Below, piece by piece: positions 1 through 64,000 of a stretch of 64,000 bases of DNA (position 1 is its first letter; each line of letters begins with the position of its first letter). The notes beneath the pieces were generated by a model. The model searched no databases. It was not told the DNA's origin and was given only the letters and a program-made list of their open reading frames with translations. The translations under genes and the position numbers were made by a program. Source of the DNA: Flavobacteriaceae bacterium (GTDB lineage: Bacteria; Bacteroidota; Bacteroidia; Flavobacteriales; Flavobacteriaceae); NCBI GenBank assembly GCA_029243385.1, contig JAQWSC010000007.1, positions 124,001 to 188,000 on the forward strand, written 5' to 3'.

Positions 1-1
1 G

Positions 2-1270
2 TTCATCACTCGATATATATTTAAGTTCGGGATTTTGGATGGGAAAAATGGAGTAATTTTCGCCTACTTGAGTGCTGTCGGAATTACCGAACGGTACAAA
101 GAATTAAAAAAACTATCCTTACAACAAGACACAAGCGAAACATTAAAAATGGGTTATGAGGCTAAGCGTATTTTTCATAATAAAAGCGGATTAGGAAATT
201 ACAGTCGAAACTTGGTTTCAAAACTTAGCAGTTACTTTCCTGGTCACTCATATTTTTTATACAATCCAAAAAAATCATCCAGCATCCTTTTTAAGACTAA
301 CAATCAAAATGTATTTGAAAAAATGCCAACTTCGGCTATTTACAGGTTTTTTTACAACTACTGGAGGCAAAAAGGCATTGTTAAAGACCTTGTCAAGGAT
401 GGCATTCACGTATATCATGGATTGTCGGGTGAGCTTCCGGCGGGGCTTAAAAAAAACAACATAAAAAGTGTCGTTACCATTCATGACTTGATTTTTTTAA
501 ACCTTCCCAAATTATATCCTTTTATTGATAGAAAAATTTACACTTACAAAAGTAAAAAAGCGGCTAAAAATGCAGACTTGATAATTGCCATAAGCAAACA
601 AACCAAAAATGACATTGTTAAATTTTATGGGGTTAATTCCTCCAAAATAAAAGTAATTTATCAAGGTTGTGATCCTGTTTTTGACGGAAAATTTAGCGCA
701 AAAGAATGTGAAAACACACTCTCAAAGTACAATCTTCCCAAAAACTATATACTAAACGTAGGCACTATTGAGGAGCGAAAAAATCTTTTAGTAATTGTCA
801 AAGCAATTTCAAGCCTAGACACTCATTTGGTTGTGGTAGGAAAGGAAACTCCGTACACTAAAATCGTCAAAGATTATATTATAAAATACAATATGGAAAG
901 CAAAGTGCATTTTGTAAAAAATATTGAATCGAATGAGCTCGCAATTTTATATCAATGCGCTAAAATATTTGTTTATCCTTCTATATACGAAGGATTTGGG
1001 ATTCCTATAATCGAATCAATGATGTCCAAAACACCTGTAATTACTTCAAAAGGAGGTGTTTTTGAAGAAGTTGGAGGGCAACATTCTGTATATGTAAATC
1101 CTTTCGACGCTGATGAACTCCGAGTTGCAATTCAAAAACTATTGACAGATTCCGAAACTTGTAAAAAAATGATTGATGAAGGATCCAAACACGTTCAGAA
1201 GTTTGATAATAAAAAAGTAACTCGAGAAGTTTTTGAATGCTATAAGGAACTCTTAAGCAATCCCGAATAA
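2..1270 (+). CDS. GT2-GT4 glycosyltransferase fusion, N-terminus cut by window edge
   Basis: Two glycosyltransferases read as one open frame. Codons from base 2 encode the tail of a WaaE/KdtX-type family 2 transferase (residues FKFGILDGKNG followed by an A-x-L-S-A and K-E-L-K-K pattern, typical of the end of that family). With no stop codon the frame runs into a complete GT4 enzyme that would normally begin at the ATG at 149 (MGYEAKRIFHNKSGLGNYSR). The GT4 part (about 373 residues) has the GLGNYSR nucleotide-sugar entry loop, the HDL motif in the N-lobe, and the C-terminal EGFGIPIIESM signature whose glutamates bind the donor phosphate. The likely role is sequential sugar transfer in LPS core or surface polysaccharide synthesis on the cytoplasmic side of the inner membrane. 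If it is not a fusion, an independent GT4 starts at 149, but then the GT2 has no visible stop. It converges with the next GT4 gene. Confidence 0.8.
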   Translation, partial: FITRYIFKFGILDGKNGVIFAYLSAVGITERYKELKKLSLQQDTSETLKMGYEAKRIFHNKSGLGNYSRNLVSKLSSYFPGHSYFLYNPKKSSSILFKTNNQNVFEKMPTSAIYRFFYNYWRQKGIVKDLVKDGIHVYHGLSGELPAGLKKNNIKSVVTIHDLIFLNLPKLYPFIDRKIYTYKSKKAAKNADLIIAISKQTKNDIVKFYGVNSSKIKVIYQGCDPVFDGKFSAKECENTLSKYNLPKNYILNVGTIEERKNLLVIVKAISSLDTHLVVVGKETPYTKIVKDYIIKYNMESKVHFVKNIESNELAILYQCAKIFVYPSIYEGFGIPIIESMMSKTPVITSKGGVFEEVGGQHSVYVNPFDADELRVAIQKLLTDSETCKKMIDEGSKHVQKFDNKKVTREVFECYKELLSNPE

Positions 1271-1273
1271 TCA

Positions 1274-2320
1274 CTAAAAACTCTTATACAATTCAATATA
1301 TTTTTTAGCCGCTTTGTCCCAGTCAAAGTTACTCGCATGACTTTGGATTTTATCCTGGTGAGCTTGACGATCGGCATTGTACGTTTGAAGACCTTTAGTA
1401 ATTTTCAATTTCATGCTCTTTTTGTCAAAATTTTCGAAATAAAAAGCCGCATCACCTCCTATTTCCAATAAAGAAGTAAACTTACTCAAAAAAACAGGCT
1501 TCCCCAATTTCATGGCCTCAACAGCAGGCATCCCAAATCCTTCGGCAAGAGAAGGAAAAAGAAATGCTGCGCAGTTTGCATACAGCCATGATTTTTCCTC
1601 ATTGGAAATTGGTCCACTCAAAACAATTCGATCCGTCAACCCTTTTTGTTGAATAATTTCTTTGCACTGATTGCCATAAGCTGTGTCGTTGAATCCACTT
1701 ATAATTAAATGATAATCAGGAAATTCTGTCATCATATCTATAAGTACTTCCCAGTTTTTTTTGGCGGAAAAATATCCGATTGAAAAAAAGAATTTTTTGT
1801 CGGAAGCCCATTGTGGACGACATGGAGCAAATTTGGCAGGAGACTCCACTCCGTTGTATATCACATGAACCTTTTTTCCATGCAATGCAATGTGTTGCTC
1901 AATCAAAGATTTTGTATAATACGAAATCGAGGTAATTGCGTCAGCTCGATCTACTTTATTCTGTAGTTTTTTTAAATACGTAACGCGCTTTTTTGGCTTT
2001 TTTTCAATTAAAAAATTCAAGTCATGAATTGTTAAAATAAATTTGGTTTTTTTGGGCGGTAATATTTTAGGAAGTTGAGAAGAAGAATGCCAAACATCAT
2101 AGGTTTTGTTTACTTTGGGGAAGAGTATCCGAAGAAAAGAAGCAAAAATAATATTGACCGAAATGGGCGGTGAGAAATTAAAATATTTGGGTAATAAAAA
2201 GGTGAAATCAACTCGTTTAGCTCCTTGAGAAGCTAAGGCTCTTCCCAATTGATTTGAAAAATAACCCAACCCGGAGTTCACTTCCTTCAATCTGTAAAAA
2301 TCTACCAAAACTTTTAGCAT
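1274..2320 (-). CDS. Glycosyltransferase family 4 protein
   Basis: A 348-residue GT-B fold glycosyltransferase, probably adding a sugar to LPS or a surface glycan. The N-lobe opens with MLKVLVDFYRLKEVNSGLGYF, whose SGLGYF loop is equivalent to the donor-binding glycine loop of GT4 enzymes; HDLNFL follows. The C-lobe carries FSIGYFSAKKNW and the EGFGMPAVEAM signature, where the two glutamates contact the sugar-nucleotide. No signal peptide or membrane segment is seen, as expected for a peripheral cytoplasmic enzyme. Its stop lies 3 bases from that of the convergent GT2-GT4 fusion, so the pair may be two steps of one glycan pathway read from opposite ends. Donor and acceptor cannot be deduced. 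It is divergent from tsaC across a 211-base spacer. Confidence 0.85.
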   Translation of the reverse strand: MLKVLVDFYRLKEVNSGLGYFSNQLGRALASQGAKRVDFTFLLPKYFNFSPPISVNIIFASFLRILFPKVNKTYDVWHSSSQLPKILPPKKTKFILTIHDLNFLIEKKPKKRVTYLKKLQNKVDRADAITSISYYTKSLIEQHIALHGKKVHVIYNGVESPAKFAPCRPQWASDKKFFFSIGYFSAKKNWEVLIDMMTEFPDYHLIISGFNDTAYGNQCKEIIQQKGLTDRIVLSGPISNEEKSWLYANCAAFLFPSLAEGFGMPAVEAMKLGKPVFLSKFTSLLEIGGDAAFYFENFDKKSMKLKITKGLQTYNADRQAHQDKIQSHASNFDWDKAAKKYIELYKSF

Positions 2321-2436
2321 CTATAGACGTTTTTTAGCTATGTAAAATTAATCATTTACCAATGATAGCAAGGTATAAAAAACTAATTTCTAAAACACTG
2401 TAATTTACTTGAAAACAAAACTTCAAAAATCAAACG

Positions 2437-2466
2437 TTGTTTATATTCTATCTTATGGTATCTTTA
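2437..2466 (+). promoter_or_regulatory. Putative Bacteroidota promoter for tsaC-cca
   Basis: TTG at 2437-2439, 19 bases, then TATCTTTA at 2459-2466. This fits the Bacteroidota housekeeping pattern TTG-N17-19-TAnnTTTG with one mismatch in the last base. It lies about 65 bases before the tsaC start in a 211-base divergent spacer, which holds no other convincing element. Confidence 0.4.
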
Positions 2467-2531
2467 TGCGGTATATCAAATTATGGCTTCTTCGAAGAGG
2501 AAGAAAGTAATCGGAATACCTTTTTGAAACG

Positions 2532-3098
2532 GTGAATGCAAACCAACAAATAGAACAGATCTGCTTTTCTTTGGAAAAAGGAAAAACCATTTTATACCCT
2601 ACAGATACGGTATGGGGACTGGGCTGTGATGCAACAAACGAAAAAGCAGTTTCGAAAATTTATACTCTAAAAAACAGATCCGATTCAAAGGCATTGATTT
2701 GTTTGATGAAAGATCTGGAGATGGTTAAAGACTATGTGGAGAGCATACCTGTTGAGGCGAAAAAACTCGTCGAAGAAACCACCAAACCATTGACTATTAT
2801 TTATCCCAAAGCCAAAAATTTAGCATCTAACCTAGTCGCTGAAGATGGCTCTATCGCTATTCGAATTCCCGACCATTCATTTTGCCAAAAGGTGTTGACT
2901 CATTTCAACAAACCTATCGTTTCGACCTCAGCCAACCAAAGTGGAAAAAAAACTCCTCAATCCTTTGATGAAATCACACACAATATTTTGGAACAGGTAG
3001 ACTATGTTGTAAATTTGCAAGAAAAAGAAGCCACAGGAACACCTTCCACTCTTGTAAAGATTGAGTCAGACGGTTCAGTATTGGTTATTCGTCCATAA
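2532..3098 (+). CDS. tsaC: L-threonylcarbamoyladenylate synthase (Sua5/YrdC/TsaC)
   Basis: Makes threonylcarbamoyl-AMP from threonine, bicarbonate and ATP, the first step of the t6A37 modification of ANN-decoding tRNAs. The 188-residue protein is a single YrdC domain without the extra C-terminal Sua5 domain. The diagnostic [15 protein letters not shown] segment is at about residues 20-34, and [11 protein letters not shown] and [15 protein letters not shown] line the nucleotide pocket. The start is GTG at 2532, the only in-frame start that leaves the family N-terminus intact. The stop is one base before the ATG of cca, so the two are almost certainly cotranscribed, linking two tRNA maturation steps. 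Confidence 0.93.
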
Positions 3099-3099
3099 A

Positions 3100-4527
3100 A
3101 TGCATCAAAACAACTATAAAGACGCACTTACAGATTCTATTTTCAGAATCATTTCCGACGCAGCCGACGCGCTGAACATGGAATGTTATGTTATTGGAGG
3201 ATTTGTACGTGATTTTCTGTTGGAAAGAGGCACTCCCAAAGACATTGACATTGTAGCTGTTGGTAGCGGTATCGCATTGGCAAAAAAAGTAGCCAAAGCT
3301 TTACCTCATCAACCCAAAGTTCAGGTTTTTAAAAATTTTGGGACAGCGATGATTAAATCCGATGACTTGGAAATTGAATTTGTCGGTGCTCGCAAAGAAA
3401 GCTACCAAGAAAACAGCCGAAAACCAACCGTAGAAAACGGCTCTTTAGAAGACGATCAAAAACGAAGAGATTTTACTATTAATACGCTAGCCTTTGGATT
3501 GAATCGTGAAAATTTTGGAAGATTATTAGATCCCTTTGCTGGCGTCAAGGACTTGAAAAACAAATGCATTCGTACGCCACTTGATCCAACTATTACGTAT
3601 TCCGATGATCCGTTGCGGATGCTTCGTGCCATTCGTTTTGCAACTCAACTGGACTTTACCATACATCCTGACTCGCTTCAAGCCATTGATGAGCAAAAAA
3701 ATAGAATTGAAATTATCTCGAACGAACGAATCGTTGACGAGCTTCACAAGATATTGCTAACACCAAAACCTTCCAAAGGATTTTTATTGCTTGAAAAAAC
3801 CGGATTGTTGCACTTTATACTTCCCGAACTAACGGCTCTAAAAGGTGTTGAAGAAATCGAAGGTCAGCTTCACAAAGATAATTTTTACCACTCACTGGAA
3901 GTCGTGGACAATATCTGTCCAAATACTGATAATTTGTGGTTGCGTTGGGCCGCCCTTTTGCACGATATTGGAAAAGCACCCACCAAAAAGTTCAGTAAAA
4001 AAGTAGGCTGGACTTTTCATGCTCATGAGTTTGTGGGCGCTAAAATGGTATTTCAATTGTTCAAACGACTTCGGATGCCGTTGAACGACAAAATGAAATA
4101 CGTTCAAAAATTGGTATTTATGAGTTCGCGACCTATCGTATTATCTCAAGATACCGTTACCGATTCGGCTGTAAGAAGATTGGTTTTTGATGCAGGAGAT
4201 TATGTCGAGGATCTGATCACTCTTTGTGAGGCCGACATCACCACAAAAAATCCAAATCGTTTTAAAAGATACCATCAAAACTTTAAGTTGGTACGAGAAA
4301 AAATTATCGAAGTTGAAGAAAAAGACAGCATTCGAAACTTTCAACCTCCTATAACAGGAGAAGAAATTATGGAAACTTTTGGCTTGTCTCCCTGTCGCGA
4401 AATTGGCATCCTAAAAGAATACATCAAAGAAGCTATTTTGGAAGGAGATATTCCAAACGAATACGAATCTGCCAAAAAAATAATGTTTGAAAAAGCAACT
4501 GAATTGGGATTGCAAGCCCGTAACTAA
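3100..4527 (+). CDS. cca: CCA-adding enzyme / tRNA nucleotidyltransferase with HD domain
   Basis: Class II nucleotidyltransferase that builds or repairs the 3' CCA end of tRNAs (or poly(A) polymerase-like). The N-terminal head has GGFVRDFLL with the metal-binding pair D48 and D50 in [17 protein letters not shown] and the RMLRAIRFA helix follow. A C-terminal HD phosphohydrolase domain is present ([11 protein letters not shown], then HAHEFVG), as in flavobacterial homologues of about 475 residues. The start is ATG at 3100, one base after tsaC; a longer frame exists upstream but overlaps tsaC in another frame and adds no conserved sequence. ctaA follows after 13 bases. Confidence 0.92.
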
Positions 4528-4540
4528 ATTGTAACTATCT

Positions 4541-5563
4541 ATGAAGTCACGATTTTATTTTATTGCCAAAGCAACACTTCTGCTGGTTTATGCTGTAATT
4601 TTGGCAGGAGCAGTGGTTCGAATGACTGGAAGTGGTATGGGATGTCCTGATTGGCCCAAATGTTTTGGGTATCTAATCCCTCCCACAGAAGCATCGCAAC
4701 TGGAGTGGATCCCCAATCAAGCATACGAAAAAGGAAATATAATCATTGTTGACGAGTCGTTGCGTGTTGCTATAGACGATTTCAAATCTTCGTCAGATTA
4801 CGACGATTCTCAATGGGGCAAATACACCAAACACGATTATGCCCAATTCAACCCATTTCATACCTGGGTTGAATTTATCAATAGATTGCTAGGAGCCATT
4901 GCAGGTCTTGCAACGGTCATCATGTTTGTTTTTTCACTGAGTTTTTGGAAATCCAAAAAACGAATTCCGATACTCTCATTTTTAGCAGTTTTGGGCATGG
5001 GCTTTCAGGCATGGCTGGGAAAAACAGTGGTTGATTCAAATTTAGCTCCCTTTAAAATTACCATTCACATGGTCATGGCTTTAGTAATTGTCGCTTTGTT
5101 ACTGTGGATACTCAAGCCCTATGCGCGAGCAACTCGCAATACTGTTTTGAGAAACACCCTATTAATTGCTATCGGCTTTACGCTTTTGCAAATCATTATG
5201 GGAACGCAAGTTCGTCAATTTGTAGATGTTCAGGTAGGTTTGTGGGGATACAACCAACCAAGCCGTTGGTTAGACAATGTTCCCGAAGTGTTTTACATCC
5301 ATCGTTCCTTTTCCATAGCTGTTGTAATTCTTCATTTGTTTCTCTTGAAATTGAGCTTTACTCAACAAGAAAAAACACGTCATATTTATTGGATATTGGG
5401 GTGTATCGTTCTTGAAGTAATTACTGGGATTTTAATGTATTACTGGGATTTTCCCTTTGCTAGTCAACCCATACATTTGTTTGTTGCGAGTGTTTTATTT
5501 GGAATTCAAATGGATTGGTGGCTACACGAAACCAACACAAAAAAAAATTACAATGATTTATAG
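4541..5563 (+). CDS. ctaA: COX15/CtaA family heme A synthase
   Basis: Integral membrane protein that oxidises the heme O methyl group to make heme A for aa3-type cytochrome oxidase. It has 340 residues with about eight hydrophobic segments. The family signature GAVVRMTGSGMGCPDWP sits at the end of helix 1. Conserved histidines for heme ligation are visible in HTWVEFINRLLG, ITIHMVMAL, FYIHRSF and PIHLFVA. An extracytoplasmic insert after the PPTEAS segment is usual in Bacteroidota. It lies 13 bases after cca, and its last 11 bases overlap the next gene, so all four genes from tsaC may form one transcript. The CPDW cysteine is the partner of the redox-active cysteine known in other CtaA proteins. 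Confidence 0.93.
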   Translation: MKSRFYFIAKATLLLVYAVILAGAVVRMTGSGMGCPDWPKCFGYLIPPTEASQLEWIPNQAYEKGNIIIVDESLRVAIDDFKSSSDYDDSQWGKYTKHDYAQFNPFHTWVEFINRLLGAIAGLATVIMFVFSLSFWKSKKRIPILSFLAVLGMGFQAWLGKTVVDSNLAPFKITIHMVMALVIVALLLWILKPYARATRNTVLRNTLLIAIGFTLLQIIMGTQVRQFVDVQVGLWGYNQPSRWLDNVPEVFYIHRSFSIAVVILHLFLLKLSFTQQEKTRHIYWILGCIVLEVITGILMYYWDFPFASQPIHLFVASVLFGIQMDWWLHETNTKKNYNDL

Positions 5564-6056
5564 ATTTAGGATAATTTTTGACTCTAAAAAAGACGATATC
5601 TTTAGAGATATTGAGATTGAAGCCTCGGCGACATTTGAAGAGTTTCACAATACCATTACACAAGCATTTGGATTTGGAGGAAGCGAAATGGCTTCTTTTT
5701 ATCTGAGTGACGACAATTGGAGTCAAGGGGAAGAAATTGCACTTTTTGACGTAAGTGAAGGCATGGATGAGGTGCTTTTAATGTCTAATACAACATTAGA
5801 AAGTCAATTTTTTGACAACCAAAAAAGATTGATTTATGTTTATGATTTTTTAAGCATGTGGACGTTTCTGATAGAGCTTATGGATACTGCCGAACACCCG
5901 TCAGGAACAAGCTATCCCAGTTTGATTTATTCGCATGGAATGCTTCCTGAAGATGCTCCCGAAAAACAATTTGAGGCAGAAACAGAAAACGACTCGGAGT
6001 GGGAAAGTGAAAACGAGGATTTTTATGATGATAACGAGGAAGATCTTTGGAATTAA
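5553..6056 (+). CDS. pRiA4b ORF-3-like (IS1096 TnpR-type) protein
   Basis: A 167-residue acidic protein. The opening IYRFRIIFDSKKDDIFRDIEI and the FEEFHNTITQAFGF segment match the plasmid pRiA4b ORF-3-like fold, often labelled IS1096 passenger TnpR although it is not a proven resolvase. The function is unknown. The C-terminal 25 residues are almost all Asp, Glu and Asn. The start is ATG at 5553, overlapping ctaA by 11 bases; an upstream extension in the same frame is only ctaA sequence read out of frame. Its TAA overlaps the stop of the convergent downstream gene by 4 bases. There are no transposon ends nearby, so this is a resident chromosomal gene. Confidence 0.82.
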   Translation: MIYRFRIIFDSKKDDIFRDIEIEASATFEEFHNTITQAFGFGGSEMASFYLSDDNWSQGEEIALFDVSEGMDEVLLMSNTTLESQFFDNQKRLIYVYDFLSMWTFLIELMDTAEHPSGTSYPSLIYSHGMLPEDAPEKQFEAETENDSEWESENEDFYDDNEEDLWN

Positions 6057-7099
6057 TGAATCCCTAACGCTTCATGATTCTCGTAGTTTCTTTTCACAAA
6101 ATCAAATCCGGATTGCACAATTTGCCCCATCGTATTGCATGCTAAAAAATTACGATCCAAGGTCAATTGATACACTTGATTTTTGAGTATATCAACGTTT
6201 TTTTGGGGTGCCAATTGGTCTGAAACCATTGCGTTCATCAAACTTTTAATTCGTCTTCCTGAACTAATGAGTCGCTTGGCAATAATGGATCGTTCTTCAA
6301 TCTTGTATTGATCTATCGATGCCTTGTCGAGCTTGTTTTTAACCAACTCAACCATCTTGTAATTTTCTTTGAAAAATTGTGGGCGGTAAATCTTTAAGTT
6401 GCTTTCAAAAGATTGTTGATCAAAATCGATGGCTCTTATTTTATAAATCACTTGATCAAAATCGTGTGTAGGAACAATCAAATAATTGTATGCTCGCATA
6501 TCTCCAAGAAGTCGAATCATAGAACGTTCATTAAATTTTACAAATTCTTTGGTGATCTGCGCTTTTTCGGACTCCAAGCAATTGGGTAAAAAATGTTGAA
6601 TAAATTCGTCTCCTGGAATACCCGCAATATGCTCCTCTATGAGCGTTTTTTTATAAACTAAAAAATTAAGATTGTAAGGAGACAACATATGTTCAAGTGC
6701 CAAGCCATAAATACGAGAAGCATCTGCTTTTTTGACATAGAAATAAACGAAATTGTCATTTAAAATATTTCTTATTTTGATACGAAAAGGCTTGGAGTTC
6801 CCAAAAGTACAATAGTCAATTGCATCAACATTTAAATACGGGAGCGAGGCTTCGCTTCCGTCTGAATGAAACAAGGTGTAAACCTTTTTTAAATTCATAT
6901 CAATTTCTGATCGTTCATGCTCCGCATAAAAAACACGAATCCAAAGCGTGTCTTCATCTTTTTGGTTGTAAACCGACACCGAACCCGAAAAACGTTCCAA
7001 ATCTTCATAAGAAATGGGGATTTTCATGTACCTATTGTATTGATTCAAATATTTTTCAAGGAGATTTGAAATCGGGTACGAAGGTTTTTTTTGCGACAT
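6053..7099 (-). CDS. Conserved flavobacterial protein of unknown function, kinase-like motifs
   Basis: About 348 residues, no signal peptide or membrane helix, so probably cytoplasmic. I do not recognise a named family. The middle of the protein reads like a divergent protein-kinase or HipA-type core: VYFYVKKAD (K123/K124) where a beta3 lysine would be, GLALEHML with E136 where the alphaC glutamate would be, GDMRAYNYL with D200 and N205 spaced as in the D-x4-N catalytic loop, and IRAIDFDQQ with D225 at the DFG position. The first 90 residues look beta-rich and may be a separate domain. The start at 7099 (MSQKK) is preferred over 7114 because a TAACTTTG promoter element lies at 7129-7136, leaving a normal leader. 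It is convergent with the pRiA4b-like gene and divergent from an ABC transporter. The kinase reading is inference only. Confidence 0.7.
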   Translation of the reverse strand: MSQKKPSYPISNLLEKYLNQYNRYMKIPISYEDLERFSGSVSVYNQKDEDTLWIRVFYAEHERSEIDMNLKKVYTLFHSDGSEASLPYLNVDAIDYCTFGNSKPFRIKIRNILNDNFVYFYVKKADASRIYGLALEHMLSPYNLNFLVYKKTLIEEHIAGIPGDEFIQHFLPNCLESEKAQITKEFVKFNERSMIRLLGDMRAYNYLIVPTHDFDQVIYKIRAIDFDQQSFESNLKIYRPQFFKENYKMVELVKNKLDKASIDQYKIEERSIIAKRLISSGRRIKSLMNAMVSDQLAPQKNVDILKNQVYQLTLDRNFLACNTMGQIVQSGFDFVKRNYENHEALGIH

Positions 7100-7128
7100 G
7101 CGTGGCTCAGACATCAGAATATTTTTAT

Positions 7129-7136
7129 CAAAGTTA
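7129..7136 (-). promoter_or_regulatory. Putative -7 element for the kinase-like gene
   Basis: On the minus strand the sequence reads TAACTTTG, an exact match to the Bacteroidota TAnnTTTG element. A TTG lies 15 bases upstream, slightly closer than the usual 17-19. A transcript would begin near 7122, only about 8 bases before the ATG at 7114, which supports the second ATG at 7099 as the real start. Confidence 0.4.
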
Positions 7137-7190
7137 CTATCTTTTCCGTAACAAAATGTAATTTAGTGCGTCTTAGCAGTGAGCTTACTT

Positions 7191-8093
7191 ATGAAACAGA
7201 TACTTCGCCTTCACAATCTTTCCAAAAATTACGGTCGTGTCCACGCCGTAAAAAACCTGTCTTTTTCGATTGAAAAGGGAAATGTTTACGGAATTCTGGG
7301 GCCTAATGGTAGTGGAAAATCAACTACCCTAGGCATGGTGCTCAATGTCATCAATCCAAGTTCAGGAAGTTTTGAATGGTTTAACTCCACCCTCAGCACA
7401 CATCATGCTTTAAAAAAAGTAGGAGCGATTATCGAAAGGCCCAACTTCTATCCGTATATGTCAGCGTATCAAAATTTAAAGTTGGTTTGTAGAATTAAAG
7501 AAGTTTCTCTAAAAAAAATCGATGAAAAGTTAGCATTGGTAGGGTTGTTGGATCGAAAAAGTGACAAATTCAAAACATTTTCTTTGGGGATGAAACAGCG
7601 ACTTGCCATAGCCTCTGCGCTTCTTAACGATCCTGAAATTTTGATTTTAGATGAGCCTACCAATGGATTGGATCCTCAAGGGATTTTTCAAATCCGAGAA
7701 TTGATCAAAAAAATCTCTCAAATGGGGACAACTATTTTGTTGGCTTCACATCTTTTGGATGAGGTAGAAAAAGTATGTACTCATGTGTTGATTCTTCAAA
7801 AGGGAGTTGGTTTGTATAGTGGATCGGTAGATACACTAATTTCTTCTGAAGGATATTTTGAAATTCAGGCAAAAGATGCTGATCAACTGGTCAAGCTTTT
7901 ACAAGAAATTGAGGCTGTTGGAGAAATTAAACAAACTCGTTCACACTTCCAAGCTTATCTAAAAAGCCCTCTTGAGGTTGATGAACTTCAAAACTATTTG
8001 ATCGAAAACAAATGTACGGTCACTCACCTTGTAAAGCGAAAGGAACGTCTTGAGGAACAATTTTTAGAACTTACCAAAAATCAAAACCTATGA
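7191..8093 (+). CDS. ABC transporter ATP-binding protein
   Basis: A 300-residue ATPase of the CcmA/NatA type (ABC-2 exporters). Walker A GPNGSGKST is at residues 37-45, the Q-loop region follows, the signature FSLGMKQRL is at about 130-138, Walker B LILDEPTNGLD is at 151-161, and the switch histidine is in LLASHLLDE. The C-terminal 90 residues form the extra domain common in this subfamily. The ATG at 7191 is preferred to the GTG at 7179 because homologues start just before QILRLHNLSKNYG. The stop overlaps the permease start as ATGA, so the two are translationally coupled and form one exporter. The substrate is unknown; candidates include a lipid, an antibiotic-like compound or a sodium/drug efflux role. 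Confidence 0.92.
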   Translation: MKQILRLHNLSKNYGRVHAVKNLSFSIEKGNVYGILGPNGSGKSTTLGMVLNVINPSSGSFEWFNSTLSTHHALKKVGAIIERPNFYPYMSAYQNLKLVCRIKEVSLKKIDEKLALVGLLDRKSDKFKTFSLGMKQRLAIASALLNDPEILILDEPTNGLDPQGIFQIRELIKKISQMGTTILLASHLLDEVEKVCTHVLILQKGVGLYSGSVDTLISSEGYFEIQAKDADQLVKLLQEIEAVGEIKQTRSHFQAYLKSPLEVDELQNYLIENKCTVTHLVKRKERLEEQFLELTKNQNL

Positions 8094-8926
8094 AAAGGCT
8101 ATTTCTGATAGAGTTTGACAAACTATATGCCAATCGAATCAGTCGTATTTTGATTGTAGGTTATTTTGCTTTAATGACTTCCATTGCCTTGATTGCGGCT
8201 ATTAAATTTGATATTGGCCCTATAAAATTTCATTTGGCGGAGCAAGGTATTTTTAATTTTCCCTATATATGGCATTTCAACACCTTTGTAGCTGCATGGT
8301 TCAAATTATTTTTAGCGATTGTCATTGTGTCTATGATTGCTAATGAATACAGCAATAAAACCATCAAACAAAATCTTATCGACGGACTTAGTAAAAAGGA
8401 GTTTTTACTATCAAAATTTCTAGTGATTCTTTTTTTGTCGTTGGTGTCAACTCTTTATATTTTCGTTATATCCTTAGCTTTAGGACTTACTTTTTCCAAC
8501 TATACTGAGTTGGGAATTGTTTTTTCGGAAATGGAATACTTACTCGCTTTTTTTATAAAACTTATTGGTTTTTTTAGTTTTTGTTTCTTTTTGGGAGTGC
8601 TAATCAAGCGCTCTGCATTTGCGCTCGGCTTTCTAATTTTGTGGCAAGCCTTTGAGGGCATCTTTTATGGATTTATGAGGTGGAAACTATTTCATGACGA
8701 AAAAACAGCCGATATAATTGCGCAGTTTTTACCCTTAAACTCAATGGGCAACTTAATAAACGAGCCCTTTTCGAGATTGTCCGCTGTAAAAAAAGTTGCT
8801 AGTGAAATAGGACAAGATATTGGAAATCATGGTGGAGTTGAGTTTTATGAAATTTTTATTGTTCTTGGGTGGATAGGTGTTTTTATTTTTCTTTCACTTA
8901 AGCTTCTTCAATCAAGAGATTTATAG
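8090..8926 (+). CDS. ABC-2 type transporter permease
   Basis: A 278-residue inner-membrane protein with six hydrophobic segments (near residues 18-38, 62-85, 105-130, 150-172, 178-198 and 255-273) and the N-terminal amphipathic stretch MKRLFLIEFDKLYANR typical of ABC-2 permeases. YSNKTIKQNLIDGLSKKEFLLSKF is the cytoplasmic coupling region usually seen before the third helix. It overlaps the ATPase gene by 4 bases (ATGA) and supplies the membrane half of that exporter, presumably as a homodimer. A weak stem-loop with a T tract follows the stop, then the T9SS surface-protein gene. The transported substrate cannot be inferred. Confidence 0.88.
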   Translation: MKRLFLIEFDKLYANRISRILIVGYFALMTSIALIAAIKFDIGPIKFHLAEQGIFNFPYIWHFNTFVAAWFKLFLAIVIVSMIANEYSNKTIKQNLIDGLSKKEFLLSKFLVILFLSLVSTLYIFVISLALGLTFSNYTELGIVFSEMEYLLAFFIKLIGFFSFCFFLGVLIKRSAFALGFLILWQAFEGIFYGFMRWKLFHDEKTADIIAQFLPLNSMGNLINEPFSRLSAVKKVASEIGQDIGNHGGVEFYEIFIVLGWIGVFIFLSLKLLQSRDL

Positions 8927-8941
8927 TATTTTTAGAATCGT

Positions 8942-8967
8942 GAACTTTTATAGTTCTCCTTTTTTTT
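8942..8967 (+). terminator. Weak intrinsic terminator after the ABC permease
   Basis: GAACT and AGTTC form a 5-bp stem around a 5-base loop (8942-8956), followed by CC and eight T residues (8960-8967). It is suitably placed 15 bases after the permease stop, but the stem is short. Confidence 0.45.
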
Positions 8968-9026
8968 AAAACAACGGTCCCAACGTTTACATCTTACTAT
9001 TATCAAATTATGGTGGCATTTAAATT

Positions 9027-12000
9027 ATGTTTAAACTGTTTAATGGTTGCGTTTTATTTTTCCTAATTGTTTTTTCTTTTTCAAAGGGAAACTCTCAATT
9101 AAGCAAGGTACACTATATCCCACCCATAACAGATAATGGAACAGACTCCACCACTGGAGACCAATATCTATATATTTCTACTCCATCAAACTCTAATGTT
9201 GCATATACAGTAACTTCTATTGGCAATCCTTTGGGTATCACTCAAGGGTTTGTTTCCAATGCAAATCCCGTTGAAATTCCAATCGGTTCAGGAGTTTCAC
9301 AGCTCATATTGGATTACAACGAAATTGGTCAAAAAGTTGATAACAAAGGATTTTATATTCAAGCAGATGACGTGGTGTATGTTTCGGTAAGAATGAATAA
9401 GGATTTGAACAATTCAGGTACATCTTACTTTCAAGCAGGAGCACTTGTAAGCAAAGGAATGGCTGCTTTGGGGCAAGATTTCAGAATCGGAACGTTCACA
9501 ACACCCGATTCCGATGATGGGCATTTAAGTTTTTTTTCTATACTGGCAACAGTGGACAATACAACTATCAGTTTTGATTTCCCAAAAGCTGCTCAATACA
9601 TCAATATAGGAACCAGTCCTCCCTTGTCTATTGTTCTCAATGAATTGGAAAGCTATACCATTGCGATTGAAGGGGGTTTAGGAGGCAATTCTGGGGTTAT
9701 GGATCAGCTTATTGGCACACTTATTCAATCAGACAAACCCGTTGTTGTCAATTGTGGCTCTTCGAACGGAAGTTTTTCCGAGACCGAAAATGGAAGAGAT
9801 ATTGGAATTGACCAAATCGTTGACGCTTCCCGTATAGGAAAAGAATATATTTTAGTAAAAGGGCGTGGTCCCGATAGCATCGAAAATATTCTTGTTGTAG
9901 CCCATTATGACAACACACAAATTTCAGTAAATAGCTATGACATCGGAGTCACATTAAACAAAGGAGACTACTACTCTATTGAGGGAGATTCTTATTCCCC
10001 TGAAGGGAATATGTTCGTAGAAACCACAAAGGATGTTTTTGTTTATCAAGGAACCGGTTTAACTTATAATTTTACTTCTGCTGCCAATCAGGGATTATTT
10101 TTTGTCCCTCCTTTGAGTTGTGAAAATAAAGGCAGTGTAAACAACATCGCTTCCATAGACAAAATTGGAAACACTACTTTTACAGGAGCACTAAACTTGG
10201 TAGTCAACAAAGGTGTCGAAGTGAAAATAAATGACACTACTCTTAACAACTTAAATCCTTCTATTACAATCGATGGGCCTCACGATGTCCTAAATCTAAA
10301 CTACCAAACGTATGTAGTAACGGGATTGACTGGAGATATTGAGGTCAGTGTTTCTTCGGGAGAGCTTTATTGTTCCTATTTTACTCAGAATGGGCCAGCA
10401 ACGTCAGGTAGTTTTTACTCTGGATTCCCCTTAGCTCCAGAAATTAATTTCTTACCCACTTTTGAAAAGCTTGGAAATTGCATTCCAAATATTGTTCTTG
10501 AAGGTGCAAATATGGCGGTTTTTGATTCCTTTAAATGGATGTATGATGATGGATCTGGATATATAGATACTGGGATTTCAGCTTCTACGATTACACCCAG
10601 CAGTCCCGGAAAATACAAGTTAATTGGAATTATAGATTGTTCAGGCATGAATTTAGAATCTTTTGAAATTCCTGTTAGTGTTTGCCCCGCCGATAGTGAT
10701 AACGATGGAGTTATTGACAATATCGATTTGGATAACGACAACGATGGAATTTTAGATGAATTAGAATCTTTGGGAACTGCTACCCTAAATCTTACTGACA
10801 AGGACACTCCAAGCATCAGTTTAGATAACGGAAGTTCTTCGTCAATTAGTGCTTCAGGAGCTTATACTTCTTCCAGTTTTTCTGGAGCTACCAATTCATT
10901 CACTGGAGACTCAAGCGGAAATTTTACTAGCATGCTGATTCCAGATGCAAGTGCAGTAGGGAAGTATGTACTTTCTTTTAATGAACCCGTCAATGCAACA
11001 TTGAATCCGAGTAATGGATCAAGTCACACATACAGAGACGGTGAGCGATTTACTGTAAAAGCAATCCCTTCCAACAAAAACATCACACTAATAAATGACA
11101 ACAATCATTTATTGATTGACACCAACTACGATGGTGAGTATGAATCTGGAGTAACTAGTTTTACGAACTCTGAAGTGAGTTTTATATATAATTCCAACAA
11201 TACTGGCAATTCTTATATGTTGTATGCCAGTCGAATTAATGGAATAGAATTCAACCACCAATCAAACAATTTGACGGATTCCTCTACATATAACGCACAG
11301 GTTTCTTTATATAACGTTTCCTTGGATACCGATGGAGATTTAACCTTGGATGCTTTTGATAATGACAGTGATGAAGATGGCTGTTTTGACACCCTTGAGG
11401 CGGGATTTTCAGATGATGATATGAACGGAGTTTTGGGAGTAAGCCCCATCATTGTTGGAGATCGAGGTCGAGTCTTAAGTCAGGGAGGCTATACGCCACC
11501 TGCCAACAATAATGGCAATGCAACTTTTGATTTTCAAGAAATAGAAAGCGGTGTTGGCATTATCACACAGCCTATTTCACAATCTATTTGCAGTGGAGAA
11601 AATGTCACTTTTTCTGTGACCACAGACGCATCTAACGCCATATATCAGTGGCAAGTAAAACCTCCAAGTGGGGCTTGGGAAGACATAACTCCTTCAACCA
11701 TTTATAGCGATTTCAATACGAACACACTCTCACTTTCGTCTGTTCCCAATGCCTTTTCGGGAAATGCATATCGAGTACTCGTAAAATCCCCATCTTATCA
11801 ATGCTATACCCCTTCTGATGATAATAAAGTGTTAAATGTAAATCTTGCTCCAAGCGATGCAGTTGTTGAGCCTCTTCAAACTTTTTGTAATGATGATAGT
11901 CCAAGCGTTTCAAATTTAACAGTTGTTTCTGGAGCTAATATAGAATGGTATGAGACTGCAACAGGAGGCACTCCTCTGAATCCTACAACTCCTTTGATTC

Positions 12001-15000
12001 ACAACAAGGCCTATTTCGCACTTGCCAAAGATGCTCTGGGCTGTGAGAGTGTCAATAGAACCGAAACAACCGTATTCATTAGCAATCCTGAAATTTCAGC
12101 CTCCTCGAGTGAGATTTGTGTTGGTGATAGTATTACGTTAACAGTAAATGGCATTCCAAAAACTCCACAAGATTTTATTGAAGCGCATCCTGAACTTATA
12201 AAAATTCAAGAGTACAATGAGGCTTATTATTTCGTAAAAGAGGAGTCGATGTCTTGGGAAGCTGCAAACACACTGGGCGATAGTTTGGAAGGGACGACCA
12301 TGTATATCATTAATGATTTGGCTGAGGAGCAAGCTATTTATAGTGGGATACAGGCGCTTGGCTTAACAGGAGACGATAATATTAGTTTTTGGTTTGGACT
12401 CAAACAAAATTCAAACGCTTCTGGCACTAACTCCGAATGGTTCTGGGTAGATGGAACTCCTTTGAGTTATCAAAATTGGGCAAGCGATGAACCCAACGAT
12501 TGCTGTAGCACCGAAGATGATGAGGATAATGAAGAAAATTACGGGCAATTTGAATTTGACGATAACGGCATGCAATGGAACGATATTCCAAACAATTCAG
12601 GTGGAAATTCCTGGCCTTTGTTTGAATACACAGGAACCACCAATGTTTTTTGGGGGTATTATGACCCTTCCACTGGCAATAAAGTTGAATTTCCGGATGC
12701 TGAAACTAGTAATTTGGTTGTTAACCCTTCCGAAACTACTACTTATTATATTGAAGTAACAACCAATAATGAAGTTTGCGAAAACACTTTTGAAGTGGTT
12801 GTAAAACCTCTTCCTGAAAGCAACCCTGCTGACAACTTAATGATGTGTGATAACACAACCGTAGGAACCGATACCGATGGTTTTATAAATGATTTTGATT
12901 TGGAATCGCGAACCAATCAGATTTTAGGAACCCAAGCTGCATCCGGGAATTTTAAGGTAACCTATCACCTAAGTGCATCGGATGCAAACGACGAAGCCAA
13001 AATAGGCTTGAGTTCTCCTTTTCAAAACACCGTAAAAGATGGACAGCCAATCTATATAAGGGTTCAAAATCTAACTACAGGATGTTTTAAAGCTACTGAA
13101 TCCTTCAATTTGGTTGTCAATCAATTGCCCGAGAGCTATCCCGCCGACGACTTTATGGTGTGTGACAACACAACTGTAGGAACCGATGTTGATGGTTTTA
13201 TAGGTAATTTTGATTTGGAATCGCGAACCAATCAAATTTTAGGAGCCCAAGCTACATCTGGTAATTTCGAGGTAACCTATCACCTAACCGCAACAGATGC
13301 AAACGACGAATCCAAAGTAGGCTTGAGCTCTCCTTTTCAAAACACCGTAAAAGACGGACAGCCAATCTATATAAGGGTTCAAAATCTAATTACAGAATGT
13401 TTTAGAGCTACTGAATCCTTCAATTTGGTGGTTGATCCACTTCCTATTCTAAAAAATAGTGGCTCTATTGTTGTCAAACAGTGTGACGACGAAGCCTCCA
13501 ATGATGGAGTTCTTTTAACGAATCTCACGTTTTATGAAACCGAACTTTCGCAAGATGCACTCAATGAGACTTTCGAATATTTTGAAGACTCGAGTTTTGA
13601 TCCTTCATCAAAAATCATGGATCCCACTCAATATGAAAATAGCAATAGCCCGATTTCAGCAGACATTCATGTTAAAATAACAACTACCGATGGCTGTGAG
13701 CGAAATGCACTTATTGAATTACGAGTGGGTGCTAACTCAGTTGACGGAAGCTTTATGAAGAATCTTGCTGTATGCGAAAATTCTCCTCCAACCAATCAAG
13801 ATGGTATTTCAGTTTTTCCAAAAGAATTTTTCGATGATCTACGAAACGAAATCCTAGCATCGGATTCCAAATTCAGTCTTTTTACTTCTTACAAAATAAG
13901 TTTCTACGAAAGTGAGAAGGATGCCTTGACCAAAATGAATCCAATTGACGAGTCTATAGATTATACCAATTCGACTGCTTGGACACAAGAAATATGGGTT
14001 AATATTGAAAATATGGAATTAGGCACCTTTGAGTGTGTCGGGTTAAAACAAGTAGCTACACTGACCGTAGAGCGACTACCCGTAGCCAACGCCGTTTCCA
14101 TTGCTAGACAGTGCGATGACGATCAAGATGGAGAATATCCTTTTGATACAAGCACTATTGAAAATCAAATTTTGTTAGGGCAAACAGGCGTTAAGATATC
14201 CTATACGGATGAAAATGGAGACGCACTACCCAGCCCTCTTCCCAATCCTTTTACTACGCATTCACAGACAATAAACATTACCGTGGAAAATTCGCCCTCA
14301 GAAGTATCTCCTGCTTGTTATGACACAACTACCTTAGAATTTATTGTTGACTACTCTCCTTTGGTATATCCTGTAAATATTCCTTCTCAATGTGATGATG
14401 GTTTGGATGACGCAGACGGTTACTCAGAATTTGATACAAGTAATATAGAAGCTGATTTGCTCGGTGGACAAACGGGAATGGTAGTTACTTATGCAGATCA
14501 AAATGGTGACCCTCTTGACAGCCCCTTGCCCAACCCATTTAACACACAATCTCAAATCATAACAGCTACCGTCACCAATCCTATCAATGCTGCTTGCAGC
14601 ATGACATTGGGTATTAAGTTTGTTGTTGACGCGCTCCCAGTTTTTGAAGTGGATGGTGATCAAATTGTGTGTTTAAATCTACCTCCTATTCCTATTGAGG
14701 CTTTTAACCCTTCGGATGTATATTCCTATTCATGGACGCGAACTGACAGTTCATCAACAACAACTTCCTTGCCTGATACCACTTCGAAAATATTGATAAG
14801 TGAGGGTGGTATTTACACCGTAACCGCTACCACTACAGACGGAACGAATTGTGAAAGAAGTAAGGAAATTTTGGTAAAGGAGTCAAGCATTGCTTCTATT
14901 GAGCTGAACGATATTCAAGTAAACGACTTAACCAACAACGGAACTAATAATATTGTTATTGATACAACCAACCTTGGCATTGGAGATTACGAGTTTGCGC

Positions 15001-15386
15001 TTGATAATGCCTTTGGCCCCTATCAAGACAATCCTTTGTTTGAAAACGTTGCTCCAGGAATGCATACGATATATGTTCAAGACAAGAACAACTGTGGCAT
15101 TAAGCAAATCGATGTGTCTGTGGTTGGATATCCAAAATATTTTACACCCAATGGTGACGGATACAACGACCGATGGAATATTTTAGGAGTAAGCAGTCAA
15201 TTTCAGGCCGCTTCTACAATTTATATTTTTAATCGGTTTGGAAAATTAATAAAAGAAATTCACCCTCTAGGATTGGGGTGGGATGGAAATTATTTAGGAA
15301 AACCTTTACCTGCGTCCGATTATTGGTTTCGAGTGTATTTGGAAGACGGCAGAGAGTTCAGAGGTCACTTTACCCTAAAGCGCTAG
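9027..15386 (+). CDS. Giant T9SS type B surface protein with C-type lectin and repeats
   Basis: A 2119-residue secreted adhesin-like protein. Order: Sec signal peptide (1-24, ending near GNSQ); an IgGFc-binding-protein-like region (about 30-470); thrombospondin type-3-like calcium repeats DSDNDGVIDNIDLDNDNDG (about 554-580) and a second set near 768-790; an Ig/PKD-like segment from about 845; a C-type lectin-like domain (about 1047-1202) with WVDGTPLSYQNW and the EPND motif; two near-identical 105-residue units (1262-1366 and 1367-1471); several diverged CDD-D-G units to about 1890; and a gliding motility-associated C-terminal domain from about 2030 (YFTPNGDGYNDRWNI to the end), the type B signal for T9SS export. 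It is expected on the outer surface, binding glycans or particles. It stands alone; type B cargo is often paired with a PorP/SprF-like protein but none is adjacent. Confidence 0.92.
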   Translation: MFKLFNGCVLFFLIVFSFSKGNSQLSKVHYIPPITDNGTDSTTGDQYLYISTPSNSNVAYTVTSIGNPLGITQGFVSNANPVEIPIGSGVSQLILDYNEIGQKVDNKGFYIQADDVVYVSVRMNKDLNNSGTSYFQAGALVSKGMAALGQDFRIGTFTTPDSDDGHLSFFSILATVDNTTISFDFPKAAQYINIGTSPPLSIVLNELESYTIAIEGGLGGNSGVMDQLIGTLIQSDKPVVVNCGSSNGSFSETENGRDIGIDQIVDASRIGKEYILVKGRGPDSIENILVVAHYDNTQISVNSYDIGVTLNKGDYYSIEGDSYSPEGNMFVETTKDVFVYQGTGLTYNFTSAANQGLFFVPPLSCENKGSVNNIASIDKIGNTTFTGALNLVVNKGVEVKINDTTLNNLNPSITIDGPHDVLNLNYQTYVVTGLTGDIEVSVSSGELYCSYFTQNGPATSGSFYSGFPLAPEINFLPTFEKLGNCIPNIVLEGANMAVFDSFKWMYDDGSGYIDTGISASTITPSSPGKYKLIGIIDCSGMNLESFEIPVSVCPADSDNDGVIDNIDLDNDNDGILDELESLGTATLNLTDKDTPSISLDNGSSSSISASGAYTSSSFSGATNSFTGDSSGNFTSMLIPDASAVGKYVLSFNEPVNATLNPSNGSSHTYRDGERFTVKAIPSNKNITLINDNNHLLIDTNYDGEYESGVTSFTNSEVSFIYNSNNTGNSYMLYASRINGIEFNHQSNNLTDSSTYNAQVSLYNVSLDTDGDLTLDAFDNDSDEDGCFDTLEAGFSDDDMNGVLGVSPIIVGDRGRVLSQGGYTPPANNNGNATFDFQEIESGVGIITQPISQSICSGENVTFSVTTDASNAIYQWQVKPPSGAWEDITPSTIYSDFNTNTLSLSSVPNAFSGNAYRVLVKSPSYQCYTPSDDNKVLNVNLAPSDAVVEPLQTFCNDDSPSVSNLTVVSGANIEWYETATGGTPLNPTTPLIHNKAYFALAKDALGCESVNRTETTVFISNPEISASSSEICVGDSITLTVNGIPKTPQDFIEAHPELIKIQEYNEAYYFVKEESMSWEAANTLGDSLEGTTMYIINDLAEEQAIYSGIQALGLTGDDNISFWFGLKQNSNASGTNSEWFWVDGTPLSYQNWASDEPNDCCSTEDDEDNEENYGQFEFDDNGMQWNDIPNNSGGNSWPLFEYTGTTNVFWGYYDPSTGNKVEFPDAETSNLVVNPSETTTYYIEVTTNNEVCENTFEVVVKPLPESNPADNLMMCDNTTVGTDTDGFINDFDLESRTNQILGTQAASGNFKVTYHLSASDANDEAKIGLSSPFQNTVKDGQPIYIRVQNLTTGCFKATESFNLVVNQLPESYPADDFMVCDNTTVGTDVDGFIGNFDLESRTNQILGAQATSGNFEVTYHLTATDANDESKVGLSSPFQNTVKDGQPIYIRVQNLITECFRATESFNLVVDPLPILKNSGSIVVKQCDDEASNDGVLLTNLTFYETELSQDALNETFEYFEDSSFDPSSKIMDPTQYENSNSPISADIHVKITTTDGCERNALIELRVGANSVDGSFMKNLAVCENSPPTNQDGISVFPKEFFDDLRNEILASDSKFSLFTSYKISFYESEKDALTKMNPIDESIDYTNSTAWTQEIWVNIENMELGTFECVGLKQVATLTVERLPVANAVSIARQCDDDQDGEYPFDTSTIENQILLGQTGVKISYTDENGDALPSPLPNPFTTHSQTINITVENSPSEVSPACYDTTTLEFIVDYSPLVYPVNIPSQCDDGLDDADGYSEFDTSNIEADLLGGQTGMVVTYADQNGDPLDSPLPNPFNTQSQIITATVTNPINAACSMTLGIKFVVDALPVFEVDGDQIVCLNLPPIPIEAFNPSDVYSYSWTRTDSSSTTTSLPDTTSKILISEGGIYTVTATTTDGTNCERSKEILVKESSIASIELNDIQVNDLTNNGTNNIVIDTTNLGIGDYEFALDNAFGPYQDNPLFENVAPGMHTIYVQDKNNCGIKQIDVSVVGYPKYFTPNGDGYNDRWNILGVSSQFQAASTIYIFNRFGKLIKEIHPLGLGWDGNYLGKPLPASDYWFRVYLEDGREFRGHFTLKR
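12810..13439 (+). repeat. Tandem 315-bp in-frame repeat within the surface protein
   Basis: Two consecutive 315-bp units (12810-13124 and 13125-13439), each encoding 105 residues that start LPES or LPES-like and include CDNTTVGTD, FDLESRTNQILG and DGQPIYIRVQNL. DNA identity is high, with long identical stretches, so this is a recent tandem duplication of one Ig-like or adhesin module. Downstream modules share the CDD start but have diverged. Confidence 0.9.
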
Positions 15387-15395
15387 ATAAAATCG

Positions 15396-15403
15396 TATTT
15401 TTG
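15396..15403 (+). promoter_or_regulatory. Putative -7 element for uvrB
   Basis: TATTTTTG matches TAnnTTTG exactly and would place the transcript start about 15 bases before the uvrB ATG. No clear TTG is found at the upstream position, so the call is tentative. Confidence 0.35.
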
Positions 15404-15425
15404 CATTTTTAAGACATTCGCTGTT

Positions 15426-17411
15426 ATGAATTTTTCTTTAGTTTCAAACTTCCTACCCACCGGTGATCAGCCTGAAGCTATCAAGCAGCTTGTTCAAGGA
15501 ATTTCTGACAGTCAAAAATTTCAAACACTTCAAGGGGTTACAGGTTCTGGAAAAACATTTACGGTTGCGAATGTCATTAAAGAAGTACAACGCCCCACGC
15601 TTGTTTTGGCCCACAACAAAACGTTGGCTGCGCAATTGTATTCGGAATTCAAGCAATTTTTTCCAAACAATGCCGTGGAATATTTTGTTTCGTATTACGA
15701 TTATTATCAGCCCGAAGCCTATATCCCCGTAACGGGAACTTATATCGAAAAGGATTTATCTATAAATGATGAAATCGAAAAATTGCGACTTAGCACAACA
15801 TCTTCATTGCTCTCTGGTCGAAGAGACATCATTGTAGTTGCTTCGGTTTCGTGTTTGTACGGTATTGGAAATCCCGTGGAATTTAAAAAGAATGTAATTC
15901 CCATTTCGGTAGATCAAATTATTCCAAGAACCCAATTTTTACATCAACTCGTTCAAAGTTTGTATGCTCGAACGACCGCCGAATTTTTACACGGGACGTT
16001 TCGCGTAAAGGGAGACATTGTAGATGTGTTTCCAAGTTATGCCGATCATGCTTATAAAATTCACTTTTTTGGTGATGAAGTTGAAGCCATCGAATCGTTC
16101 GATCCGATTTCTAATAGTGTAAAAGAAAGTCACGAATCGTTGACCATTTATCCCGCAAATATGTTTGCCACTTCTCCCGAAGTTCTGCAAAATGCCATTC
16201 ATCAAATTCAAGAAGATTTGACTGCTCAAGTAGCGTATTTCAAAGAAATCGGTAAACACTTGGAAGCTAAACGATTGGAAGAACGCACCAATTTTGATTT
16301 AGAAATGATTCGAGAATTGGGGTATTGTTCGGGAATTGAAAATTATTCACGCTACATTGACGGCAGAGCTCCAGGAACACGTCCTTTTTGCTTATTGGAT
16401 TATTTTCCTAGTGATTATTTAATGGTTGTTGATGAAAGTCATGTGACTTTATCCCAAGTGCATGCTATGTATGGAGGAGATCGTAGTCGCAAAGAAAACT
16501 TGGTTGAATTTGGATTTCGGTTGCCTGCGGCCATGGACAATCGTCCGCTTAAATATGAGGAATTTGAACAACTACAAAGTCAAGTAATTTATGTTAGTGC
16601 AACGCCCTCGGATTATGAACTTCAAAAAACAGAAGGGGTTTTTGTAGAACAAATTATTCGTCCTACTGGCCTGTTGGATCCCATTATAGAGGTACGTCCA
16701 AGTTTAAATCAAATTGATGATTTGGTAGAAGAAATTCAACTTCGCACTGAAAAAGATGAGCGTGTGCTCGTTACAACACTTACCAAAAGAATGGCGGAAG
16801 AACTGACCAAATATTTGAGTAGAATTCAGATTCGTTGTCGATACATTCATAGCGATATTGACACCCTAGAACGTGTTGAAATTATGCAAGACTTACGAAA
16901 AGGATTGTTTGATGTATTGGTGGGAGTGAACTTGCTTCGCGAAGGGTTGGACTTACCGGAAGTATCTTTAGTAGCAATTTTAGATGCCGATAAAGAAGGT
17001 TTTTTAAGAAGTGCTCGATCGTTAACGCAAACTATTGGAAGAGCAGCAAGAAATTTAAACGGAAAAGCGATTATGTATGCAGATAAAATTACCAAAAGCA
17101 TGCAAAAAACAATGGATGAAACTACCTATCGACGTGAAAAACAAATTGCATACAACACCTTAAACAATGTGACGCCACAAGCACTAAATAAGACCATCGA
17201 AGACACGTTTGAACGCAATGAAAAAGAAGTTGAAAATGGCTCTTTTCAACAAATAGCCGCAGAGCCCGATTTGGAATATTTGACCAAAGATCAAATACAA
17301 CAACGGATTCGAACAACTCGAAAAGAAATGGAAAAAGCTGCCAAAGACTTAAATTTCATAGAAGCTGCCAAACTTCGTGACCGTATTGAATTGCTTAAAA
17401 AAGAACTTTAA
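15426..17411 (+). CDS. uvrB: Excinuclease ABC subunit B
   Basis: The DNA-damage verification helicase of nucleotide excision repair; it receives damaged DNA from UvrA2 and recruits UvrC. It has 661 residues, the normal length. Walker A GVTGSGKTF is at about 37-45, the beta-hairpin that clamps DNA is YYDYYQPEAYIP, and the DEAD-box-like Walker B is VVDESHVTL. Helicase motifs V and VI are GVNLLREGLDLPE and QTIGRAARN. The C-terminal UVR coiled coil that binds UvrC is at 620-661 (LRTTRKEMEKAAKDLNFIEAAKLRDRI region). It is a single gene with its own promoter-like TATTTTTG and a terminator shared with the convergent hsp20. Confidence 0.98.
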   Translation: MNFSLVSNFLPTGDQPEAIKQLVQGISDSQKFQTLQGVTGSGKTFTVANVIKEVQRPTLVLAHNKTLAAQLYSEFKQFFPNNAVEYFVSYYDYYQPEAYIPVTGTYIEKDLSINDEIEKLRLSTTSSLLSGRRDIIVVASVSCLYGIGNPVEFKKNVIPISVDQIIPRTQFLHQLVQSLYARTTAEFLHGTFRVKGDIVDVFPSYADHAYKIHFFGDEVEAIESFDPISNSVKESHESLTIYPANMFATSPEVLQNAIHQIQEDLTAQVAYFKEIGKHLEAKRLEERTNFDLEMIRELGYCSGIENYSRYIDGRAPGTRPFCLLDYFPSDYLMVVDESHVTLSQVHAMYGGDRSRKENLVEFGFRLPAAMDNRPLKYEEFEQLQSQVIYVSATPSDYELQKTEGVFVEQIIRPTGLLDPIIEVRPSLNQIDDLVEEIQLRTEKDERVLVTTLTKRMAEELTKYLSRIQIRCRYIHSDIDTLERVEIMQDLRKGLFDVLVGVNLLREGLDLPEVSLVAILDADKEGFLRSARSLTQTIGRAARNLNGKAIMYADKITKSMQKTMDETTYRREKQIAYNTLNNVTPQALNKTIEDTFERNEKEVENGSFQQIAAEPDLEYLTKDQIQQRIRTTRKEMEKAAKDLNFIEAAKLRDRIELLKKEL

Positions 17412-17412
17412 G

Positions 17413-17448
17413 AAAAAAAGACTGCCTTTTCAGACAGCCTCTTTTAAT
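17413..17448 (-). terminator. Terminator between uvrB and hsp20, best on the minus strand
   Basis: On the minus strand CTGTCT pairs with AGGCAG (one G-T pair) around GAAA, with further outer G-C, A-T and G-T pairs, and a run of seven T follows. On the plus strand two mismatches weaken the stem, though a T-rich tail also follows, so it may serve uvrB too. Confidence 0.65.
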
Positions 17449-17883
17449 TTAAGACGTAACCGAAATTACTTTTTTAGGAATTTTTAGTGCTTCCTTTCGT
17501 TTGGGAAGACTTACTCGTAAAATTCCATCTTTGTAATGTGCGTCAATTTTTTCAAGATTTACTGAATCTGGAAGTGTAAAAGATCGAGAAAAAGACCCGT
17601 ACTTGTACTCTCTAAGAGTATATCGGTCGTTGTTTTGAGTTTCCTCTTCTTGAATTTCTGAAGAAATGGTTAATACTCCGTCTTCCAATTCAAGTTGAAA
17701 ATCATCGCGAGTCATTCCTGGAGCAACAAGGCTCAATTCAAATCCTTTGTCTAGTTCTTTAACATTGACTGAAGGAACTTCAGGATATCTGTTGGGAGAT
17801 TTCAATCGGAAATCTGGGTAAAACAATTCATCAAAAAATGATGGAAACTGTGCGATAGGTTTTTTAATTAAATGCATAATCAT
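17449..17883 (-). CDS. hsp20: Hsp20/alpha-crystallin small heat shock protein
   Basis: An ATP-independent holdase that forms large oligomers and binds unfolding proteins. It has 144 residues: a short N-terminal arm, then the alpha-crystallin domain (about 40-130) with FELSLVAPGM, the DGVLTISSE loop, YGSFSRSFTLPD, and the hallmark DGILRVSLPKR (a variant of the A-x-x-x-G-V-L motif). The IPKKVISV tail holds the I-x-I/V-like end. The ATG at 17883 or 17877 is equally possible. Its upstream region carries the same inverted-repeat plus TTTGGTA-N5-TTTG arrangement as htpG, suggesting shared heat-shock control. Confidence 0.95.
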   Translation of the reverse strand: MIMHLIKKPIAQFPSFFDELFYPDFRLKSPNRYPEVPSVNVKELDKGFELSLVAPGMTRDDFQLELEDGVLTISSEIQEEETQNNDRYTLREYKYGSFSRSFTLPDSVNLEKIDAHYKDGILRVSLPKRKEALKIPKKVISVTS

Positions 17884-17922
17884 TTGTTTTTTTGAATGAT
17901 ACTTTATTGTACTCCTGAAAGG

Positions 17923-17939
17923 ACAAACTCAATACCAAA
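17923..17939 (-). promoter_or_regulatory. TTTGGTA-N5-TTTG promoter (sigma-54-like) of hsp20
   Basis: The minus strand reads TTTGGTATTGAGTTTGT. The GG-N10-G spacing and the TTG of the second half fit a -24/-12 sigma-54 promoter (TGGCAC-N5-TTGCW), though the final C is replaced by T. The same element, with identical spacing, occurs upstream of htpG. Assignment to sigma-54 is inference. Confidence 0.5.
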
Positions 17940-17949
17940 TCAAAAAACA

Positions 17950-17962
17950 AGACAATTTGTCA
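17950..17962 (-). promoter_or_regulatory. Operator-like inverted repeat 1 of hsp20
   Basis: Minus strand TGACAAATTGTCT, a TGAC-N5-GTCW inverted repeat with an inner GACAA/TTGTC symmetry, 10 bases before the TTTGGTA element. The plus-strand form differs from the htpG site TGTCAATTTGTCA at only two of 13 positions. Confidence 0.5.
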
Positions 17963-17980
17963 TCTTTATAGTAAAATTTG

Positions 17981-17995
17981 ATGACTTTATGTCAT
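17981..17995 (-). promoter_or_regulatory. Operator-like inverted repeat 2 (ATGAC-N5-GTCAT)
   Basis: A perfect 5-bp inverted repeat, ATGAC-N5-GTCAT, 18 bases beyond the first hsp20 site and directly next to the sucC terminator. It has the same half-site as repeat 1, so it is a second candidate binding site for the same regulator. Confidence 0.45.
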
Positions 17996-18022
17996 AAAAA
18001 ACCCGAACAATGCGTTCGGGTT
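17996..18022 (-). terminator. Intrinsic terminator of sucC
   Basis: CCCGAAC (18002-18008) and GTTCGGG (18014-18020) form a 7-bp stem with a 5-base loop, extended by A-T pairs. On the minus strand it is followed by a run of six T, 25 bases after the sucC stop. Confidence 0.85.
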
Positions 18023-18045
18023 TGTAAAATAATAGTAAAAATCAG

Positions 18046-19239
18046 TTATGCGAGTACCGCTTGCACCTTATCAGCCGCTTCTTGGAACTCGACGGCACTG
18101 TGAACTTCAAGCCCTGAATTGTCGATGAGTTCTTTGGCAATGTCGGCGTTGGTTCCTTGCAATCTCACAATGATAGGCACCTGAATGGCATCTCCCATAT
18201 TTTTATAGGCATCCACAATTCCTTGGGCTACTCGATCGCAACGAACGATTCCTCCAAAAATATTTACCAAAATAGCTTTTACGTTTGGGTCTTTTAGGAT
18301 CAAACGAAAAGCGGTTTCTACTCGAGCAGCATCAGCCGTTCCACCCACATCTAAAAAGTTGGCAGGATCACCACCGGCTTGTTTGATCAAATCCATAGTC
18401 GCCATCGCCAATCCGGCTCCGTTAACCATACAACCCACGTTGCCATCCAAATCAACATAATTCAAGCCAACAGCACGCGCTTCGACCTCAACGGGATTTT
18501 CTTCACGCAAGTCACGCATTGCTTTGTAATCTTTATGGCGAAACAAGGCATTCTCATCAATGGAAACCTTGGCATCTACAGCTAAAATTTTATCATCCGA
18601 TGTTTTAAGAACAGGATTGATTTCAAACAAAGAAGAATCCGAATTGACATAAGCTTTGTACAAAGAAGTTACAAAGCGCGTCATTTCTTTAAAAGCGTTT
18701 CCACTCAACCCCAAATTAAAAGCAACCCTTCTGGCCTGAAAAGGAAGCAGTCCCGTTGCAGGGTCTATTTCTTCAGTAAAAATCAAATGAGGGGTTTCCT
18801 CAGCAACGGTTTCAATATCCACTCCACCTTCGGTTGAATACATGATCATTGTGCGTCCTGAAGCTCTGTTAAGCAACACCGACATATAGTATTCGTCGGG
18901 TTCCGAAGCCCCTGGATAATAGACATCTTCTGCTACCAAAACTTGATGCACAGGCTTGCCTTCAGGAGGCGTTTGTGGTGTAATCAAATCCATTCCAATA
19001 ATCTGAGAAGCGATTGTGGAAACTTCTTCTAAATTCTTGGCAAGCTTAACACCTCCGCCTTTTCCTCTACCTCCAGCATGAATTTGCGCTTTAATAACAA
19101 ACCAGCTTGTACCTGTTTCTTTAGACAGTTGTTTTGCTGCGGTAACTGCCTCTTCGGGAGTTTGAGCAACCAAGCCTCGTTGAATTTGAACGCCAAAACT
19201 GGCTAAAATTTCTTTCCCTTGATATTCGTGTAAATTCAT
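18046..19239 (-). CDS. sucC: Succinyl-CoA ligase (ADP-forming) subunit beta
   Basis: The beta subunit of the TCA-cycle enzyme that converts succinyl-CoA to succinate with ATP or GTP synthesis. It has 397 residues from the ATG at 19239 (MNLHEYQGKEIL), the universal start of this family; an open frame extends 47 codons further up but is AT-rich noncoding sequence. The ATP-grasp domain shows KAQIHAGGRGKGGGVKLA, and the C-terminal ligase domain shows VNIFGGIVRCDRVAQGI with the helix that faces the catalytic histidine of SucD. SucD is not adjacent, which is usual in flavobacteria. It is divergent from lysA. Confidence 0.97.
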   Translation of the reverse strand: MNLHEYQGKEILASFGVQIQRGLVAQTPEEAVTAAKQLSKETGTSWFVIKAQIHAGGRGKGGGVKLAKNLEEVSTIASQIIGMDLITPQTPPEGKPVHQVLVAEDVYYPGASEPDEYYMSVLLNRASGRTMIMYSTEGGVDIETVAEETPHLIFTEEIDPATGLLPFQARRVAFNLGLSGNAFKEMTRFVTSLYKAYVNSDSSLFEINPVLKTSDDKILAVDAKVSIDENALFRHKDYKAMRDLREENPVEVEARAVGLNYVDLDGNVGCMVNGAGLAMATMDLIKQAGGDPANFLDVGGTADAARVETAFRLILKDPNVKAILVNIFGGIVRCDRVAQGIVDAYKNMGDAIQVPIIVRLQGTNADIAKELIDNSGLEVHSAVEFQEAADKVQAVLA

Positions 19240-19332
19240 GGATATGGATTGTTTATTTACTGGCAAAAATAGCAAACTTATCAAGATATTTTGACTCCTA
19301 TTGGGATTTATTATTGTTATATTTATAACAAA

Positions 19333-19370
19333 TTGTTGGTTAATTAATACGATAAGTTTGGCTACTTTTG
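19333..19370 (+). promoter_or_regulatory. Putative promoter of lysA
   Basis: TTG at 19333-19335, 17 bases, TAAGTTTG at 19353-19360 fits the Bacteroidota consensus. A second exact -7 match, TACTTTTG, is at 19363-19370 but lacks a partner TTG. The lysA ATG is 26-36 bases further on. Confidence 0.45.
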
Positions 19371-19396
19371 TAAACCTCATTTAAATACGTATCGTT

Positions 19397-20626
19397 ATGA
19401 ATCGAAACGAGTTACTTTCTGTTGCCAATCAATTTGGAAGCCCTGTGTATGTATATGACAGTGCTAAAATTAAAAGCCAGTACACACGATTGACTACAGC
19501 TTTTGGTAAAGTTAAAAACTTAAAGATTAACTATGCCGTAAAGGCGTTATCCAATATAAGTGTCTTAAAATACATCCATCATTTGGGAGCTGGCTTGGAC
19601 ACCGTTTCATTGCAAGAGGTTCAGCTAGGGCTGGCGGCAGGAGTTCCTGCGGAGCAAATCATCTTTACACCCAACGGCGTATCTCTAGGGGAAATCGAAG
19701 AAGTTGCCAAACTTGGTGCCCAAATCAATATTGACAACCTTTCGATCTTGGAACAATTTGGAAACAAATATCCTGAAACTCCTGTTTGTATTCGTATCAA
19801 TCCGCATGTAATGGCAGGTGGAAATGCCAATATTTCTGTGGGACACATTGATTCTAAGTTTGGAATTAGCATTCATCAAATTCCACACATTCAACGAATT
19901 GTTACCAATACAGGTATGAGAATCAACGGGATTCACATGCATACGGGTAGCGATATCCTAGACATTGATGTGTTTCTTCATGCATCCGAAATTTTATTTG
20001 AAACTGCTCAACACTTTGATAATTTAGAATTTATTGATTTTGGAAGTGGATTTAAAGTTCCTTATTCAGAAAATGATATTGAAACCAACATAGAAGAATT
20101 GGGTGAACGCCTGAGTGAACGCTTTAATAGATTTTGTAAAAAATACGGGCGTGATTTGACACTCACTTTTGAACCGGGTAAATTTTTGGTCAGTCAAGCG
20201 GGTTATTTTTTAGCCAATGTGAATGTAATCAAACAAACTACATCCACCGTTTTTGCGCAAGTTGATTCTGGATTCAATCACTTGATTCGACCCATGCTTT
20301 ATGGATCGCAACACCACATCGAAAACATTTCCAATCCAGAGGGTCGCGAACGATTTTATTCGGTAGTGGGCTACATCTGTGAGACGGACACCTTTGCCAA
20401 CAATCGCAGAATTAGTGAAATCAAAGAAGGCGATATTCTTTGTTTTCAAAATGCAGGAGCTTATTGCTTTACAATGGCAAGCAATTACAATTCTCGGTTT
20501 AGACCACCGGAAGTTTTGTGGCATGAAGGTGAAGCGCTTTTGATTCGCAAAAGGGAAGATTTCAATAATTTGATTGAAAATCAGGTTGTGGTAGATTTTA
20601 AAAAAGTCTCTACGATAGAAATCTAG
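19397..20626 (+). CDS. lysA: Diaminopimelate decarboxylase
   Basis: A PLP-dependent, alanine-racemase-fold enzyme that converts meso-diaminopimelate to L-lysine, the last step of lysine synthesis. It has 409 residues. The Schiff-base lysine is in NYAVKALSN (near residue 49), the glycine-rich phosphate site is FIDFGSGFKVPY, and the interface motif with the substrate-binding cysteine is GYICETDTFA. GAYCFTMASNYNSRFRPPEVL completes the active site. The homologous family also includes carboxynorspermidine decarboxylase, but the CETD motif and length fit LysA. It is transcribed alone, with its stop 5 bases from that of convergent mnmA. Confidence 0.95.
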   Translation: MNRNELLSVANQFGSPVYVYDSAKIKSQYTRLTTAFGKVKNLKINYAVKALSNISVLKYIHHLGAGLDTVSLQEVQLGLAAGVPAEQIIFTPNGVSLGEIEEVAKLGAQINIDNLSILEQFGNKYPETPVCIRINPHVMAGGNANISVGHIDSKFGISIHQIPHIQRIVTNTGMRINGIHMHTGSDILDIDVFLHASEILFETAQHFDNLEFIDFGSGFKVPYSENDIETNIEELGERLSERFNRFCKKYGRDLTLTFEPGKFLVSQAGYFLANVNVIKQTTSTVFAQVDSGFNHLIRPMLYGSQHHIENISNPEGRERFYSVVGYICETDTFANNRRISEIKEGDILCFQNAGAYCFTMASNYNSRFRPPEVLWHEGEALLIRKREDFNNLIENQVVVDFKKVSTIEI

Positions 20627-20631
20627 TTTTT

Positions 20632-21819
20632 TTAGGCTATAACTCCCGAACCTACAAGTTCATCTTGAATATACCAAGCGGCAAACTGACCCTGAGTAAT
20701 TGCTGATTGTGGCGTTTCAAAGAGCAAATATCCTCCAGACGCTACGCGGTGCAAAGTAGCTTTTTGAAGCGGTTGTCGATAGCGAATCCGAGCTAAAACT
20801 TTGAGTTGCTGACCTTCGGATAACTCCAAATCTGAGCGTACCCAATGCAATTCTTTTTGATCGATAAACAATCCTTGACGGTACAATCCTGGGTGATTTT
20901 TCCCTTCACCCACATAAATTGTATTGGTTTTGACGTCGGTAGCTATAACAAATAAGGGTTCTTGGGTTCCGCCTACCGCCAAGCCCTTTCGCTGACCTAC
21001 GGTAAAAAAATGAGCACCTTGATGCACTCCTACCTGAACTCCGTCCGTAGGCTGATAAGTCAGTTGAGTTGATAAATACTTCGCTTTTTCTTCTAAAGAA
21101 TGTAACGAAGGCTCCGATAAATGGTAGGCAGGATGTTCTTTTGGAATCGCAACAATAGCCCCTTTTTTAGGCTGTAGTTGTTGCTGAAGAAAATCAGGCA
21201 AACGAACTTTTCCAATAAAACAAAGACCTTGTGAATCTTTTTTATCAGCAGTTACAAGCTGCATTTCAGAAGCAATATTTCGAACTTCCGACTTTGTCAA
21301 TTCTCCAATAGGAAAAAGTGTTTGGGAGAGTTGATTTTGCGATAATTGACACAAAAAATAGGATTGATCTTTGTTGTTATCAACACCTGCTAGCAATCGA
21401 TGAATGCCATTTTGGGTGTCTTTTCTACAATAGTGACCCGTTGCCACAAAATCTGCTCCAAGCTCCAATGCAATTTTTAAAAAAACATCAAATTTGATTT
21501 CACGATTGCATAACACATCTGGATTTGGCGTACGTCCGCATTCATATTCACGAAACATATAGTCAACGATTCTCGTTTTATATTCAGCACTCAAATCTAC
21601 CGTTTGAAAGGGAATTCCCAGTTTTTGCGCAACAATCATGGCGTCGTTGCTGTCCTCGAGCCAAGGACATTCATCGGAAATAGTAACCGAGTCGTCGTGC
21701 CAATTTTTCATAAAAAGACCAATGACCTCGTAGCCTTGCTGGACCAATAAATGGGCAGCTACACTCGAGTCAACACCTCCAGAGAGGCCAACTACAACAC
21801 GTTGTTTAGAAGATTTCAT
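20632..21819 (-). CDS. mnmA: tRNA-specific 2-thiouridylase MnmA
   Basis: Adds sulphur to C2 of U34 in Lys, Glu and Gln tRNAs, taking it from a persulphide relay and using ATP. It has 395 residues. The PP-loop is [14 protein letters not shown] (residues 8-21). The first catalytic cysteine is in [12 protein letters not shown] and the second in [10 protein letters not shown], the pair that form the persulphide/disulphide. GHYCR is the tRNA-binding histidine region, and the C-terminal beta-barrel is present. The ATG at 21819 is the family start. It is 29 bases downstream of yidC and probably part of the pyrG-yidC-mnmA transcript. Confidence 0.97.
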
Positions 21820-21848
21820 AACAGCACAAAGTTACAAAAAAGCAACTG

Positions 21849-23672
21849 CTATTTGCGTTTGTTTAATTTTTGCTGTTCTTCTGCCTGCTCCATTACTTCT
21901 TGGAGTTTGCGCTGAAAACGATTTTGTTTTTTGGGTTTTTTCTTGTTTTCCTCGATTTGAGCATGAATTTTATCGTCATTGATGATGTAATTTTTAATAA
22001 CCAACATAATGACAATTGTTATCAAGTTCGAAATAAAATAATACAAACTCAAACCACTGGCATAGTTATTAAAGAAAACCAACATCATTACTGGCATTAA
22101 ATACATGATAAACTTCATGTTGGGCATACCGGGTTGTGGGTTTTGCATTTGTTGTCCAGTAGTCATCATTGTGTAAAAGAAAATCGCAATGGATGCTAAT
22201 ATCGGAAACAAGCTTACATGATCTCCATAAAAAGGAATGTAAAATGGAAGTTCTGCTATAACGTCATAGGAAGAAAGATCTTCTGCCCATAAGAACGATT
22301 TTTGGCGCAATGCAAAAGCCACAGGAAAAAAGCAAAACAAGGCATAGAATACAGGCAATTGAAGAAGCGCAGGGACACAACCAGACATCGGATTTACGCC
22401 TGCTTTACGGTACAACTTCATGGTTTCTTGCTGACGTTTAACTGCGTCTTTTTTGAATTTATCGTTCAAAGCTGTAATCTCAGGCTTCAGCACTTTCATC
22501 TTGGCTTGAGACAGGTATGACTTGTATGTGACTGGAGACATAGCAAATCGAACAATAACCGTCATTAAGATAATTGCAATACCGTGTGGTAAAAATCCGC
22601 TTAAAAAACCAAAAAGTGGGAAAAATACAAATCGATTGATCCATCCAAATATTCCCCAACCAAAGGAAATAGAGTCCGTTAGATCATTGTCTAATTTTTT
22701 CAACACATCATAATCTGCAGGGCCTACATACCATTGAAAATGTGAATTTAACTCACCTTGTGAAGTTTTGAGTGGGATTTGGGAACGAAAATTTTTAGTA
22801 AAAACCACATCTTTACCTTCATCTTCTACAAGGTTTTCAGAAGTAAAACTAACCGAATCAAACGAAACATCCGGTATTAAAATCATACTGAAAAAATGCT
22901 GATTGTAAGATACCCAAGAAACGTCTTCGTCCTTGTCATCATCATTGCTAGCAGCCGATAAGTAGCCTATTTTGTCTCCTTCATATTGATATTTTAGCTC
23001 GGTATAACGGTTTTCATAAATAACACTTTTGGCTTGGCGAAATCCTTTTAAATTCCAGTCCAGTGCAACTTCTTTGTCACCATTTGTCAAAGCCGAAAAT
23101 CCTTGTGAAACAATTGAAAAATCAAGCATATATCCGTCGTTTGGCAACGTATATCGGTACTCAATAAACTGGGTTTCAGAAACCACCATCTTCATAGAAA
23201 GCACTTGTGCGTTGTCTTGTGTTGACAGCGATGGTGTAAAATACAGTTGTCGGGTTTGAATTTTTTGATTCGCCCGATTGAAAAAAGTTAAATCAAAATG
23301 CTCATTACCATCTTTGATTAAATAAATAGGGGCTCCTTTAAAGTCATTCAGCCCTTTCAACTGAGCTTCGGAAATAAAACCCCCTTGAGTACTAACCGAT
23401 AAATACAATTGTTCGTTTTCTAAAACAATTTGTTTTTGGTCTTGCTCTCCTGAAGCCAATTCTGTAAAATCCCCTAAATTGGGTGAGACGATAGCATTGG
23501 TTGAAACTTGCGTATTTGGAGTTGTATTTTCTGACTGAACATTTTCTTGCGCAGGAGTATTTTCTGAGCTTTCCTCAGTCACAGGCTCTTGAACACTGAG
23601 CATCCAAGTGAAAATTCCTGCAATCAATATAAAACCTATAAGTTGATACGGATCAAATTTTTTCTCTTCCAT
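21849..23672 (-). CDS. yidC: Membrane protein insertase YidC
   Basis: Inserts and folds inner-membrane proteins alone or with SecYEG. It has 607 residues: an N-terminal signal-anchor helix (about 8-24), a large periplasmic beta-supersandwich domain (about 60-340, including the acidic loop DDDKDED), and the conserved five-helix insertase core from about 355, starting at GWGIFGWINRFVFFPLF. The core arginine in MTVIVRFAMSPVTYKSY and the GCVPALLQLPVFYALF motif are typical. A lysine-rich cytoplasmic tail (KKKPKKQNRFQRK and beyond) may bind ribosomes. It starts 2 bases after the pyrG stop. Confidence 0.97.
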   Translation of the reverse strand: MEEKKFDPYQLIGFILIAGIFTWMLSVQEPVTEESSENTPAQENVQSENTTPNTQVSTNAIVSPNLGDFTELASGEQDQKQIVLENEQLYLSVSTQGGFISEAQLKGLNDFKGAPIYLIKDGNEHFDLTFFNRANQKIQTRQLYFTPSLSTQDNAQVLSMKMVVSETQFIEYRYTLPNDGYMLDFSIVSQGFSALTNGDKEVALDWNLKGFRQAKSVIYENRYTELKYQYEGDKIGYLSAASNDDDKDEDVSWVSYNQHFFSMILIPDVSFDSVSFTSENLVEDEGKDVVFTKNFRSQIPLKTSQGELNSHFQWYVGPADYDVLKKLDNDLTDSISFGWGIFGWINRFVFFPLFGFLSGFLPHGIAIILMTVIVRFAMSPVTYKSYLSQAKMKVLKPEITALNDKFKKDAVKRQQETMKLYRKAGVNPMSGCVPALLQLPVFYALFCFFPVAFALRQKSFLWAEDLSSYDVIAELPFYIPFYGDHVSLFPILASIAIFFYTMMTTGQQMQNPQPGMPNMKFIMYLMPVMMLVFFNNYASGLSLYYFISNLITIVIMLVIKNYIINDDKIHAQIEENKKKPKKQNRFQRKLQEVMEQAEEQQKLNKRK

Positions 23673-23674
23673 AA

Positions 23675-25318
<1,644 letters not shown>

Positions 25319-25419
25319 TTAACAGCCTCAAAAATACAAAAAGTATTGTGAACTGATACGAATTATATCAATCAAAAAAAGGAGATAAAATCGACTTCAA
25401 CAAAACCTAATTTCAGAGC

Positions 25420-27183
25420 TTAGTCTTTAATTTCATTAATGGTAAGGTCTTCATGCTGAATCAAATATACGCCTGTGTTGGTGTATCCTCCACTAAAAAC
25501 ACTTTGATAGTTGAATTTATTATGCAAGTATTTGGTCTCTCCAACTAGGGTTGGGCTTACCATGCTTTCTTGAAATGCAATACGGAGCAACGCATCCAAT
25601 GTAACATCATAGGCGCGAACTACCACTTTATTGGGTAGCGTACCGTATTGATTTTTGTATTTTCTAGAAAACTGTTTAAACGGATTGTTTTCAATGGGTT
25701 TTTGAATAGAAGGATACAGAAAATGTAGCTTTCCCAAATACTCGTAAGAAATATTTTCGTTGTCATAAACATCCCCTCGGTAAGTGGTCATTAAAGTAAT
25801 ATCTCTATCATCACTACTTTGTGCATTTAACATCGAGGTAATGCTCGTAATAAGGTTTAGTTTTTGTGTTTCTAAAAACACCCAATTGTTTTGGACATCT
25901 ACCAATAACGAATCGGTCAAATCGGGTTTTACAAATCCACCCATTTCGTCAGGATCAATTACTTCTGCTAAAGGAAAACGTTTTAGCAATTCTTTTTTTA
26001 TGGCCTGGTTTTCCTTGTCTGCAATAATCATTACACAAGGATTGATTTCTTTTTCAAGTTTTCTGTCCAAATAATTTAACATTGTTTTTCGTAACAACTT
26101 CTCGTCTGGAATTGATTGATAGACATTGGTTTTTAAATCGACTTTTTTGGTGGAAAGAGGCGAAATAACAAGTACTCCTTTTGAATGCAAACGCTTTGAA
26201 ACCTGATTGACATGACTTGGAATCAAAGGTCCTATTACAACATCTTTTTGTTCCAAACTTTGACTGTTGAGAATGGCCTGCACTTTGGAGGAATTGTTTT
26301 CGGTGTCATACACATCAACTTCCAAAGAGACTCCTAAGGAGGTAAGTTCTTGAAAAGCCAATGAAGCGCCTGAATAAAAATCCAATGAAATGGTGTGTAA
26401 ATTTCGTTTTTGCAATAGCAAATTGGTGTTCTCAACCGAATCAAGATCAACTTCAGAAGCTTTAAACGGAGCCATTAATGCTACTTTTATAAATCGATTA
26501 CTGAGCACGCTGTCTTTCAGTGAAATCGTTTCTACTAATAACGAATTCTTCACAGACATATCACTTTTTTGAGATTTGGGAACACGAATTACCATTCCAA
26601 CCTGAAGCCCCATTTCCTTTATATTAGGGTTGAGAGAGTCAATAACTTTTCGATCTACTCCTAATTTTTTATAAAGCCTGTAATACCCTTCTTTGGGTTT
26701 TAGCGTGTAGTAAAAATAATCTTCGTCCAAGGTGTTCTTAACAATGTTCGGAGAGGACAAAGGAATTATGAGCTTTTGACCAATACTCAATATTTCTCCC
26801 AATGATGGATTAGATTCTTTTAATTCTTCGACACTAATACCGTAGGTGTAAGCAATACGCCAAAGGGTTTCTTTAGGTTGTACCAAATGCAGCTTGTTGT
26901 TACTTTTTTGGGTAACCGTTACGGTTCGATACCTTGGGATTTGAAGCTTCATTCGCTTCTTGAGTTTAGAAGTTATTAATTTCGGATTGTGCTCAAGAAT
27001 TTGATCTGTAGTGATTCCGTACCGTTTTGCGATTCCAAACAAGGTTTCTTTTCGTTTGACTTTGTGTCTTACAAAGCTTGAAACTTCTTGAATTTCATGT
27101 GTTTCAGTTAATACAGTATTCTGTTCCTGTGCAAAAGAAAGCACAGAAAAAAACAGCATACTAATAATTAGGGCTTTATACAT
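25420..27183 (-). CDS. Secreted LysM triple-repeat protein with PBP1-like domain
   Basis: A 587-residue envelope protein. A Sec signal peptide (1-19, FFSVLSFAQ) is followed by three LysM peptidoglycan-binding repeats at about 39-85, 98-142 and 157-203 (KETLFGIAKRYG, KETLWRIAYTYG and a more divergent KEGYYRLYKKLG). A type 1 periplasmic-binding-protein-like domain follows at about 231-587 (FIKVALMAPF and VIGPLIPSHVNQVSKRL). The arrangement resembles amino-acid-binding or LpoA-like proteins tethered to the cell wall. The ligand is unknown. The start is ATG at 27183; a longer frame runs into guaA but lacks a signal-like start. It lies 7 bases after guaA, so it is likely cotranscribed. A cell-wall sensor or activator role is inference. 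Confidence 0.88.
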   Translation of the reverse strand: MYKALIISMLFFSVLSFAQEQNTVLTETHEIQEVSSFVRHKVKRKETLFGIAKRYGITTDQILEHNPKLITSKLKKRMKLQIPRYRTVTVTQKSNNKLHLVQPKETLWRIAYTYGISVEELKESNPSLGEILSIGQKLIIPLSSPNIVKNTLDEDYFYYTLKPKEGYYRLYKKLGVDRKVIDSLNPNIKEMGLQVGMVIRVPKSQKSDMSVKNSLLVETISLKDSVLSNRFIKVALMAPFKASEVDLDSVENTNLLLQKRNLHTISLDFYSGASLAFQELTSLGVSLEVDVYDTENNSSKVQAILNSQSLEQKDVVIGPLIPSHVNQVSKRLHSKGVLVISPLSTKKVDLKTNVYQSIPDEKLLRKTMLNYLDRKLEKEINPCVMIIADKENQAIKKELLKRFPLAEVIDPDEMGGFVKPDLTDSLLVDVQNNWVFLETQKLNLITSITSMLNAQSSDDRDITLMTTYRGDVYDNENISYEYLGKLHFLYPSIQKPIENNPFKQFSRKYKNQYGTLPNKVVVRAYDVTLDALLRIAFQESMVSPTLVGETKYLHNKFNYQSVFSGGYTNTGVYLIQHEDLTINEIKD

Positions 27184-27190
27184 AAAAAAA

Positions 27191-28720
27191 TTATTCCCAT
27201 TCAATAGTAGCCGGAGGCTTCGAACTAATATCATAAACCACTCTATTCACTCCTTTTACTTTATTAATGATTTGATTGGATGTTTTTTGTAAAAATTTAT
27301 AGGGTAAATTAACCCAATCGGCGGTCATCCCATCGGTGGACTCAACAGCACGAAGCGCAACGCATTTTTCATACGTCCTTTCATCACCCATAACTCCAAC
27401 ACTATTAACTGGTAACAACATAGCTCCAGCCTGCCATACCTGATCGTAAAGACCGGCTTGTCGAAGTCCATCGATAAAAATATGATCGACCTCCTGCAAT
27501 ATACGTACTTTTTCGGGAGTGATGTCTCCAAGAATGCGAATCGCTAGACCCGGCCCAGGAAAGGGATGTCTGCCTAACAAATCAGGATGCATTCCCATAC
27601 TGGCTCCTACTCTTCTGACTTCATCTTTAAACAACATGCGTAATGGCTCAACTACTGAAAGCTTCATATAATCGGGCAAACCACCCACATTGTGATGGGA
27701 TTTGATAGTTGCAGAAGGCCCATTAACTGAAATGGATTCGATAACATCTGGATAAATAGTTCCTTGTCCAAGCCATTTAGCTCCTTCAACAAGATGCGCT
27801 TCATCATCGAAAACATCTACAAAAACTCCTCCTATAATTTTTCGCTTTTGCTCGGGATCTTCAACTCCCTGAAGGCCTTCCAAAAATCGTTTTGAAGCAT
27901 CCACTCCTTTAACGTTCAAGCCCATTCCTTGGTATTGATCCAATACACTTTGATATTCATTTTTGCGCAGCAATCCGTTGTTTACAAAAATGCAATGCAA
28001 ATTTTTTCCGATGGCTTTATGTAACAAAATAGCCGCAACGGAAGAATCCACTCCTCCTGAAAGCCCCAAAATGACTTTGTCATTCCCTAATTGTTGTTTG
28101 AGTTCTTTGACCGTCATTTCAACGAAAGAATCGGGTGTCCAGTCTTGAGAAACAACGGCAATTTTTACCAGAAAGTTCTCGAGCAATTGCTTTCCATCTT
28201 TGGTGTGATATACTTCAGGGTGAAATTGAATCGCGTAAGTAGATTCCCCTTCTATTCTGTAAGCTGCATTTTCAACATCCGAAGTACTTGCCAAACAAAT
28301 TCCATTCGTAGGCAACGTTTTGATAGTGTCGCCATGACTCATCCAAACTTGACTTCCCTCGGTTATGTTTTCAAAAAACTGCGTACCACTTTTCACATAG
28401 GATAAATTGGCTCTTCCGTATTCACGAATATTGGAAGGACTCACTTGTCCTCCCGAAAAATGCGCAAGATATTGTGCTCCGTAACACACCGCCAATAAGG
28501 GCATTTTACCTCTAATAGCCGATAAATCGGGATGAGGGGCTTCTTCAGAACGAACAGAAAAAGGTGACCCCGACAATATGGTAGCCTGAAAGGTTTCAAT
28601 ATCCTTGGGCGGATTGTTGTAGGGATGAATTTCGCAGTAAATAAAAAGCTCTCGAACTCGCCTTGCAATAAGTTGAGTGTACTGAGAGCCGAAGTCTAAA
28701 ATAAGTACTTTGTGTTGCAT
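27191..28720 (-). CDS. guaA: GMP synthase (glutamine-hydrolysing)
   Basis: Converts XMP to GMP with glutamine and ATP. It has 509 residues from the ATG at 28720 ([21 protein letters not shown]); the two codons before it begin with TTG and are not needed. The class I amidotransferase has its nucleophile in [15 protein letters not shown] and the histidine in FHPEVYHT. The ATP pyrophosphatase domain has the PP-loop [12 protein letters not shown] (about 229-240), and the C-terminal dimerisation domain ends in KPPATIEWE, the conserved family terminus. bshC lies 83 bases upstream and the LysM protein 7 bases downstream. Confidence 0.98.
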
Positions 28721-28802
28721 TTTCAAAAATAATACATCTGATGAAATTGGTTGCGCTGAATACTGCTTTTTTTCAACAGAGTTTTACAGTTTTTTTAAGG
28801 AA

Positions 28803-30419
28803 TTAATCTTGCTGGCTCAATTCCAAAACCACATATTCAAAATGCAACGGATCGAAGGACTGCATAAGCATGGGAATCAATTCGTCACCATATTCCAAAT
28901 ACAATTCTGAGAAATTCAATTGTCTTTCTTGTAAAGATTTGTTTGGGAAAAGATCGTTTTGTAAATCCGATATTCTACGCACCTCATCTGTCAATTTTCT
29001 ACGCTGCGCCAATAACAGCCTTTTTTCCAAGGCATCTAGACCGTTGAGCTGTTTTTTTTCTTGTGCTGTTACTGCACCTAAAAAAGAAGCATCCGTTTGT
29101 TCGGCAATTTCATACAATTGCTGAAACTGACGAATGAGTGTTTCTTTTTGTGGGGTGAAATCAATATCAATATTGCTAATTGCTCGAACTCGAAAATTAA
29201 TAAGCGAAGAAGATTCCAAAAACAAATCGGCATAGGAAAGCGCCAATTTTTTAATTTTTTTAGCTTGCTTAGAACTGACAAGCAAGGCGGATGTTCGGAG
29301 CTTTAGAATCGGAAACGGCACGTGAAACTGTTCAAAAGTGCTTTTCAATTGAAACCAATAAGACAATTCTCCAGCGCCACCAATATACCCCAAATTAGGA
29401 AGCAATACCTCCTGATATAAGGGTCTCAATAAAACATTGGGCGAAAATCGTTCTGGGTATTGATTCATTTCATCCATGATTTCTTGTTTGGAGAATGAAA
29501 TATCTGTATGTAAAACCGTAAAATAATTTTCTTTTTCAACGATTCGGTTTCGTTGTTGATCCTTACAATAAAACAGGTTTATTTTTCTTGGACTTACTTG
29601 AATCTTGGTGTTTTTGCCCAAAGCTTTGAGCAACTTTTGATTGGTTTTAGAAACAGATTTAAAAGTAATATTCTCAAGGAGTTCTTTCTGAAAATAAGGA
29701 ATCATACTGCGTTTTAGTTCAGTATCATTAGCATCAAGGATGATCAATCCGTATTCTCCAAAGAGTTGATGAATTAAAAAGCGAGTCGCTTCCGAAAGTG
29801 TAGGGTGTGAAAGATAGCTTTCTTGAAACCATTTTTTAAGGGTTTCAGCAGCAATACTTTTGCCTAAAGCATTTGAAAAGTGACTCAGGAGAAGGTCTAA
29901 ACCTTCTGTTGAAAAAGATCCAACTGCTCCTTTTTCTTTTGATTCCCATCGTACCTTTTGCCCCTTGAAATGAAAATGATTGATTTCCTCAAAATCATGG
30001 TCTTCGCTTGCCATCCAAAAAACAGGAAGTATGGTTTTTTCAGGTTGTTTTTTTTGAAGTTCTTGTGCCAGTAATAGGGTGTCTATAATTTTATATAAAA
30101 AATAAATAGGACCCGTAAACAAATTCAATTGATGGCCCGTAGTTACCGTATATGCATTCGATTCTGAAAGAGCATCGATATGCTTCATGACTTTTTGATT
30201 GTTAGGTAACGGTTGGTGTTGTCTTCTCAGCACCTTGACCAAAAGCGAGCGTTGTGATGATGAAACGTGTGCTTGTTTTTCCTCGCATTGCAACTTGAAA
30301 TTTTCAAAAGTGGGTGTGCGATTAAAAAAAGGTCGGACAGCCTTGTGATTCTCTAAATAGTTGAGAAGTAAAGATGAGAATTTACCTGTTTTGGCAAATG
30401 AAATGAACTCTTTAGTCAC
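28803..30419 (-). CDS. bshC: Bacillithiol biosynthesis cysteine-adding enzyme BshC
   Basis: The enzyme thought to ligate cysteine to GlcN-malate in bacillithiol synthesis, a low-molecular-weight thiol used by Firmicutes and many Bacteroidota. About 538 residues with a Rossmann core: VTTGHQLNLFTGPIYFLYKI (nucleotide-binding start), LPVFWMASEDHDFEEINH, and ILRTSALLVSSKQAKKIKKL leading to the long coiled coil at about 425-480. The first visible in-frame starts are TTG at 30437 and GTG at 30419; GTG is preferred because it gives the family-like beginning before EFISFAKTGKFSSLL. The N-terminal start is therefore uncertain by six residues. bshA and bshB are not in the window. Confidence 0.93.
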   Translation of the reverse strand: MTKEFISFAKTGKFSSLLLNYLENHKAVRPFFNRTPTFENFKLQCEEKQAHVSSSQRSLLVKVLRRQHQPLPNNQKVMKHIDALSESNAYTVTTGHQLNLFTGPIYFLYKIIDTLLLAQELQKKQPEKTILPVFWMASEDHDFEEINHFHFKGQKVRWESKEKGAVGSFSTEGLDLLLSHFSNALGKSIAAETLKKWFQESYLSHPTLSEATRFLIHQLFGEYGLIILDANDTELKRSMIPYFQKELLENITFKSVSKTNQKLLKALGKNTKIQVSPRKINLFYCKDQQRNRIVEKENYFTVLHTDISFSKQEIMDEMNQYPERFSPNVLLRPLYQEVLLPNLGYIGGAGELSYWFQLKSTFEQFHVPFPILKLRTSALLVSSKQAKKIKKLALSYADLFLESSSLINFRVRAISNIDIDFTPQKETLIRQFQQLYEIAEQTDASFLGAVTAQEKKQLNGLDALEKRLLLAQRRKLTDEVRRISDLQNDLFPNKSLQERQLNFSELYLEYGDELIPMLMQSFDPLHFEYVVLELSQQD

Positions 30420-30476
30420 CGAATTGCTTTTTAACAAATATACAAAAGTAAAGTTCGATAAAAACGAACTTGAATG

Positions 30477-31778
30477 TTAGGCGGGAATTGCGATTAAATC
30501 GTAGTCATGAGCTTCGACAATTTTTAGCAAGGCGTAATCACCGACTTTTAAATAATGTTGTTTTGCATCAACCAACACTTCATTATCCACGTCTGGAGAA
30601 TCGAATTCGGTTCTTCCCACAAAATGGTTTCCTTCTTTTCGATCGATAACGCATCGGAATGTTTTTCCTACTTTTTCTTGATTCAATTCCCACGAAATTT
30701 GAGATTGAAGCTCCATAATCTCATTTACGCGTTGTTGTTTGATTTCATCAGGAACATTATCTTCCAAAGAATATGCATGGGTGTTTTCTTCGTGACTGTA
30801 CGCAAAGCATCCCAATCGATCAAAGCGCATTTCGGCAACCCATTTTTTTAAGATTTGAAAATCTTCTTCCGTTTCGCCAGGATATCCAACAATGAGGGTA
30901 GTTCGGATGGCCATAGCAGGAACTGCTGTCCTAAAATCCTTTAGGAGTTGAGTGGTTTTGGCCTGAGTAGTTCCTCTTCGCATAGATTTCAGAACAGCAT
31001 CGGAAATATGTTGCAAGGGAATGTCTATATAGTTACAAACTTTGGTTTCTTCACGAATCACATCAAGCACATCGGTTGGGAATCCGGTAGGAAAAGCGTA
31101 ATGAAGGCGAATCCACTCAATTCCCTCAACTTTAACCAAGGCCTTAAGCAAATCTGCCAAACGCCTTTTTTTGTACAAGTCCAGCCCATAATAAGTAAGG
31201 TCTTGAGCAATAAGAACCAACTCTTTTACTCCATTGGACGCTAGTTTTTGAGCTTCAATTACCAAATCTTCAATAGGAGTTGACCGATGTTTTCCACGCA
31301 TCAAAGGAATGGCACAAAAAGAGCAAGGACGATCGCATCCTTCAGCTATTTTAAGGTATGCATAGTTTTTGGGTGTGGTAGTCAATCGTTCCCCAATTAA
31401 TTCGTGTTTGTAATCTGCCCCCAATGCCTTTAAAAGCAATGGCAAATCGGTAGTGCCAAAAAACTGATCTATATTGGGAATTTCTGTTTCTAAATCAGGT
31501 TTGTAACGCTCACTTAAGCAACCCGTTACAAAAACTTTATCAACCGAACCTTCTTCTTTTTTGTGGGCATACTCCAAAATAGTATTTACCGATTCTTCTT
31601 TGGCATTGTCAATAAATCCACAGGTATTGATAACCACAATGTTTCCCTCTTTCTCGTGAACAACCTCTTTGCCGTTGGCACGAAGCTGACCCATCAGTAC
31701 TTCAGAATCATACACGTTTTTGGAACAGCCTAAGGTTACAACGTTAATTTTATTTTTTTTTGAAGATTTTGTTCGCAT
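30477..31778 (-). CDS. rimO: Ribosomal protein S12 methylthiotransferase RimO
   Basis: A radical SAM enzyme that adds a methylthio group to a conserved aspartate of S12. It has 433 residues. The N-terminal UPF0004 domain carries cluster cysteines in LGCSKNVYDSE, INTCGFI and TGCLSERY. The radical SAM motif CDRPCSFCAIP (C-x3-C-x2-C) is at about 150-160. The C-terminal TRAM domain (about 370-433) binds the substrate. LGCSKN at the N-terminus and the GDYALLKIVEAHDYDLIA end separate it from MiaB. It follows ftsY by 15 bases; this ftsY-rimO order is conserved in Flavobacteriaceae. Confidence 0.96.
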   Translation of the reverse strand: MRTKSSKKNKINVVTLGCSKNVYDSEVLMGQLRANGKEVVHEKEGNIVVINTCGFIDNAKEESVNTILEYAHKKEEGSVDKVFVTGCLSERYKPDLETEIPNIDQFFGTTDLPLLLKALGADYKHELIGERLTTTPKNYAYLKIAEGCDRPCSFCAIPLMRGKHRSTPIEDLVIEAQKLASNGVKELVLIAQDLTYYGLDLYKKRRLADLLKALVKVEGIEWIRLHYAFPTGFPTDVLDVIREETKVCNYIDIPLQHISDAVLKSMRRGTTQAKTTQLLKDFRTAVPAMAIRTTLIVGYPGETEEDFQILKKWVAEMRFDRLGCFAYSHEENTHAYSLEDNVPDEIKQQRVNEIMELQSQISWELNQEKVGKTFRCVIDRKEGNHFVGRTEFDSPDVDNEVLVDAKQHYLKVGDYALLKIVEAHDYDLIAIPA

Positions 31779-31793
31779 ATGGGTTCAATCGTT

Positions 31794-32747
31794 TTATTGT
31801 TTAAAGAAAGAATCTACAAACTCTACCTTGTCAAAAACTTGCAAATCAGCGATTCCCTCGCCAACGCCTATAAATTTTACGGGGATTTGAAACTGATCGG
31901 AAATTCCGATTACAACGCCTCCTTTTGCAGTTCCATCGAGTTTAGTGACTGTTAGGGCAGAAACTTCGGTGGCCGCAGTAAACTGTTTGGCTTGTTCAAA
32001 AGCATTTTGACCTGTAGAGCCGTCCAAAACTAACATTACTTCGTGAGGAGCATCTGGAATTACTTTTTGCATTACGCGCTTTACTTTAGTCAACTCATTC
32101 ATAAGATTTACCTTATTGTGAAGTCTTCCAGCGGTATCAATCAAAACCACATCGGCTTTTTGTCGGACGGCAGCCTGTAAAGTATCATAAGCAACTGAAG
32201 CCGGATCGCTTCCCATTTGTTGTTTGACAATGGGTATTCCAACTCGATCTGCCCAAATTTGGAGTTGATCGATAGCTGCCGCTCGAAACGTGTCAGCAGC
32301 GCCCAACACAACCGAATATCCTTGTTGTTTGTATTGATGAGCCAACTTTCCAATAGTGGTGGTTTTCCCAACACCGTTCACACCCACAACCATGATAACA
32401 AAAGGGTGTTCTTTATCGGTTGGTGTTTTTTGGTGTACGCTTGTTTCAGATTCCGAAAGCAATCCCGAAATTTCTTCCCGCAAGATACTATTGAGTTCGC
32501 TTGTTCCCATATAAGAATCTTTCGACACTCTTTTTTCAATGCGATCAATAATTTTTAGGGTGGTTTCTACGCCTACATCAGAAGTTATTAGAACTTCTTC
32601 TAAGTCGTCCAAAACAGCGTCATCTACGGTGTTTTTACCTACTAGCGCTCTGCCTAATTTATCAAAAAAAGAGGTTTTGGACTTTTCCAATCCTTTGTCT
32701 AAGGATTCTTTTTTTTCAGCAGAAAATATTTTTTTAAAAAAGCTCAT
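31794..32747 (-). CDS. ftsY: Signal recognition particle receptor FtsY
   Basis: The GTPase that docks SRP-ribosome complexes at the inner membrane. It has 317 residues, short as in Bacteroidota because the acidic A domain is nearly absent. The helical N domain (about 20-105) is followed by the G domain with G1 GVNGVGKTTTIGKLA, the DTFRAAA insertion box, G3 DTAGRLHN and G4 TKLDGTAKGG, ending in the conserved VGEGIADLQVFD. The start at 32747 (MSFFKKIFS) gives the amphipathic membrane-binding helix. It lies 88 bases after the DUF4295 gene, with a terminator-like hairpin between, so some transcription must read through or start locally. Confidence 0.97.
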   Translation of the reverse strand: MSFFKKIFSAEKKESLDKGLEKSKTSFFDKLGRALVGKNTVDDAVLDDLEEVLITSDVGVETTLKIIDRIEKRVSKDSYMGTSELNSILREEISGLLSESETSVHQKTPTDKEHPFVIMVVGVNGVGKTTTIGKLAHQYKQQGYSVVLGAADTFRAAAIDQLQIWADRVGIPIVKQQMGSDPASVAYDTLQAAVRQKADVVLIDTAGRLHNKVNLMNELTKVKRVMQKVIPDAPHEVMLVLDGSTGQNAFEQAKQFTAATEVSALTVTKLDGTAKGGVVIGISDQFQIPVKFIGVGEGIADLQVFDKVEFVDSFFKQ

Positions 32748-32784
32748 TGACTATAACAGTTTCCGATCAAAGATATGAAAACAA

Positions 32785-32812
32785 AAAAAGCCACTTAAAA
32801 AGCGACTTTTGT
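32785..32812 (-). terminator. Terminator-like hairpin between DUF4295 and ftsY
   Basis: AGCCACTT (32789-32796) and AAGCGACT (32800-32807) form an 8-bp stem, including three G-T pairs on the minus strand, followed there by a run of seven T. It may end or attenuate the rpmB-rpmG-DUF4295 transcript. Confidence 0.6.
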
Positions 32813-32834
32813 TTAGGTTCCTATTTTGAAACAC

Positions 32835-32987
32835 TTATTTTTTTGCCAACCATTCATTTACTTTACTAGGGTCTAAAATTGTTTCCACAAACATATAAGA
32901 ATCGGATTTTGGACTTTTCACCATTTTGATGGCTTTGGTCAATCTTTTAGATGAAGTTTGTAAGGTTGCTACGGTTTTCTTTGCCAT
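32835..32987 (-). CDS. DUF4295 domain protein (50 residues)
   Basis: A very small basic protein: MAKKTVATLQTSSKRL at the start, then KMVKSPKSDSYMFVE, ending WLAKK. It belongs to DUF4295, found almost only in Bacteroidota and consistently next to rpmG and rpmB. It starts 8 bases after the rpmG stop, so it is cotranscribed with two ribosomal proteins. Its charge, size and context suggest a ribosome-associated factor, but the function is not established. It is easily missed because it is shorter than common gene-size cut-offs. Confidence 0.9.
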   Translation of the reverse strand: MAKKTVATLQTSSKRLTKAIKMVKSPKSDSYMFVETILDPSKVNEWLAKK

Positions 32988-32995
32988 GACGTAAT

Positions 32996-33178
32996 TTATT
33001 TAATTTCTTTATGAACAGTCATACGCTTTAAAATCGGATTGAATTTTTTAAGTTCAATACGGTCTGGCGTGTTTTTTTTACTTTTCGTAGTAATGTAGCG
33101 AGACATTCCGGGTTTTCCAGACTCTTTGTGCTCTGTACATTCTAAGATAACTTGTACTCTATTTCCTTTTTTAGCCAT
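32996..33178 (-). CDS. rpmG: 50S ribosomal protein L33
   Basis: A 60-residue large-subunit protein near the E site. It matches the L33 pattern: [17 protein letters not shown] start, [20 protein letters not shown] core, and basic tail. The usual zinc ribbon cysteines are mostly missing (one C only), so it is the zinc-independent form. It lies 11 bases after rpmB in the conserved rpmB-rpmG-DUF4295 order. Confidence 0.97.
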
Positions 33179-33189
33179 TGTTCAATAAA

Positions 33190-33426
33190 TTATTTGATCA
33201 ATCCTTGAGCGCGTGCTTCTTTCAAAACCGCAGAAATCCCTTTTTTGTTAATGGTTTTTAGAGCCGAAGTAGAAACTTTTAGCTGAACCCACTTATCTTC
33301 TTCAGGGATGAAAAAACGCTTTTTAATGAGGTTTGCCTCAAATCTTCGCTTGGTTTTATTCATCGCGTGGGAAACGTTGTTTCCTACTATGGCTTTCTTT
33401 CCGGTAAGCTGACAAACTTTAGACAT
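33190..33426 (-). CDS. rpmB: 50S ribosomal protein L28
   Basis: A 78-residue large-subunit protein. It opens with [24 protein letters not shown]-type sequence, diagnostic for L28, followed by [23 protein letters not shown] and a basic end. It is the first gene of rpmB-rpmG-DUF4295, 62 bases downstream of cinA on the same strand. It lacks extra cysteine pairs, as expected for the zinc-free variant. Confidence 0.97.
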
Positions 33427-33488
33427 TGATTCTTGTTTTTAAACAGGATGCAAATTAACAACTTTTTTAATGGATTGACAAATAATTT

Positions 33489-34739
33489 TTAAGGGTTCTT
33501 TAAAATTTCTATTCGCAGCATTTCCAAGGCTTTGTTGACTGTTTTTTGTAGGGTTTTTTCACGATGAAGCCCAAATGTGAATTTTTCAACTGCAACGCCA
33601 CTAGGAGAAGCGATAGCTATAAAAACAGTTCCTATTTCCTCTTCAGACTCTCCTTTGTTGGGTCCCGCGTTTCCAGTGGTAGCAATCGCATAATCTACTT
33701 GCAGTTGTTGTTGTGCTCCAAGTGCCATTTCTTGGACAACTGCCTCACTTACCACAGAATGCTTTTTGATAGAAGATTCTGACACGCCCAAAAGGGACTT
33801 TTTTAAAGAAGTAGCATAACTAACAACACTTCCCCTGAAATACACAGAAGCTCCTGATATAGCTGTTATTCGCGAGGCAATTCTTCCTCCTGTGCAGCTT
33901 TCAGCAGTAGCGAGATTTTGTTTTTTTTTGGTCAATAACGCACCTATTTCAGATTCAATAGCCGAACCTGTATCCAGTCCAACAATGATATCTCCTATCA
34001 AGGGATGCAAACTTTCGATCAATTGATCGATTTCGGATTCTAAGATTTTTTTGGAACTTCCCTTTGCTGACAAACGCAACCGCACACGACCTAAGTTGGG
34101 TAAATAAGCGAGTTTGACATGACTTGGAAGACTGTTTTCCCAATCTTCAATTCGTTCTGCAATAGCACTTTCGCCTAGACCATAAGTCATAACGGTTTTG
34201 TGCAATATGGCAGGGCGTTTGAAGGTGGTTTGTAGTTTAGGGATTACCTGATTGGAGACCATTTCTTTCATTTCGTAAGGAACTCCAGGCATTGAAATAA
34301 AAACTGCATGCTCGTTTTCCATCCACATTCCCGCTGCAGTTCCAAATCGATTTTCGATCAGGGTCGCTTTTGAAGGCAACAAAGCTTGAGCCCGATTCAA
34401 ATCGTTGATGGGAGTAGATACGTATTTTGAAAACAAGACTTCAATGTGTTGAAGAACGGTTTCGTTTAAAACCAACTCATCCGCAAAATACTCACAAAAA
34501 GTATGCTTGGTAATGTCATCCTTTGTAGGTCCCAAACCTCCGGTAAGCAAAACCAAAGAACTCCGACTTTGAGCTTGACGCATAGCTGTTGTTATGGCTT
34601 CTTTACGATCTGAAATTGAAGTGATTTGCACAACCTCAATGCCTATGTCGTTCAATTGATTTGCTATAAACGCAGAATTTGAATCTACAATTTGACCAAT
34701 CAAAATTTCATCTCCGATAGTAATTATTTCTGCTTTCAT
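33489..34739 (-). CDS. cinA: CinA family nicotinamide-nucleotide amidohydrolase
   Basis: A bifunctional nucleotide-recycling enzyme. The N-terminal MoCF/COG1058 domain (residues 1-170) shows IITIGDEILIGQIVDSNS and GGLGPTKDDITK and matches ADP-ribose pyrophosphatase-type CinA proteins. The C-terminal CinA domain (about 255-416) deamidates NMN to nicotinate mononucleotide; the catalytic region is NLATAESCTGGRIASRIT and the SVVSYAT segment. It has 416 residues, a full-length protein. The older name reflects competence induction in other species; nothing here shows competence control. It is 1 base downstream of the FAH-family gene. Confidence 0.94.
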   Translation of the reverse strand: MKAEIITIGDEILIGQIVDSNSAFIANQLNDIGIEVVQITSISDRKEAITTAMRQAQSRSSLVLLTGGLGPTKDDITKHTFCEYFADELVLNETVLQHIEVLFSKYVSTPINDLNRAQALLPSKATLIENRFGTAAGMWMENEHAVFISMPGVPYEMKEMVSNQVIPKLQTTFKRPAILHKTVMTYGLGESAIAERIEDWENSLPSHVKLAYLPNLGRVRLRLSAKGSSKKILESEIDQLIESLHPLIGDIIVGLDTGSAIESEIGALLTKKKQNLATAESCTGGRIASRITAISGASVYFRGSVVSYATSLKKSLLGVSESSIKKHSVVSEAVVQEMALGAQQQLQVDYAIATTGNAGPNKGESEEEIGTVFIAIASPSGVAVEKFTFGLHREKTLQKTVNKALEMLRIEILKNP

Positions 34740-34740
34740 C

Positions 34741-35352
34741 TTATTTTATTTTAAGAGAAAACAACTGCTGATTTTCCAAAAAGCCTGTTAATTGATCTCC
34801 AGAAGCAACTTTCCCGACACCGGACGGCGTTCCCGTAAAAATAATATCTCCTATTTTAAGTGTAAAGAACTGAGAAATATACGCAATAAGCTCATCGATT
34901 TTCCAAAGCATCGATTGTGTAGATGCTTGCTGAACCACTTCGTTGTTTTTTTGCAGTTGGAATGAAAGATCGTTAATGTCTGTGAATTTTGACTTTTTTA
35001 CCCACGAACTTACCAATGCCGATCCGTCAAATCCTTTGGCTTTTTCCCAAGGAAGCCCTTTTTCTTTGAGCTGGTTTTGGAGATCTCGAGCAGTAAAATC
35101 GACTCCCAAACCAATTTCATCGTAATATTTGTGTGAAAACTTGGGCTGAATGTGCTTTCCGATCCGATTGATTTTTATCAAAACCTCAACTTCGTACTGC
35201 ACATTGTCGGAAAAATCGGGAATAAAAAACGGTTGGTTTTTTAGAATCAAGGAAGTATCTGGCTTTAAAAACAAAACAGGCTCGGAAGGTCGTTCGTTTT
35301 CCAATTCTTTAATATGATCCCCATAATTTCTTCCTACACAAATAATTTTCAT
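34741..35352 (-). CDS. Fumarylacetoacetate hydrolase family protein
   Basis: A 203-residue FAH-fold enzyme. The start MKIICVGRNYGDHIKELENE, the metal ligands in EVEVLIKINRIGK, the GVDFTARDLQNQLKEKGLPWEKAKGFDGSALVS block, and IIFTGTPSGVGKV are all typical. Members cleave or decarboxylate beta-dicarbonyl compounds (acylpyruvase, oxaloacetate decarboxylase, fumarylpyruvase). The short form resembles human FAHD1-type acylpyruvases. The substrate is not certain. It is in a run with the exonuclease gene upstream and cinA 1 base downstream. Confidence 0.9.
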   Translation of the reverse strand: MKIICVGRNYGDHIKELENERPSEPVLFLKPDTSLILKNQPFFIPDFSDNVQYEVEVLIKINRIGKHIQPKFSHKYYDEIGLGVDFTARDLQNQLKEKGLPWEKAKGFDGSALVSSWVKKSKFTDINDLSFQLQKNNEVVQQASTQSMLWKIDELIAYISQFFTLKIGDIIFTGTPSGVGKVASGDQLTGFLENQQLFSLKIK

Positions 35353-35393
35353 GTGCTCCTCTTTAGTATTGTTGGAAATGGCCTATCCAAAAA

Positions 35394-36170
35394 TCAGTTC
35401 AATTTATTGTTCATTTTTTGGAGTCGAAGTGCTGTCAACACTTTTTTTGTGTACAGAGGAAAATCAGCATTGAGTAGCCATCCAAAATACCCTGGCTCCT
35501 TGTCAAGTACCTCATCAACCGTTTTTCCTTTGTGTTTACCAAAACCAAAACACACAACTCCATCTTTGTTATACTGAAGGTATCCCGCCAGATCTGCGCT
35601 TTTTCTTCGAGTAGAAAATACACTGAGGGCGTCAATGTTGTTTTCAAGTTCGTCGTATCGATCCAATTGAGCTTTCAGCACTTCATAGGTAGCTTCTGTA
35701 TCGGCAGCAGCTGTATGTGCATTATCGAGTGTTTTGTTGCAATAAAAAGTATAAGCAGCAGACAATGTTCGTTGTTCCATTTTGTGAAAAATAGTCTGAA
35801 CATCAACTGTTTTTTTATTTTTAAGATCAAAGTCAATTCCCGATCTAAGCAATTCTTCGGCAAGAAGAGGAATGTCAAATTTATCCGAATTATATCCTGC
35901 CAAATCTGCGTCATTAATCATGGTATATATCTCTGGAGCCAATGTTTTAAAAGGGGGTTCGTTGGCAACTTTTTCATCCGTAATCCCATGAATGGCCGAA
36001 ACCACTGGAGGTATGGGTCTTTCTGGGTTGACCAACCAGGTTTTACTTTCTTTATTTCCGTTGGGAAAAACTTTAAGTATGGATATTTCAACGACGCGAT
36101 CTGTTGCAATATTGGTGCCTGTAGTTTCAAGGTCAAAAAAGCAGATTGGTTTACTGAGTTGCAATTCCAT
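35394..36170 (-). CDS. 3'-5' exonuclease, DnaQ/epsilon-like (DEDDh)
   Basis: A 258-residue protein with an RNase T/DnaQ exonuclease fold. Exo I is CFFDLETTGTNIATDRVVE (D and E bind two metals), exo II is LAGYNSDKFDIPLLAEELL, and exo III includes NAHTAAADTEATYEVLKAQ with the catalytic H and D. The final 60 residues (GVVCFGFGKHKGKTVDEV and on) form an extra small domain seen in Bacteroidota homologues, perhaps DNA-binding. It could act in proofreading or repair; the polymerase partner is not evident. A long open frame on the opposite strand is a shadow. Confidence 0.92.
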   Translation of the reverse strand: MELQLSKPICFFDLETTGTNIATDRVVEISILKVFPNGNKESKTWLVNPERPIPPVVSAIHGITDEKVANEPPFKTLAPEIYTMINDADLAGYNSDKFDIPLLAEELLRSGIDFDLKNKKTVDVQTIFHKMEQRTLSAAYTFYCNKTLDNAHTAAADTEATYEVLKAQLDRYDELENNIDALSVFSTRRKSADLAGYLQYNKDGVVCFGFGKHKGKTVDEVLDKEPGYFGWLLNADFPLYTKKVLTALRLQKMNNKLN

Positions 36171-36212
36171 GGCTATTGATTTTTAATTTGATTTCCTAAA
36201 AAACTTCCAAAA

Positions 36213-37478
36213 CTAAAGTTGAGTTGATTCGTCCCAAGCTTCAAGGTCGTCTTTTAGTTTTTTGATAAACAATCCTCCTTGCGCTCCATTAACAACTCGA
36301 TGATCGTAGCTGTGAGAAAGCATCATTTTATGGCGTATTCCAATAAAATCACCCTCAGCAGTTTCCACAACAGCAGGCACTTTTCGGATGGCTCCAATTG
36401 CCAAAATCCCCACTTGAGGCTGGTTGATTATGGGAGTTCCTGTAAGGCTTCCAAAAGCACCCACATTAGTTACTGTATAGGTTCCATCCTGAACATCATC
36501 GGGTAGGAGTTTTTGATTTCTTGCACGACTTGCCAAATCATTTACGGCTTTGGTCATTCCTAAAAGACTCAATTGATCGGCATTTTTAATTACAGGAACA
36601 ATTAAATTCCCGTCTGGCAACGCAGTTGCCATCCCCAAATTGATATTTTTCTTTTTAATAATTTGATTTCCATTTACCGAAACATTAATCATAGGGAACT
36701 CTCGAAGCGCTTTGGCGACAAGGGTCATAAATATAGGAGTGAACGTAATTTTTTCTCCTTCGGACTTGAAAAAGTTGTCTTTTACACGATTTCTCCAATT
36801 CCACAATTTAGTGACATCTACTTCAATAAAAGACTGAACGTGTGCTGAAGTTTTTAGACTTTCAGTCATATGCGTAGCAATAAGTTGCTCCATTCTTCCC
36901 ATCTCAATAATTTCTTCGGTCTGAGGGTTGAATGAAAGTTCTTTTACAACTTCTTTGCTAATAGTTGGCTTGGAAGTGGATTTGGAAGAAAGGTAATTCA
37001 TCATATCTTTCTTGGTCACTCGACCGTTTTTTCCAGTACCTACAATAGTATCTAATTCGGCTTGAGAAATTTTTTCTTTTTTAGCGATATTTTTTACTAG
37101 GGGAGAATAAAATCGATCTGCATTTGAGGAAACGGAGGAAGGCTCCGAAGCTGTTTCTTTGGCTACTTCAAAAGTTTGTTCAACTTCTGGAGTCATGGGA
37201 GCGATCGCTTCCAAAGATTCACTGTTTTCTGACTGTTGATTTGTTTCAATAATCGCAACTGCTTGCCCCACTTGCACAACATCGTTTTCGTTAAATAACC
37301 GCTCTACCAAAACTCCTTCTACTTCGCTAGGAATTTCTGAATCGACTTTATCAGTGGCAATTTCTACTACAGCGTCATCTACCTGAATTTGATCACCAAC
37401 CTCAAACAACCAGTTGGTTATGGTCGCTTCAGCAACACTTTCTCCCATTTTAGGCATGATGAGTTCGTACTTTGACAT
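36213..37478 (-). CDS. 2-oxo acid dehydrogenase E2 (dihydrolipoyl acyltransferase)
   Basis: The core acyltransferase of a 2-oxoacid dehydrogenase complex, most likely branched-chain or 2-oxoglutarate. It has 421 residues: a lipoyl domain (1-78) with the lipoylated lysine in EIATDKVDSEIPS; an acidic/proline-poor linker; the peripheral subunit-binding domain (about 125-165, SPLVKNIAKKEKISQAELD); and a catalytic domain (about 190-421) with the active-site HSYDHRVVNGAQGG. The start MSKYELIMPKMGESVAEAT is family-like. E1 and E3 are not in the window, so specificity is unresolved. It lies between a GT2 gene and the exonuclease, on the same strand. Confidence 0.93.
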   Translation of the reverse strand: MSKYELIMPKMGESVAEATITNWLFEVGDQIQVDDAVVEIATDKVDSEIPSEVEGVLVERLFNENDVVQVGQAVAIIETNQQSENSESLEAIAPMTPEVEQTFEVAKETASEPSSVSSNADRFYSPLVKNIAKKEKISQAELDTIVGTGKNGRVTKKDMMNYLSSKSTSKPTISKEVVKELSFNPQTEEIIEMGRMEQLIATHMTESLKTSAHVQSFIEVDVTKLWNWRNRVKDNFFKSEGEKITFTPIFMTLVAKALREFPMINVSVNGNQIIKKKNINLGMATALPDGNLIVPVIKNADQLSLLGMTKAVNDLASRARNQKLLPDDVQDGTYTVTNVGAFGSLTGTPIINQPQVGILAIGAIRKVPAVVETAEGDFIGIRHKMMLSHSYDHRVVNGAQGGLFIKKLKDDLEAWDESTQL

Positions 37479-37512
37479 CAGAGGTATATAATCAGTTACA
37501 GATGCAAAAATA

Positions 37513-38703
37513 TCAAATTATGCTGGGCTTTTGAAGTTTTTTGGCATGAGATTCACCCAACATCAATATTTCTCCCCTGCAAACGGCATCGTTACTGCCA
37601 ATCATTACTTGAGAATCTTCAGCCTTGATTTTAAACGTAGAGGGGGTTTTATGAGATTGCATAAAAAGCATCATTTCTTTAATCGACACTAAATCCATGT
37701 CAAAAATGATTTCTGCGTTCAATGAAATATGAGATTGTAACATTTTTAGAATACTCGGAAAGTTACTTACGGGCTTCAGTGTGCTTTTTGAAAACAACTT
37801 TACAAACTTTGGATCCTTGGTAATCAACACATATTGAGAAGGCGGTAAAACTCGTTGGTTATCTTTATATGAGGAAGAAAAACGTTTGAAAATAGTAAAA
37901 ATAAATATTCCAAAAGACAAGCAGAATTTTGTGATAATGCTGGTTGTAAAGTGTTTATTGAAAAAGCACTGCAGTCCCTTTTGAAAACGCAACTGATAAT
38001 CCGTGTCTTTAGGAGTGCTTTCTCCTTTGTAGTGAATAATTGTGGTTTCTGCTAAAAAATAATTGTGATATCCGGCCTTTAAAGATCGATATGAAAAATC
38101 ATCATCTTCAAGGTACATAAAAAAATTTTCATCGAACCCGCCCAACTCCTTATACAACGAGGTTTTCATAAACATACAAGCCCCTACAAGCATATCGACT
38201 CTTCCGGTTTGGTTTTCGCTCAGATGGGATGCGTAGTATTTTCCAAACCATTTTTTAGATATTTTATACAGCCCCAACACTTTCGTAAAAGCCACAAAAG
38301 GAGTGGACAATCCGCGTTTGGACTCTGGTAAAAAATGACCCGATCCGTCAATCAATTTGGATCCTACAATCCCACAATTGGGGGTGTTTTTATGAAATTC
38401 CAAAAGTTTTTCAAATGTATCTTCTGCAACAACCGTGTCAGGGTTGAGAATACAAACATATTCTCCCTTGGCAACATTGACTCCTATATTATTTCCTTTG
38501 GGAAAACCATGATTAACCGTATTGGCAATACAGATAATTTCGGGAAAATTCTTTTGAACCATTTCCACACTAGCGTCCTTAGAAGCATTGTCAACAACAA
38601 TAATCTCTGCATCAATGTTTTTAATGGCTCTCTGAACACTTTGAAGACAGACATTCAAAAAATACTTAACGTTATAGTTAAGTACAACGATGGATAATTT
38701 CAA
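37513..38703 (-). CDS. Glycosyltransferase family 2 protein
   Basis: A 396-residue GT-A fold enzyme. MKLSIVVLNYNVKYFL and VVDNASKDASV start the donor site, ILNPDTVVAEDTFEKL has the metal-binding DxD equivalent (NPD), and FFMYLEDDDFSYRSL is the acceptor/catalytic ED region. It resembles rhamnosyl- or WcaA-type transferases. A single hydrophobic segment (about 265-285, FCLSFGIFIFTIFKRF) may anchor it to the membrane. The last 100 residues are unusual for the family and unassigned. Genes on both sides have no glycan role, so the pathway is unknown; its stop-to-start spacing with recR is 4 bases. Confidence 0.9.
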   Translation of the reverse strand: MKLSIVVLNYNVKYFLNVCLQSVQRAIKNIDAEIIVVDNASKDASVEMVQKNFPEIICIANTVNHGFPKGNNIGVNVAKGEYVCILNPDTVVAEDTFEKLLEFHKNTPNCGIVGSKLIDGSGHFLPESKRGLSTPFVAFTKVLGLYKISKKWFGKYYASHLSENQTGRVDMLVGACMFMKTSLYKELGGFDENFFMYLEDDDFSYRSLKAGYHNYFLAETTIIHYKGESTPKDTDYQLRFQKGLQCFFNKHFTTSIITKFCLSFGIFIFTIFKRFSSSYKDNQRVLPPSQYVLITKDPKFVKLFSKSTLKPVSNFPSILKMLQSHISLNAEIIFDMDLVSIKEMMLFMQSHKTPSTFKIKAEDSQVMIGSNDAVCRGEILMLGESHAKKLQKPSII

Positions 38704-38707
38704 AATA

Positions 38708-39328
38708 TTAGGTTGTTTTTAGTGAATTTTCATAAGGTATTCGTTTGGAAATACTTCTACCTAACGTAATTTCGTCTGCATATTCCAAATCATCACCCAC
38801 AGAAATCCCACGTGCAATGGTTGAGAACAAAACGTCCGAATGTTCTAACTGTTTAAAAACATAAAAAATAGTAGTGTCTCCTTCCATTGTAGGACTTAAC
38901 GCAAAGATGACTTCTGATATTGTTTTTAAATTGACTTTTTGTATTAAAGTTTCAATGTTTAGCTGTTGGGGACCGATTCCATCAATGGGGGAAATTTTTC
39001 CGCCAAGCACATGGTAAAGCCCATTGAACTGACCCGTGCTCTCAATAGCCATCACATCCCGAACATCCTCTACAACACATACCAAGCTTTCATTGCGCTT
39101 TGGGTTGGCACAAATTTCACAAAGTTCAACATCTGAAATATTATGGCACTTCTTACAAAAATTTATAGCTGACCTAAATTGAATGAGGGCGTTTCCTAAA
39201 TCCAAAGACTGCTCTTTTGGACGTCCTAATAAATGTAAAAGCAACCGCAAAGCGGTGCGTTTTCCAATACCAGGAAGTTGAGCGACCTCATTTACAGCGT
39301 TTTCAAGAAGTTTTGAAGAAAAATCCAC
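38708..39328 (-). CDS. recR: Recombination protein RecR
   Basis: Acts with RecO (and RecF) to load RecA on SSB-coated gaps. It has 206 residues from the GTG at 39328, which gives the usual beginning (D)[27 protein letters not shown] with its helix-hairpin-helix. A longer GTG start at 39343 adds five residues that are not family-like. The four-cysteine zinc finger [16 protein letters not shown] is followed by the Toprim domain ([12 protein letters not shown] and beyond) and the Walker-B-like end. It is 4 bases before the GT2 gene and divergent from the symporter gene. Confidence 0.95.
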
Positions 39329-39373
39329 AAAACAAAAATACACTTTTTGAAACGAACGCCCACAATTAATTTG

Positions 39374-39381
39374 TACATTTG
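39374..39381 (+). promoter_or_regulatory. Putative -7 element for the sodium:solute symporter
   Basis: TACATTTG matches TAnnTTTG exactly, 16 bases before the ATG. The only TTG upstream is 24 bases away, outside the usual spacing. Confidence 0.35.
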
Positions 39382-39397
39382 AATAAACAACCTCAAT

Positions 39398-40867
39398 ATG
39401 TCTCCCTCATTAACGCTGCTCATAATTTTAGGTTATTTTGGAGTCTTGATGCTCATTTCGTTTTTAACCAAAGGAAAAGAGAACAATGCTACTTTCTTTA
39501 GTGCTAACAAGTCATCTCCATGGTATTTAGTCGCTTTTGGAATGATTGGTGCTTCATTATCGGGAGTGACGTTTATTTCGGTTCCTGGATGGGTTGCCGA
39601 CTCACAGTTCAGTTATTTTCAGGTTGTGCTTGGGTATTTTGTAGGATATTTTGTGGTCGCATATCTACTGTTGCCCATCTATTATAAAAACAATGTTACT
39701 TCTATTTATGAATTTCTAAAAATTCGTCTAGGAAGACAAAGTCACAAAGCGGGTGCTCTTTTCTTTTTTATATCCAGAGTTTTAGGAGCTTCTTTTCGAC
39801 TTTTTTTGGTGGCTATTGTCATGCAACAGTTTATTTTTGACGCTTGGAATGTTCCTTTTGAACTTACGGTTGTTCTTTCCATTTTGCTTATATGGGTTTA
39901 CACCCACAAGGGTGGAATCAAAACCATTGTTTGGACAGACACCCTTCAAACTTCATTGATGATTGCTTCTGTAGTTTTGTGCATTGTTTATATGAACGAA
40001 GCTTTGGGGTGGACATTTACCGAGTTTCTTCAATCGTCTGAATTGGCAGCTTACAACGAGGTGTTTGTTACAGACTCTTTTTTGGAACGTAATTATTTTT
40101 TAAAATCGTTTATTGGAGGGGCATTTGTAACCATCTGCATGACAGGCTTGGATCAGGACATGATGCAAAAAAACTTGACTTGTAAAAATGTAAAAGATGC
40201 ACAAAAAAACATGGTGGTTTTTAGCGTTGTTTTAGTAATTGTTACAGGAGTATTTATGTTGTTGGGAGCCTTGCTATTTATATATGCAGACGCCCAATCG
40301 ATAAGCATTCCATTAATGGATGGAGCGCCAAAATCCGATTTATTATTTCCAGAAATTGCACTCAATGATTCCCTTGGGACTGGAGTGGCAATTACGTTTC
40401 TTTTGGGGTTAATAGCTGCTGCTTATAGCAGTGCTGATAGCGCTTTGACATCTTTGACAACCTCATTCTGTGTTGACTTTTTAGGTATTGATGGTAAAGA
40501 TCAATCCAAACAACTGAAACAACGAAAATGGACCCATATTGGCATGAGTTTACTGCTAATTTTAGTCGTAATTGCCTTCAAACATTTGTTGAATCGAAAC
40601 GTTGTAGATGGTTTGTTAACCGTTGCAGGGTATACATATGGCCCGCTGTTGGGACTATTTGCATTTGGTATTTTTACAAAATATACGATTCACGACACCT
40701 ACGTTTGGTGGGTGGTGTTTCTTTCGGCAGGAATAACAGCTTTAATAGGAACCATTGATTCTGAGCTATTGTGGGGATATAAGATAGGATATGAGTTATT
40801 ACCTTTAAACGGTCTTATTACGTTTTTAGGACTTTATTTAATCAAAAAAAAGCCTACCATTGAATGA
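39398..40867 (+). CDS. Sodium:solute symporter family transporter
   Basis: A 489-residue LeuT-fold inner-membrane protein with about 13 helices. Family motifs visible: [20 protein letters not shown] (helix 2, sodium and substrate region), [37 protein letters not shown], and [24 protein letters not shown], which corresponds to the SSS signature containing the helix 8 sodium-site serines. The substrate could be a sugar, proline, iodide or vitamin; not determinable. The last 14 bases overlap the convergent fabH end. Confidence 0.93.
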
Positions 40868-41861
40868 TGGCACTTCCCCAAGTAAATCCACTGCCAAATG
40901 CCGCCAAAACTACCTTATCACCTTCTTTGATAGCCTTCTCTTGAACTGCCTCTGAAAGGGCAATAGGAATCGATGCGGCCGTGGTATTTCCGTACTTCAT
41001 AATATTGTTATAGACCTGATGATCTTCCAAACCAAATCGACGTTGAATAAATTGAGAAATTCGAAGATTGGCTTGATGAGGAACCAACATATCAATGTCA
41101 GATGCTTGCCACTTATTTTTATTTAAACCCTCATTAATAACTTCACTAAAACGTGTTACGGCATTCTTAAAAACCAATTGACCGTTCATGTATGGGTAGT
41201 ATGACAAATCTTCAGGATCGTTTTTGTCAATGAGTTCGGGAATCCAATGATTGGTATTGGGACCTATCATTGACAATTCGGCAGCATGTTTTCCTTCTGA
41301 GTGAAGATGCGTAGATAAGATCCCCTTACTTAAATCCGTTTCACGAGTCATAACCACAGCACCTGCACCATCGCCAAAAATAACTGAAACTGTCCTTCCT
41401 CGAGTGCTCATGTCCAAACCTCCCGAAACATTTTCTGAACCAATGACCAATACGTTTTTATACATGCCTGTTTTTATGAATTGGTCGGCTACCGATACTC
41501 CGTAAATAAAACCAGAGCATTGATTTCGAATATCAATTGCAGGACAGGTACCTATTCCCATAAGTTCTTGAACCAATACTCCCGATCCTGGAAAATAATA
41601 ATCCGGACTTAGAGTAGCAAAGACTATAAGATCAATATCGGATGCTTCTATGCCTGCATTCTTCAGTGCCATTTCAGATGCTTTTACCCCCATAGTAGCC
41701 GTTCCATCGCCACTTCCTTTCTTGATGTGCCGACGTTCGTTAATTCCAGTGCGTTCAACAATCCATTCATCATTGGTATCCATTAGCTGAGAAAGATCAT
41801 CATTTGTTATAACTTTCTCTGGTAAATAATGGCCTAAACCTGCAATTTTTGAATTGTACAT
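40854..41861 (-). CDS. fabH: 3-oxoacyl-ACP synthase III (FabH family)
   Basis: A condensing enzyme that starts fatty-acid synthesis from acyl-CoA and malonyl-ACP. It has 335 residues. The nucleophilic cysteine is C115 in [12 protein letters not shown], the histidine is in [10 protein letters not shown], and the asparagine is in [13 protein letters not shown]; all three are intact. [11 protein letters not shown] at about 30-40 is typical. Flavobacteria often carry two or more FabH paralogues and this looks like the accessory one, since the classic copy is usually next to accB/rpmF, not here. Its product range (branched or straight primer) is unknown. Its stop codon overlaps the symporter gene by 14 bases. 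Confidence 0.9.
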
Positions 41862-41912
41862 AAGTGTATATTTTTACTGCAATTTATGTTTTTTTTAGTT
41901 AATAAAATTAAT

Positions 41913-42033
41913 AAAGGGATGTATCGTTGAATACACCCCTTTAATAACTTAACCAAAAAACTAATCAATATGAAAGAGTGTAAGTATTTGTTTTTTCACA
42001 GCAAATTCCCAGAAAAAAAAATTTTAATATGAA
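41913..42033 (+). other. Orphan leader: hairpin, AACTTAACC leader and 20-codon ORF
   Basis: Part of the 328-base fabH-htpG spacer. An imperfect hairpin AAAGGG-A-TGTAT / ATACA-C-CCCTTT (41913-41942) is followed by AACTTAACCAAAAAACTAA and ATGAAA at 41971. This closely resembles the 5' leader of many Bacteroidota TonB-receptor and secreted-protein genes. The frame ends after 20 codons (MKECKYLFFHSKF...), so no protein gene follows. It may be the relic of a deleted gene, or a terminator plus chance sequence. The rest of the spacer up to 42114 is AT-rich without recognisable features. Confidence 0.35.
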
Positions 42034-42114
42034 CTCTTGATCATACGATCTATATAAAACCAATACAAAGATAAGTTTTGTTTAAGTATTTTACAAATTT
42101 ATTAAACAAAAAGA

Positions 42115-42127
42115 TGTCAATTTGTCA
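42115..42127 (+). promoter_or_regulatory. Operator-like repeat of htpG (TGTCAATTTGTCA)
   Basis: A TGWC-N5-GTCA site, 11 bases before the TTTGGTA element of htpG. It matches the hsp20 site (plus-strand AGACAATTTGTCA) at 11 of 13 positions and has the same distance to the promoter within one base. This is a candidate binding site for a shared heat-shock regulator. Confidence 0.5.
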
Positions 42128-42138
42128 CGAACTCAATG

Positions 42139-42155
42139 TTTGGTACTCCTTTTGA
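42139..42155 (+). promoter_or_regulatory. TTTGGTA-N5-TTTG promoter (sigma-54-like) of htpG
   Basis: TTTGGTACTCCTTTTGA, with GG-N10-G spacing as in -24/-12 promoters, and the same fixed bases and spacing as upstream of hsp20. The htpG ATG lies 35 bases downstream. Sigma-54 use is inference. Confidence 0.5.
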
Positions 42156-42189
42156 CTAATAGCTTGCAACAAAATTAATAGTAATAAAA

Positions 42190-44064
42190 ATGACAAAAGG
42201 TAAAATTAACGTCTCAGTAGAAAATATATTTCCACTCATAAAAAAATTCTTGTACAGTGATCATGAGATTTTTTTGAGAGAATTAATTTCCAATGCTACT
42301 GATGCCACATTAAAACTCAAGCACCTATCCAATTTTGGTGAAGCCAAAGTTGAATACGGAAACCCTCTCATTGATGTAAAGGTAGATAAGAAAGGGAAAA
42401 AAATTCACATTATCGATCAAGGAGTTGGAATGACACATGAAGAAGTTGGAAAATATATCAATGAAGTCGCTTTTTCGGGTGCCGAAGAATTTCTAGAAAA
42501 GTATAAAGATAGTGCCAAAGATAGTGGTATCATTGGACACTTTGGACTGGGTTTTTATTCAGCATTTATGGTCGCTGAAAAAGTAGAAATCTTTACCAAA
42601 TCATATAAAGATGAGTCTGGCGCCCATTGGAGTTGTGATGGATCTCCTTCGTATTCCTTAGAAGCTTTTGATAAAAAAGAAAGAGGAACAGAAATTGTAT
42701 TACACATCGCTAAAGATTCTAAGGAATTTTTAGAAGATGCTAAAATTCAAGAGCTGTTGACCAAATACAACAAGTTTATGCCCATTCCCATCAGAATGGG
42801 AACCAAAGAGATTTCTCGTACAGAAGGAGAAGGGGAAAACACCCAAGAAATTAAAGAAACAGTCGATAACATCATCAACAATCCGTCTCCTGCTTGGATA
42901 AAGAAACCTGCAGATTTGGAAGATCAAGATTACAAAGATTTTTATCGGGAGTTGTATCCTTCACAGTTTGAGGAACCTTTGTTTAACATTCACTTAAACG
43001 TTGATTATCCGTTCAACTTAACGGGAGTTTTGTATTTCCCAAAAATTGCCAACGATTTGAACGTACAGCGTGATCGAATTCAACTGTATCAAAATCAAGT
43101 GTTTGTAACCGATAATGTAGAGGGAATTGTTCCTGAATTTTTAACAATGCTTCGTGGAGTAATTGATTCTCCCGATATTCCATTGAACGTTTCTAGAAGT
43201 TACTTACAAGCCGATGGCGCTGTTAAAAAAATTAGCAGTTACATTACACGAAAAGTAGGAGACAAACTCAATTCTCTTTTCAAAAACGACCGAGAAGCTT
43301 TTGAACAAAAATGGAACGATATCAAAGTTGTTATTGAGTACGGAATGCTTAGCGAAGAAAAGTTTTTTGACAAAGCACAAAAATTCGCACTCTACCCTAC
43401 CGTTGATGGAAACTTCCACACTTTTGAGGAACTCAAAGATAAAATTGCTGCAAATCAAACCGATAAAGACGACAAACTGGTGGTATTGTATGCCTCAAAC
43501 AAAGAAGAACAACATGCTTACATTCAAACCGCTAAAGAAAAAGGATACGAGGTTTTATTATTAGATTCACCAATAGTCGGACATTTGATTCAAAAGCTAG
43601 AAACTAGTAACGAAAAAGTTTCTTTTGCTCGTGTAGATGCAGACCATATCGATAAGTTGATTCAAAAAGAGGAAGAAGCGATTTCGAAATTAACAGAGGA
43701 ACAGAAAGAAGCGCTTAAACCTATTATTGAAGAAGTTGTTCCAAAAGAAACCTATACGGTTCAATTGGAAGCAATGAATAGCCAAGCGTCACCATTTATC
43801 ATTACGCAACCCGAATTTATGCGAAGAATGAAAGAGATGCAACAAACTGGCGGCGGTGGAATGTTTGGGAATTTTCCTGAAATGTACACCCTGTCGGTCA
43901 ATGTAAACCATCCACTTGTTGGACAAATTCTTGGAACCAAAACAAAGAAAAAGCAAGAGCGATTGATTCGTCAATCCTTGGATTTAGCAAAATTATCTCA
44001 GAACCTATTAAAAGGAGAAGAATTGACTTCTTTTGTTCAGCGTAGCTTTGAGATGATTAAATAA
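42190..44064 (+). CDS. htpG: Chaperone HtpG (bacterial Hsp90)
   Basis: An ATP-dependent homodimeric chaperone. It has 624 residues. The GHKL ATPase domain (1-220) shows ELISNATDATLK, HIIDQGVGMTHEE and IGHFGLGFYSAFMVAEK. The middle domain has the catalytic arginine loop NVSRSYLQADGAVKKI, and the C-terminal domain (about 500-624) forms the dimer. There is no MEEVD tail, as in all bacterial forms. It is transcribed alone from the TTTGGTA-type promoter, shared in form with hsp20, and ends in a strong terminator. Confidence 0.98.
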   Translation: MTKGKINVSVENIFPLIKKFLYSDHEIFLRELISNATDATLKLKHLSNFGEAKVEYGNPLIDVKVDKKGKKIHIIDQGVGMTHEEVGKYINEVAFSGAEEFLEKYKDSAKDSGIIGHFGLGFYSAFMVAEKVEIFTKSYKDESGAHWSCDGSPSYSLEAFDKKERGTEIVLHIAKDSKEFLEDAKIQELLTKYNKFMPIPIRMGTKEISRTEGEGENTQEIKETVDNIINNPSPAWIKKPADLEDQDYKDFYRELYPSQFEEPLFNIHLNVDYPFNLTGVLYFPKIANDLNVQRDRIQLYQNQVFVTDNVEGIVPEFLTMLRGVIDSPDIPLNVSRSYLQADGAVKKISSYITRKVGDKLNSLFKNDREAFEQKWNDIKVVIEYGMLSEEKFFDKAQKFALYPTVDGNFHTFEELKDKIAANQTDKDDKLVVLYASNKEEQHAYIQTAKEKGYEVLLLDSPIVGHLIQKLETSNEKVSFARVDADHIDKLIQKEEEAISKLTEEQKEALKPIIEEVVPKETYTVQLEAMNSQASPFIITQPEFMRRMKEMQQTGGGGMFGNFPEMYTLSVNVNHPLVGQILGTKTKKKQERLIRQSLDLAKLSQNLLKGEELTSFVQRSFEMIK

Positions 44065-44087
44065 ATTTATCTGTTTTAGAAATAAGA

Positions 44088-44119
44088 AAAACCGCCCTTA
44101 TCGGCGGTTTTTTTATTTT
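44088..44119 (+). terminator. Intrinsic terminator of htpG
   Basis: AAAACCGCC (44088-44096) pairs with GGCGGTTTT (44103-44111) over a 6-base loop and runs into a T tract. It begins 24 bases after the htpG stop. The 165 bases from here to the next gene hold no recognisable feature. Confidence 0.9.
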
Positions 44120-44284
44120 TTTATATATTAGTGAGGTAAAACTAACCCTAAATCATTTTACTTTCATGACTACCTGCTCTCTTCTGTTGCTCTTTTTAAA
44201 AGAAATCAGCAAATCACTCATTTTAGTAAGTGGTGAGGTTCGTTATTACAAAACTTTATCTATTAACACTTAAATATTTTTAAA

Positions 44285-44533
44285 ATGGGTATTCTTACCA
44301 CAATTATTATTGGAGCCGTCGCCGGATGGCTAGGCAGTATGGTTTTTAAGGGAAGTAGTCTTGGAATCATCGGAAACATTATCGTAGGTATCATTGGAAG
44401 TTTTGTAGGAGGATGGCTTTTTGGCCTGTTGGGAATCAGTTTAGGTTCAGGTTGGATTGGAGCCATACTTACCGGAGCCATTGGGGCGATTGTAATTTTG
44501 TTTTTGCTCAATGCATTTTTTAAGAAAAAATAG
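44285..44533 (+). CDS. GlsB/YeaQ/YmgE family stress response membrane protein
   Basis: An 82-residue hydrophobic protein with three glycine-rich helices: ILTTIIIGAVAGWLGSMVF, IGNIIVGIIGSFVGGWLFG and IGAILTGAIGAIVILFLL. The GAVAGWL and NIIVGIIGSFVGG motifs define the transglycosylase-associated/GlsB family. The proteins are induced by general and osmotic stress in other bacteria; the mechanism is unknown. It is a single gene ending in a strong terminator, near htpG but with its own upstream region. Confidence 0.92.
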   Translation: MGILTTIIIGAVAGWLGSMVFKGSSLGIIGNIIVGIIGSFVGGWLFGLLGISLGSGWIGAILTGAIGAIVILFLLNAFFKKK

Positions 44534-44556
44534 CTTTGCCAAACAAAAAAATCATG

Positions 44557-44587
44557 AAGCCCCTCAAAATTTGAGGGGCTTTTTTTA
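44557..44587 (+). terminator. Intrinsic terminator after the GlsB-family gene
   Basis: AAGCCCCTCAAA and TTTGAGGGGCTT form a near-perfect 12-bp stem (44557-44568 with 44570-44581), followed by T residues to 44586. The inner A-T pairs probably open to give a normal loop. Confidence 0.92.
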
Positions 44588-44621
44588 TTGAGTGATCAAA
44601 AAAGCCTATTTTTATAAAAAT

Positions 44622-44972
44622 ATGGGGGCTATTCAATTATACATCATGGGGATTATATACATTGTTTTGGGTGTATTTCATTTTACAAGTCCCGAGTTCT
44701 ACAAACCGCTAATGCCCAAATTTTTGCCAGCCCATGCAGCGCTCATTTTTTGGAGTGGGGTTGTAGAAATTGTTTTAGGAGCTGCGGTATTTTTTTCCGC
44801 CACAAAAAATATAGCATTATGGGGAATCGTAGCCATGTTGACCGTGTTTTTAATCGTTCATATTAATATGCTCTTTCCTGGCAACCAACTCGGAATGCCT
44901 ATATGGGCGTTGTGGCTTCGAATTATGTTTCAGTTTTTGCTCATCTATTGGGCGTATGTAAATATCTCATAA
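44622..44972 (+). CDS. DoxX-like four-helix membrane protein
   Basis: About 116 residues with four membrane segments (LYIMGIIYIVLGVFHF, ALIFWSGVVEIVLGAAVFF, WGIVAMLTVFLIVHI, LWLRIMFQFLLIYWAY). The pattern and the PxFLPAHAALIFWSGVVEI segment resemble the DoxX-like group, whose members are linked to redox or small-molecule transport with no agreed function. The ATG at 44622 is preferred to the GTG at 44592, which adds a lysine/tyrosine stretch. It is followed after 1 base by the AlkB gene, so the two are probably cotranscribed. Confidence 0.75.
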   Translation: MGAIQLYIMGIIYIVLGVFHFTSPEFYKPLMPKFLPAHAALIFWSGVVEIVLGAAVFFSATKNIALWGIVAMLTVFLIVHINMLFPGNQLGMPIWALWLRIMFQFLLIYWAYVNIS

Positions 44973-44973
44973 A

Positions 44974-45564
44974 ATGTCGTTCATACCTCTTCCCGATGCC
45001 ACCATTGCCTTTTATCCCGACTTTTTAAAAAAAAATCAAGCCAATGAAATGTTTGAATCCCTATATAAAGAAACCTCTTGGCAACAAGACCCTATTACCG
45101 TTTTTGGAAAAACATATCCTCAGCCTCGATTAACAGCTTTGTATGGAAACAACGGGCTTCCTTATTCTTATTCCAATATCACTATGCATCCCCATCCATT
45201 TACACAGGAAATGAATTTGTTATTAAACAATATTAAAGCGGTGTGCTCAACAGAATTCACATCTGTTTTGATGAATTTGTACAGAAATGGATCGGACAGC
45301 AACGGTTGGCATTCAGACGATGAAAAAGAACTAGGAGCTGATCCTGTTATTGCCTCATTGAGTTTGGGTGCGACACGTATGTTTCACCTGCGGCACAAAT
45401 TTGATAAAAGTAAACGGCACAAAATGGAGCTTACCCACGGCAGCCTACTTCTAATGAGTGGAAAAACCCAACATTTCTGGCAGCATCAAATTCCAAAAAC
45501 AAAAAAAGAGGTAGCCCCAAGAATTAATTTAACATTTAGGAAAATTACGGTAGTAAAAAAATAA
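44974..45564 (+). CDS. alkB: AlkB-like 2-oxoglutarate/Fe(II) dioxygenase
   Basis: A 196-residue oxidative demethylase that repairs 1-methyladenine and 3-methylcytosine in nucleic acids. The iron facial triad is H and D in NGWHSDDEKELG and H in GKTQHFWQHQIPK; 2-oxoglutarate is held by the arginine in RINLTFRKI. PQPRLTALYG is the nucleotide-recognition lid seen in human ALKBH2/3-like and bacterial AlkB2-type proteins. No Ada partner is adjacent. It starts 1 base after the DoxX-like gene. Confidence 0.92.
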   Translation: MSFIPLPDATIAFYPDFLKKNQANEMFESLYKETSWQQDPITVFGKTYPQPRLTALYGNNGLPYSYSNITMHPHPFTQEMNLLLNNIKAVCSTEFTSVLMNLYRNGSDSNGWHSDDEKELGADPVIASLSLGATRMFHLRHKFDKSKRHKMELTHGSLLLMSGKTQHFWQHQIPKTKKEVAPRINLTFRKITVVKK

Positions 45565-45615
45565 CCATATTTGTGTCACAAAAAATGAATCTATCTAGAC
45601 AATAAATATTAACAA

Positions 45616-46323
45616 ATGAAACAACCAAAAATTATATTTCTTTTTGTGGCTATTTTTGCTACCCTTAGCTCGTGTTCGGACACCCCAAAAGACATGCTTG
45701 TAAACATCTCCGTAAAAGGGCTGAAAAAAGGGACCGTATATCTTCAAAAAGTTGAGGACTCTTTAATCGTGAATGTAGATTCTATTTTTGTTAATACAGA
45801 AACCCCTTTTTCGTTAGAAGCCAATATCGAATCTCCTGAATTGTTTTATTTGTTTTTGGATAGAAAAAGTAACAACGCAAACGACGATCGCATTTTATTT
45901 TTTGGAAAGAAAGGAACAATAACAATCGAAACTAGCTTGGAAAATTATTTTTTGGGTGCCAAAATTACTGGGTCCTCTTCACAGGATATATTAAATGAAT
46001 ATCAAGCCATGACAAAACAGTTTCAAAACAAACGACTGGAATTGTTTCAGACTTATTTTGAAGCAGAAAAAGCAAACAACAAAGACACCTTGGCAATTTT
46101 ATCAAAAGCCTCTCAGAATTTGGAAAAAAGACAACTGTTATACACCATTAATTATGCCATTTCTAATGCGGACTCTGAGGTAGCACCATATTTGGCAATC
46201 ACTGAGTTTCCAGCCTTGGCCACTTCATTTTTGGACACATTACAAAAAAGTCTTAGCCCAAAGGTAAAGGCTTCCAAATACGGAAAAATGTTGGAAAAAT
46301 ATCTTTCTGAAAACGCAGATTAA
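45616..46323 (+). CDS. DUF4369 lipoprotein
   Basis: A 235-residue predicted lipoprotein. The signal peptide ends in the lipobox LSSC with the lipidated C20. The first 120 residues after it form a DUF4369-like domain (ISVKGLKKGTVYLQKVEDSLIVNVDSI and the SPELFYLFLDR strand pattern), often found N-terminal to a thioredoxin domain in Bacteroidota. Here the thioredoxin part is absent; the rest is a charged helical region (about 130-220). It is probably periplasmic or on the outer-membrane inner face. Function unknown. The stop overlaps the convergent small gene by 4 bases. Confidence 0.85.
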   Translation: MKQPKIIFLFVAIFATLSSCSDTPKDMLVNISVKGLKKGTVYLQKVEDSLIVNVDSIFVNTETPFSLEANIESPELFYLFLDRKSNNANDDRILFFGKKGTITIETSLENYFLGAKITGSSSQDILNEYQAMTKQFQNKRLELFQTYFEAEKANNKDTLAILSKASQNLEKRQLLYTINYAISNADSEVAPYLAITEFPALATSFLDTLQKSLSPKVKASKYGKMLEKYLSENAD

Positions 46324-46586
46324 AGCGCGTTTAACTTTTCGAGTAAAGCGTTTCCTTGTGCTTCAAGTTCCACACTAATTGACTTGTAGTGAGCTTTTTT
46401 GTCTTCAACTTCTTTTTGATGAATTTTTGAAATCAGCGTATCAAAAGTTACAATCGCCTCATCCACCAATGCTTCGCTTTTTTTCAAATCAATTTCAGGG
46501 TTTTCCAATTCTTTGACATAGATTTCTTCGATGATATCTGCCAATACAAAATTGATGTCTTTTTTAAGGGTTTTGATACTTGCCAT
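46320..46586 (-). CDS. Small helical protein of unknown function
   Basis: An 88-residue, highly charged, mostly helical protein (MASIKTLKKDINFVLADII, then long acidic and basic helices ending LLEKLNAL). No motifs, signal or membrane segments. I do not assign a family; such small helical proteins next to queD recur in Flavobacteriaceae. It may act as a coiled-coil adaptor. It is on the same strand as idi and queD, 59 bases below queD. Confidence 0.75.
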   Translation of the reverse strand: MASIKTLKKDINFVLADIIEEIYVKELENPEIDLKKSEALVDEAIVTFDTLISKIHQKEVEDKKAHYKSISVELEAQGNALLEKLNAL

Positions 46587-46645
46587 AATAAGGAATGTTT
46601 GTTGTTACAAATCTAAGTAAAATAACTCAGCTTATTGAAATGCTC

Positions 46646-47056
46646 CTACTCACCTGAGTACTGAACATAATTTCGAGGCGTTTCGTACAGCGTTACCGAA
46701 AGAGAATTACTGGAAGGAATGTGAGGACGAAGCGTATCCCAAATCATTACAGCCATGTTTTCAGCGGTAGGATTGACTGTTTTGAAAAAAGGAACCTCGA
46801 TATTTAGATTTTTATGATCCAATGCTTCTTCAACATGTTCTTTGATGGTGTTTTTTAACAATTTCATATCCATTACAAATCCCGTTTCAGGATCTATTTC
46901 TCCTGTAACATGAACTATCAACTCGTAGTTATGTCCATGAAAATTAGGATTGCTACACTTTCCAAACACTTCGTTGTTTTTGGCATCGCTCCAATCGCTT
47001 CGGTACAAACGATGGGCTGCATTGAAATGAGCATGACGGCTAACGGTTACTTTCAT
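46646..47056 (-). CDS. queD: 6-carboxytetrahydropterin synthase (QueD)
   Basis: Converts dihydroneopterin triphosphate to 6-carboxytetrahydropterin in queuosine/preQ0 synthesis. It has 136 residues from the ATG at 47056 (MKVTVSRHAHFNAAHRL); three extra upstream residues exist only within idi. Zinc ligands are H in AAHRL and the pair in NFHGHNYEL. The catalytic cysteine is in GKCSNPNFHGH, and catalytic Asp/His lie in EALDHKNLN. It overlaps the idi stop region by 17 bases, indicating translational coupling. Confidence 0.94.
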   Translation of the reverse strand: MKVTVSRHAHFNAAHRLYRSDWSDAKNNEVFGKCSNPNFHGHNYELIVHVTGEIDPETGFVMDMKLLKNTIKEHVEEALDHKNLNIEVPFFKTVNPTAENMAVMIWDTLRPHIPSSNSLSVTLYETPRNYVQYSGE

Positions 47057-47579
47057 GAGAAGCATTGTTTAAGTGAGTATAAAAACGGTCGAAAATAATT
47101 CGAAACCAAACGGTGTATTGATTTGGATGGGTCTGCATATCAGAATGAACCTCTTCGAGAGCCATCCATTTCCAGTCAGCAACCTCCTCGGGATTGATTT
47201 TTGGTTGGTCGTCAAATTTTCCTGTCAACACATGATCCAATTCGTGTTCGGTAAGACCGTTGTCAAAAGGAGCTTTGTAAATAAATGAAATTTCTTCTTG
47301 CAAAGGCACGGAAAAACCCATTTCTTCCTCAAGGCGCCTTACACCGGCCTCTAGGGAAGTTTCTTCATGGCGTTGATGACTGCAACAAGTATTGGTCCAC
47401 AATCCAGGCGAATGGTATTTGTGAAGTGCGCGTTGTTGCAACATCAGTTCCCCTTTGGAATTAAAAATAAAAACCGAAAAGGCACGATGCAACACCCCTT
47501 TTTCATGTGCCTCCATTTTGGGCATCAATCCAATGGGTGTATCCTTTTCATCAACCAAAATTACCAGTTCTTCCTTCAT
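47040..47579 (-). CDS. idi: Isopentenyl-diphosphate delta-isomerase (type I)
   Basis: A Nudix-fold enzyme that converts IPP to DMAPP in isoprenoid synthesis. It has 179 residues. The active cysteine is in WTNTCCSHQRHEE, the catalytic glutamate region is in GVRRLEEEMGF, and the metal histidines include the first HRAFSVFIF and CSHQRH. It starts MKEELVILVDEKDTPIG. Type I Idi is typical of many flavobacteria. It overlaps queD by 17 bases; upstream is the divergent T9SS protease gene. Confidence 0.96.
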   Translation of the reverse strand: MKEELVILVDEKDTPIGLMPKMEAHEKGVLHRAFSVFIFNSKGELMLQQRALHKYHSPGLWTNTCCSHQRHEETSLEAGVRRLEEEMGFSVPLQEEISFIYKAPFDNGLTEHELDHVLTGKFDDQPKINPEEVADWKWMALEEVHSDMQTHPNQYTVWFRIIFDRFYTHLNNASHESNR

Positions 47580-47696
47580 AAATACACTACGAAGTTACAA
47601 AATTTGAAACTATTAATGTTGTAAACCCAACAGTATGCTTGAAAACATTACATTTATTTTTCATATATTTATTTACTATATAATTAAATTTATAAA

Positions 47697-49526
47697 ATGT
47701 TCAAAAGATATTCCATTTTATTCGCTTTACTTGTGTTTTCGTTCGTCTCTGCTCAAGATGAATTTTTAGTAAAAATTCCTCTAAAACAGCAAGTTGCGAT
47801 GGCTTCAACTGTGGTTGAAGGCAAGGTAGTTTCCAAAAAATCCTATTGGGATACGGGAAGAAAAAACATTTATACTGTGCATACTATTGATGTTAGTAAA
47901 GTCTATAAAGGAGCTTCCAAACAACAAATACACCTTGTTAGCTTGGGAGGAGTTGTTGGGTTTCAAGCTCAAATTGCAAAACCTCAATTATCATTAAGGC
48001 CCAATGCTGTAGGTGTTTTTGTCGTCAATGCTTTTGACAGAACTCTCGAAGATTTTGAATCCACTGTCCCTCTTTACAAAGCAATTGGCTTGAGCCAAGG
48101 ATTCTATCGATACAATCTAGAAAATACGAGCGTATCCAATCCTTTTGTAAGATTCTCCAACCCTCAAAAATTGGACGATACATTAAAGTCGCTTACAGGC
48201 ATAGAGCCCAAACAAATGAAAGCAGTGGATTATTTTAACAAAAAAAAAAGCAGTCCTTTAACTCAGAAGAATGTTGCTGCTGTTGCTGCTGCCTCAGCCA
48301 TTAGTTCTATAAGTCCAACGCAAATAGCTGCAGGAAACAAATCAGTGCTTACCATTAGCGGATCGGGTTTTGGAGCATCGCAAGGCGAGGTCTTTTTTCG
48401 ATTGGCAGATGATGGAGGTGCTACCGATTTTGCGGTCTTAGAAACACAAATTGTTAGTTGGACCGACTCAGAAATACGAGTAGAGGTTCCAGGAGATGCT
48501 GGCTCAGGAGATGTGAAAGTAAAAACCGCTTCCAATACTGAATTTTCAATAAGTGGCTTAGTGATTAGTCATAGCTATATAACTGTAAACTATTCCGACG
48601 CAAATATACAAGGCGGAAAAGAGATAGAATATAGACCCCATCATATATCAAGTGCTCAATCGGGCGGTGCGCCTTCCGGAAACTTTGATAACGGTTCGTA
48701 TGTTTTTAGCTATCATACCGATTTTAAAAACAATACCGCAGCAGTAACCGCTTTCGAAGACGGATTTGACGATATTGTGTGTGGAGCAGGAATAGATTTT
48801 AAAATCAGTTCCTCATCAACTTCAGTAAAAACCCCTGCCGACGACAACATTAACAGCATATCCTTTGATCAGGTTGATACTGGTATTTTGGGACAAGCCA
48901 TTAGCCGTTTCTCTGGAGGTTATATTTCGGATGTGAATGGGGATCTCTCTTTGTATTGGGCTTTTAAAGAAATTGACTACGTATTTGACGAATCCCAAAC
49001 GTGGGACTTTGACTTGGATGGAAATACCATATTCACAGAATTTGATTTTAATGCAGTAGCCAGACACGAAACGGGACACGCCGCTGGGTTGGGTCATGTA
49101 ATTGACAACCAAAAAATAATGTATTTTTCTGCAACAACGGGGCCATTACAAACGATAACCTCCAACTCCATGTTCAATCCAATTCTGTCAAAAATAACAA
49201 ACGACAAAAACACAACTCCTCAAAGCTTTTTTACTGCTACAGATTTTTCCAGCTGCTATCTAACTTCTCTTCATGCTCAAATTTTTAAAGAAAAATCATT
49301 TATTGTATTCCCCAATCCGGTCGCAGAAATACTTTCAGTAGAAAGTATTTCTCCTATTCAAAACGCATTTATTTATGATTTGAAAGGTTCCGTTTTAATG
49401 CATTCGTCACAAAGAGAGGATAAAACATCTTTTTCAATGGATGTGAGTCATCTAAATCCTGGGGTTTATTTTATATCCCTTCGAAATGATCAAGGCGTTT
49501 ACAGTCAAAAATTTATAAAAAATTAA
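47697..49526 (+). CDS. T9SS type A secreted zinc metalloprotease with TIG domain
   Basis: A 609-residue exported protein. A signal peptide (1-19, ends SAQ) is followed by a domain of unknown function (about 30-190), an IPT/TIG immunoglobulin-like domain (about 205-290, ISSISPTQIAAGNKSVLTISGSGF), and a peptidase region with the metzincin zinc motif HETGHAAGLGH at 457-467, including the third histidine and the GLGH glycine. A type A C-terminal sorting domain occupies roughly the last 75 residues (FIVFPNPV, then LNPGVYFISL, end FIKN). It is predicted to be secreted by T9SS and attached to or released from the surface. The substrate is unknown. The combination resembles matrixin-like enzymes. Confidence 0.92.
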   Translation: MFKRYSILFALLVFSFVSAQDEFLVKIPLKQQVAMASTVVEGKVVSKKSYWDTGRKNIYTVHTIDVSKVYKGASKQQIHLVSLGGVVGFQAQIAKPQLSLRPNAVGVFVVNAFDRTLEDFESTVPLYKAIGLSQGFYRYNLENTSVSNPFVRFSNPQKLDDTLKSLTGIEPKQMKAVDYFNKKKSSPLTQKNVAAVAAASAISSISPTQIAAGNKSVLTISGSGFGASQGEVFFRLADDGGATDFAVLETQIVSWTDSEIRVEVPGDAGSGDVKVKTASNTEFSISGLVISHSYITVNYSDANIQGGKEIEYRPHHISSAQSGGAPSGNFDNGSYVFSYHTDFKNNTAAVTAFEDGFDDIVCGAGIDFKISSSSTSVKTPADDNINSISFDQVDTGILGQAISRFSGGYISDVNGDLSLYWAFKEIDYVFDESQTWDFDLDGNTIFTEFDFNAVARHETGHAAGLGHVIDNQKIMYFSATTGPLQTITSNSMFNPILSKITNDKNTTPQSFFTATDFSSCYLTSLHAQIFKEKSFIVFPNPVAEILSVESISPIQNAFIYDLKGSVLMHSSQREDKTSFSMDVSHLNPGVYFISLRNDQGVYSQKFIKN

Positions 49527-49540
49527 TTGACAAACTTCTA

Positions 49541-49571
49541 AAAAAAGACACGCAACCGTCTTCCTTTTTTT
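49541..49571 (+). terminator. Terminator after the T9SS protease
   Basis: AAGAC and GTCTT form a 5-bp stem with flanking A-T pairs, followed by a TTCC and a T run to about 49571. It starts 15 bases after the stop. Confidence 0.5.
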
Positions 49572-49606
49572 AGCGATAATCAAAGAGGTCATTTCAAAAA
49601 CAATAT

Positions 49607-49614
49607 TATTTTTG
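49607..49614 (+). promoter_or_regulatory. Putative -7 element for prfC
   Basis: TATTTTTG fits TAnnTTTG exactly. It supports the ATG at 49632 as the prfC start, since the alternative TTG at 49617 would be upstream of the transcript start. Confidence 0.35.
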
Positions 49615-49631
49615 CATTGCGAAACCACACT

Positions 49632-51218
49632 ATGAGTTTTACTAAAGAAATTGCACGACGCCGAACCTTTGGAATCATTTCCCATCCCGATGCTGGAAAA
49701 ACCACCCTAACCGAAAAGCTGTTGCTTTTTGGGGGTGCCATTCAAGAAGCAGGGGCTGTGAAATCTCATAAAATTAAAAAAGGAGCCACGAGTGATTTTA
49801 TGGAAATCGAGCGTCAACGTGGGATTTCGGTGGCTACTTCGGTATTGGCTTTTAATTATCAAAACAAAAAAATCAATATACTGGACACACCCGGTCACAA
49901 AGATTTTGCGGAAGACACCTTTCGAACGCTAACGGCTGTGGATAGTGTGATTGTTGTTATTGACGTTGCTAAAGGGGTTGAAGAGCAAACCGAAAAATTG
50001 GTTGAAGTATGTCGTATGCGAAACATTCCCATGATTGTGTTCATCAACAAACTCGATCGCGAAGGAAAAGACGCCTTTGACTTGCTTGATGAAGTAGAGC
50101 AAAAGTTGGGGCTCAAAGTATGCCCCTTGAGTTTTCCGATTGGAATGGGCTATGATTTTCAGGGAATTTACAACCTGTGGGAACAAAACATTCGATTGTT
50201 TAGCGAAGACAACAAGCAACGTATCAGCGAAACCCTTGAGTTTAAAGACCTCGCTCATTCAGATCTTGACAAACACATTGGTGAAAAAGCAGCCACTACA
50301 CTCCGAGAAGAAATTGAACTGGTTACGGAAGTCTATCCAAATTTTGACAAACAAGCCTATGCAGACGGAACGTTGCAACCTGTATTTTTTGGTTCAGCAT
50401 TGAACAATTTTGGCGTCAAAGAACTGTTGGATTGTTTTATAGAAATCGCTCCGCCTCCGCGCCCCAAAGCCAGTGAAGAACGCCTCGTAGTTCCCGAAGA
50501 AGAAAAATTCAGTGGATTTGTATTTAAAATTCATGCCAATATGGATCCCAAACACCGCGATCGTTTGGCGTTTATAAAAATTGTTTCGGGAACTTTTAAG
50601 CGCAATACGCCCTATTTGCACGTACGACACAATAAAAAACTCAAGTTCAGCAGTCCCAATGCATTTTTTGCAGAAAAAAAAGAAATCGTTGAGGAATCGT
50701 TTCCAGGTGATATTGTTGGATTGCACGATACAGGGAATTTTAAGATTGGTGATACGCTTACCGAAGGTGAAAAAATACATTTTAGAGGTATTCCCAGTTT
50801 TTCGCCCGAGCATTTTCGATACATCAACAATGCCGATCCGATGAAGTCCAAACAACTCGCCAAAGGTATTGACCAGTTGATGGACGAAGGGGTTGCCCAA
50901 TTGTTTGTACTGGAAATTAACAACCGAAAAGCCATTGGAACTGTGGGAGCCCTTCAGTTTGAAGTCATTCAATACCGATTGGAACACGAATACGGAGCCA
51001 GCTGTTCGTACGAAAACTTGAACGTTCACAAAGCCTGTTGGGTTGATCCAGAAGACGACACCAACGATGAATACAAGGAGTTTTTGCGTGTAAAAAGTAA
51101 GTTTTTAGCACGCGACAAACAAGAACAATTGGTGTATTTGGCAGACTCGATGTTTTCGTTACAAATGACACAACAAAAATATCCTAGTATTCGTCTCCAC
51201 GCCACCTCAGAGTTTTAA
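49632..51218 (+). CDS. prfC: Peptide chain release factor 3
   Basis: The GTPase that removes RF1 and RF2 from terminated ribosomes. It has 528 residues from the ATG at 49632 (MSFTKEIARRRTFGIISHPDAGKTTLTEKLL). G1 is HPDAGKTT, the DTPGHKDF is G3, NKLDREGKD is G4, and the switch I RGISVATSVL is present. The longer domain arrangement and KAIGTVGALQFEVIQYRLEHEYG near the end are RF3-typical rather than EF-G. It is followed by a 227-base spacer with a direct repeat, then the ppk2 pair. Confidence 0.97.
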   Translation: MSFTKEIARRRTFGIISHPDAGKTTLTEKLLLFGGAIQEAGAVKSHKIKKGATSDFMEIERQRGISVATSVLAFNYQNKKINILDTPGHKDFAEDTFRTLTAVDSVIVVIDVAKGVEEQTEKLVEVCRMRNIPMIVFINKLDREGKDAFDLLDEVEQKLGLKVCPLSFPIGMGYDFQGIYNLWEQNIRLFSEDNKQRISETLEFKDLAHSDLDKHIGEKAATTLREEIELVTEVYPNFDKQAYADGTLQPVFFGSALNNFGVKELLDCFIEIAPPPRPKASEERLVVPEEEKFSGFVFKIHANMDPKHRDRLAFIKIVSGTFKRNTPYLHVRHNKKLKFSSPNAFFAEKKEIVEESFPGDIVGLHDTGNFKIGDTLTEGEKIHFRGIPSFSPEHFRYINNADPMKSKQLAKGIDQLMDEGVAQLFVLEINNRKAIGTVGALQFEVIQYRLEHEYGASCSYENLNVHKACWVDPEDDTNDEYKEFLRVKSKFLARDKQEQLVYLADSMFSLQMTQQKYPSIRLHATSEF

Positions 51219-51220
51219 AA

Positions 51221-51284
51221 TTTTTTTGTTACCTTAGCATAGAACAGTCCCCAAATTTGTTCTGCACGCATGAATAGCCTACAA
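51221..51284 (+). repeat. Imperfect direct repeat, copy A (5' of ppk2 pair)
   Basis: A roughly 60-base segment whose core CCCCAAATTTGTTCTGCAC (51249-51267) is identical to the copy at 53119-53137. On both sides the match continues with mismatches: a T tract plus TTAGCA before the core, and ATGAA-x-A-x-CCTAC after it. Each copy begins a few bases after the stop of a complete or near-complete gene. Copy A is followed by an unrecognised 59-codon frame (51270-51449) that ends as ATGA over the ppk2 start. The rest of the 227-base prfC-ppk2 spacer has no other feature. Confidence 0.7.
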
Positions 51285-51445
51285 ACTACTTCAATAGATC
51301 TGAAAAATTCACTCAGCACTTTCACTCCTTGCATTAAGAGGTGTTTAAGACAGTCTTTGATGCGTTATATTATTAAATTGAAGTGTCTCTTTTTAAGGAG
51401 AATTCTATTTTGCCATTTATGGTTTTCATCCTCAAAAACCAACCT

Positions 51446-52293
51446 ATGAAATTTGAATCCAAGCATCTTGAAAACACTTCCAGAAGAAGCGATCTGATTA
51501 TCCTTGCGGAAAAAAAAACATTCCCATTCATAACACGCTTAACAAATTGAAGTATGAAGCCGAATTACGAGAATTGCAATCCGAATTGGTAAATCTTCAG
51601 AAGTGGATTGCTGAAAAACAAATGCGAGTTGCCATTCTTTTTGAAGGCAGAGATGCCGCTGGAAAAGGCGGTGCTATCAAGCGTTTTAAAGAACATCTGA
51701 ACCCAAGAACGGCACGTGTAGTAGCACTGAGCAAACCTACTAATGTCGAACAAGGACAATGGTACTTTAGACGGTATATTAAAGTGTTACCAAATCCGGG
51801 TGAACTTGTATTTTTTGACCGCAGTTGGTACAACCGGGCTGTAGTGGAGCCCATCATGGGGTTTTGCTCAAAAACACAATACCAAAAATTTATGATTCAG
51901 GTTCCAGAATTTGAACATTTGCTGTACGAGGATAACGTAAAAATCATTAAGTTTTGGTTTTCTATCTCAAAAGAAGAACAAAACAAACGTTTTATTGCGC
52001 GTTTAAACAACCCGTTAAAACAATGGAAATTCAGTTCTGTTGACAAGAAAGGACAAGACTTGTGGGACGATTATACGCACTACAAAGAACAAATGTTTAG
52101 TAAAACACATACCAATTTTAGCCCGTGGATTATTGTAAAGACAAACAATAAAAAAGAAGCACGTTTGGAGAGCATGCGGTTCGTATTGTCTCAATTTGAT
52201 TATGAAGGAAAGGATGTCTCCAAGGCCACTATATTGCCAGACCCCAATATTATTATGCGATACCACAGAAGCGCCACTCAAATTGATATTTAA
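51446..52293 (+). pseudogene. ppk2: Polyphosphate kinase 2, copy 1, frameshifted in an A9 tract
   Basis: PPK2 enzymes transfer phosphate between polyphosphate and nucleoside di- or monophosphates. The N-terminus (MKFESKHLENTSRRSD) is in one frame from the ATG at 51446; the rest (LKYEAELRELQ and onward) is in the -1 frame. The switch fits the nine A at 51510-51518. If joined by a -1 shift the product is about 282 residues, the family length. Downstream the domain is intact: Walker A EGRDAAGKGG, lid and catalytic DRSWYNRAVVEP, SWIIV-like tail. The lesion could be one lost A (pseudogene or sequencing error), phase variation, or slippage on A-AAA-AAA. Without the shift only a 34-residue peptide or a product from a non-ATG start is made. 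A second copy follows 10 bases later. Confidence 0.75.
51510..51518 (+). repeat. A9 homopolymer at the ppk2 copy 1 frame switch
   Basis: Nine consecutive A residues where the zero frame reads GAA-AAA-AAA-ACA. Slipping back by one base on A-AAA-AAA joins the N-terminal and catalytic reading frames of PPK2. Such tracts are prone to length change and to ribosomal or polymerase slippage. Confidence 0.7.
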
Positions 52294-52303
52294 TTGAAAC
52301 ACT

Positions 52304-53089
52304 ATGCGCACCCCTAAGTACACCCAAGAAGATATGGCCTTATTCAATTCCAAAACAGGACTGTATTCTCTTTTAAGAAAGAAAAGAATCAATCCTGATA
52401 AGGTTCTTGAAGAAATTCAATACGCTACTGAACTCAAAAAAAAACAAGAAGAACTCATAAAACTTTAAAATAGGGTCATCCAAAACGACCAAAAAGTCGT
52501 TGTTCTTTTTGAAGGTAGAGATGCCGCCGGAAAGGGCGGTGCTATTCGGCGTATTACCGAATATATCAATCCCAGACACTTTCGAATTGTAGCGCTCAAC
52601 GTTCCGTCTGAAGACGAACGAAAGCAATGGTTTTTTCAACGCTACATCAATCAACTGCCCAAACCTGGCGAACTTGTGTTTTTTGACCGCAGTTGGTACA
52701 ACCGGGCTGTAGTAGAGCCTGTTAACGGATTCTGTACTCAAGAAGAATACCGTATTTTTATGTCACAGGTCAACGACTTTGAAAAGATGCTGGTAGCATC
52801 CTCTACTTTTCTGATCAAATTGTATTTTTCGATAACCAAAAAAGAACAAGCTGCCCGATTTGCCGAAATAGAAGCAGACCCACTGAAACGATGGAAAATG
52901 ACCGCTGTTGATGAAAAAGCACAAAGTTTGTGGAATGATTATACACAGTATAAAAAGAAAATGTTTGAAACAACCCATACGCAAATTGCCCCATGGCACA
53001 TTATCGATGCTAACAAAAAGTCTGCAGCTAGACTCAAAGCCATTTCGCATATTTTGGAACAAATTCCGTTTGCGTCTGTGGAGCGTTAA
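52304..53089 (+). pseudogene. ppk2: Polyphosphate kinase 2, copy 2, interrupted by one stop codon
   Basis: Same frame throughout: MRTPKYTQEDMALFNSK starts normally, codon 55 is TAA (52466-52468) and the frame then continues NRVIQNDQKVVVLFEGRDAAGKGG to the natural stop at 53089. Homologues have glutamine at this place (LIKLQNRVI), so a single CAA-to-TAA change is the likely lesion. Walker A, DRSWYNRAVVEPVNGFC, and KRWKMTAVDEKAQ are all intact and would give about 261 residues. No ATG or GTG lies between the stop and Walker A, so re-initiation would not give an active enzyme. It is a fresh pseudogene, or a stop read through at low level. It is paralogous to the copy before it. Confidence 0.8.
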
Positions 53090-53091
53090 TT

Positions 53092-53153
53092 TTTTTAACT
53101 AATTTAGCACAGAGCGAACCCCAAATTTGTTCTGCACTGATGAAAAACCTACG
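53092..53153 (+). repeat. Imperfect direct repeat, copy B (3' of ppk2 pair)
   Basis: Contains the 19-base core CCCCAAATTTGTTCTGCAC at 53119-53137, 1870 bases from copy A, with the same flanking pattern (T tract, TTAGCAC before; ATGAAAAACCTAC after). It sits directly after ppk2 copy 2 and leads into an unrecognised frame. Confidence 0.7.
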
Positions 53154-53419
53154 ACTCATACCCAATACATTTCGATATTCAACGATTTTCAATGCGTTTT
53201 TTGTTTTTGATAATACCTGTTATTCAAAAAAATCTCTTGCAAATACTAATTGGTCTCATGACTTTATAATAATCAACCAAAACATTGCAAATCCATATTT
53301 TATAAAAGCAAAAAGTACAACAATATATGCTGATTTGGGAAGTATTGTTGAACAAAAATATAACGGAAATAAACACACCTCGGTGTATATATACACTAGT
53401 TAACCGAAAAACCAAAAAC
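53138..53419 (+). other. Unassigned stretch with an unrecognised 87-codon frame
   Basis: Noncoding-looking, AT-rich sequence between ppk2 copy 2 and the VOC remnant. It has one open frame of 87 codons (53140-53403, MKNLRLIPNT start, lacking motifs, signal or compositional support) that I do not accept as a gene. The region replaces what should be the N-terminal half of the VOC gene, so it probably marks an insertion or recombination join. Confidence 0.4.
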
Positions 53420-53626
53420 CCAGAGTTTATGATAAATTACCGAGTCCAAAACATCGATGGGCTTGTATTAAAACTCAAGAATAATGGAGTGACAATCGTT
53501 GATGACATAGAAACGTTTGACTACGGAAAATTTGTTCATATTATGGATGCAGAAGGAATTAAAATAGAACTTTGGGAACCCATCGACAGCGTATTTACCG
53601 CAATGGGTGGAAAAACAACCAAGTAG
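53420..53626 (+). pseudogene. VOC/glyoxalase family protein, 3' half only
   Basis: Encodes the C-terminal half of a VOC-fold protein: FMINYRVQNIDGLVLKLK, then YGKFVHIMDAEGIKIELWEP and a KTTK end. In VOC proteins this segment carries the second metal-ligand glutamate (the E in IELWEP). The N-terminal half with the first ligand is missing; an open frame upstream reads unrelated sequence. It is probably a truncated pseudogene; a possible short product would start within the upstream join. No metal centre could form from this piece alone. Confidence 0.72.
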
Positions 53627-53754
53627 ATTAAAAATTACGCACTGTTATCAAAGAAAACTTCTGCAATCTAAAATGAATGAGCAAATCCGTTAATTTTTTA
53701 TAAATTAGCCCTACTCCCCACTCCTACTCAAAAGAAATAGTAACACAAGCCGCA

Positions 53755-54441
53755 TTGATTGTAAACCAATACAAGCTCGACAACCCTGCCTGGAATTCTT
53801 TGAATGAAACGCACAAGCTTTTCTCCAAAGCGTTTGCTGGGATAAAATTTTACGATCCTGATTATTGTGCTTTTGGAGGCACTATAGATACTGAATTGGC
53901 CGTAAAAGGTATGAATGACTATTCCAAACTGATTACCCGTTTTTATGTCATTGGAGAAAAACCCGTTCTGACGGATTCCATGCAGTTAAAAAACAATTTG
54001 GTGTGTCATCAAATGGTATTGGAATCGCCTTTTGATATGGCATTCAACGAGGCGGTTGTTCCATTAAAAACAAAAAAAGAACTCCAAGATGTTCACAATT
54101 TAGTGAATTTGGTACAGCCGGGTTATTTCAAAAACAAAACGGTAGCGCTGGGCGATTATTTTGGAATTTATAAAGAAAACAATTTGGTAGCAGTGTGTGG
54201 TGAGCGTATGAAAATGAATGCGTTTACAGAAATAAGTGGTATTGTTACCCATCCCAATCATACAAGAAAAGGATATGCCCGACAACTCATCAAACGTACT
54301 ACAGACAAGGTTTTTCTGGAAAACAAAACACCTTACTTGCATGTTGTTGAGTCCAATACCCATGCCATTTCATTGTATGAAAAACTGGGATTCAGCACGA
54401 GAAGAAAAATCAGTTTTTGGGACATTGAGATGTCACACTAA
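53755..54441 (+). CDS. GNAT family N-acetyltransferase
   Basis: An acetyl-CoA-dependent acyltransferase of about 228 residues. The N-terminal half (to about 110) is specific to this subgroup; the GNAT core follows: LGDYFGIYKENNLVAVCGERM (beta2-3), EISGIVTHPNHTRKGYARQLI containing the acetyl-CoA pyrophosphate loop R/Q-x-x-G-x-A (HTRKGYA), and VVESNTHAISLYEKLGFSTRRK (motif B). The substrate is unknown. The best start is the TTG at 53755 since no ATG precedes the conserved region; the in-frame sequence back to 53704 has no start of better quality, and this may be a 5'-eroded gene in a decaying region. Confidence 0.8.
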   Translation: MIVNQYKLDNPAWNSLNETHKLFSKAFAGIKFYDPDYCAFGGTIDTELAVKGMNDYSKLITRFYVIGEKPVLTDSMQLKNNLVCHQMVLESPFDMAFNEAVVPLKTKKELQDVHNLVNLVQPGYFKNKTVALGDYFGIYKENNLVAVCGERMKMNAFTEISGIVTHPNHTRKGYARQLIKRTTDKVFLENKTPYLHVVESNTHAISLYEKLGFSTRRKISFWDIEMSH

Positions 54442-54511
54442 TCTTAAGCATTTTTTATTTTCCCATTAAAATTAAAAACACTTCGGAAAATCAGCATCGT
54501 TGCGTTGGGGC

Positions 54512-54538
54512 AAAAAAAATCCCGCAAATGCGGGATTT
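54512..54538 (-). terminator. Terminator of the rplJ-rplL-rpoBC-DUF3467 operon
   Basis: AAATCCCGC and GCGGGATTT form a strong stem around AAAT (ATCCCGC 54519-54525 with GCGGGAT 54530-54536). The minus strand then runs into at least seven T. It starts about 9 bases after the DUF3467 stop. Confidence 0.9.
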
Positions 54539-54546
54539 ATAGTTTA

Positions 54547-54861
54547 TTATGCTTCGCCTGTTGGCCCAAAATTGAGCGGAATGGGCGGCTGTTCGTAATC
54601 TTTAATTTCACCGTGAGCGTCTTCAAAGCGCGATACGTTTTCGTTCAAAGCTTTCACAAAACGCTTGGCGTGTTGTGGCGTCAAAATAATTCGTGACTTT
54701 ACTTTGGCTTTGGGCGCACCAGGCATGATGTTGATAAAATCAACTACAAATTCAGAAACAGAATGATTGATAATCGCCAAATTGGAGTACGTCCCTTGGG
54801 CCGTTGCCTCATCTAATTCGATATTAATTTGACCTTCTTTCTTTTGTTTTGAATCGCTCAT
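54547..54861 (-). CDS. DUF3467 domain protein
   Basis: A 104-residue cytoplasmic protein: QINIELDEATAQGTYSNLAIINHS, EFVVDFINIMPGAPKAKVKSRIILTPQHAKRFV, and the acidic/proline-rich end. This is the DUF3467 pattern, found in many bacteria, and in Bacteroidota directly behind rpoC. Its function is not known. It starts 9 bases after rpoC and ends in the operon terminator, so it is expressed with RNA polymerase subunits. Confidence 0.93.
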   Translation of the reverse strand: MSDSKQKKEGQINIELDEATAQGTYSNLAIINHSVSEFVVDFINIMPGAPKAKVKSRIILTPQHAKRFVKALNENVSRFEDAHGEIKDYEQPPIPLNFGPTGEA

Positions 54862-54870
54862 GATGTGTTC

Positions 54871-57800
54871 TTAAAAATTAAGTTCCTTTTTGGCTAAAAG
54901 CTCTTCGTATTCATCAACATACCCAACAATGATATTGTTGTAAGATCGCTTTCCTGTACCTGCTGGAATTTTATGTCCAACAATAACATTCTCTTTCAAT
55001 CCTTCTAAGGTATCTACTTTACCATTTACAGCTGCTTCGTTTAGAACTTTAGTCGTTTCTTGGAACGATGCCGCTGAAATAAATGATTTCGTTTGAAGCG
55101 ATGCTCGTGTAATTCCTTGAAGAATAGGTGTAGCAGTCGCATTGACTGCGTCACGTGCTTCTACCAAGGTTTTATCATCACGAAGCAACAAAGAGTTTTC
55201 ATCTCGCAACTCACGAGCCGTCACAATTTGTCCAGCCTTTAAGTTTTCAGAATCTCCTACTTCGGTCACTACTTTTTTACCAAACAACGCATCGTTTTCT
55301 TGAATAAAGTCATTTTTGTGAACCAATTGGTTTTCCAATAATGTCGTATCTCCAGAATCGTTGATTTTTACTTTACGCATCATTTGTCGAACCACTACCT
55401 CAAAGTGCTTATCGTTGATTTTTACCCCTTGCAAACGATATACTTCTTGTACTTCGTTTACCAAGTACTGCTGAACTGCAGATGGCCCTTTGATAGACAG
55501 GATGTCGTTTGGAGTAATGGATCCATCAGATAATGGCATTCCTGCTTTTACAAAGTCGTTTTCCTGAACCAAAATTTGACTCGAAAGTTTGACCAAGTAT
55601 TTTTTGATTTCTCCTGTTCGAGATTCAACTATAATTTCACGGTTTCCTCTTTTGATTTTTCCAAAAGAAACCACTCCATCAATTTCAGAAACAACCGCTG
55701 GGTTGGAAGGGTTTCGAGCTTCGAATAGTTCTGTAACTCGTGGTAAACCTCCTGTAATATCTCCAGATTTTGCAGATTTTCTAGGGATTTTCACCAATAC
55801 TTTTCCTTCTTTGATTTTCTCTCCGTCATCTACCATAAGGTGTGCTCCCAGTGGCAAGTTGTACGACTGTAAAACAGCTCCTTTGGCATCTTTAATTAAC
55901 AACGTTGGAATGATTTTCTTGTTTCTAGATTCCGAAATTACTTTTTCTTGGAAACCAGTTTGCTCATCAATTTCAACTTGATAGGTAACTCCTTGTTCAA
56001 CATTTTCGTATTCAATGACTCCAGTAAATTCAGAGACAATAACACCGTTGTAGGGATCCCACTGACAAACTACATCGCCTTTTTTAAGCGATTGACCGTT
56101 TTTGATCATCAACGAAGATCCGTAAGGAATAATGTTGGTGCTTAAAATCAATCCTGTTTTCTTATCTACCAATTTAATTTCAGAAGTTCTTGAAATAACA
56201 ATCGTAACGGCATTACCGTCTGCGTCTTTTCCAGAAACTGTTTTTAAATCTTCGATTTCAGCAATTCCGTCAAACTTAACGGCTAATTTGTTTTCTTCAG
56301 AAATGTTTCCTGCAATACCTCCTACGTGGAAGGTTCTCAACGTAAGCTGAGTTCCTGGCTCACCAATCGATTGTGCGGCAACAACTCCTACAGCTTCTCC
56401 TTGTTGAACCATTTTACCGGTTGCAAGGTTTCTTCCGTAACATTTGGCACAAATTCCTTTGGGTGCTTCACAGGTAAGTGCAGAACGAACTTCTACCTTT
56501 TCGACAGGAGAACCTTCGATCGCTTTTACATTTTCTTCAGAAATTTCGTCTCCTGCTTTTACCAACAATTCGTCAGTGAGCGGGTTATAAACATCGTGCA
56601 ATGAAACACGGCCCAAAATCCGCTCGCCTAAAGTTTCAACAACCTCTTCATTTTTCTTAAGAGGGGATACCGAAACACCACGAAGGGTTCCACAATCCAC
56701 AGAGTTTACAATAACATCTTGTGCTACATCTACCAAACGACGGGTTAAGTATCCTGCATCGGCCGTTTTAAGTGCGGTATCTGCCAATCCTTTACGAGCT
56801 CCGTGCGTAGAGATAAAATATTCCAAAATCGACAATCCTTCCTTAAAGTTGGAAAGAATCGGATTTTCAATAATTTCACCTCCTCCGGCATTTGATTTTT
56901 TAGGCTTGGCCATCAATCCACGCATACCTGTCAACTGGCGAATCTGCTCTTTCGAACCCCTTGCACCCGAATCCAACATCATATACACAGAGTTGAATCC
57001 TTGTTGATCTTCACGAATCCGCTTCATGGCCAATTCAGTCAAAGCTGCATTGGTAGAAGTCCAAATATCAATTACTTGGTTGTAACGTTCGTTATTGGTA
57101 ATAAGCCCCATGTTGTAGTTGGCAATAATTCCGTCAACTTGCTCATTGGCTTGATCAATCATTGTATGTTTTTCTTGAGGAATAATAATATCACCCAAGC
57201 TAAATGAAAGTCCTCCTTTGAATGCAAATGAGTACCCCATGTTTTTAATCTTGTCAAGGAAAGCAGCTGTTTCAGGAACACTGGTAACCTTCAAGATATT
57301 TCCAATGATATCACGGAGTGATTTTTTGGTCAATACTTCGTTTACGTATCCAGCGGCTTCGGGCACTACTTCATTAAAGAGCACACGACCCACAGTAGTT
57401 TCAATGATTTGATAAACCAATTCTCCACTCTCGTTAAAGTCTTTGGTGCGAATCTTAATCATGGCGTTGATTTCTACTTTGCCTTCGTTGTATGCAATAT
57501 TTACTTCTTCAGCTGAGTAGAAGGTCAATCCTTCTCCCTTAACAGGTTGTTCTTTTGTTGAGTAACGCGACTTGGTCATGTAGTACAATCCCAATACCAT
57601 ATCCTGAGAAGGAACCGTAACAGGTGATCCGTTTGCAGGATTTAAAATATTGTGAGAAGCCAACATTAACAATTGCGATTCCAAAATAGCTTCCGGTCCT
57701 AATGGAAGGTGAACAGCCATTTGATCCCCATCGAAATCCGCATTAAATGCAGTACACACAAGCGGGTGAAGCTGTATCGCTTTTCCTTCGATAAGCTTTG

Positions 57801-59166
57801 GCTGAAACGCCTGAATTCCCAATCGGTGCAAAGTGGGAGCACGGTTGAGTAATACAGGATGTCCTTTCAATACATTTTCAAGAATATCCCAAACTACAGG
57901 CTCGCGCTTATCTATAATTTTCTTAGCAGATTTTACCGTTTTAACAATTCCTCTTTCAATCAGTTTACGAATGATAAAAGGCTTGTACAACTCAGCGGCC
58001 ATGTTTTTTGGCAATCCGCATTCGTATAATTTCAATTCCGGTCCAACGACAATTACCGAACGAGCCGAATAATCTACACGTTTTCCTAATAAGTTTTGAC
58101 GGAAACGACCTTGTTTTCCTTTTAGAGAATCTGAAAGGGATTTCAATGGACGATTAGCATCTGTTTTTACAGCAGATGATTTACGCGTGTTGTCAAATAA
58201 AGAATCTACCGACTCTTGCAACATTCGTTTTTCGTTTCTCAAAATTACTTCCGGTGCTTTGATCTCAACCAATCGTTTCAGACGATTGTTTCGAATAATA
58301 ACACGACGGTATAAGTCATTCAAATCGGATGTCGCAAATCGACCTCCATCTAAAGGAACTAAGGGTCTTAATTCTGGTGGAATTACAGGAATCACTTTCA
58401 TGATCATCCACTCCGGTTTATTTTCACGGTTGTTATTGGATTCTCGTAAAGCTTCAACAACTTGAAGTCTTTTGAGTGCTTCTGTTTTTCGTTGTTTGGA
58501 AGTTTCGTTGTTGGCTTTGTGACGCAATTCGAAAGAAAGTGCATCCAAATCAATTCGTGAAAGCAATTCAATCAAACACTCCGCTCCCATTTTGGCGATG
58601 AATTTGTTGGGGTCGCTATCTTCCAAATATTTATTTTCTTGTGGAATGGATTCCAACACGTTCAAATATTCTTCCTCTGTAAGGAAGTCCATTTTTTGAA
58701 CAGGTTCTCCCTCAGCATTGGTAGCAATACCTGGCTGAATAACTACGTATCGTTCGTAATAGATAATCATGTCCAACTTCTTGGAAGGAAGGCCTAATAG
58801 ATATCCTATTTTGTTGGGAAGCGAACGGAAATACCAAATATGAGCAACAGGAACCACCAAATTGATGTGTCCTACGCGATCTCTTCGTACTTTTTTCTCG
58901 GTAACTTCTACCCCACAACGATCACAAACGATTCCTTTGTATCGAATACGCTTATACTTTCCACAAGCACATTCAAAATCCTTAACAGGGCCAAAGATTC
59001 GTTCACAAAACAATCCGTCACGCTCTGGTTTGTGCGTACGATAATTGATGGTTTCTGGTTTTAGAATTTCACCTCTTGACGATGCCAAAATGGTTTCGGG
59101 AGAAGATAAACCAATTGAAATTTTACTGAATTTTAACGCCTTAGGCGCATCGTTATTTCTAGCCAT
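54871..59166 (-). CDS. rpoC: DNA-directed RNA polymerase subunit beta'
   Basis: The catalytic largest subunit of RNA polymerase. It has 1431 residues. The N-terminal zinc ribbon is [20 protein letters not shown] with a following CDRCG. The catalytic loop NADFDGD with three metal-binding aspartates is in [16 protein letters not shown]. The bridge helix and trigger loop are in [21 protein letters not shown] and the [16 protein letters not shown] region, and the second zinc site is in [19 protein letters not shown]. Bacteroidota-type insertions and the C-terminal [11 protein letters not shown] are present. It starts 27 bases after rpoB. Confidence 0.98.
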
Positions 59167-59193
59167 AATAAATGGTACTGTTTTAAATTTTAT

Positions 59194-62100
59194 CTATTCT
59201 TCTAATCGAATGTCAAGTCCTAAACCTTTCAATTCGTGCATCAATACGTTAAAGGATTCTGGTAAACCAGCCTCAGGCATAGTTTCTCCTTTAACAATCG
59301 ACTCATACGTTTTGGCACGTCCCACAACGTCATCGGATTTTACAGTGAGAATTTCTTGAAGTGTGCTGGAGGCTCCATAAGCTTCCAATGCCCACACTTC
59401 CATCTCACCAAATCGCTGACCTCCAAATTGTGCTTTACCTCCGAGAGGTTGTTGCGTAATTAGGGAGTAAGGTCCAATCGATCGAGCGTGCATCTTGTCA
59501 TCTACCATGTGACCTAGCTTTAACATATAAATCACACCTACCGTTGCTGGCTGATCGAAACGCTCTCCCGTTCCTCCATCATACAAATACGTATGACCAA
59601 ATAATGGAACATTGGCTTCTTCAGTTAGCTCATTAATTTGATCAAGCGTTGCTCCATCAAAAATTGGAGTGGCAAACTTTTTACCAAGTTTTTGTCCTGC
59701 CCAACCAAGAACCGTTTCGTATATCTGACCAATGTTCATACGAGAAGGTACTCCAAGTGGGTTCAATACAATATCAACAGGTGTTCCGTCTTCCAAAAAT
59801 GGCATGTCTTCTTGACGGACGATTCGGGCAACAATACCCTTGTTTCCGTGACGTCCAGCCATCTTATCTCCTACTTTGAGTTTCCTCTTTTTAGCAATGT
59901 AAACTTTTGCTAATTTTAGAATTCCAGCAGGAAGTTCGTCTCCAACAGAAATGGTAAACTTATCGCGTCGCAATGCTCCTTGCAAATCATTTTCTTTGAT
60001 TTTGTAATTGTGCATCAAATCCGCAACATTGGCGTTTACTTTCTTATCAACTGTCCAGCTCCCTCCAATAAGGTGCGCGTAGTCGTCAACAGCATTTAGC
60101 ATTTTCAAAGTGTATTTCTTTCCTTTTGGAAGCACTTCTTCACCCAAATCGTTTTGAACTCCTTGACATGTTTTTCCACTTAAAAGTGTAAATAATTTGT
60201 CAACCAATACGCTTTTAAGATTGCTGAATTTTGTTTCGTATGTTGCTTCAAGCTCAGCAATTGCTTCTTTATCTTGCGATCGTTTGCGCTTGTCTTTAAC
60301 AATTCGTGTAAAAAGCTTTTTATCAATAACGACTCCATTCAATGATGGCGAAGCTTTTAAAGATGCATCTTTTACGTCTCCAGCTTTATCACCAAAAATG
60401 GCACGCAAGAGTTTTTCTTCTGGAGTAGGATCGGATTCTCCTTTTGGAGTAATTTTTCCAATCAGAATATCTCCAGGGTGCACTTCTGCTCCCACTCGGA
60501 TCATTCCATTTTCATCCAAATTACTAGTAGCTTCCTCACTTACGTTGGGAATGTCGTTGGTCAATTCTTCTTTTCCGAGTTTTGTGTCTCGTACTTCCAA
60601 AGAATATTCATCGATATGAATTGATGTAAAGACATCGTCACGAACTACTTTTTCAGAAATTACAATGGCATCCTCAAAGTTATATCCTTTCCAGGGCATG
60701 AAGGCTACTTTCAGGTTGCGTCCTAACGCCAATTCACCTTCTTCAGTTGCGTATCCTTGGCAAAGAACTTGTCCTTTGGTTACTTTGTCTCCTTTTTTAA
60801 CGATCGGCTTCAAGTTGATACAAGTTCCTTGATTTGTTTTACGAAACTTTACAAGGTCGTATGTTTTGCTATCATCGTCAAAAGAAACTAACTTTTCAAT
60901 GTCTGAATAACTGTATTTGATAGTGATTTTTTCAGCATCAACATATTCTACCACACCTTTTCCTTCGGCATTGATCAATACGCGCGAATCAGAAGCTACT
61001 TGACGTTCAAGTCCAGTCCCTACAATCGGAGACTGAGGTCGTAACAAAGGAACAGCCTGACGCATCATGTTTGATCCCATAAGTGCACGGTTGGCATCAT
61101 CGTGTTCCAAGAAAGGAATTAATGAAGCCGAAATCGAAGCGATTTGGTTAGGAGCTACATCTGTATAATTTACTTGATTAGGCTCCACAACTGGGTAATC
61201 TGCTTCTTCTCGAGCAATTACTTTGTCAATATTGATGGCTCCTTCTTTGGTTTTTGAAATATTGGCCTGGGCGATTAGCTTACCTTCTTCTTCTTCAGCA
61301 GATAAGTATTTCACTTCATCCAAATTGATTTTTCCATCGGTTACCGATCGGTAAGGAGTTTCAATAAAACCAAGGTTATTGACTTTTGCATAAACTGCCA
61401 ATGATGAAATTAGTCCAATGTTGGGCCCTTCGGGTGTTTCAATAGGACACAATCTTCCGTAGTGCGTGTAATGAACATCTCGCACCTCAAATCCTGCTCT
61501 TTCTCTTGACAAACCTCCAGGTCCTAATGCAGACAAACGTCGTTTGTGAGTAATCTCTGCCAATGGATTGGTTTGATCCATGAATTGAGAAAGTTGGTTG
61601 GTTCCAAAAAAGGAATTGATTACCGAAGAAAGAGTTTTCGCATTGATCAGATCAATAGGAGTAAATACTTCGTTGTCGCGAACGTTCATTCGCTCACGAA
61701 TGGTTCGAGCCATTCGAGATAATCCAACTCCAAACTGAGAAGACAACTGCTCACCTACTGTTCGTACACGACGATTGGAAAGGTGATCAATATCATCAAT
61801 CTCTGCTTTGGAATTAATTAATTGAATTAAAAATTTGATAATAGTGATGATATCTTCTTTGGTCAAGACTTGCTTGTCCTTTGCGATATCCAATCCTAAT
61901 TTTTTGTTCATTCTGTAACGCCCAACTTCTCCCAAGTTGTATCGTTGGTCTGAAAAGAAGAGCTTGTCAATAATTCCTCGGGCTGTTTCCTCATCTGGCG
62001 GCTCAGCGTTTCGAAGTTGACGGTAAATATGTTCAACCGCTTCTTTTTCTGAATTGGTTGGATCTTTTTGTAGTGTATTGTGAATAATCGCATAGTCTGC

Positions 62101-63000
62101 AGATTGCCCTTCTTCTTTATGAATAAGGATTGTTTTCACGTTGGCTTCGATAATTTGCTCGATGTGATCTTTTTCAAGAATCGTATCACGATCTAAAACA
62201 ATTTCATTTCGTTCTATCGAAACTACTTCTCCGGTGTCTTCATCCACAAAATCTTCAAACCAAGTGTTCAACACACGTGCAGCCAGTTTGCGGCCTAAAA
62301 CTTTTTTAAGTCCTGATTTTGAAACTTTGATTTCCTCAGCAAGATCAAAAATTTCAAGAATATCTTTATCGCGCTCAAATCCAATAGCACGGAACAAAGT
62401 TGTTACCGGTAATTTTTTCTTTCTGTCAATGTAAGCGTACATGACATTGTTGATGTCTGTTGCGAATTCAATCCAAGATCCTTTGAATGGAATAACACGA
62501 GCAGAGTACAATTTGGTTCCATTGGCGTGGAACGATTGTCCAAAGAATACCCCAGGTGAACGGTGAAGTTGTGAAACAACAATTCGTTCGGCACCATTGA
62601 TACAAAACGTTCCGCTGGGTGTCATATAAGGAATGACTCCTAGGTAAACATCCTGAACAATAGTTTCAAAGTCTTCGTGTTCTGGATCCGTACAGTACAA
62701 CTTTAAGCGCGCCTTAAGGGGTACGCTATAGGTCAATCCTCTTTCGATGCACTCTTGAATGGAGTATCTAGGTGGATCAACGAAATAGTCTAAAAATTCT
62801 AGAACAAATTGATTACGGGTATCCGTAATAGGGAAGTTTTCCATGAAGGTATTGTACAATCCCTCATTTCCTCGTTCTTCTGATTTGGTTTCCAACTGAA
62901 AAAAATCTTGAAAAGATTTTATTTGAATATCCAAAAAATCGGGATAATCAGGAGTGTTGGTTGCGGAGGCGAAATTTAGTCTTTCAAGTGTACTTGACAT
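59194..63000 (-). CDS. rpoB: DNA-directed RNA polymerase subunit beta
   Basis: The second-largest polymerase subunit. It has 1268 residues from the ATG at 63000 ([26 protein letters not shown]); a TTG three bases earlier would add one residue. The rifampicin pocket region is [42 protein letters not shown], the wild-type sensitive pattern. The C-terminal end has [16 protein letters not shown] and the DIRLEE tail. A long hairpin lies 66 bases upstream, between rplL and rpoB. Between them is an intercistronic region of 123 bases. Confidence 0.98.
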
Positions 63001-63047
63001 CAATGAACAATTTTTTAATTACAATAAATTGATAATAAACACGCGTA

Positions 63048-63061
63048 GTGTTTATAAACAC
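63048..63061. repeat. 14-base perfect palindrome before rpoB
   Basis: GTGTTTATAAACAC reads the same on both strands. It is immediately downstream (in the sense of transcription) of the long rplL-rpoB hairpin and about 48 bases before the rpoB start. It could form a short second hairpin in RNA or be a protein site. Confidence 0.45.
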
Positions 63062-63066
63062 GAAAG

Positions 63067-63102
63067 GGTTTAGACCTTTGAAGCACTTCAAAAGTCTAAA
63101 CC
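63067..63102 (-). promoter_or_regulatory. Long rplL-rpoB intercistronic hairpin (attenuator or processing site)
   Basis: GGTTTAGACTTTTGAAG and CTTCAAAGGTCTAAACC on the minus strand pair over 17 positions with one G-T pair and a tiny loop (16 pairs, 2-4 base loop). There is no T tract behind it, so it is unlikely to be a simple terminator. In E. coli the corresponding rplL-rpoB gap carries an attenuator and an RNase III site; a similar role here is inferred. Confidence 0.6.
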
Positions 63103-63123
63103 AATCGTTGGTTGAGGGGGAAC

Positions 63124-63501
63124 TTATTTAAGCTCTACCTCAGCTCCTGCTTCTTCCAAAGAAGTCTTAAGCCCTTCAGCTTCGTCTTTAGAAACAGCTT
63201 CTTTGATATTGCTTGGCGCATTATCAACAAGCTCTTTTGCTTCTTTAAGACCAAGACCTGTCAATTCTTTGACAAGCTTAACTACCGCTAGTTTCGATCC
63301 ACCAGCAGCTTTTAATACTACGTCAAATTCTGATTTTTCTTCAGCAGCATCGCCACCAGCAGCACCTCCACCAGCAGCAACTGCAACTGCAGCAGCAGCA
63401 GGCTCAATACCGTACTCTTCTTTTAAAATAGTAGCTAATTCGTTAACTTCTTTAACTGTTAAGTTTACTAATTGTTCTGCAAAATCTTTTAAATCTGCCA
63501 T
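63124..63501 (-). CDS. rplL: 50S ribosomal protein L7/L12
   Basis: The flexible stalk protein that recruits translational GTPases. It has 125 residues: an N-terminal dimerisation domain ([23 protein letters not shown]), an Ala/Gly-rich hinge (about 36-52), and the C-terminal domain with [38 protein letters not shown], which contacts the GTPases. Codon and residue content are normal for L12. It lies 39 bases after rplJ and 123 before rpoB. Confidence 0.98.
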
Positions 63502-63540
63502 TTTTATTCGTATTTGAAATTGTTATAAATTAATTTTTGT

Positions 63541-64000
63541 TTATCCTTCTTTTTCAGAAAGCGTTTTAATAATCCCACTCAATGTATTACCGCTTGATTG
63601 AAGCGCTGACACAACATTTTTAGCAGGCGATTGGAGTAAGGTGATAATTTCTCCTATTAACTCCTCCTTAGATTTAATATTAACTAAGGCTTCCACTAGA
63701 TCATCTCCTACGTATGTAGCTTCTTCAATGTAAGCTCCTTTTAGAATAGGTTTGTCAGATTTCTTTCGAAATTCTTTAATGACCTTTGCGGGTGCGTTTC
63801 CAACCTCTGAGAACATCAGCGAAGTGTTTCCTTTAAGGATTTCTGTGAGTTCACCGAAATCTTTATCAGAAGCCTCCATGGCTTTTGCTAACAAGGTATT
63901 TTTTACAACTGCCAGACGGACATCTGCTTTGAAACAAGCACGTCTAAGGTTTGAAGTCGCCGCAGCGTTCAATCCCGAAGTGTCTGTTAAATAAATGTTT
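63541..64000 (-). CDS. rplJ: 50S ribosomal protein L10, 5' end beyond window
   Basis: The stalk base protein that anchors L12 dimers and binds 23S rRNA. About 153 residues are visible, beginning NIYLTDTSGLNAAATSNLRR at the right edge in frame with the rest, so the start lies outside. The RNA-binding core includes RLAVVKNTLLAKAM, and the C-terminal helix ends ALQSSGNTLSGIIKTLSEKEG. L10 also represses its own operon through the leader mRNA, but that leader is not in view. It is followed 39 bases later by rplL. Confidence 0.97.
   Translation of the reverse strand, partial: NIYLTDTSGLNAAATSNLRRACFKADVRLAVVKNTLLAKAMEASDKDFGELTEILKGNTSLMFSEVGNAPAKVIKEFRKKSDKPILKGAYIEEATYVGDDLVEALVNIKSKEELIGEIITLLQSPAKNVVSALQSSGNTLSGIIKTLSEKEG

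Follow-up and report, generated by a model that had tools for sequence, protein, structure and literature searches.

Two adjoining polyphosphate kinase 2 (ppk2) genes lie on the + strand of a Flavobacteriaceae genome, and each of them carries one lesion that interrupts its reading frame. The question raised by this locus is whether the cell has just lost PPK2, whether the lesions are regulatory and the proteins are still made, or whether the assembly is in error, the three possibilities listed in an earlier note made from the sequence alone. The window, that is, the whole 64,000-nucleotide stretch analysed here, is C9:124001-188000 of a 1.69 Mb genome (G000; 15 contigs, 99% complete), and the pair stands within it between prfC (49617-51218) and rpoC, as we take these two neighbors to be from their sequences. 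The features of the locus are collected in Table 1.

Table 1. Features of the ppk2 locus, in positions of the window
Feature	Position	Strand	Basis or remark
Repeat-family copy, promoter-like by eye, and leader, 5' of copy 1	51208-51306	+	repeat search
Leader ORF, 59 aa, TGA overlaps copy 1 ATG (ATGA)	51270-51449	+	same arrangement in sister
ppk2 copy 1, N-terminal frame, ATG to TGA, 34 aa	51446-51550	+	TGA 51548-51550
A9 tract, site of copy 1 frame change	51510-51518	+	sequence, sister comparison
ppk2 copy 1, body, 248 aa from TTG	51547-52293	+	PPK2 profile, TIGR03707
Copy 1 Walker A, EGRDAAGKGG	51643-51672	+	motif
Copy 1 Walker B region, DRSWYNR, class I Asn	51817-51837	+	motif; class rule from the available text of PMC8776046
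ppk2 copy 2 up to and including premature stop, 54 aa	52304-52468	+	ORF
Copy 2 in-frame TAA, 5' of Walker A	52466-52468	+	sequence, alignment column
ppk2 copy 2, remainder	52469-53089	+	first in-frame start codon GTG 52676, past Walker A
Copy 2 Walker A, EGRDAAGKGG	52511-52540	+	motif
Copy 2 Walker B region, DRSWYNR	52685-52705	+	motif
Second repeat-family copy, directly 3' of copy 2	53082-53178	+	repeat search

In copy 1, the PPK2 body is read in another frame than the one beginning at the ATG, and this second frame is open across the A9 tract to its end at 52293. The TTG at 51547-51549 overlaps the TGA of the first frame (TTGA), and the ORF starting there covers positions 6-226 of the 229 in the PPK2 profile. 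Copy 2, with its TAA read as a residue, covers positions 4-227 of the 229; the alignment column in which this stop stands holds Gln in 87 and His in 4 of the 91 other sequences, which come from relatives among the best 80 of 134 loci and from fetched genomes. Both copies match the Pfam PPK2 family (E 7.5e-91 for copy 1, 1.2e-86 for copy 2 read through) and pass the TIGR03707 cut-off of 301.8 bits (345.1 for copy 1, and 321.7 for copy 2 with the TAA as Gln), and the Asp and Lys of Walker A and the Asp and Arg of Walker B are all present in both. Relative to their homologues, both copies have a disrupted frame, as pseudogenes do. The earlier note had read the letters in the same way, with a frame change at the A9 tract, a stop where Gln is expected, and intact catalytic motifs in frames otherwise open, and all of this is borne out. 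Two of the further checks it had proposed were run as well: the whole 1.69 Mb genome has just these two PPK2 matches and no third ppk2, and relatives are intact at both places, with a copy 1 that passes the tract in one frame in the sister species and the Gln or His at the copy 2 stop column.

The arrangement is conserved well beyond this genome. Our search of the collection used copy-2 peptides, so that genomes with copy 1 alone escape it, and the best 80 of the 134 loci were taken further; together with fetched relatives and the window, 90 loci (89 distinct by sequence) have both copies over most of their length, and in all 90 the order is copy 1 and then copy 2, both on one strand, the copy 1 stop lying 1-92 nt from the aligned start of copy 2. 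Three loci are incomplete: a contig end cuts L051, copy 1 is partial in L043, and copy 2 is split in L114. Records bearing the pair include Flavobacteriaceae, Saprospiraceae, Flammeovirgaceae, Ignavibacteriota, and Rhodohalobacter, and Flavobacteriaceae and other Bacteroidota are the nearest named relatives by copy 2 in this set of the best 80 of 134. When 247 genomes were drawn evenly from the phylum, 8 adjoining pairs, that of the window among them, were found at an E-value limit of 1e-68, besides a copy 1 at a contig end (G176) and a single gene ~45% like both types (G293); a lone gene in G038 is 54% like copy 1 and of unsure place in the tree. A 52-protein tree places the two types in groups of their own (support 97/78 for copy 2 and 66/98 for copy 1), and the window copies are therefore not recent duplicates.

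We aligned 92 copy-1 and 92 copy-2 sequences, the window included and the relatives drawn as above; L089 and L118 are the same pair twice, and the copy-1 set includes the lone G038 gene. Walker A and the Asn after Walker B, which is the class I signature in the available text of PMC8776046, are found in 92/92 of either type, and the Walker B Asp in 92/92 of copy 1 and 91/92 of copy 2. The lid separates the types: the second lid arginine (Francisella R178) is Arg in 92/92 of copy 1 and in 0/92 of copy 2 (Ile 89, Met 2, Leu 1), and the PPK2 lid motif R-X2-3-R, as described in the portion of PMC4748334 at hand, is present in copy 1 and not in copy 2. His at Francisella position 76 occurs in 91/92 of copy 1 and 32/92 of copy 2. 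The pair is like class I PPK2 (TIGR03707, PPK2_P_aer), for example Francisella tularensis PPK2 (PDB 5ll0, 4yeg) and Sinorhizobium meliloti SMc02148 (3czq, 6dzg), in its profile scores and in keeping Walker A, DRSWYN, and the class I Asn, and the full-length copy 1 of a relative has a predicted fold resembling that of 5llf, to which it is 54% identical over 237 columns. It is unlike class I PPK2 in having two adjoining paralogous genes in place of one, in the missing second lid Arg of copy 2, and, in the window, in that both genes are broken.

The lesions appear to be young. Just one of 101 near-invariant columns is changed in the window's copy 1 (Val to Ile) and none of 74 in copy 2, and residues kept to this degree point to recent lesions; the same conservation would be equally expected if both products were still made by recoding. 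The end branches of the window copies in the 52-protein tree, 0.14 and 0.27, are like those of their neighbors, and none is long. Between the window and its sister species, dN/dS is 0.033 for copy 1, 0.032 for prfC, and 0.068 for idi, a weak comparison because dS of copy 1 is 1.81, near saturation, over 118 codons.

This sister species (G001; 100 contigs, 92% complete) is the one other genome of the genus in the collection. At the same place 3' of prfC it retains half of copy 1, the first, with 89% identity to the window over 118 aa; its N-terminus (MKFESKHLEN...) lies in one frame and is homologous to the first frame of the window. The tract is A-rich in both species, with A9 in the window and A8, in frame, in the sister. 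The homology ends at ...KFMVQ, from which the sister gene continues in frame into an unrelated tail of 125 aa, making an open ORF of 277 aa (L112:13851-14684); the tail matches nothing in Pfam down to an E-value limit of 0.1, and the fusion is possibly a chimera of assembly, given the state of that genome. Copy 2 is absent, an FkbM-type methyltransferase comes next after the fusion, and the half gene is the only PPK2 match in the sister genome. As far as the two sequences tell, most of the pair is lost in the sister by a different event from the lesions in the window.

We believe, with a probability of about three in four, that a Flavobacteriaceae lineage of reduced genome is here in the course of losing a conserved class I PPK2 unit of two genes. 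In the genus, the PPK2 reaction, the phosphate transfer between polyphosphate and nucleotides, would have come under relaxed selection, and each species would have lost the unit by its own mutations, in the window by a length change at the A tract of copy 1 and a nonsense change in copy 2. Copy 2 is expected to be null because its stop comes before Walker A and is followed by no in-frame restart ahead of that motif. Copy 1 may leak, either by slippage at the A9 tract or by restart at the TTG, in the latter case without two predicted N-terminal helices. That the cell has just lost PPK2 is therefore the best of the three possibilities of the earlier note, the lesions being recent and, within the compared parts, clustered in the pair, and a separate event having removed most of the pair from the sister. 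Its further suggestion, relaxed selection on polyphosphate metabolism, is too wide: it fits PPK2, but not ppk1 and ppx, which are open frames of 715 and 313 aa without internal stops, near each other on one strand, in both the window genome and the sister. A loss of all polyphosphate metabolism is ruled out by these frames.

The distribution of PPK2 was compared with genome size. Among 59 other, related genomes, PPK2 is found above the cut-off in 35/44 of those of at least 2.0 Mb and in 1/15 of the smaller ones, this one being the half gene of the sister; a Fisher test of 0/15 against 35/44 gives p 3e-8, with kinship not corrected. PPK1 is found in 3/15 of the small genomes (<2.0 Mb) and 39/44 of the larger ones. 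It seems, then, that PPK2 is on its way out of the genus and that PPK1 is still in place. Gene decay of this sort is ordinary, and its interest lies in a genome caught dropping its PPK2 branch with the ppk1 and ppx frames still open. Pseudogenes made by poly-A slippage are described from the reduced genomes of Buchnera and Blochmannia in the available part of PMC5009743; copy 1 resembles them in that the gene is conserved apart from a change of frame at a run of A, and differs in that neither endosymbiotic life nor rescue is evidenced for the window genome. In ocean metagenomes, the abundance of ppk2, unlike that of ppk1 and ppx, did not correlate with phosphate according to the accessible sections of PMC3030594, which has no direct bearing on this locus. 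Counted against the loss of PPK2 are lesions of one copy in three other pairs (copy 2 of L045, copy 2 of L114, and the N-terminus of copy 1 in L052), some of them perhaps assembly errors.

A tentative reading, which we hold to be possible but short of an even chance, concerns the pair as such: rather than being a chance duplication, the two genes could encode the halves of an undescribed heteromeric class I PPK2, in which copy 1 would do the work and copy 2 would regulate it or guide the polyphosphate, a split counterpart of the two-domain class II enzymes. Losing either subunit would free the other from selection, and this would explain why both copies are hit. The likeness to class II lies in two PPK2 domains with Arg at the lid place in one and a hydrophobic residue in the other (alignments by eye): two-domain 3czp has Leu in its first domain and Arg in its second. 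In the two-domain enzyme of P. aeruginosa, the N-terminal domain is inactive, as stated in the available text of PMC8776046. Unlike class II, the pair consists of separate genes with their own starts and stops instead of two domains in one chain, copy 2 keeps Walker A and B, and the class site holds Asn, not Gly. The kept Walker motifs of copy 2 and the one-copy lesions in L045, L052, and L114 stand against a heteromer. No description of a tandem or heteromeric PPK2 was found in the open-access papers searched, and the review PMC8776046 nowhere uses bacteroid-, tandem, paralog, or operon in its available text. Were the heteromer true, a widespread "polyphosphate kinase 2," annotated gene by gene, would work as an enzyme of two subunits, and assaying either subunit by itself would be misleading.

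Returning to the loss of PPK2 as the preferred reading, the alternatives are that the proteins are still made or that the lesions are not real. It is rather unlikely, in our judgment, that copy 1 is switched or tuned and copy 2 alone is dead, with replication slippage at the A9 tract giving ON and OFF cells, or slippage of RNA polymerase restoring the frame in a fraction of the transcripts. The A-rich tract common to both species and the near-invariant residues kept 3' of it would fit, and there is a precedent in Citrobacter rodentium, where transcriptional slippage at an 11-A run restores full-length protein from an interrupted tssM1 (in the available part of PMC4256274). However, half of copy 1 is lost outright in the sister, slippage at the A9 tract cannot explain the premature stop of copy 2, and no unusual RNA fold of the kind that a programmed frameshift might use was found over 51480-51620 (z -0.33), nor any Rfam match at gathering scores in the window. 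For copy 2, the first in-frame ATG, GTG, or TTG past the TAA is at 52676, beyond Walker A at 52511, and rescue would therefore need true readthrough. Of the regulatory lesions suggested by the earlier note, those in copy 1 are thus conceivable, by slippage or by TTGA restart, and that in copy 2 is so only with stop readthrough. A copy 1 started at the TTG would be without its first 34 residues; the structure predicted for a relative (L035) has two confident helices there, and a long third helix begins in the same part (pLDDT block means of 85-92). Francisella PPK2 is without the N-terminal extension of other PPK2s, according to the available text of PMC4748334, and the loss of this part need not abolish the activity of the TTG-start form.

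That assembly or polishing errors have produced the lesions, with one or both genes intact in the cell, is unlikely on the sequences compared. An A tract that is one base short is a typical sequencing error, the lesion of copy 1 is of this kind, and the near-invariant residues otherwise kept in both copies would be expected of intact genes; the lesion of copy 2, on the other hand, is not of the homopolymer type, and the sister has lost the pair too. Codon-usage scans for further frame breaks over 364 kb were too weak, missing both known lesions, and the sister species was therefore used as the comparison. A comparison with ORFs of all frames was dominated by antisense ORFs. From five distinct stretches of the sister, 68 non-overlapping ORFs were compared with the window: 23/68 had no hit, and 45/68 aligned. 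The 42 aligned sense ORFs comprise 40 intact ones, one that runs off the edge of the window, and one that is flagged, namely ppk2 copy 1, so that no other sense ORF is flagged in the compared 48.2 of 64 kb (the larger uncovered parts being 1-2523, 21120-26987, 47579-49617, and 51900-53704); of the 3 aligned ORFs antisense to longer genes, 1 is intact and 2 are flagged. Copy 2 has no counterpart in the sister and so lies outside this comparison. In the reverse direction, with two more overlapping stretches of the sister, 54 window ORFs were compared: 38 are intact, 8 have no hit, 4 lie at an edge, and 4 are flagged, these being both ppk2 copies, a sucC ORF with an over-long start, and one short ORF. 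The chance that two random lesions both hit the pair is ~0.001, a post hoc figure calculated by length from the compared parts. Finally, 364 kb of the assembly contain eight A/T runs of 9 nt and two of 10 nt at a depth of >60 nt within ORFs of 100 aa or longer (one of the eight is copy 2's own A9, counted within an antisense ORF), which makes a general homopolymer fault unlikely. The assembly errors considered in the earlier note are disfavored by these runs, by the absence of other flagged sense ORFs, and by the Gln/His column of copy 2.

Programmed expression, in which copy 1 is shortened by design through termination and restart at TTGA and copy 2 is made by reading through its stop, has the TGA/TTG overlap and the PPK2 domain retained in the short copy 1 in its favor but is highly improbable, because copy 1 is open from an in-frame ATG in 77/80 loci (the best 80 of 134; of the other three, L043 and L051 are cut by contig ends, and L052 alone has a stop near the start), so that the short form is not the family design, and because the missing part holds two confident helices in the relative's predicted structure and copy 2 has no in-frame ATG, GTG, or TTG ahead of Walker A.

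Some smaller features of the pair and its surroundings may be described here. The window copies are nearly identical around DRSWYN, with 50/54 nt alike (51799-51852 against 52667-52720) compared with ~61% over 51560-52200. Many relatives are alike in this, with a median of 44/54 nt and up to 53 in the same stretch of 76 relatives, and a peculiarity of the window is thereby ruled out; the sequences suggest either repeated gene conversion or very strict constraint. In the other damaged pairs, L052 has a TAA near the copy 1 start (~3144-3250), copy 2 of L045 has a stop at the Walker B Arg, and copy 2 of L114 is split by a frame break. Flags for a "stop inside" in G033, G165, and G258 were natural gene ends, and copy 2 of G214 proved open over its aligned part.

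On the 3' side of copy 2, within 53140-53755, the short ORFs 53140-53403 and 53327-53626 look like gene remnants; the second has no Pfam match and presumably resembles the end of a glyoxalase-type protein. The pair is also flanked by two copies of a repeat family of ~100 bp, made up of a T-rich stretch that is promoter-like by eye, a leader, and an ATG with the first codons. In both species, a leader ORF begins in the repeat and ends in the ATGA overlap with copy 1. Further copies are found on contigs C2, C4, and C13 of the window genome and, in the sister, at the same place 5' of copy 1, with two weaker matches in other stretches of the sister. The copy on C2 leads into a truncated N-terminus of a tyrosine recombinase, of which no other copies were found in either genome. 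Taken together, the repeats (the window copies and those of L146, L151, L143, and L112) stand before different accessory genes, once a truncated integrase-like gene, and a recombinase gene may have left the repeat behind as a site of insertion or as a promoter.
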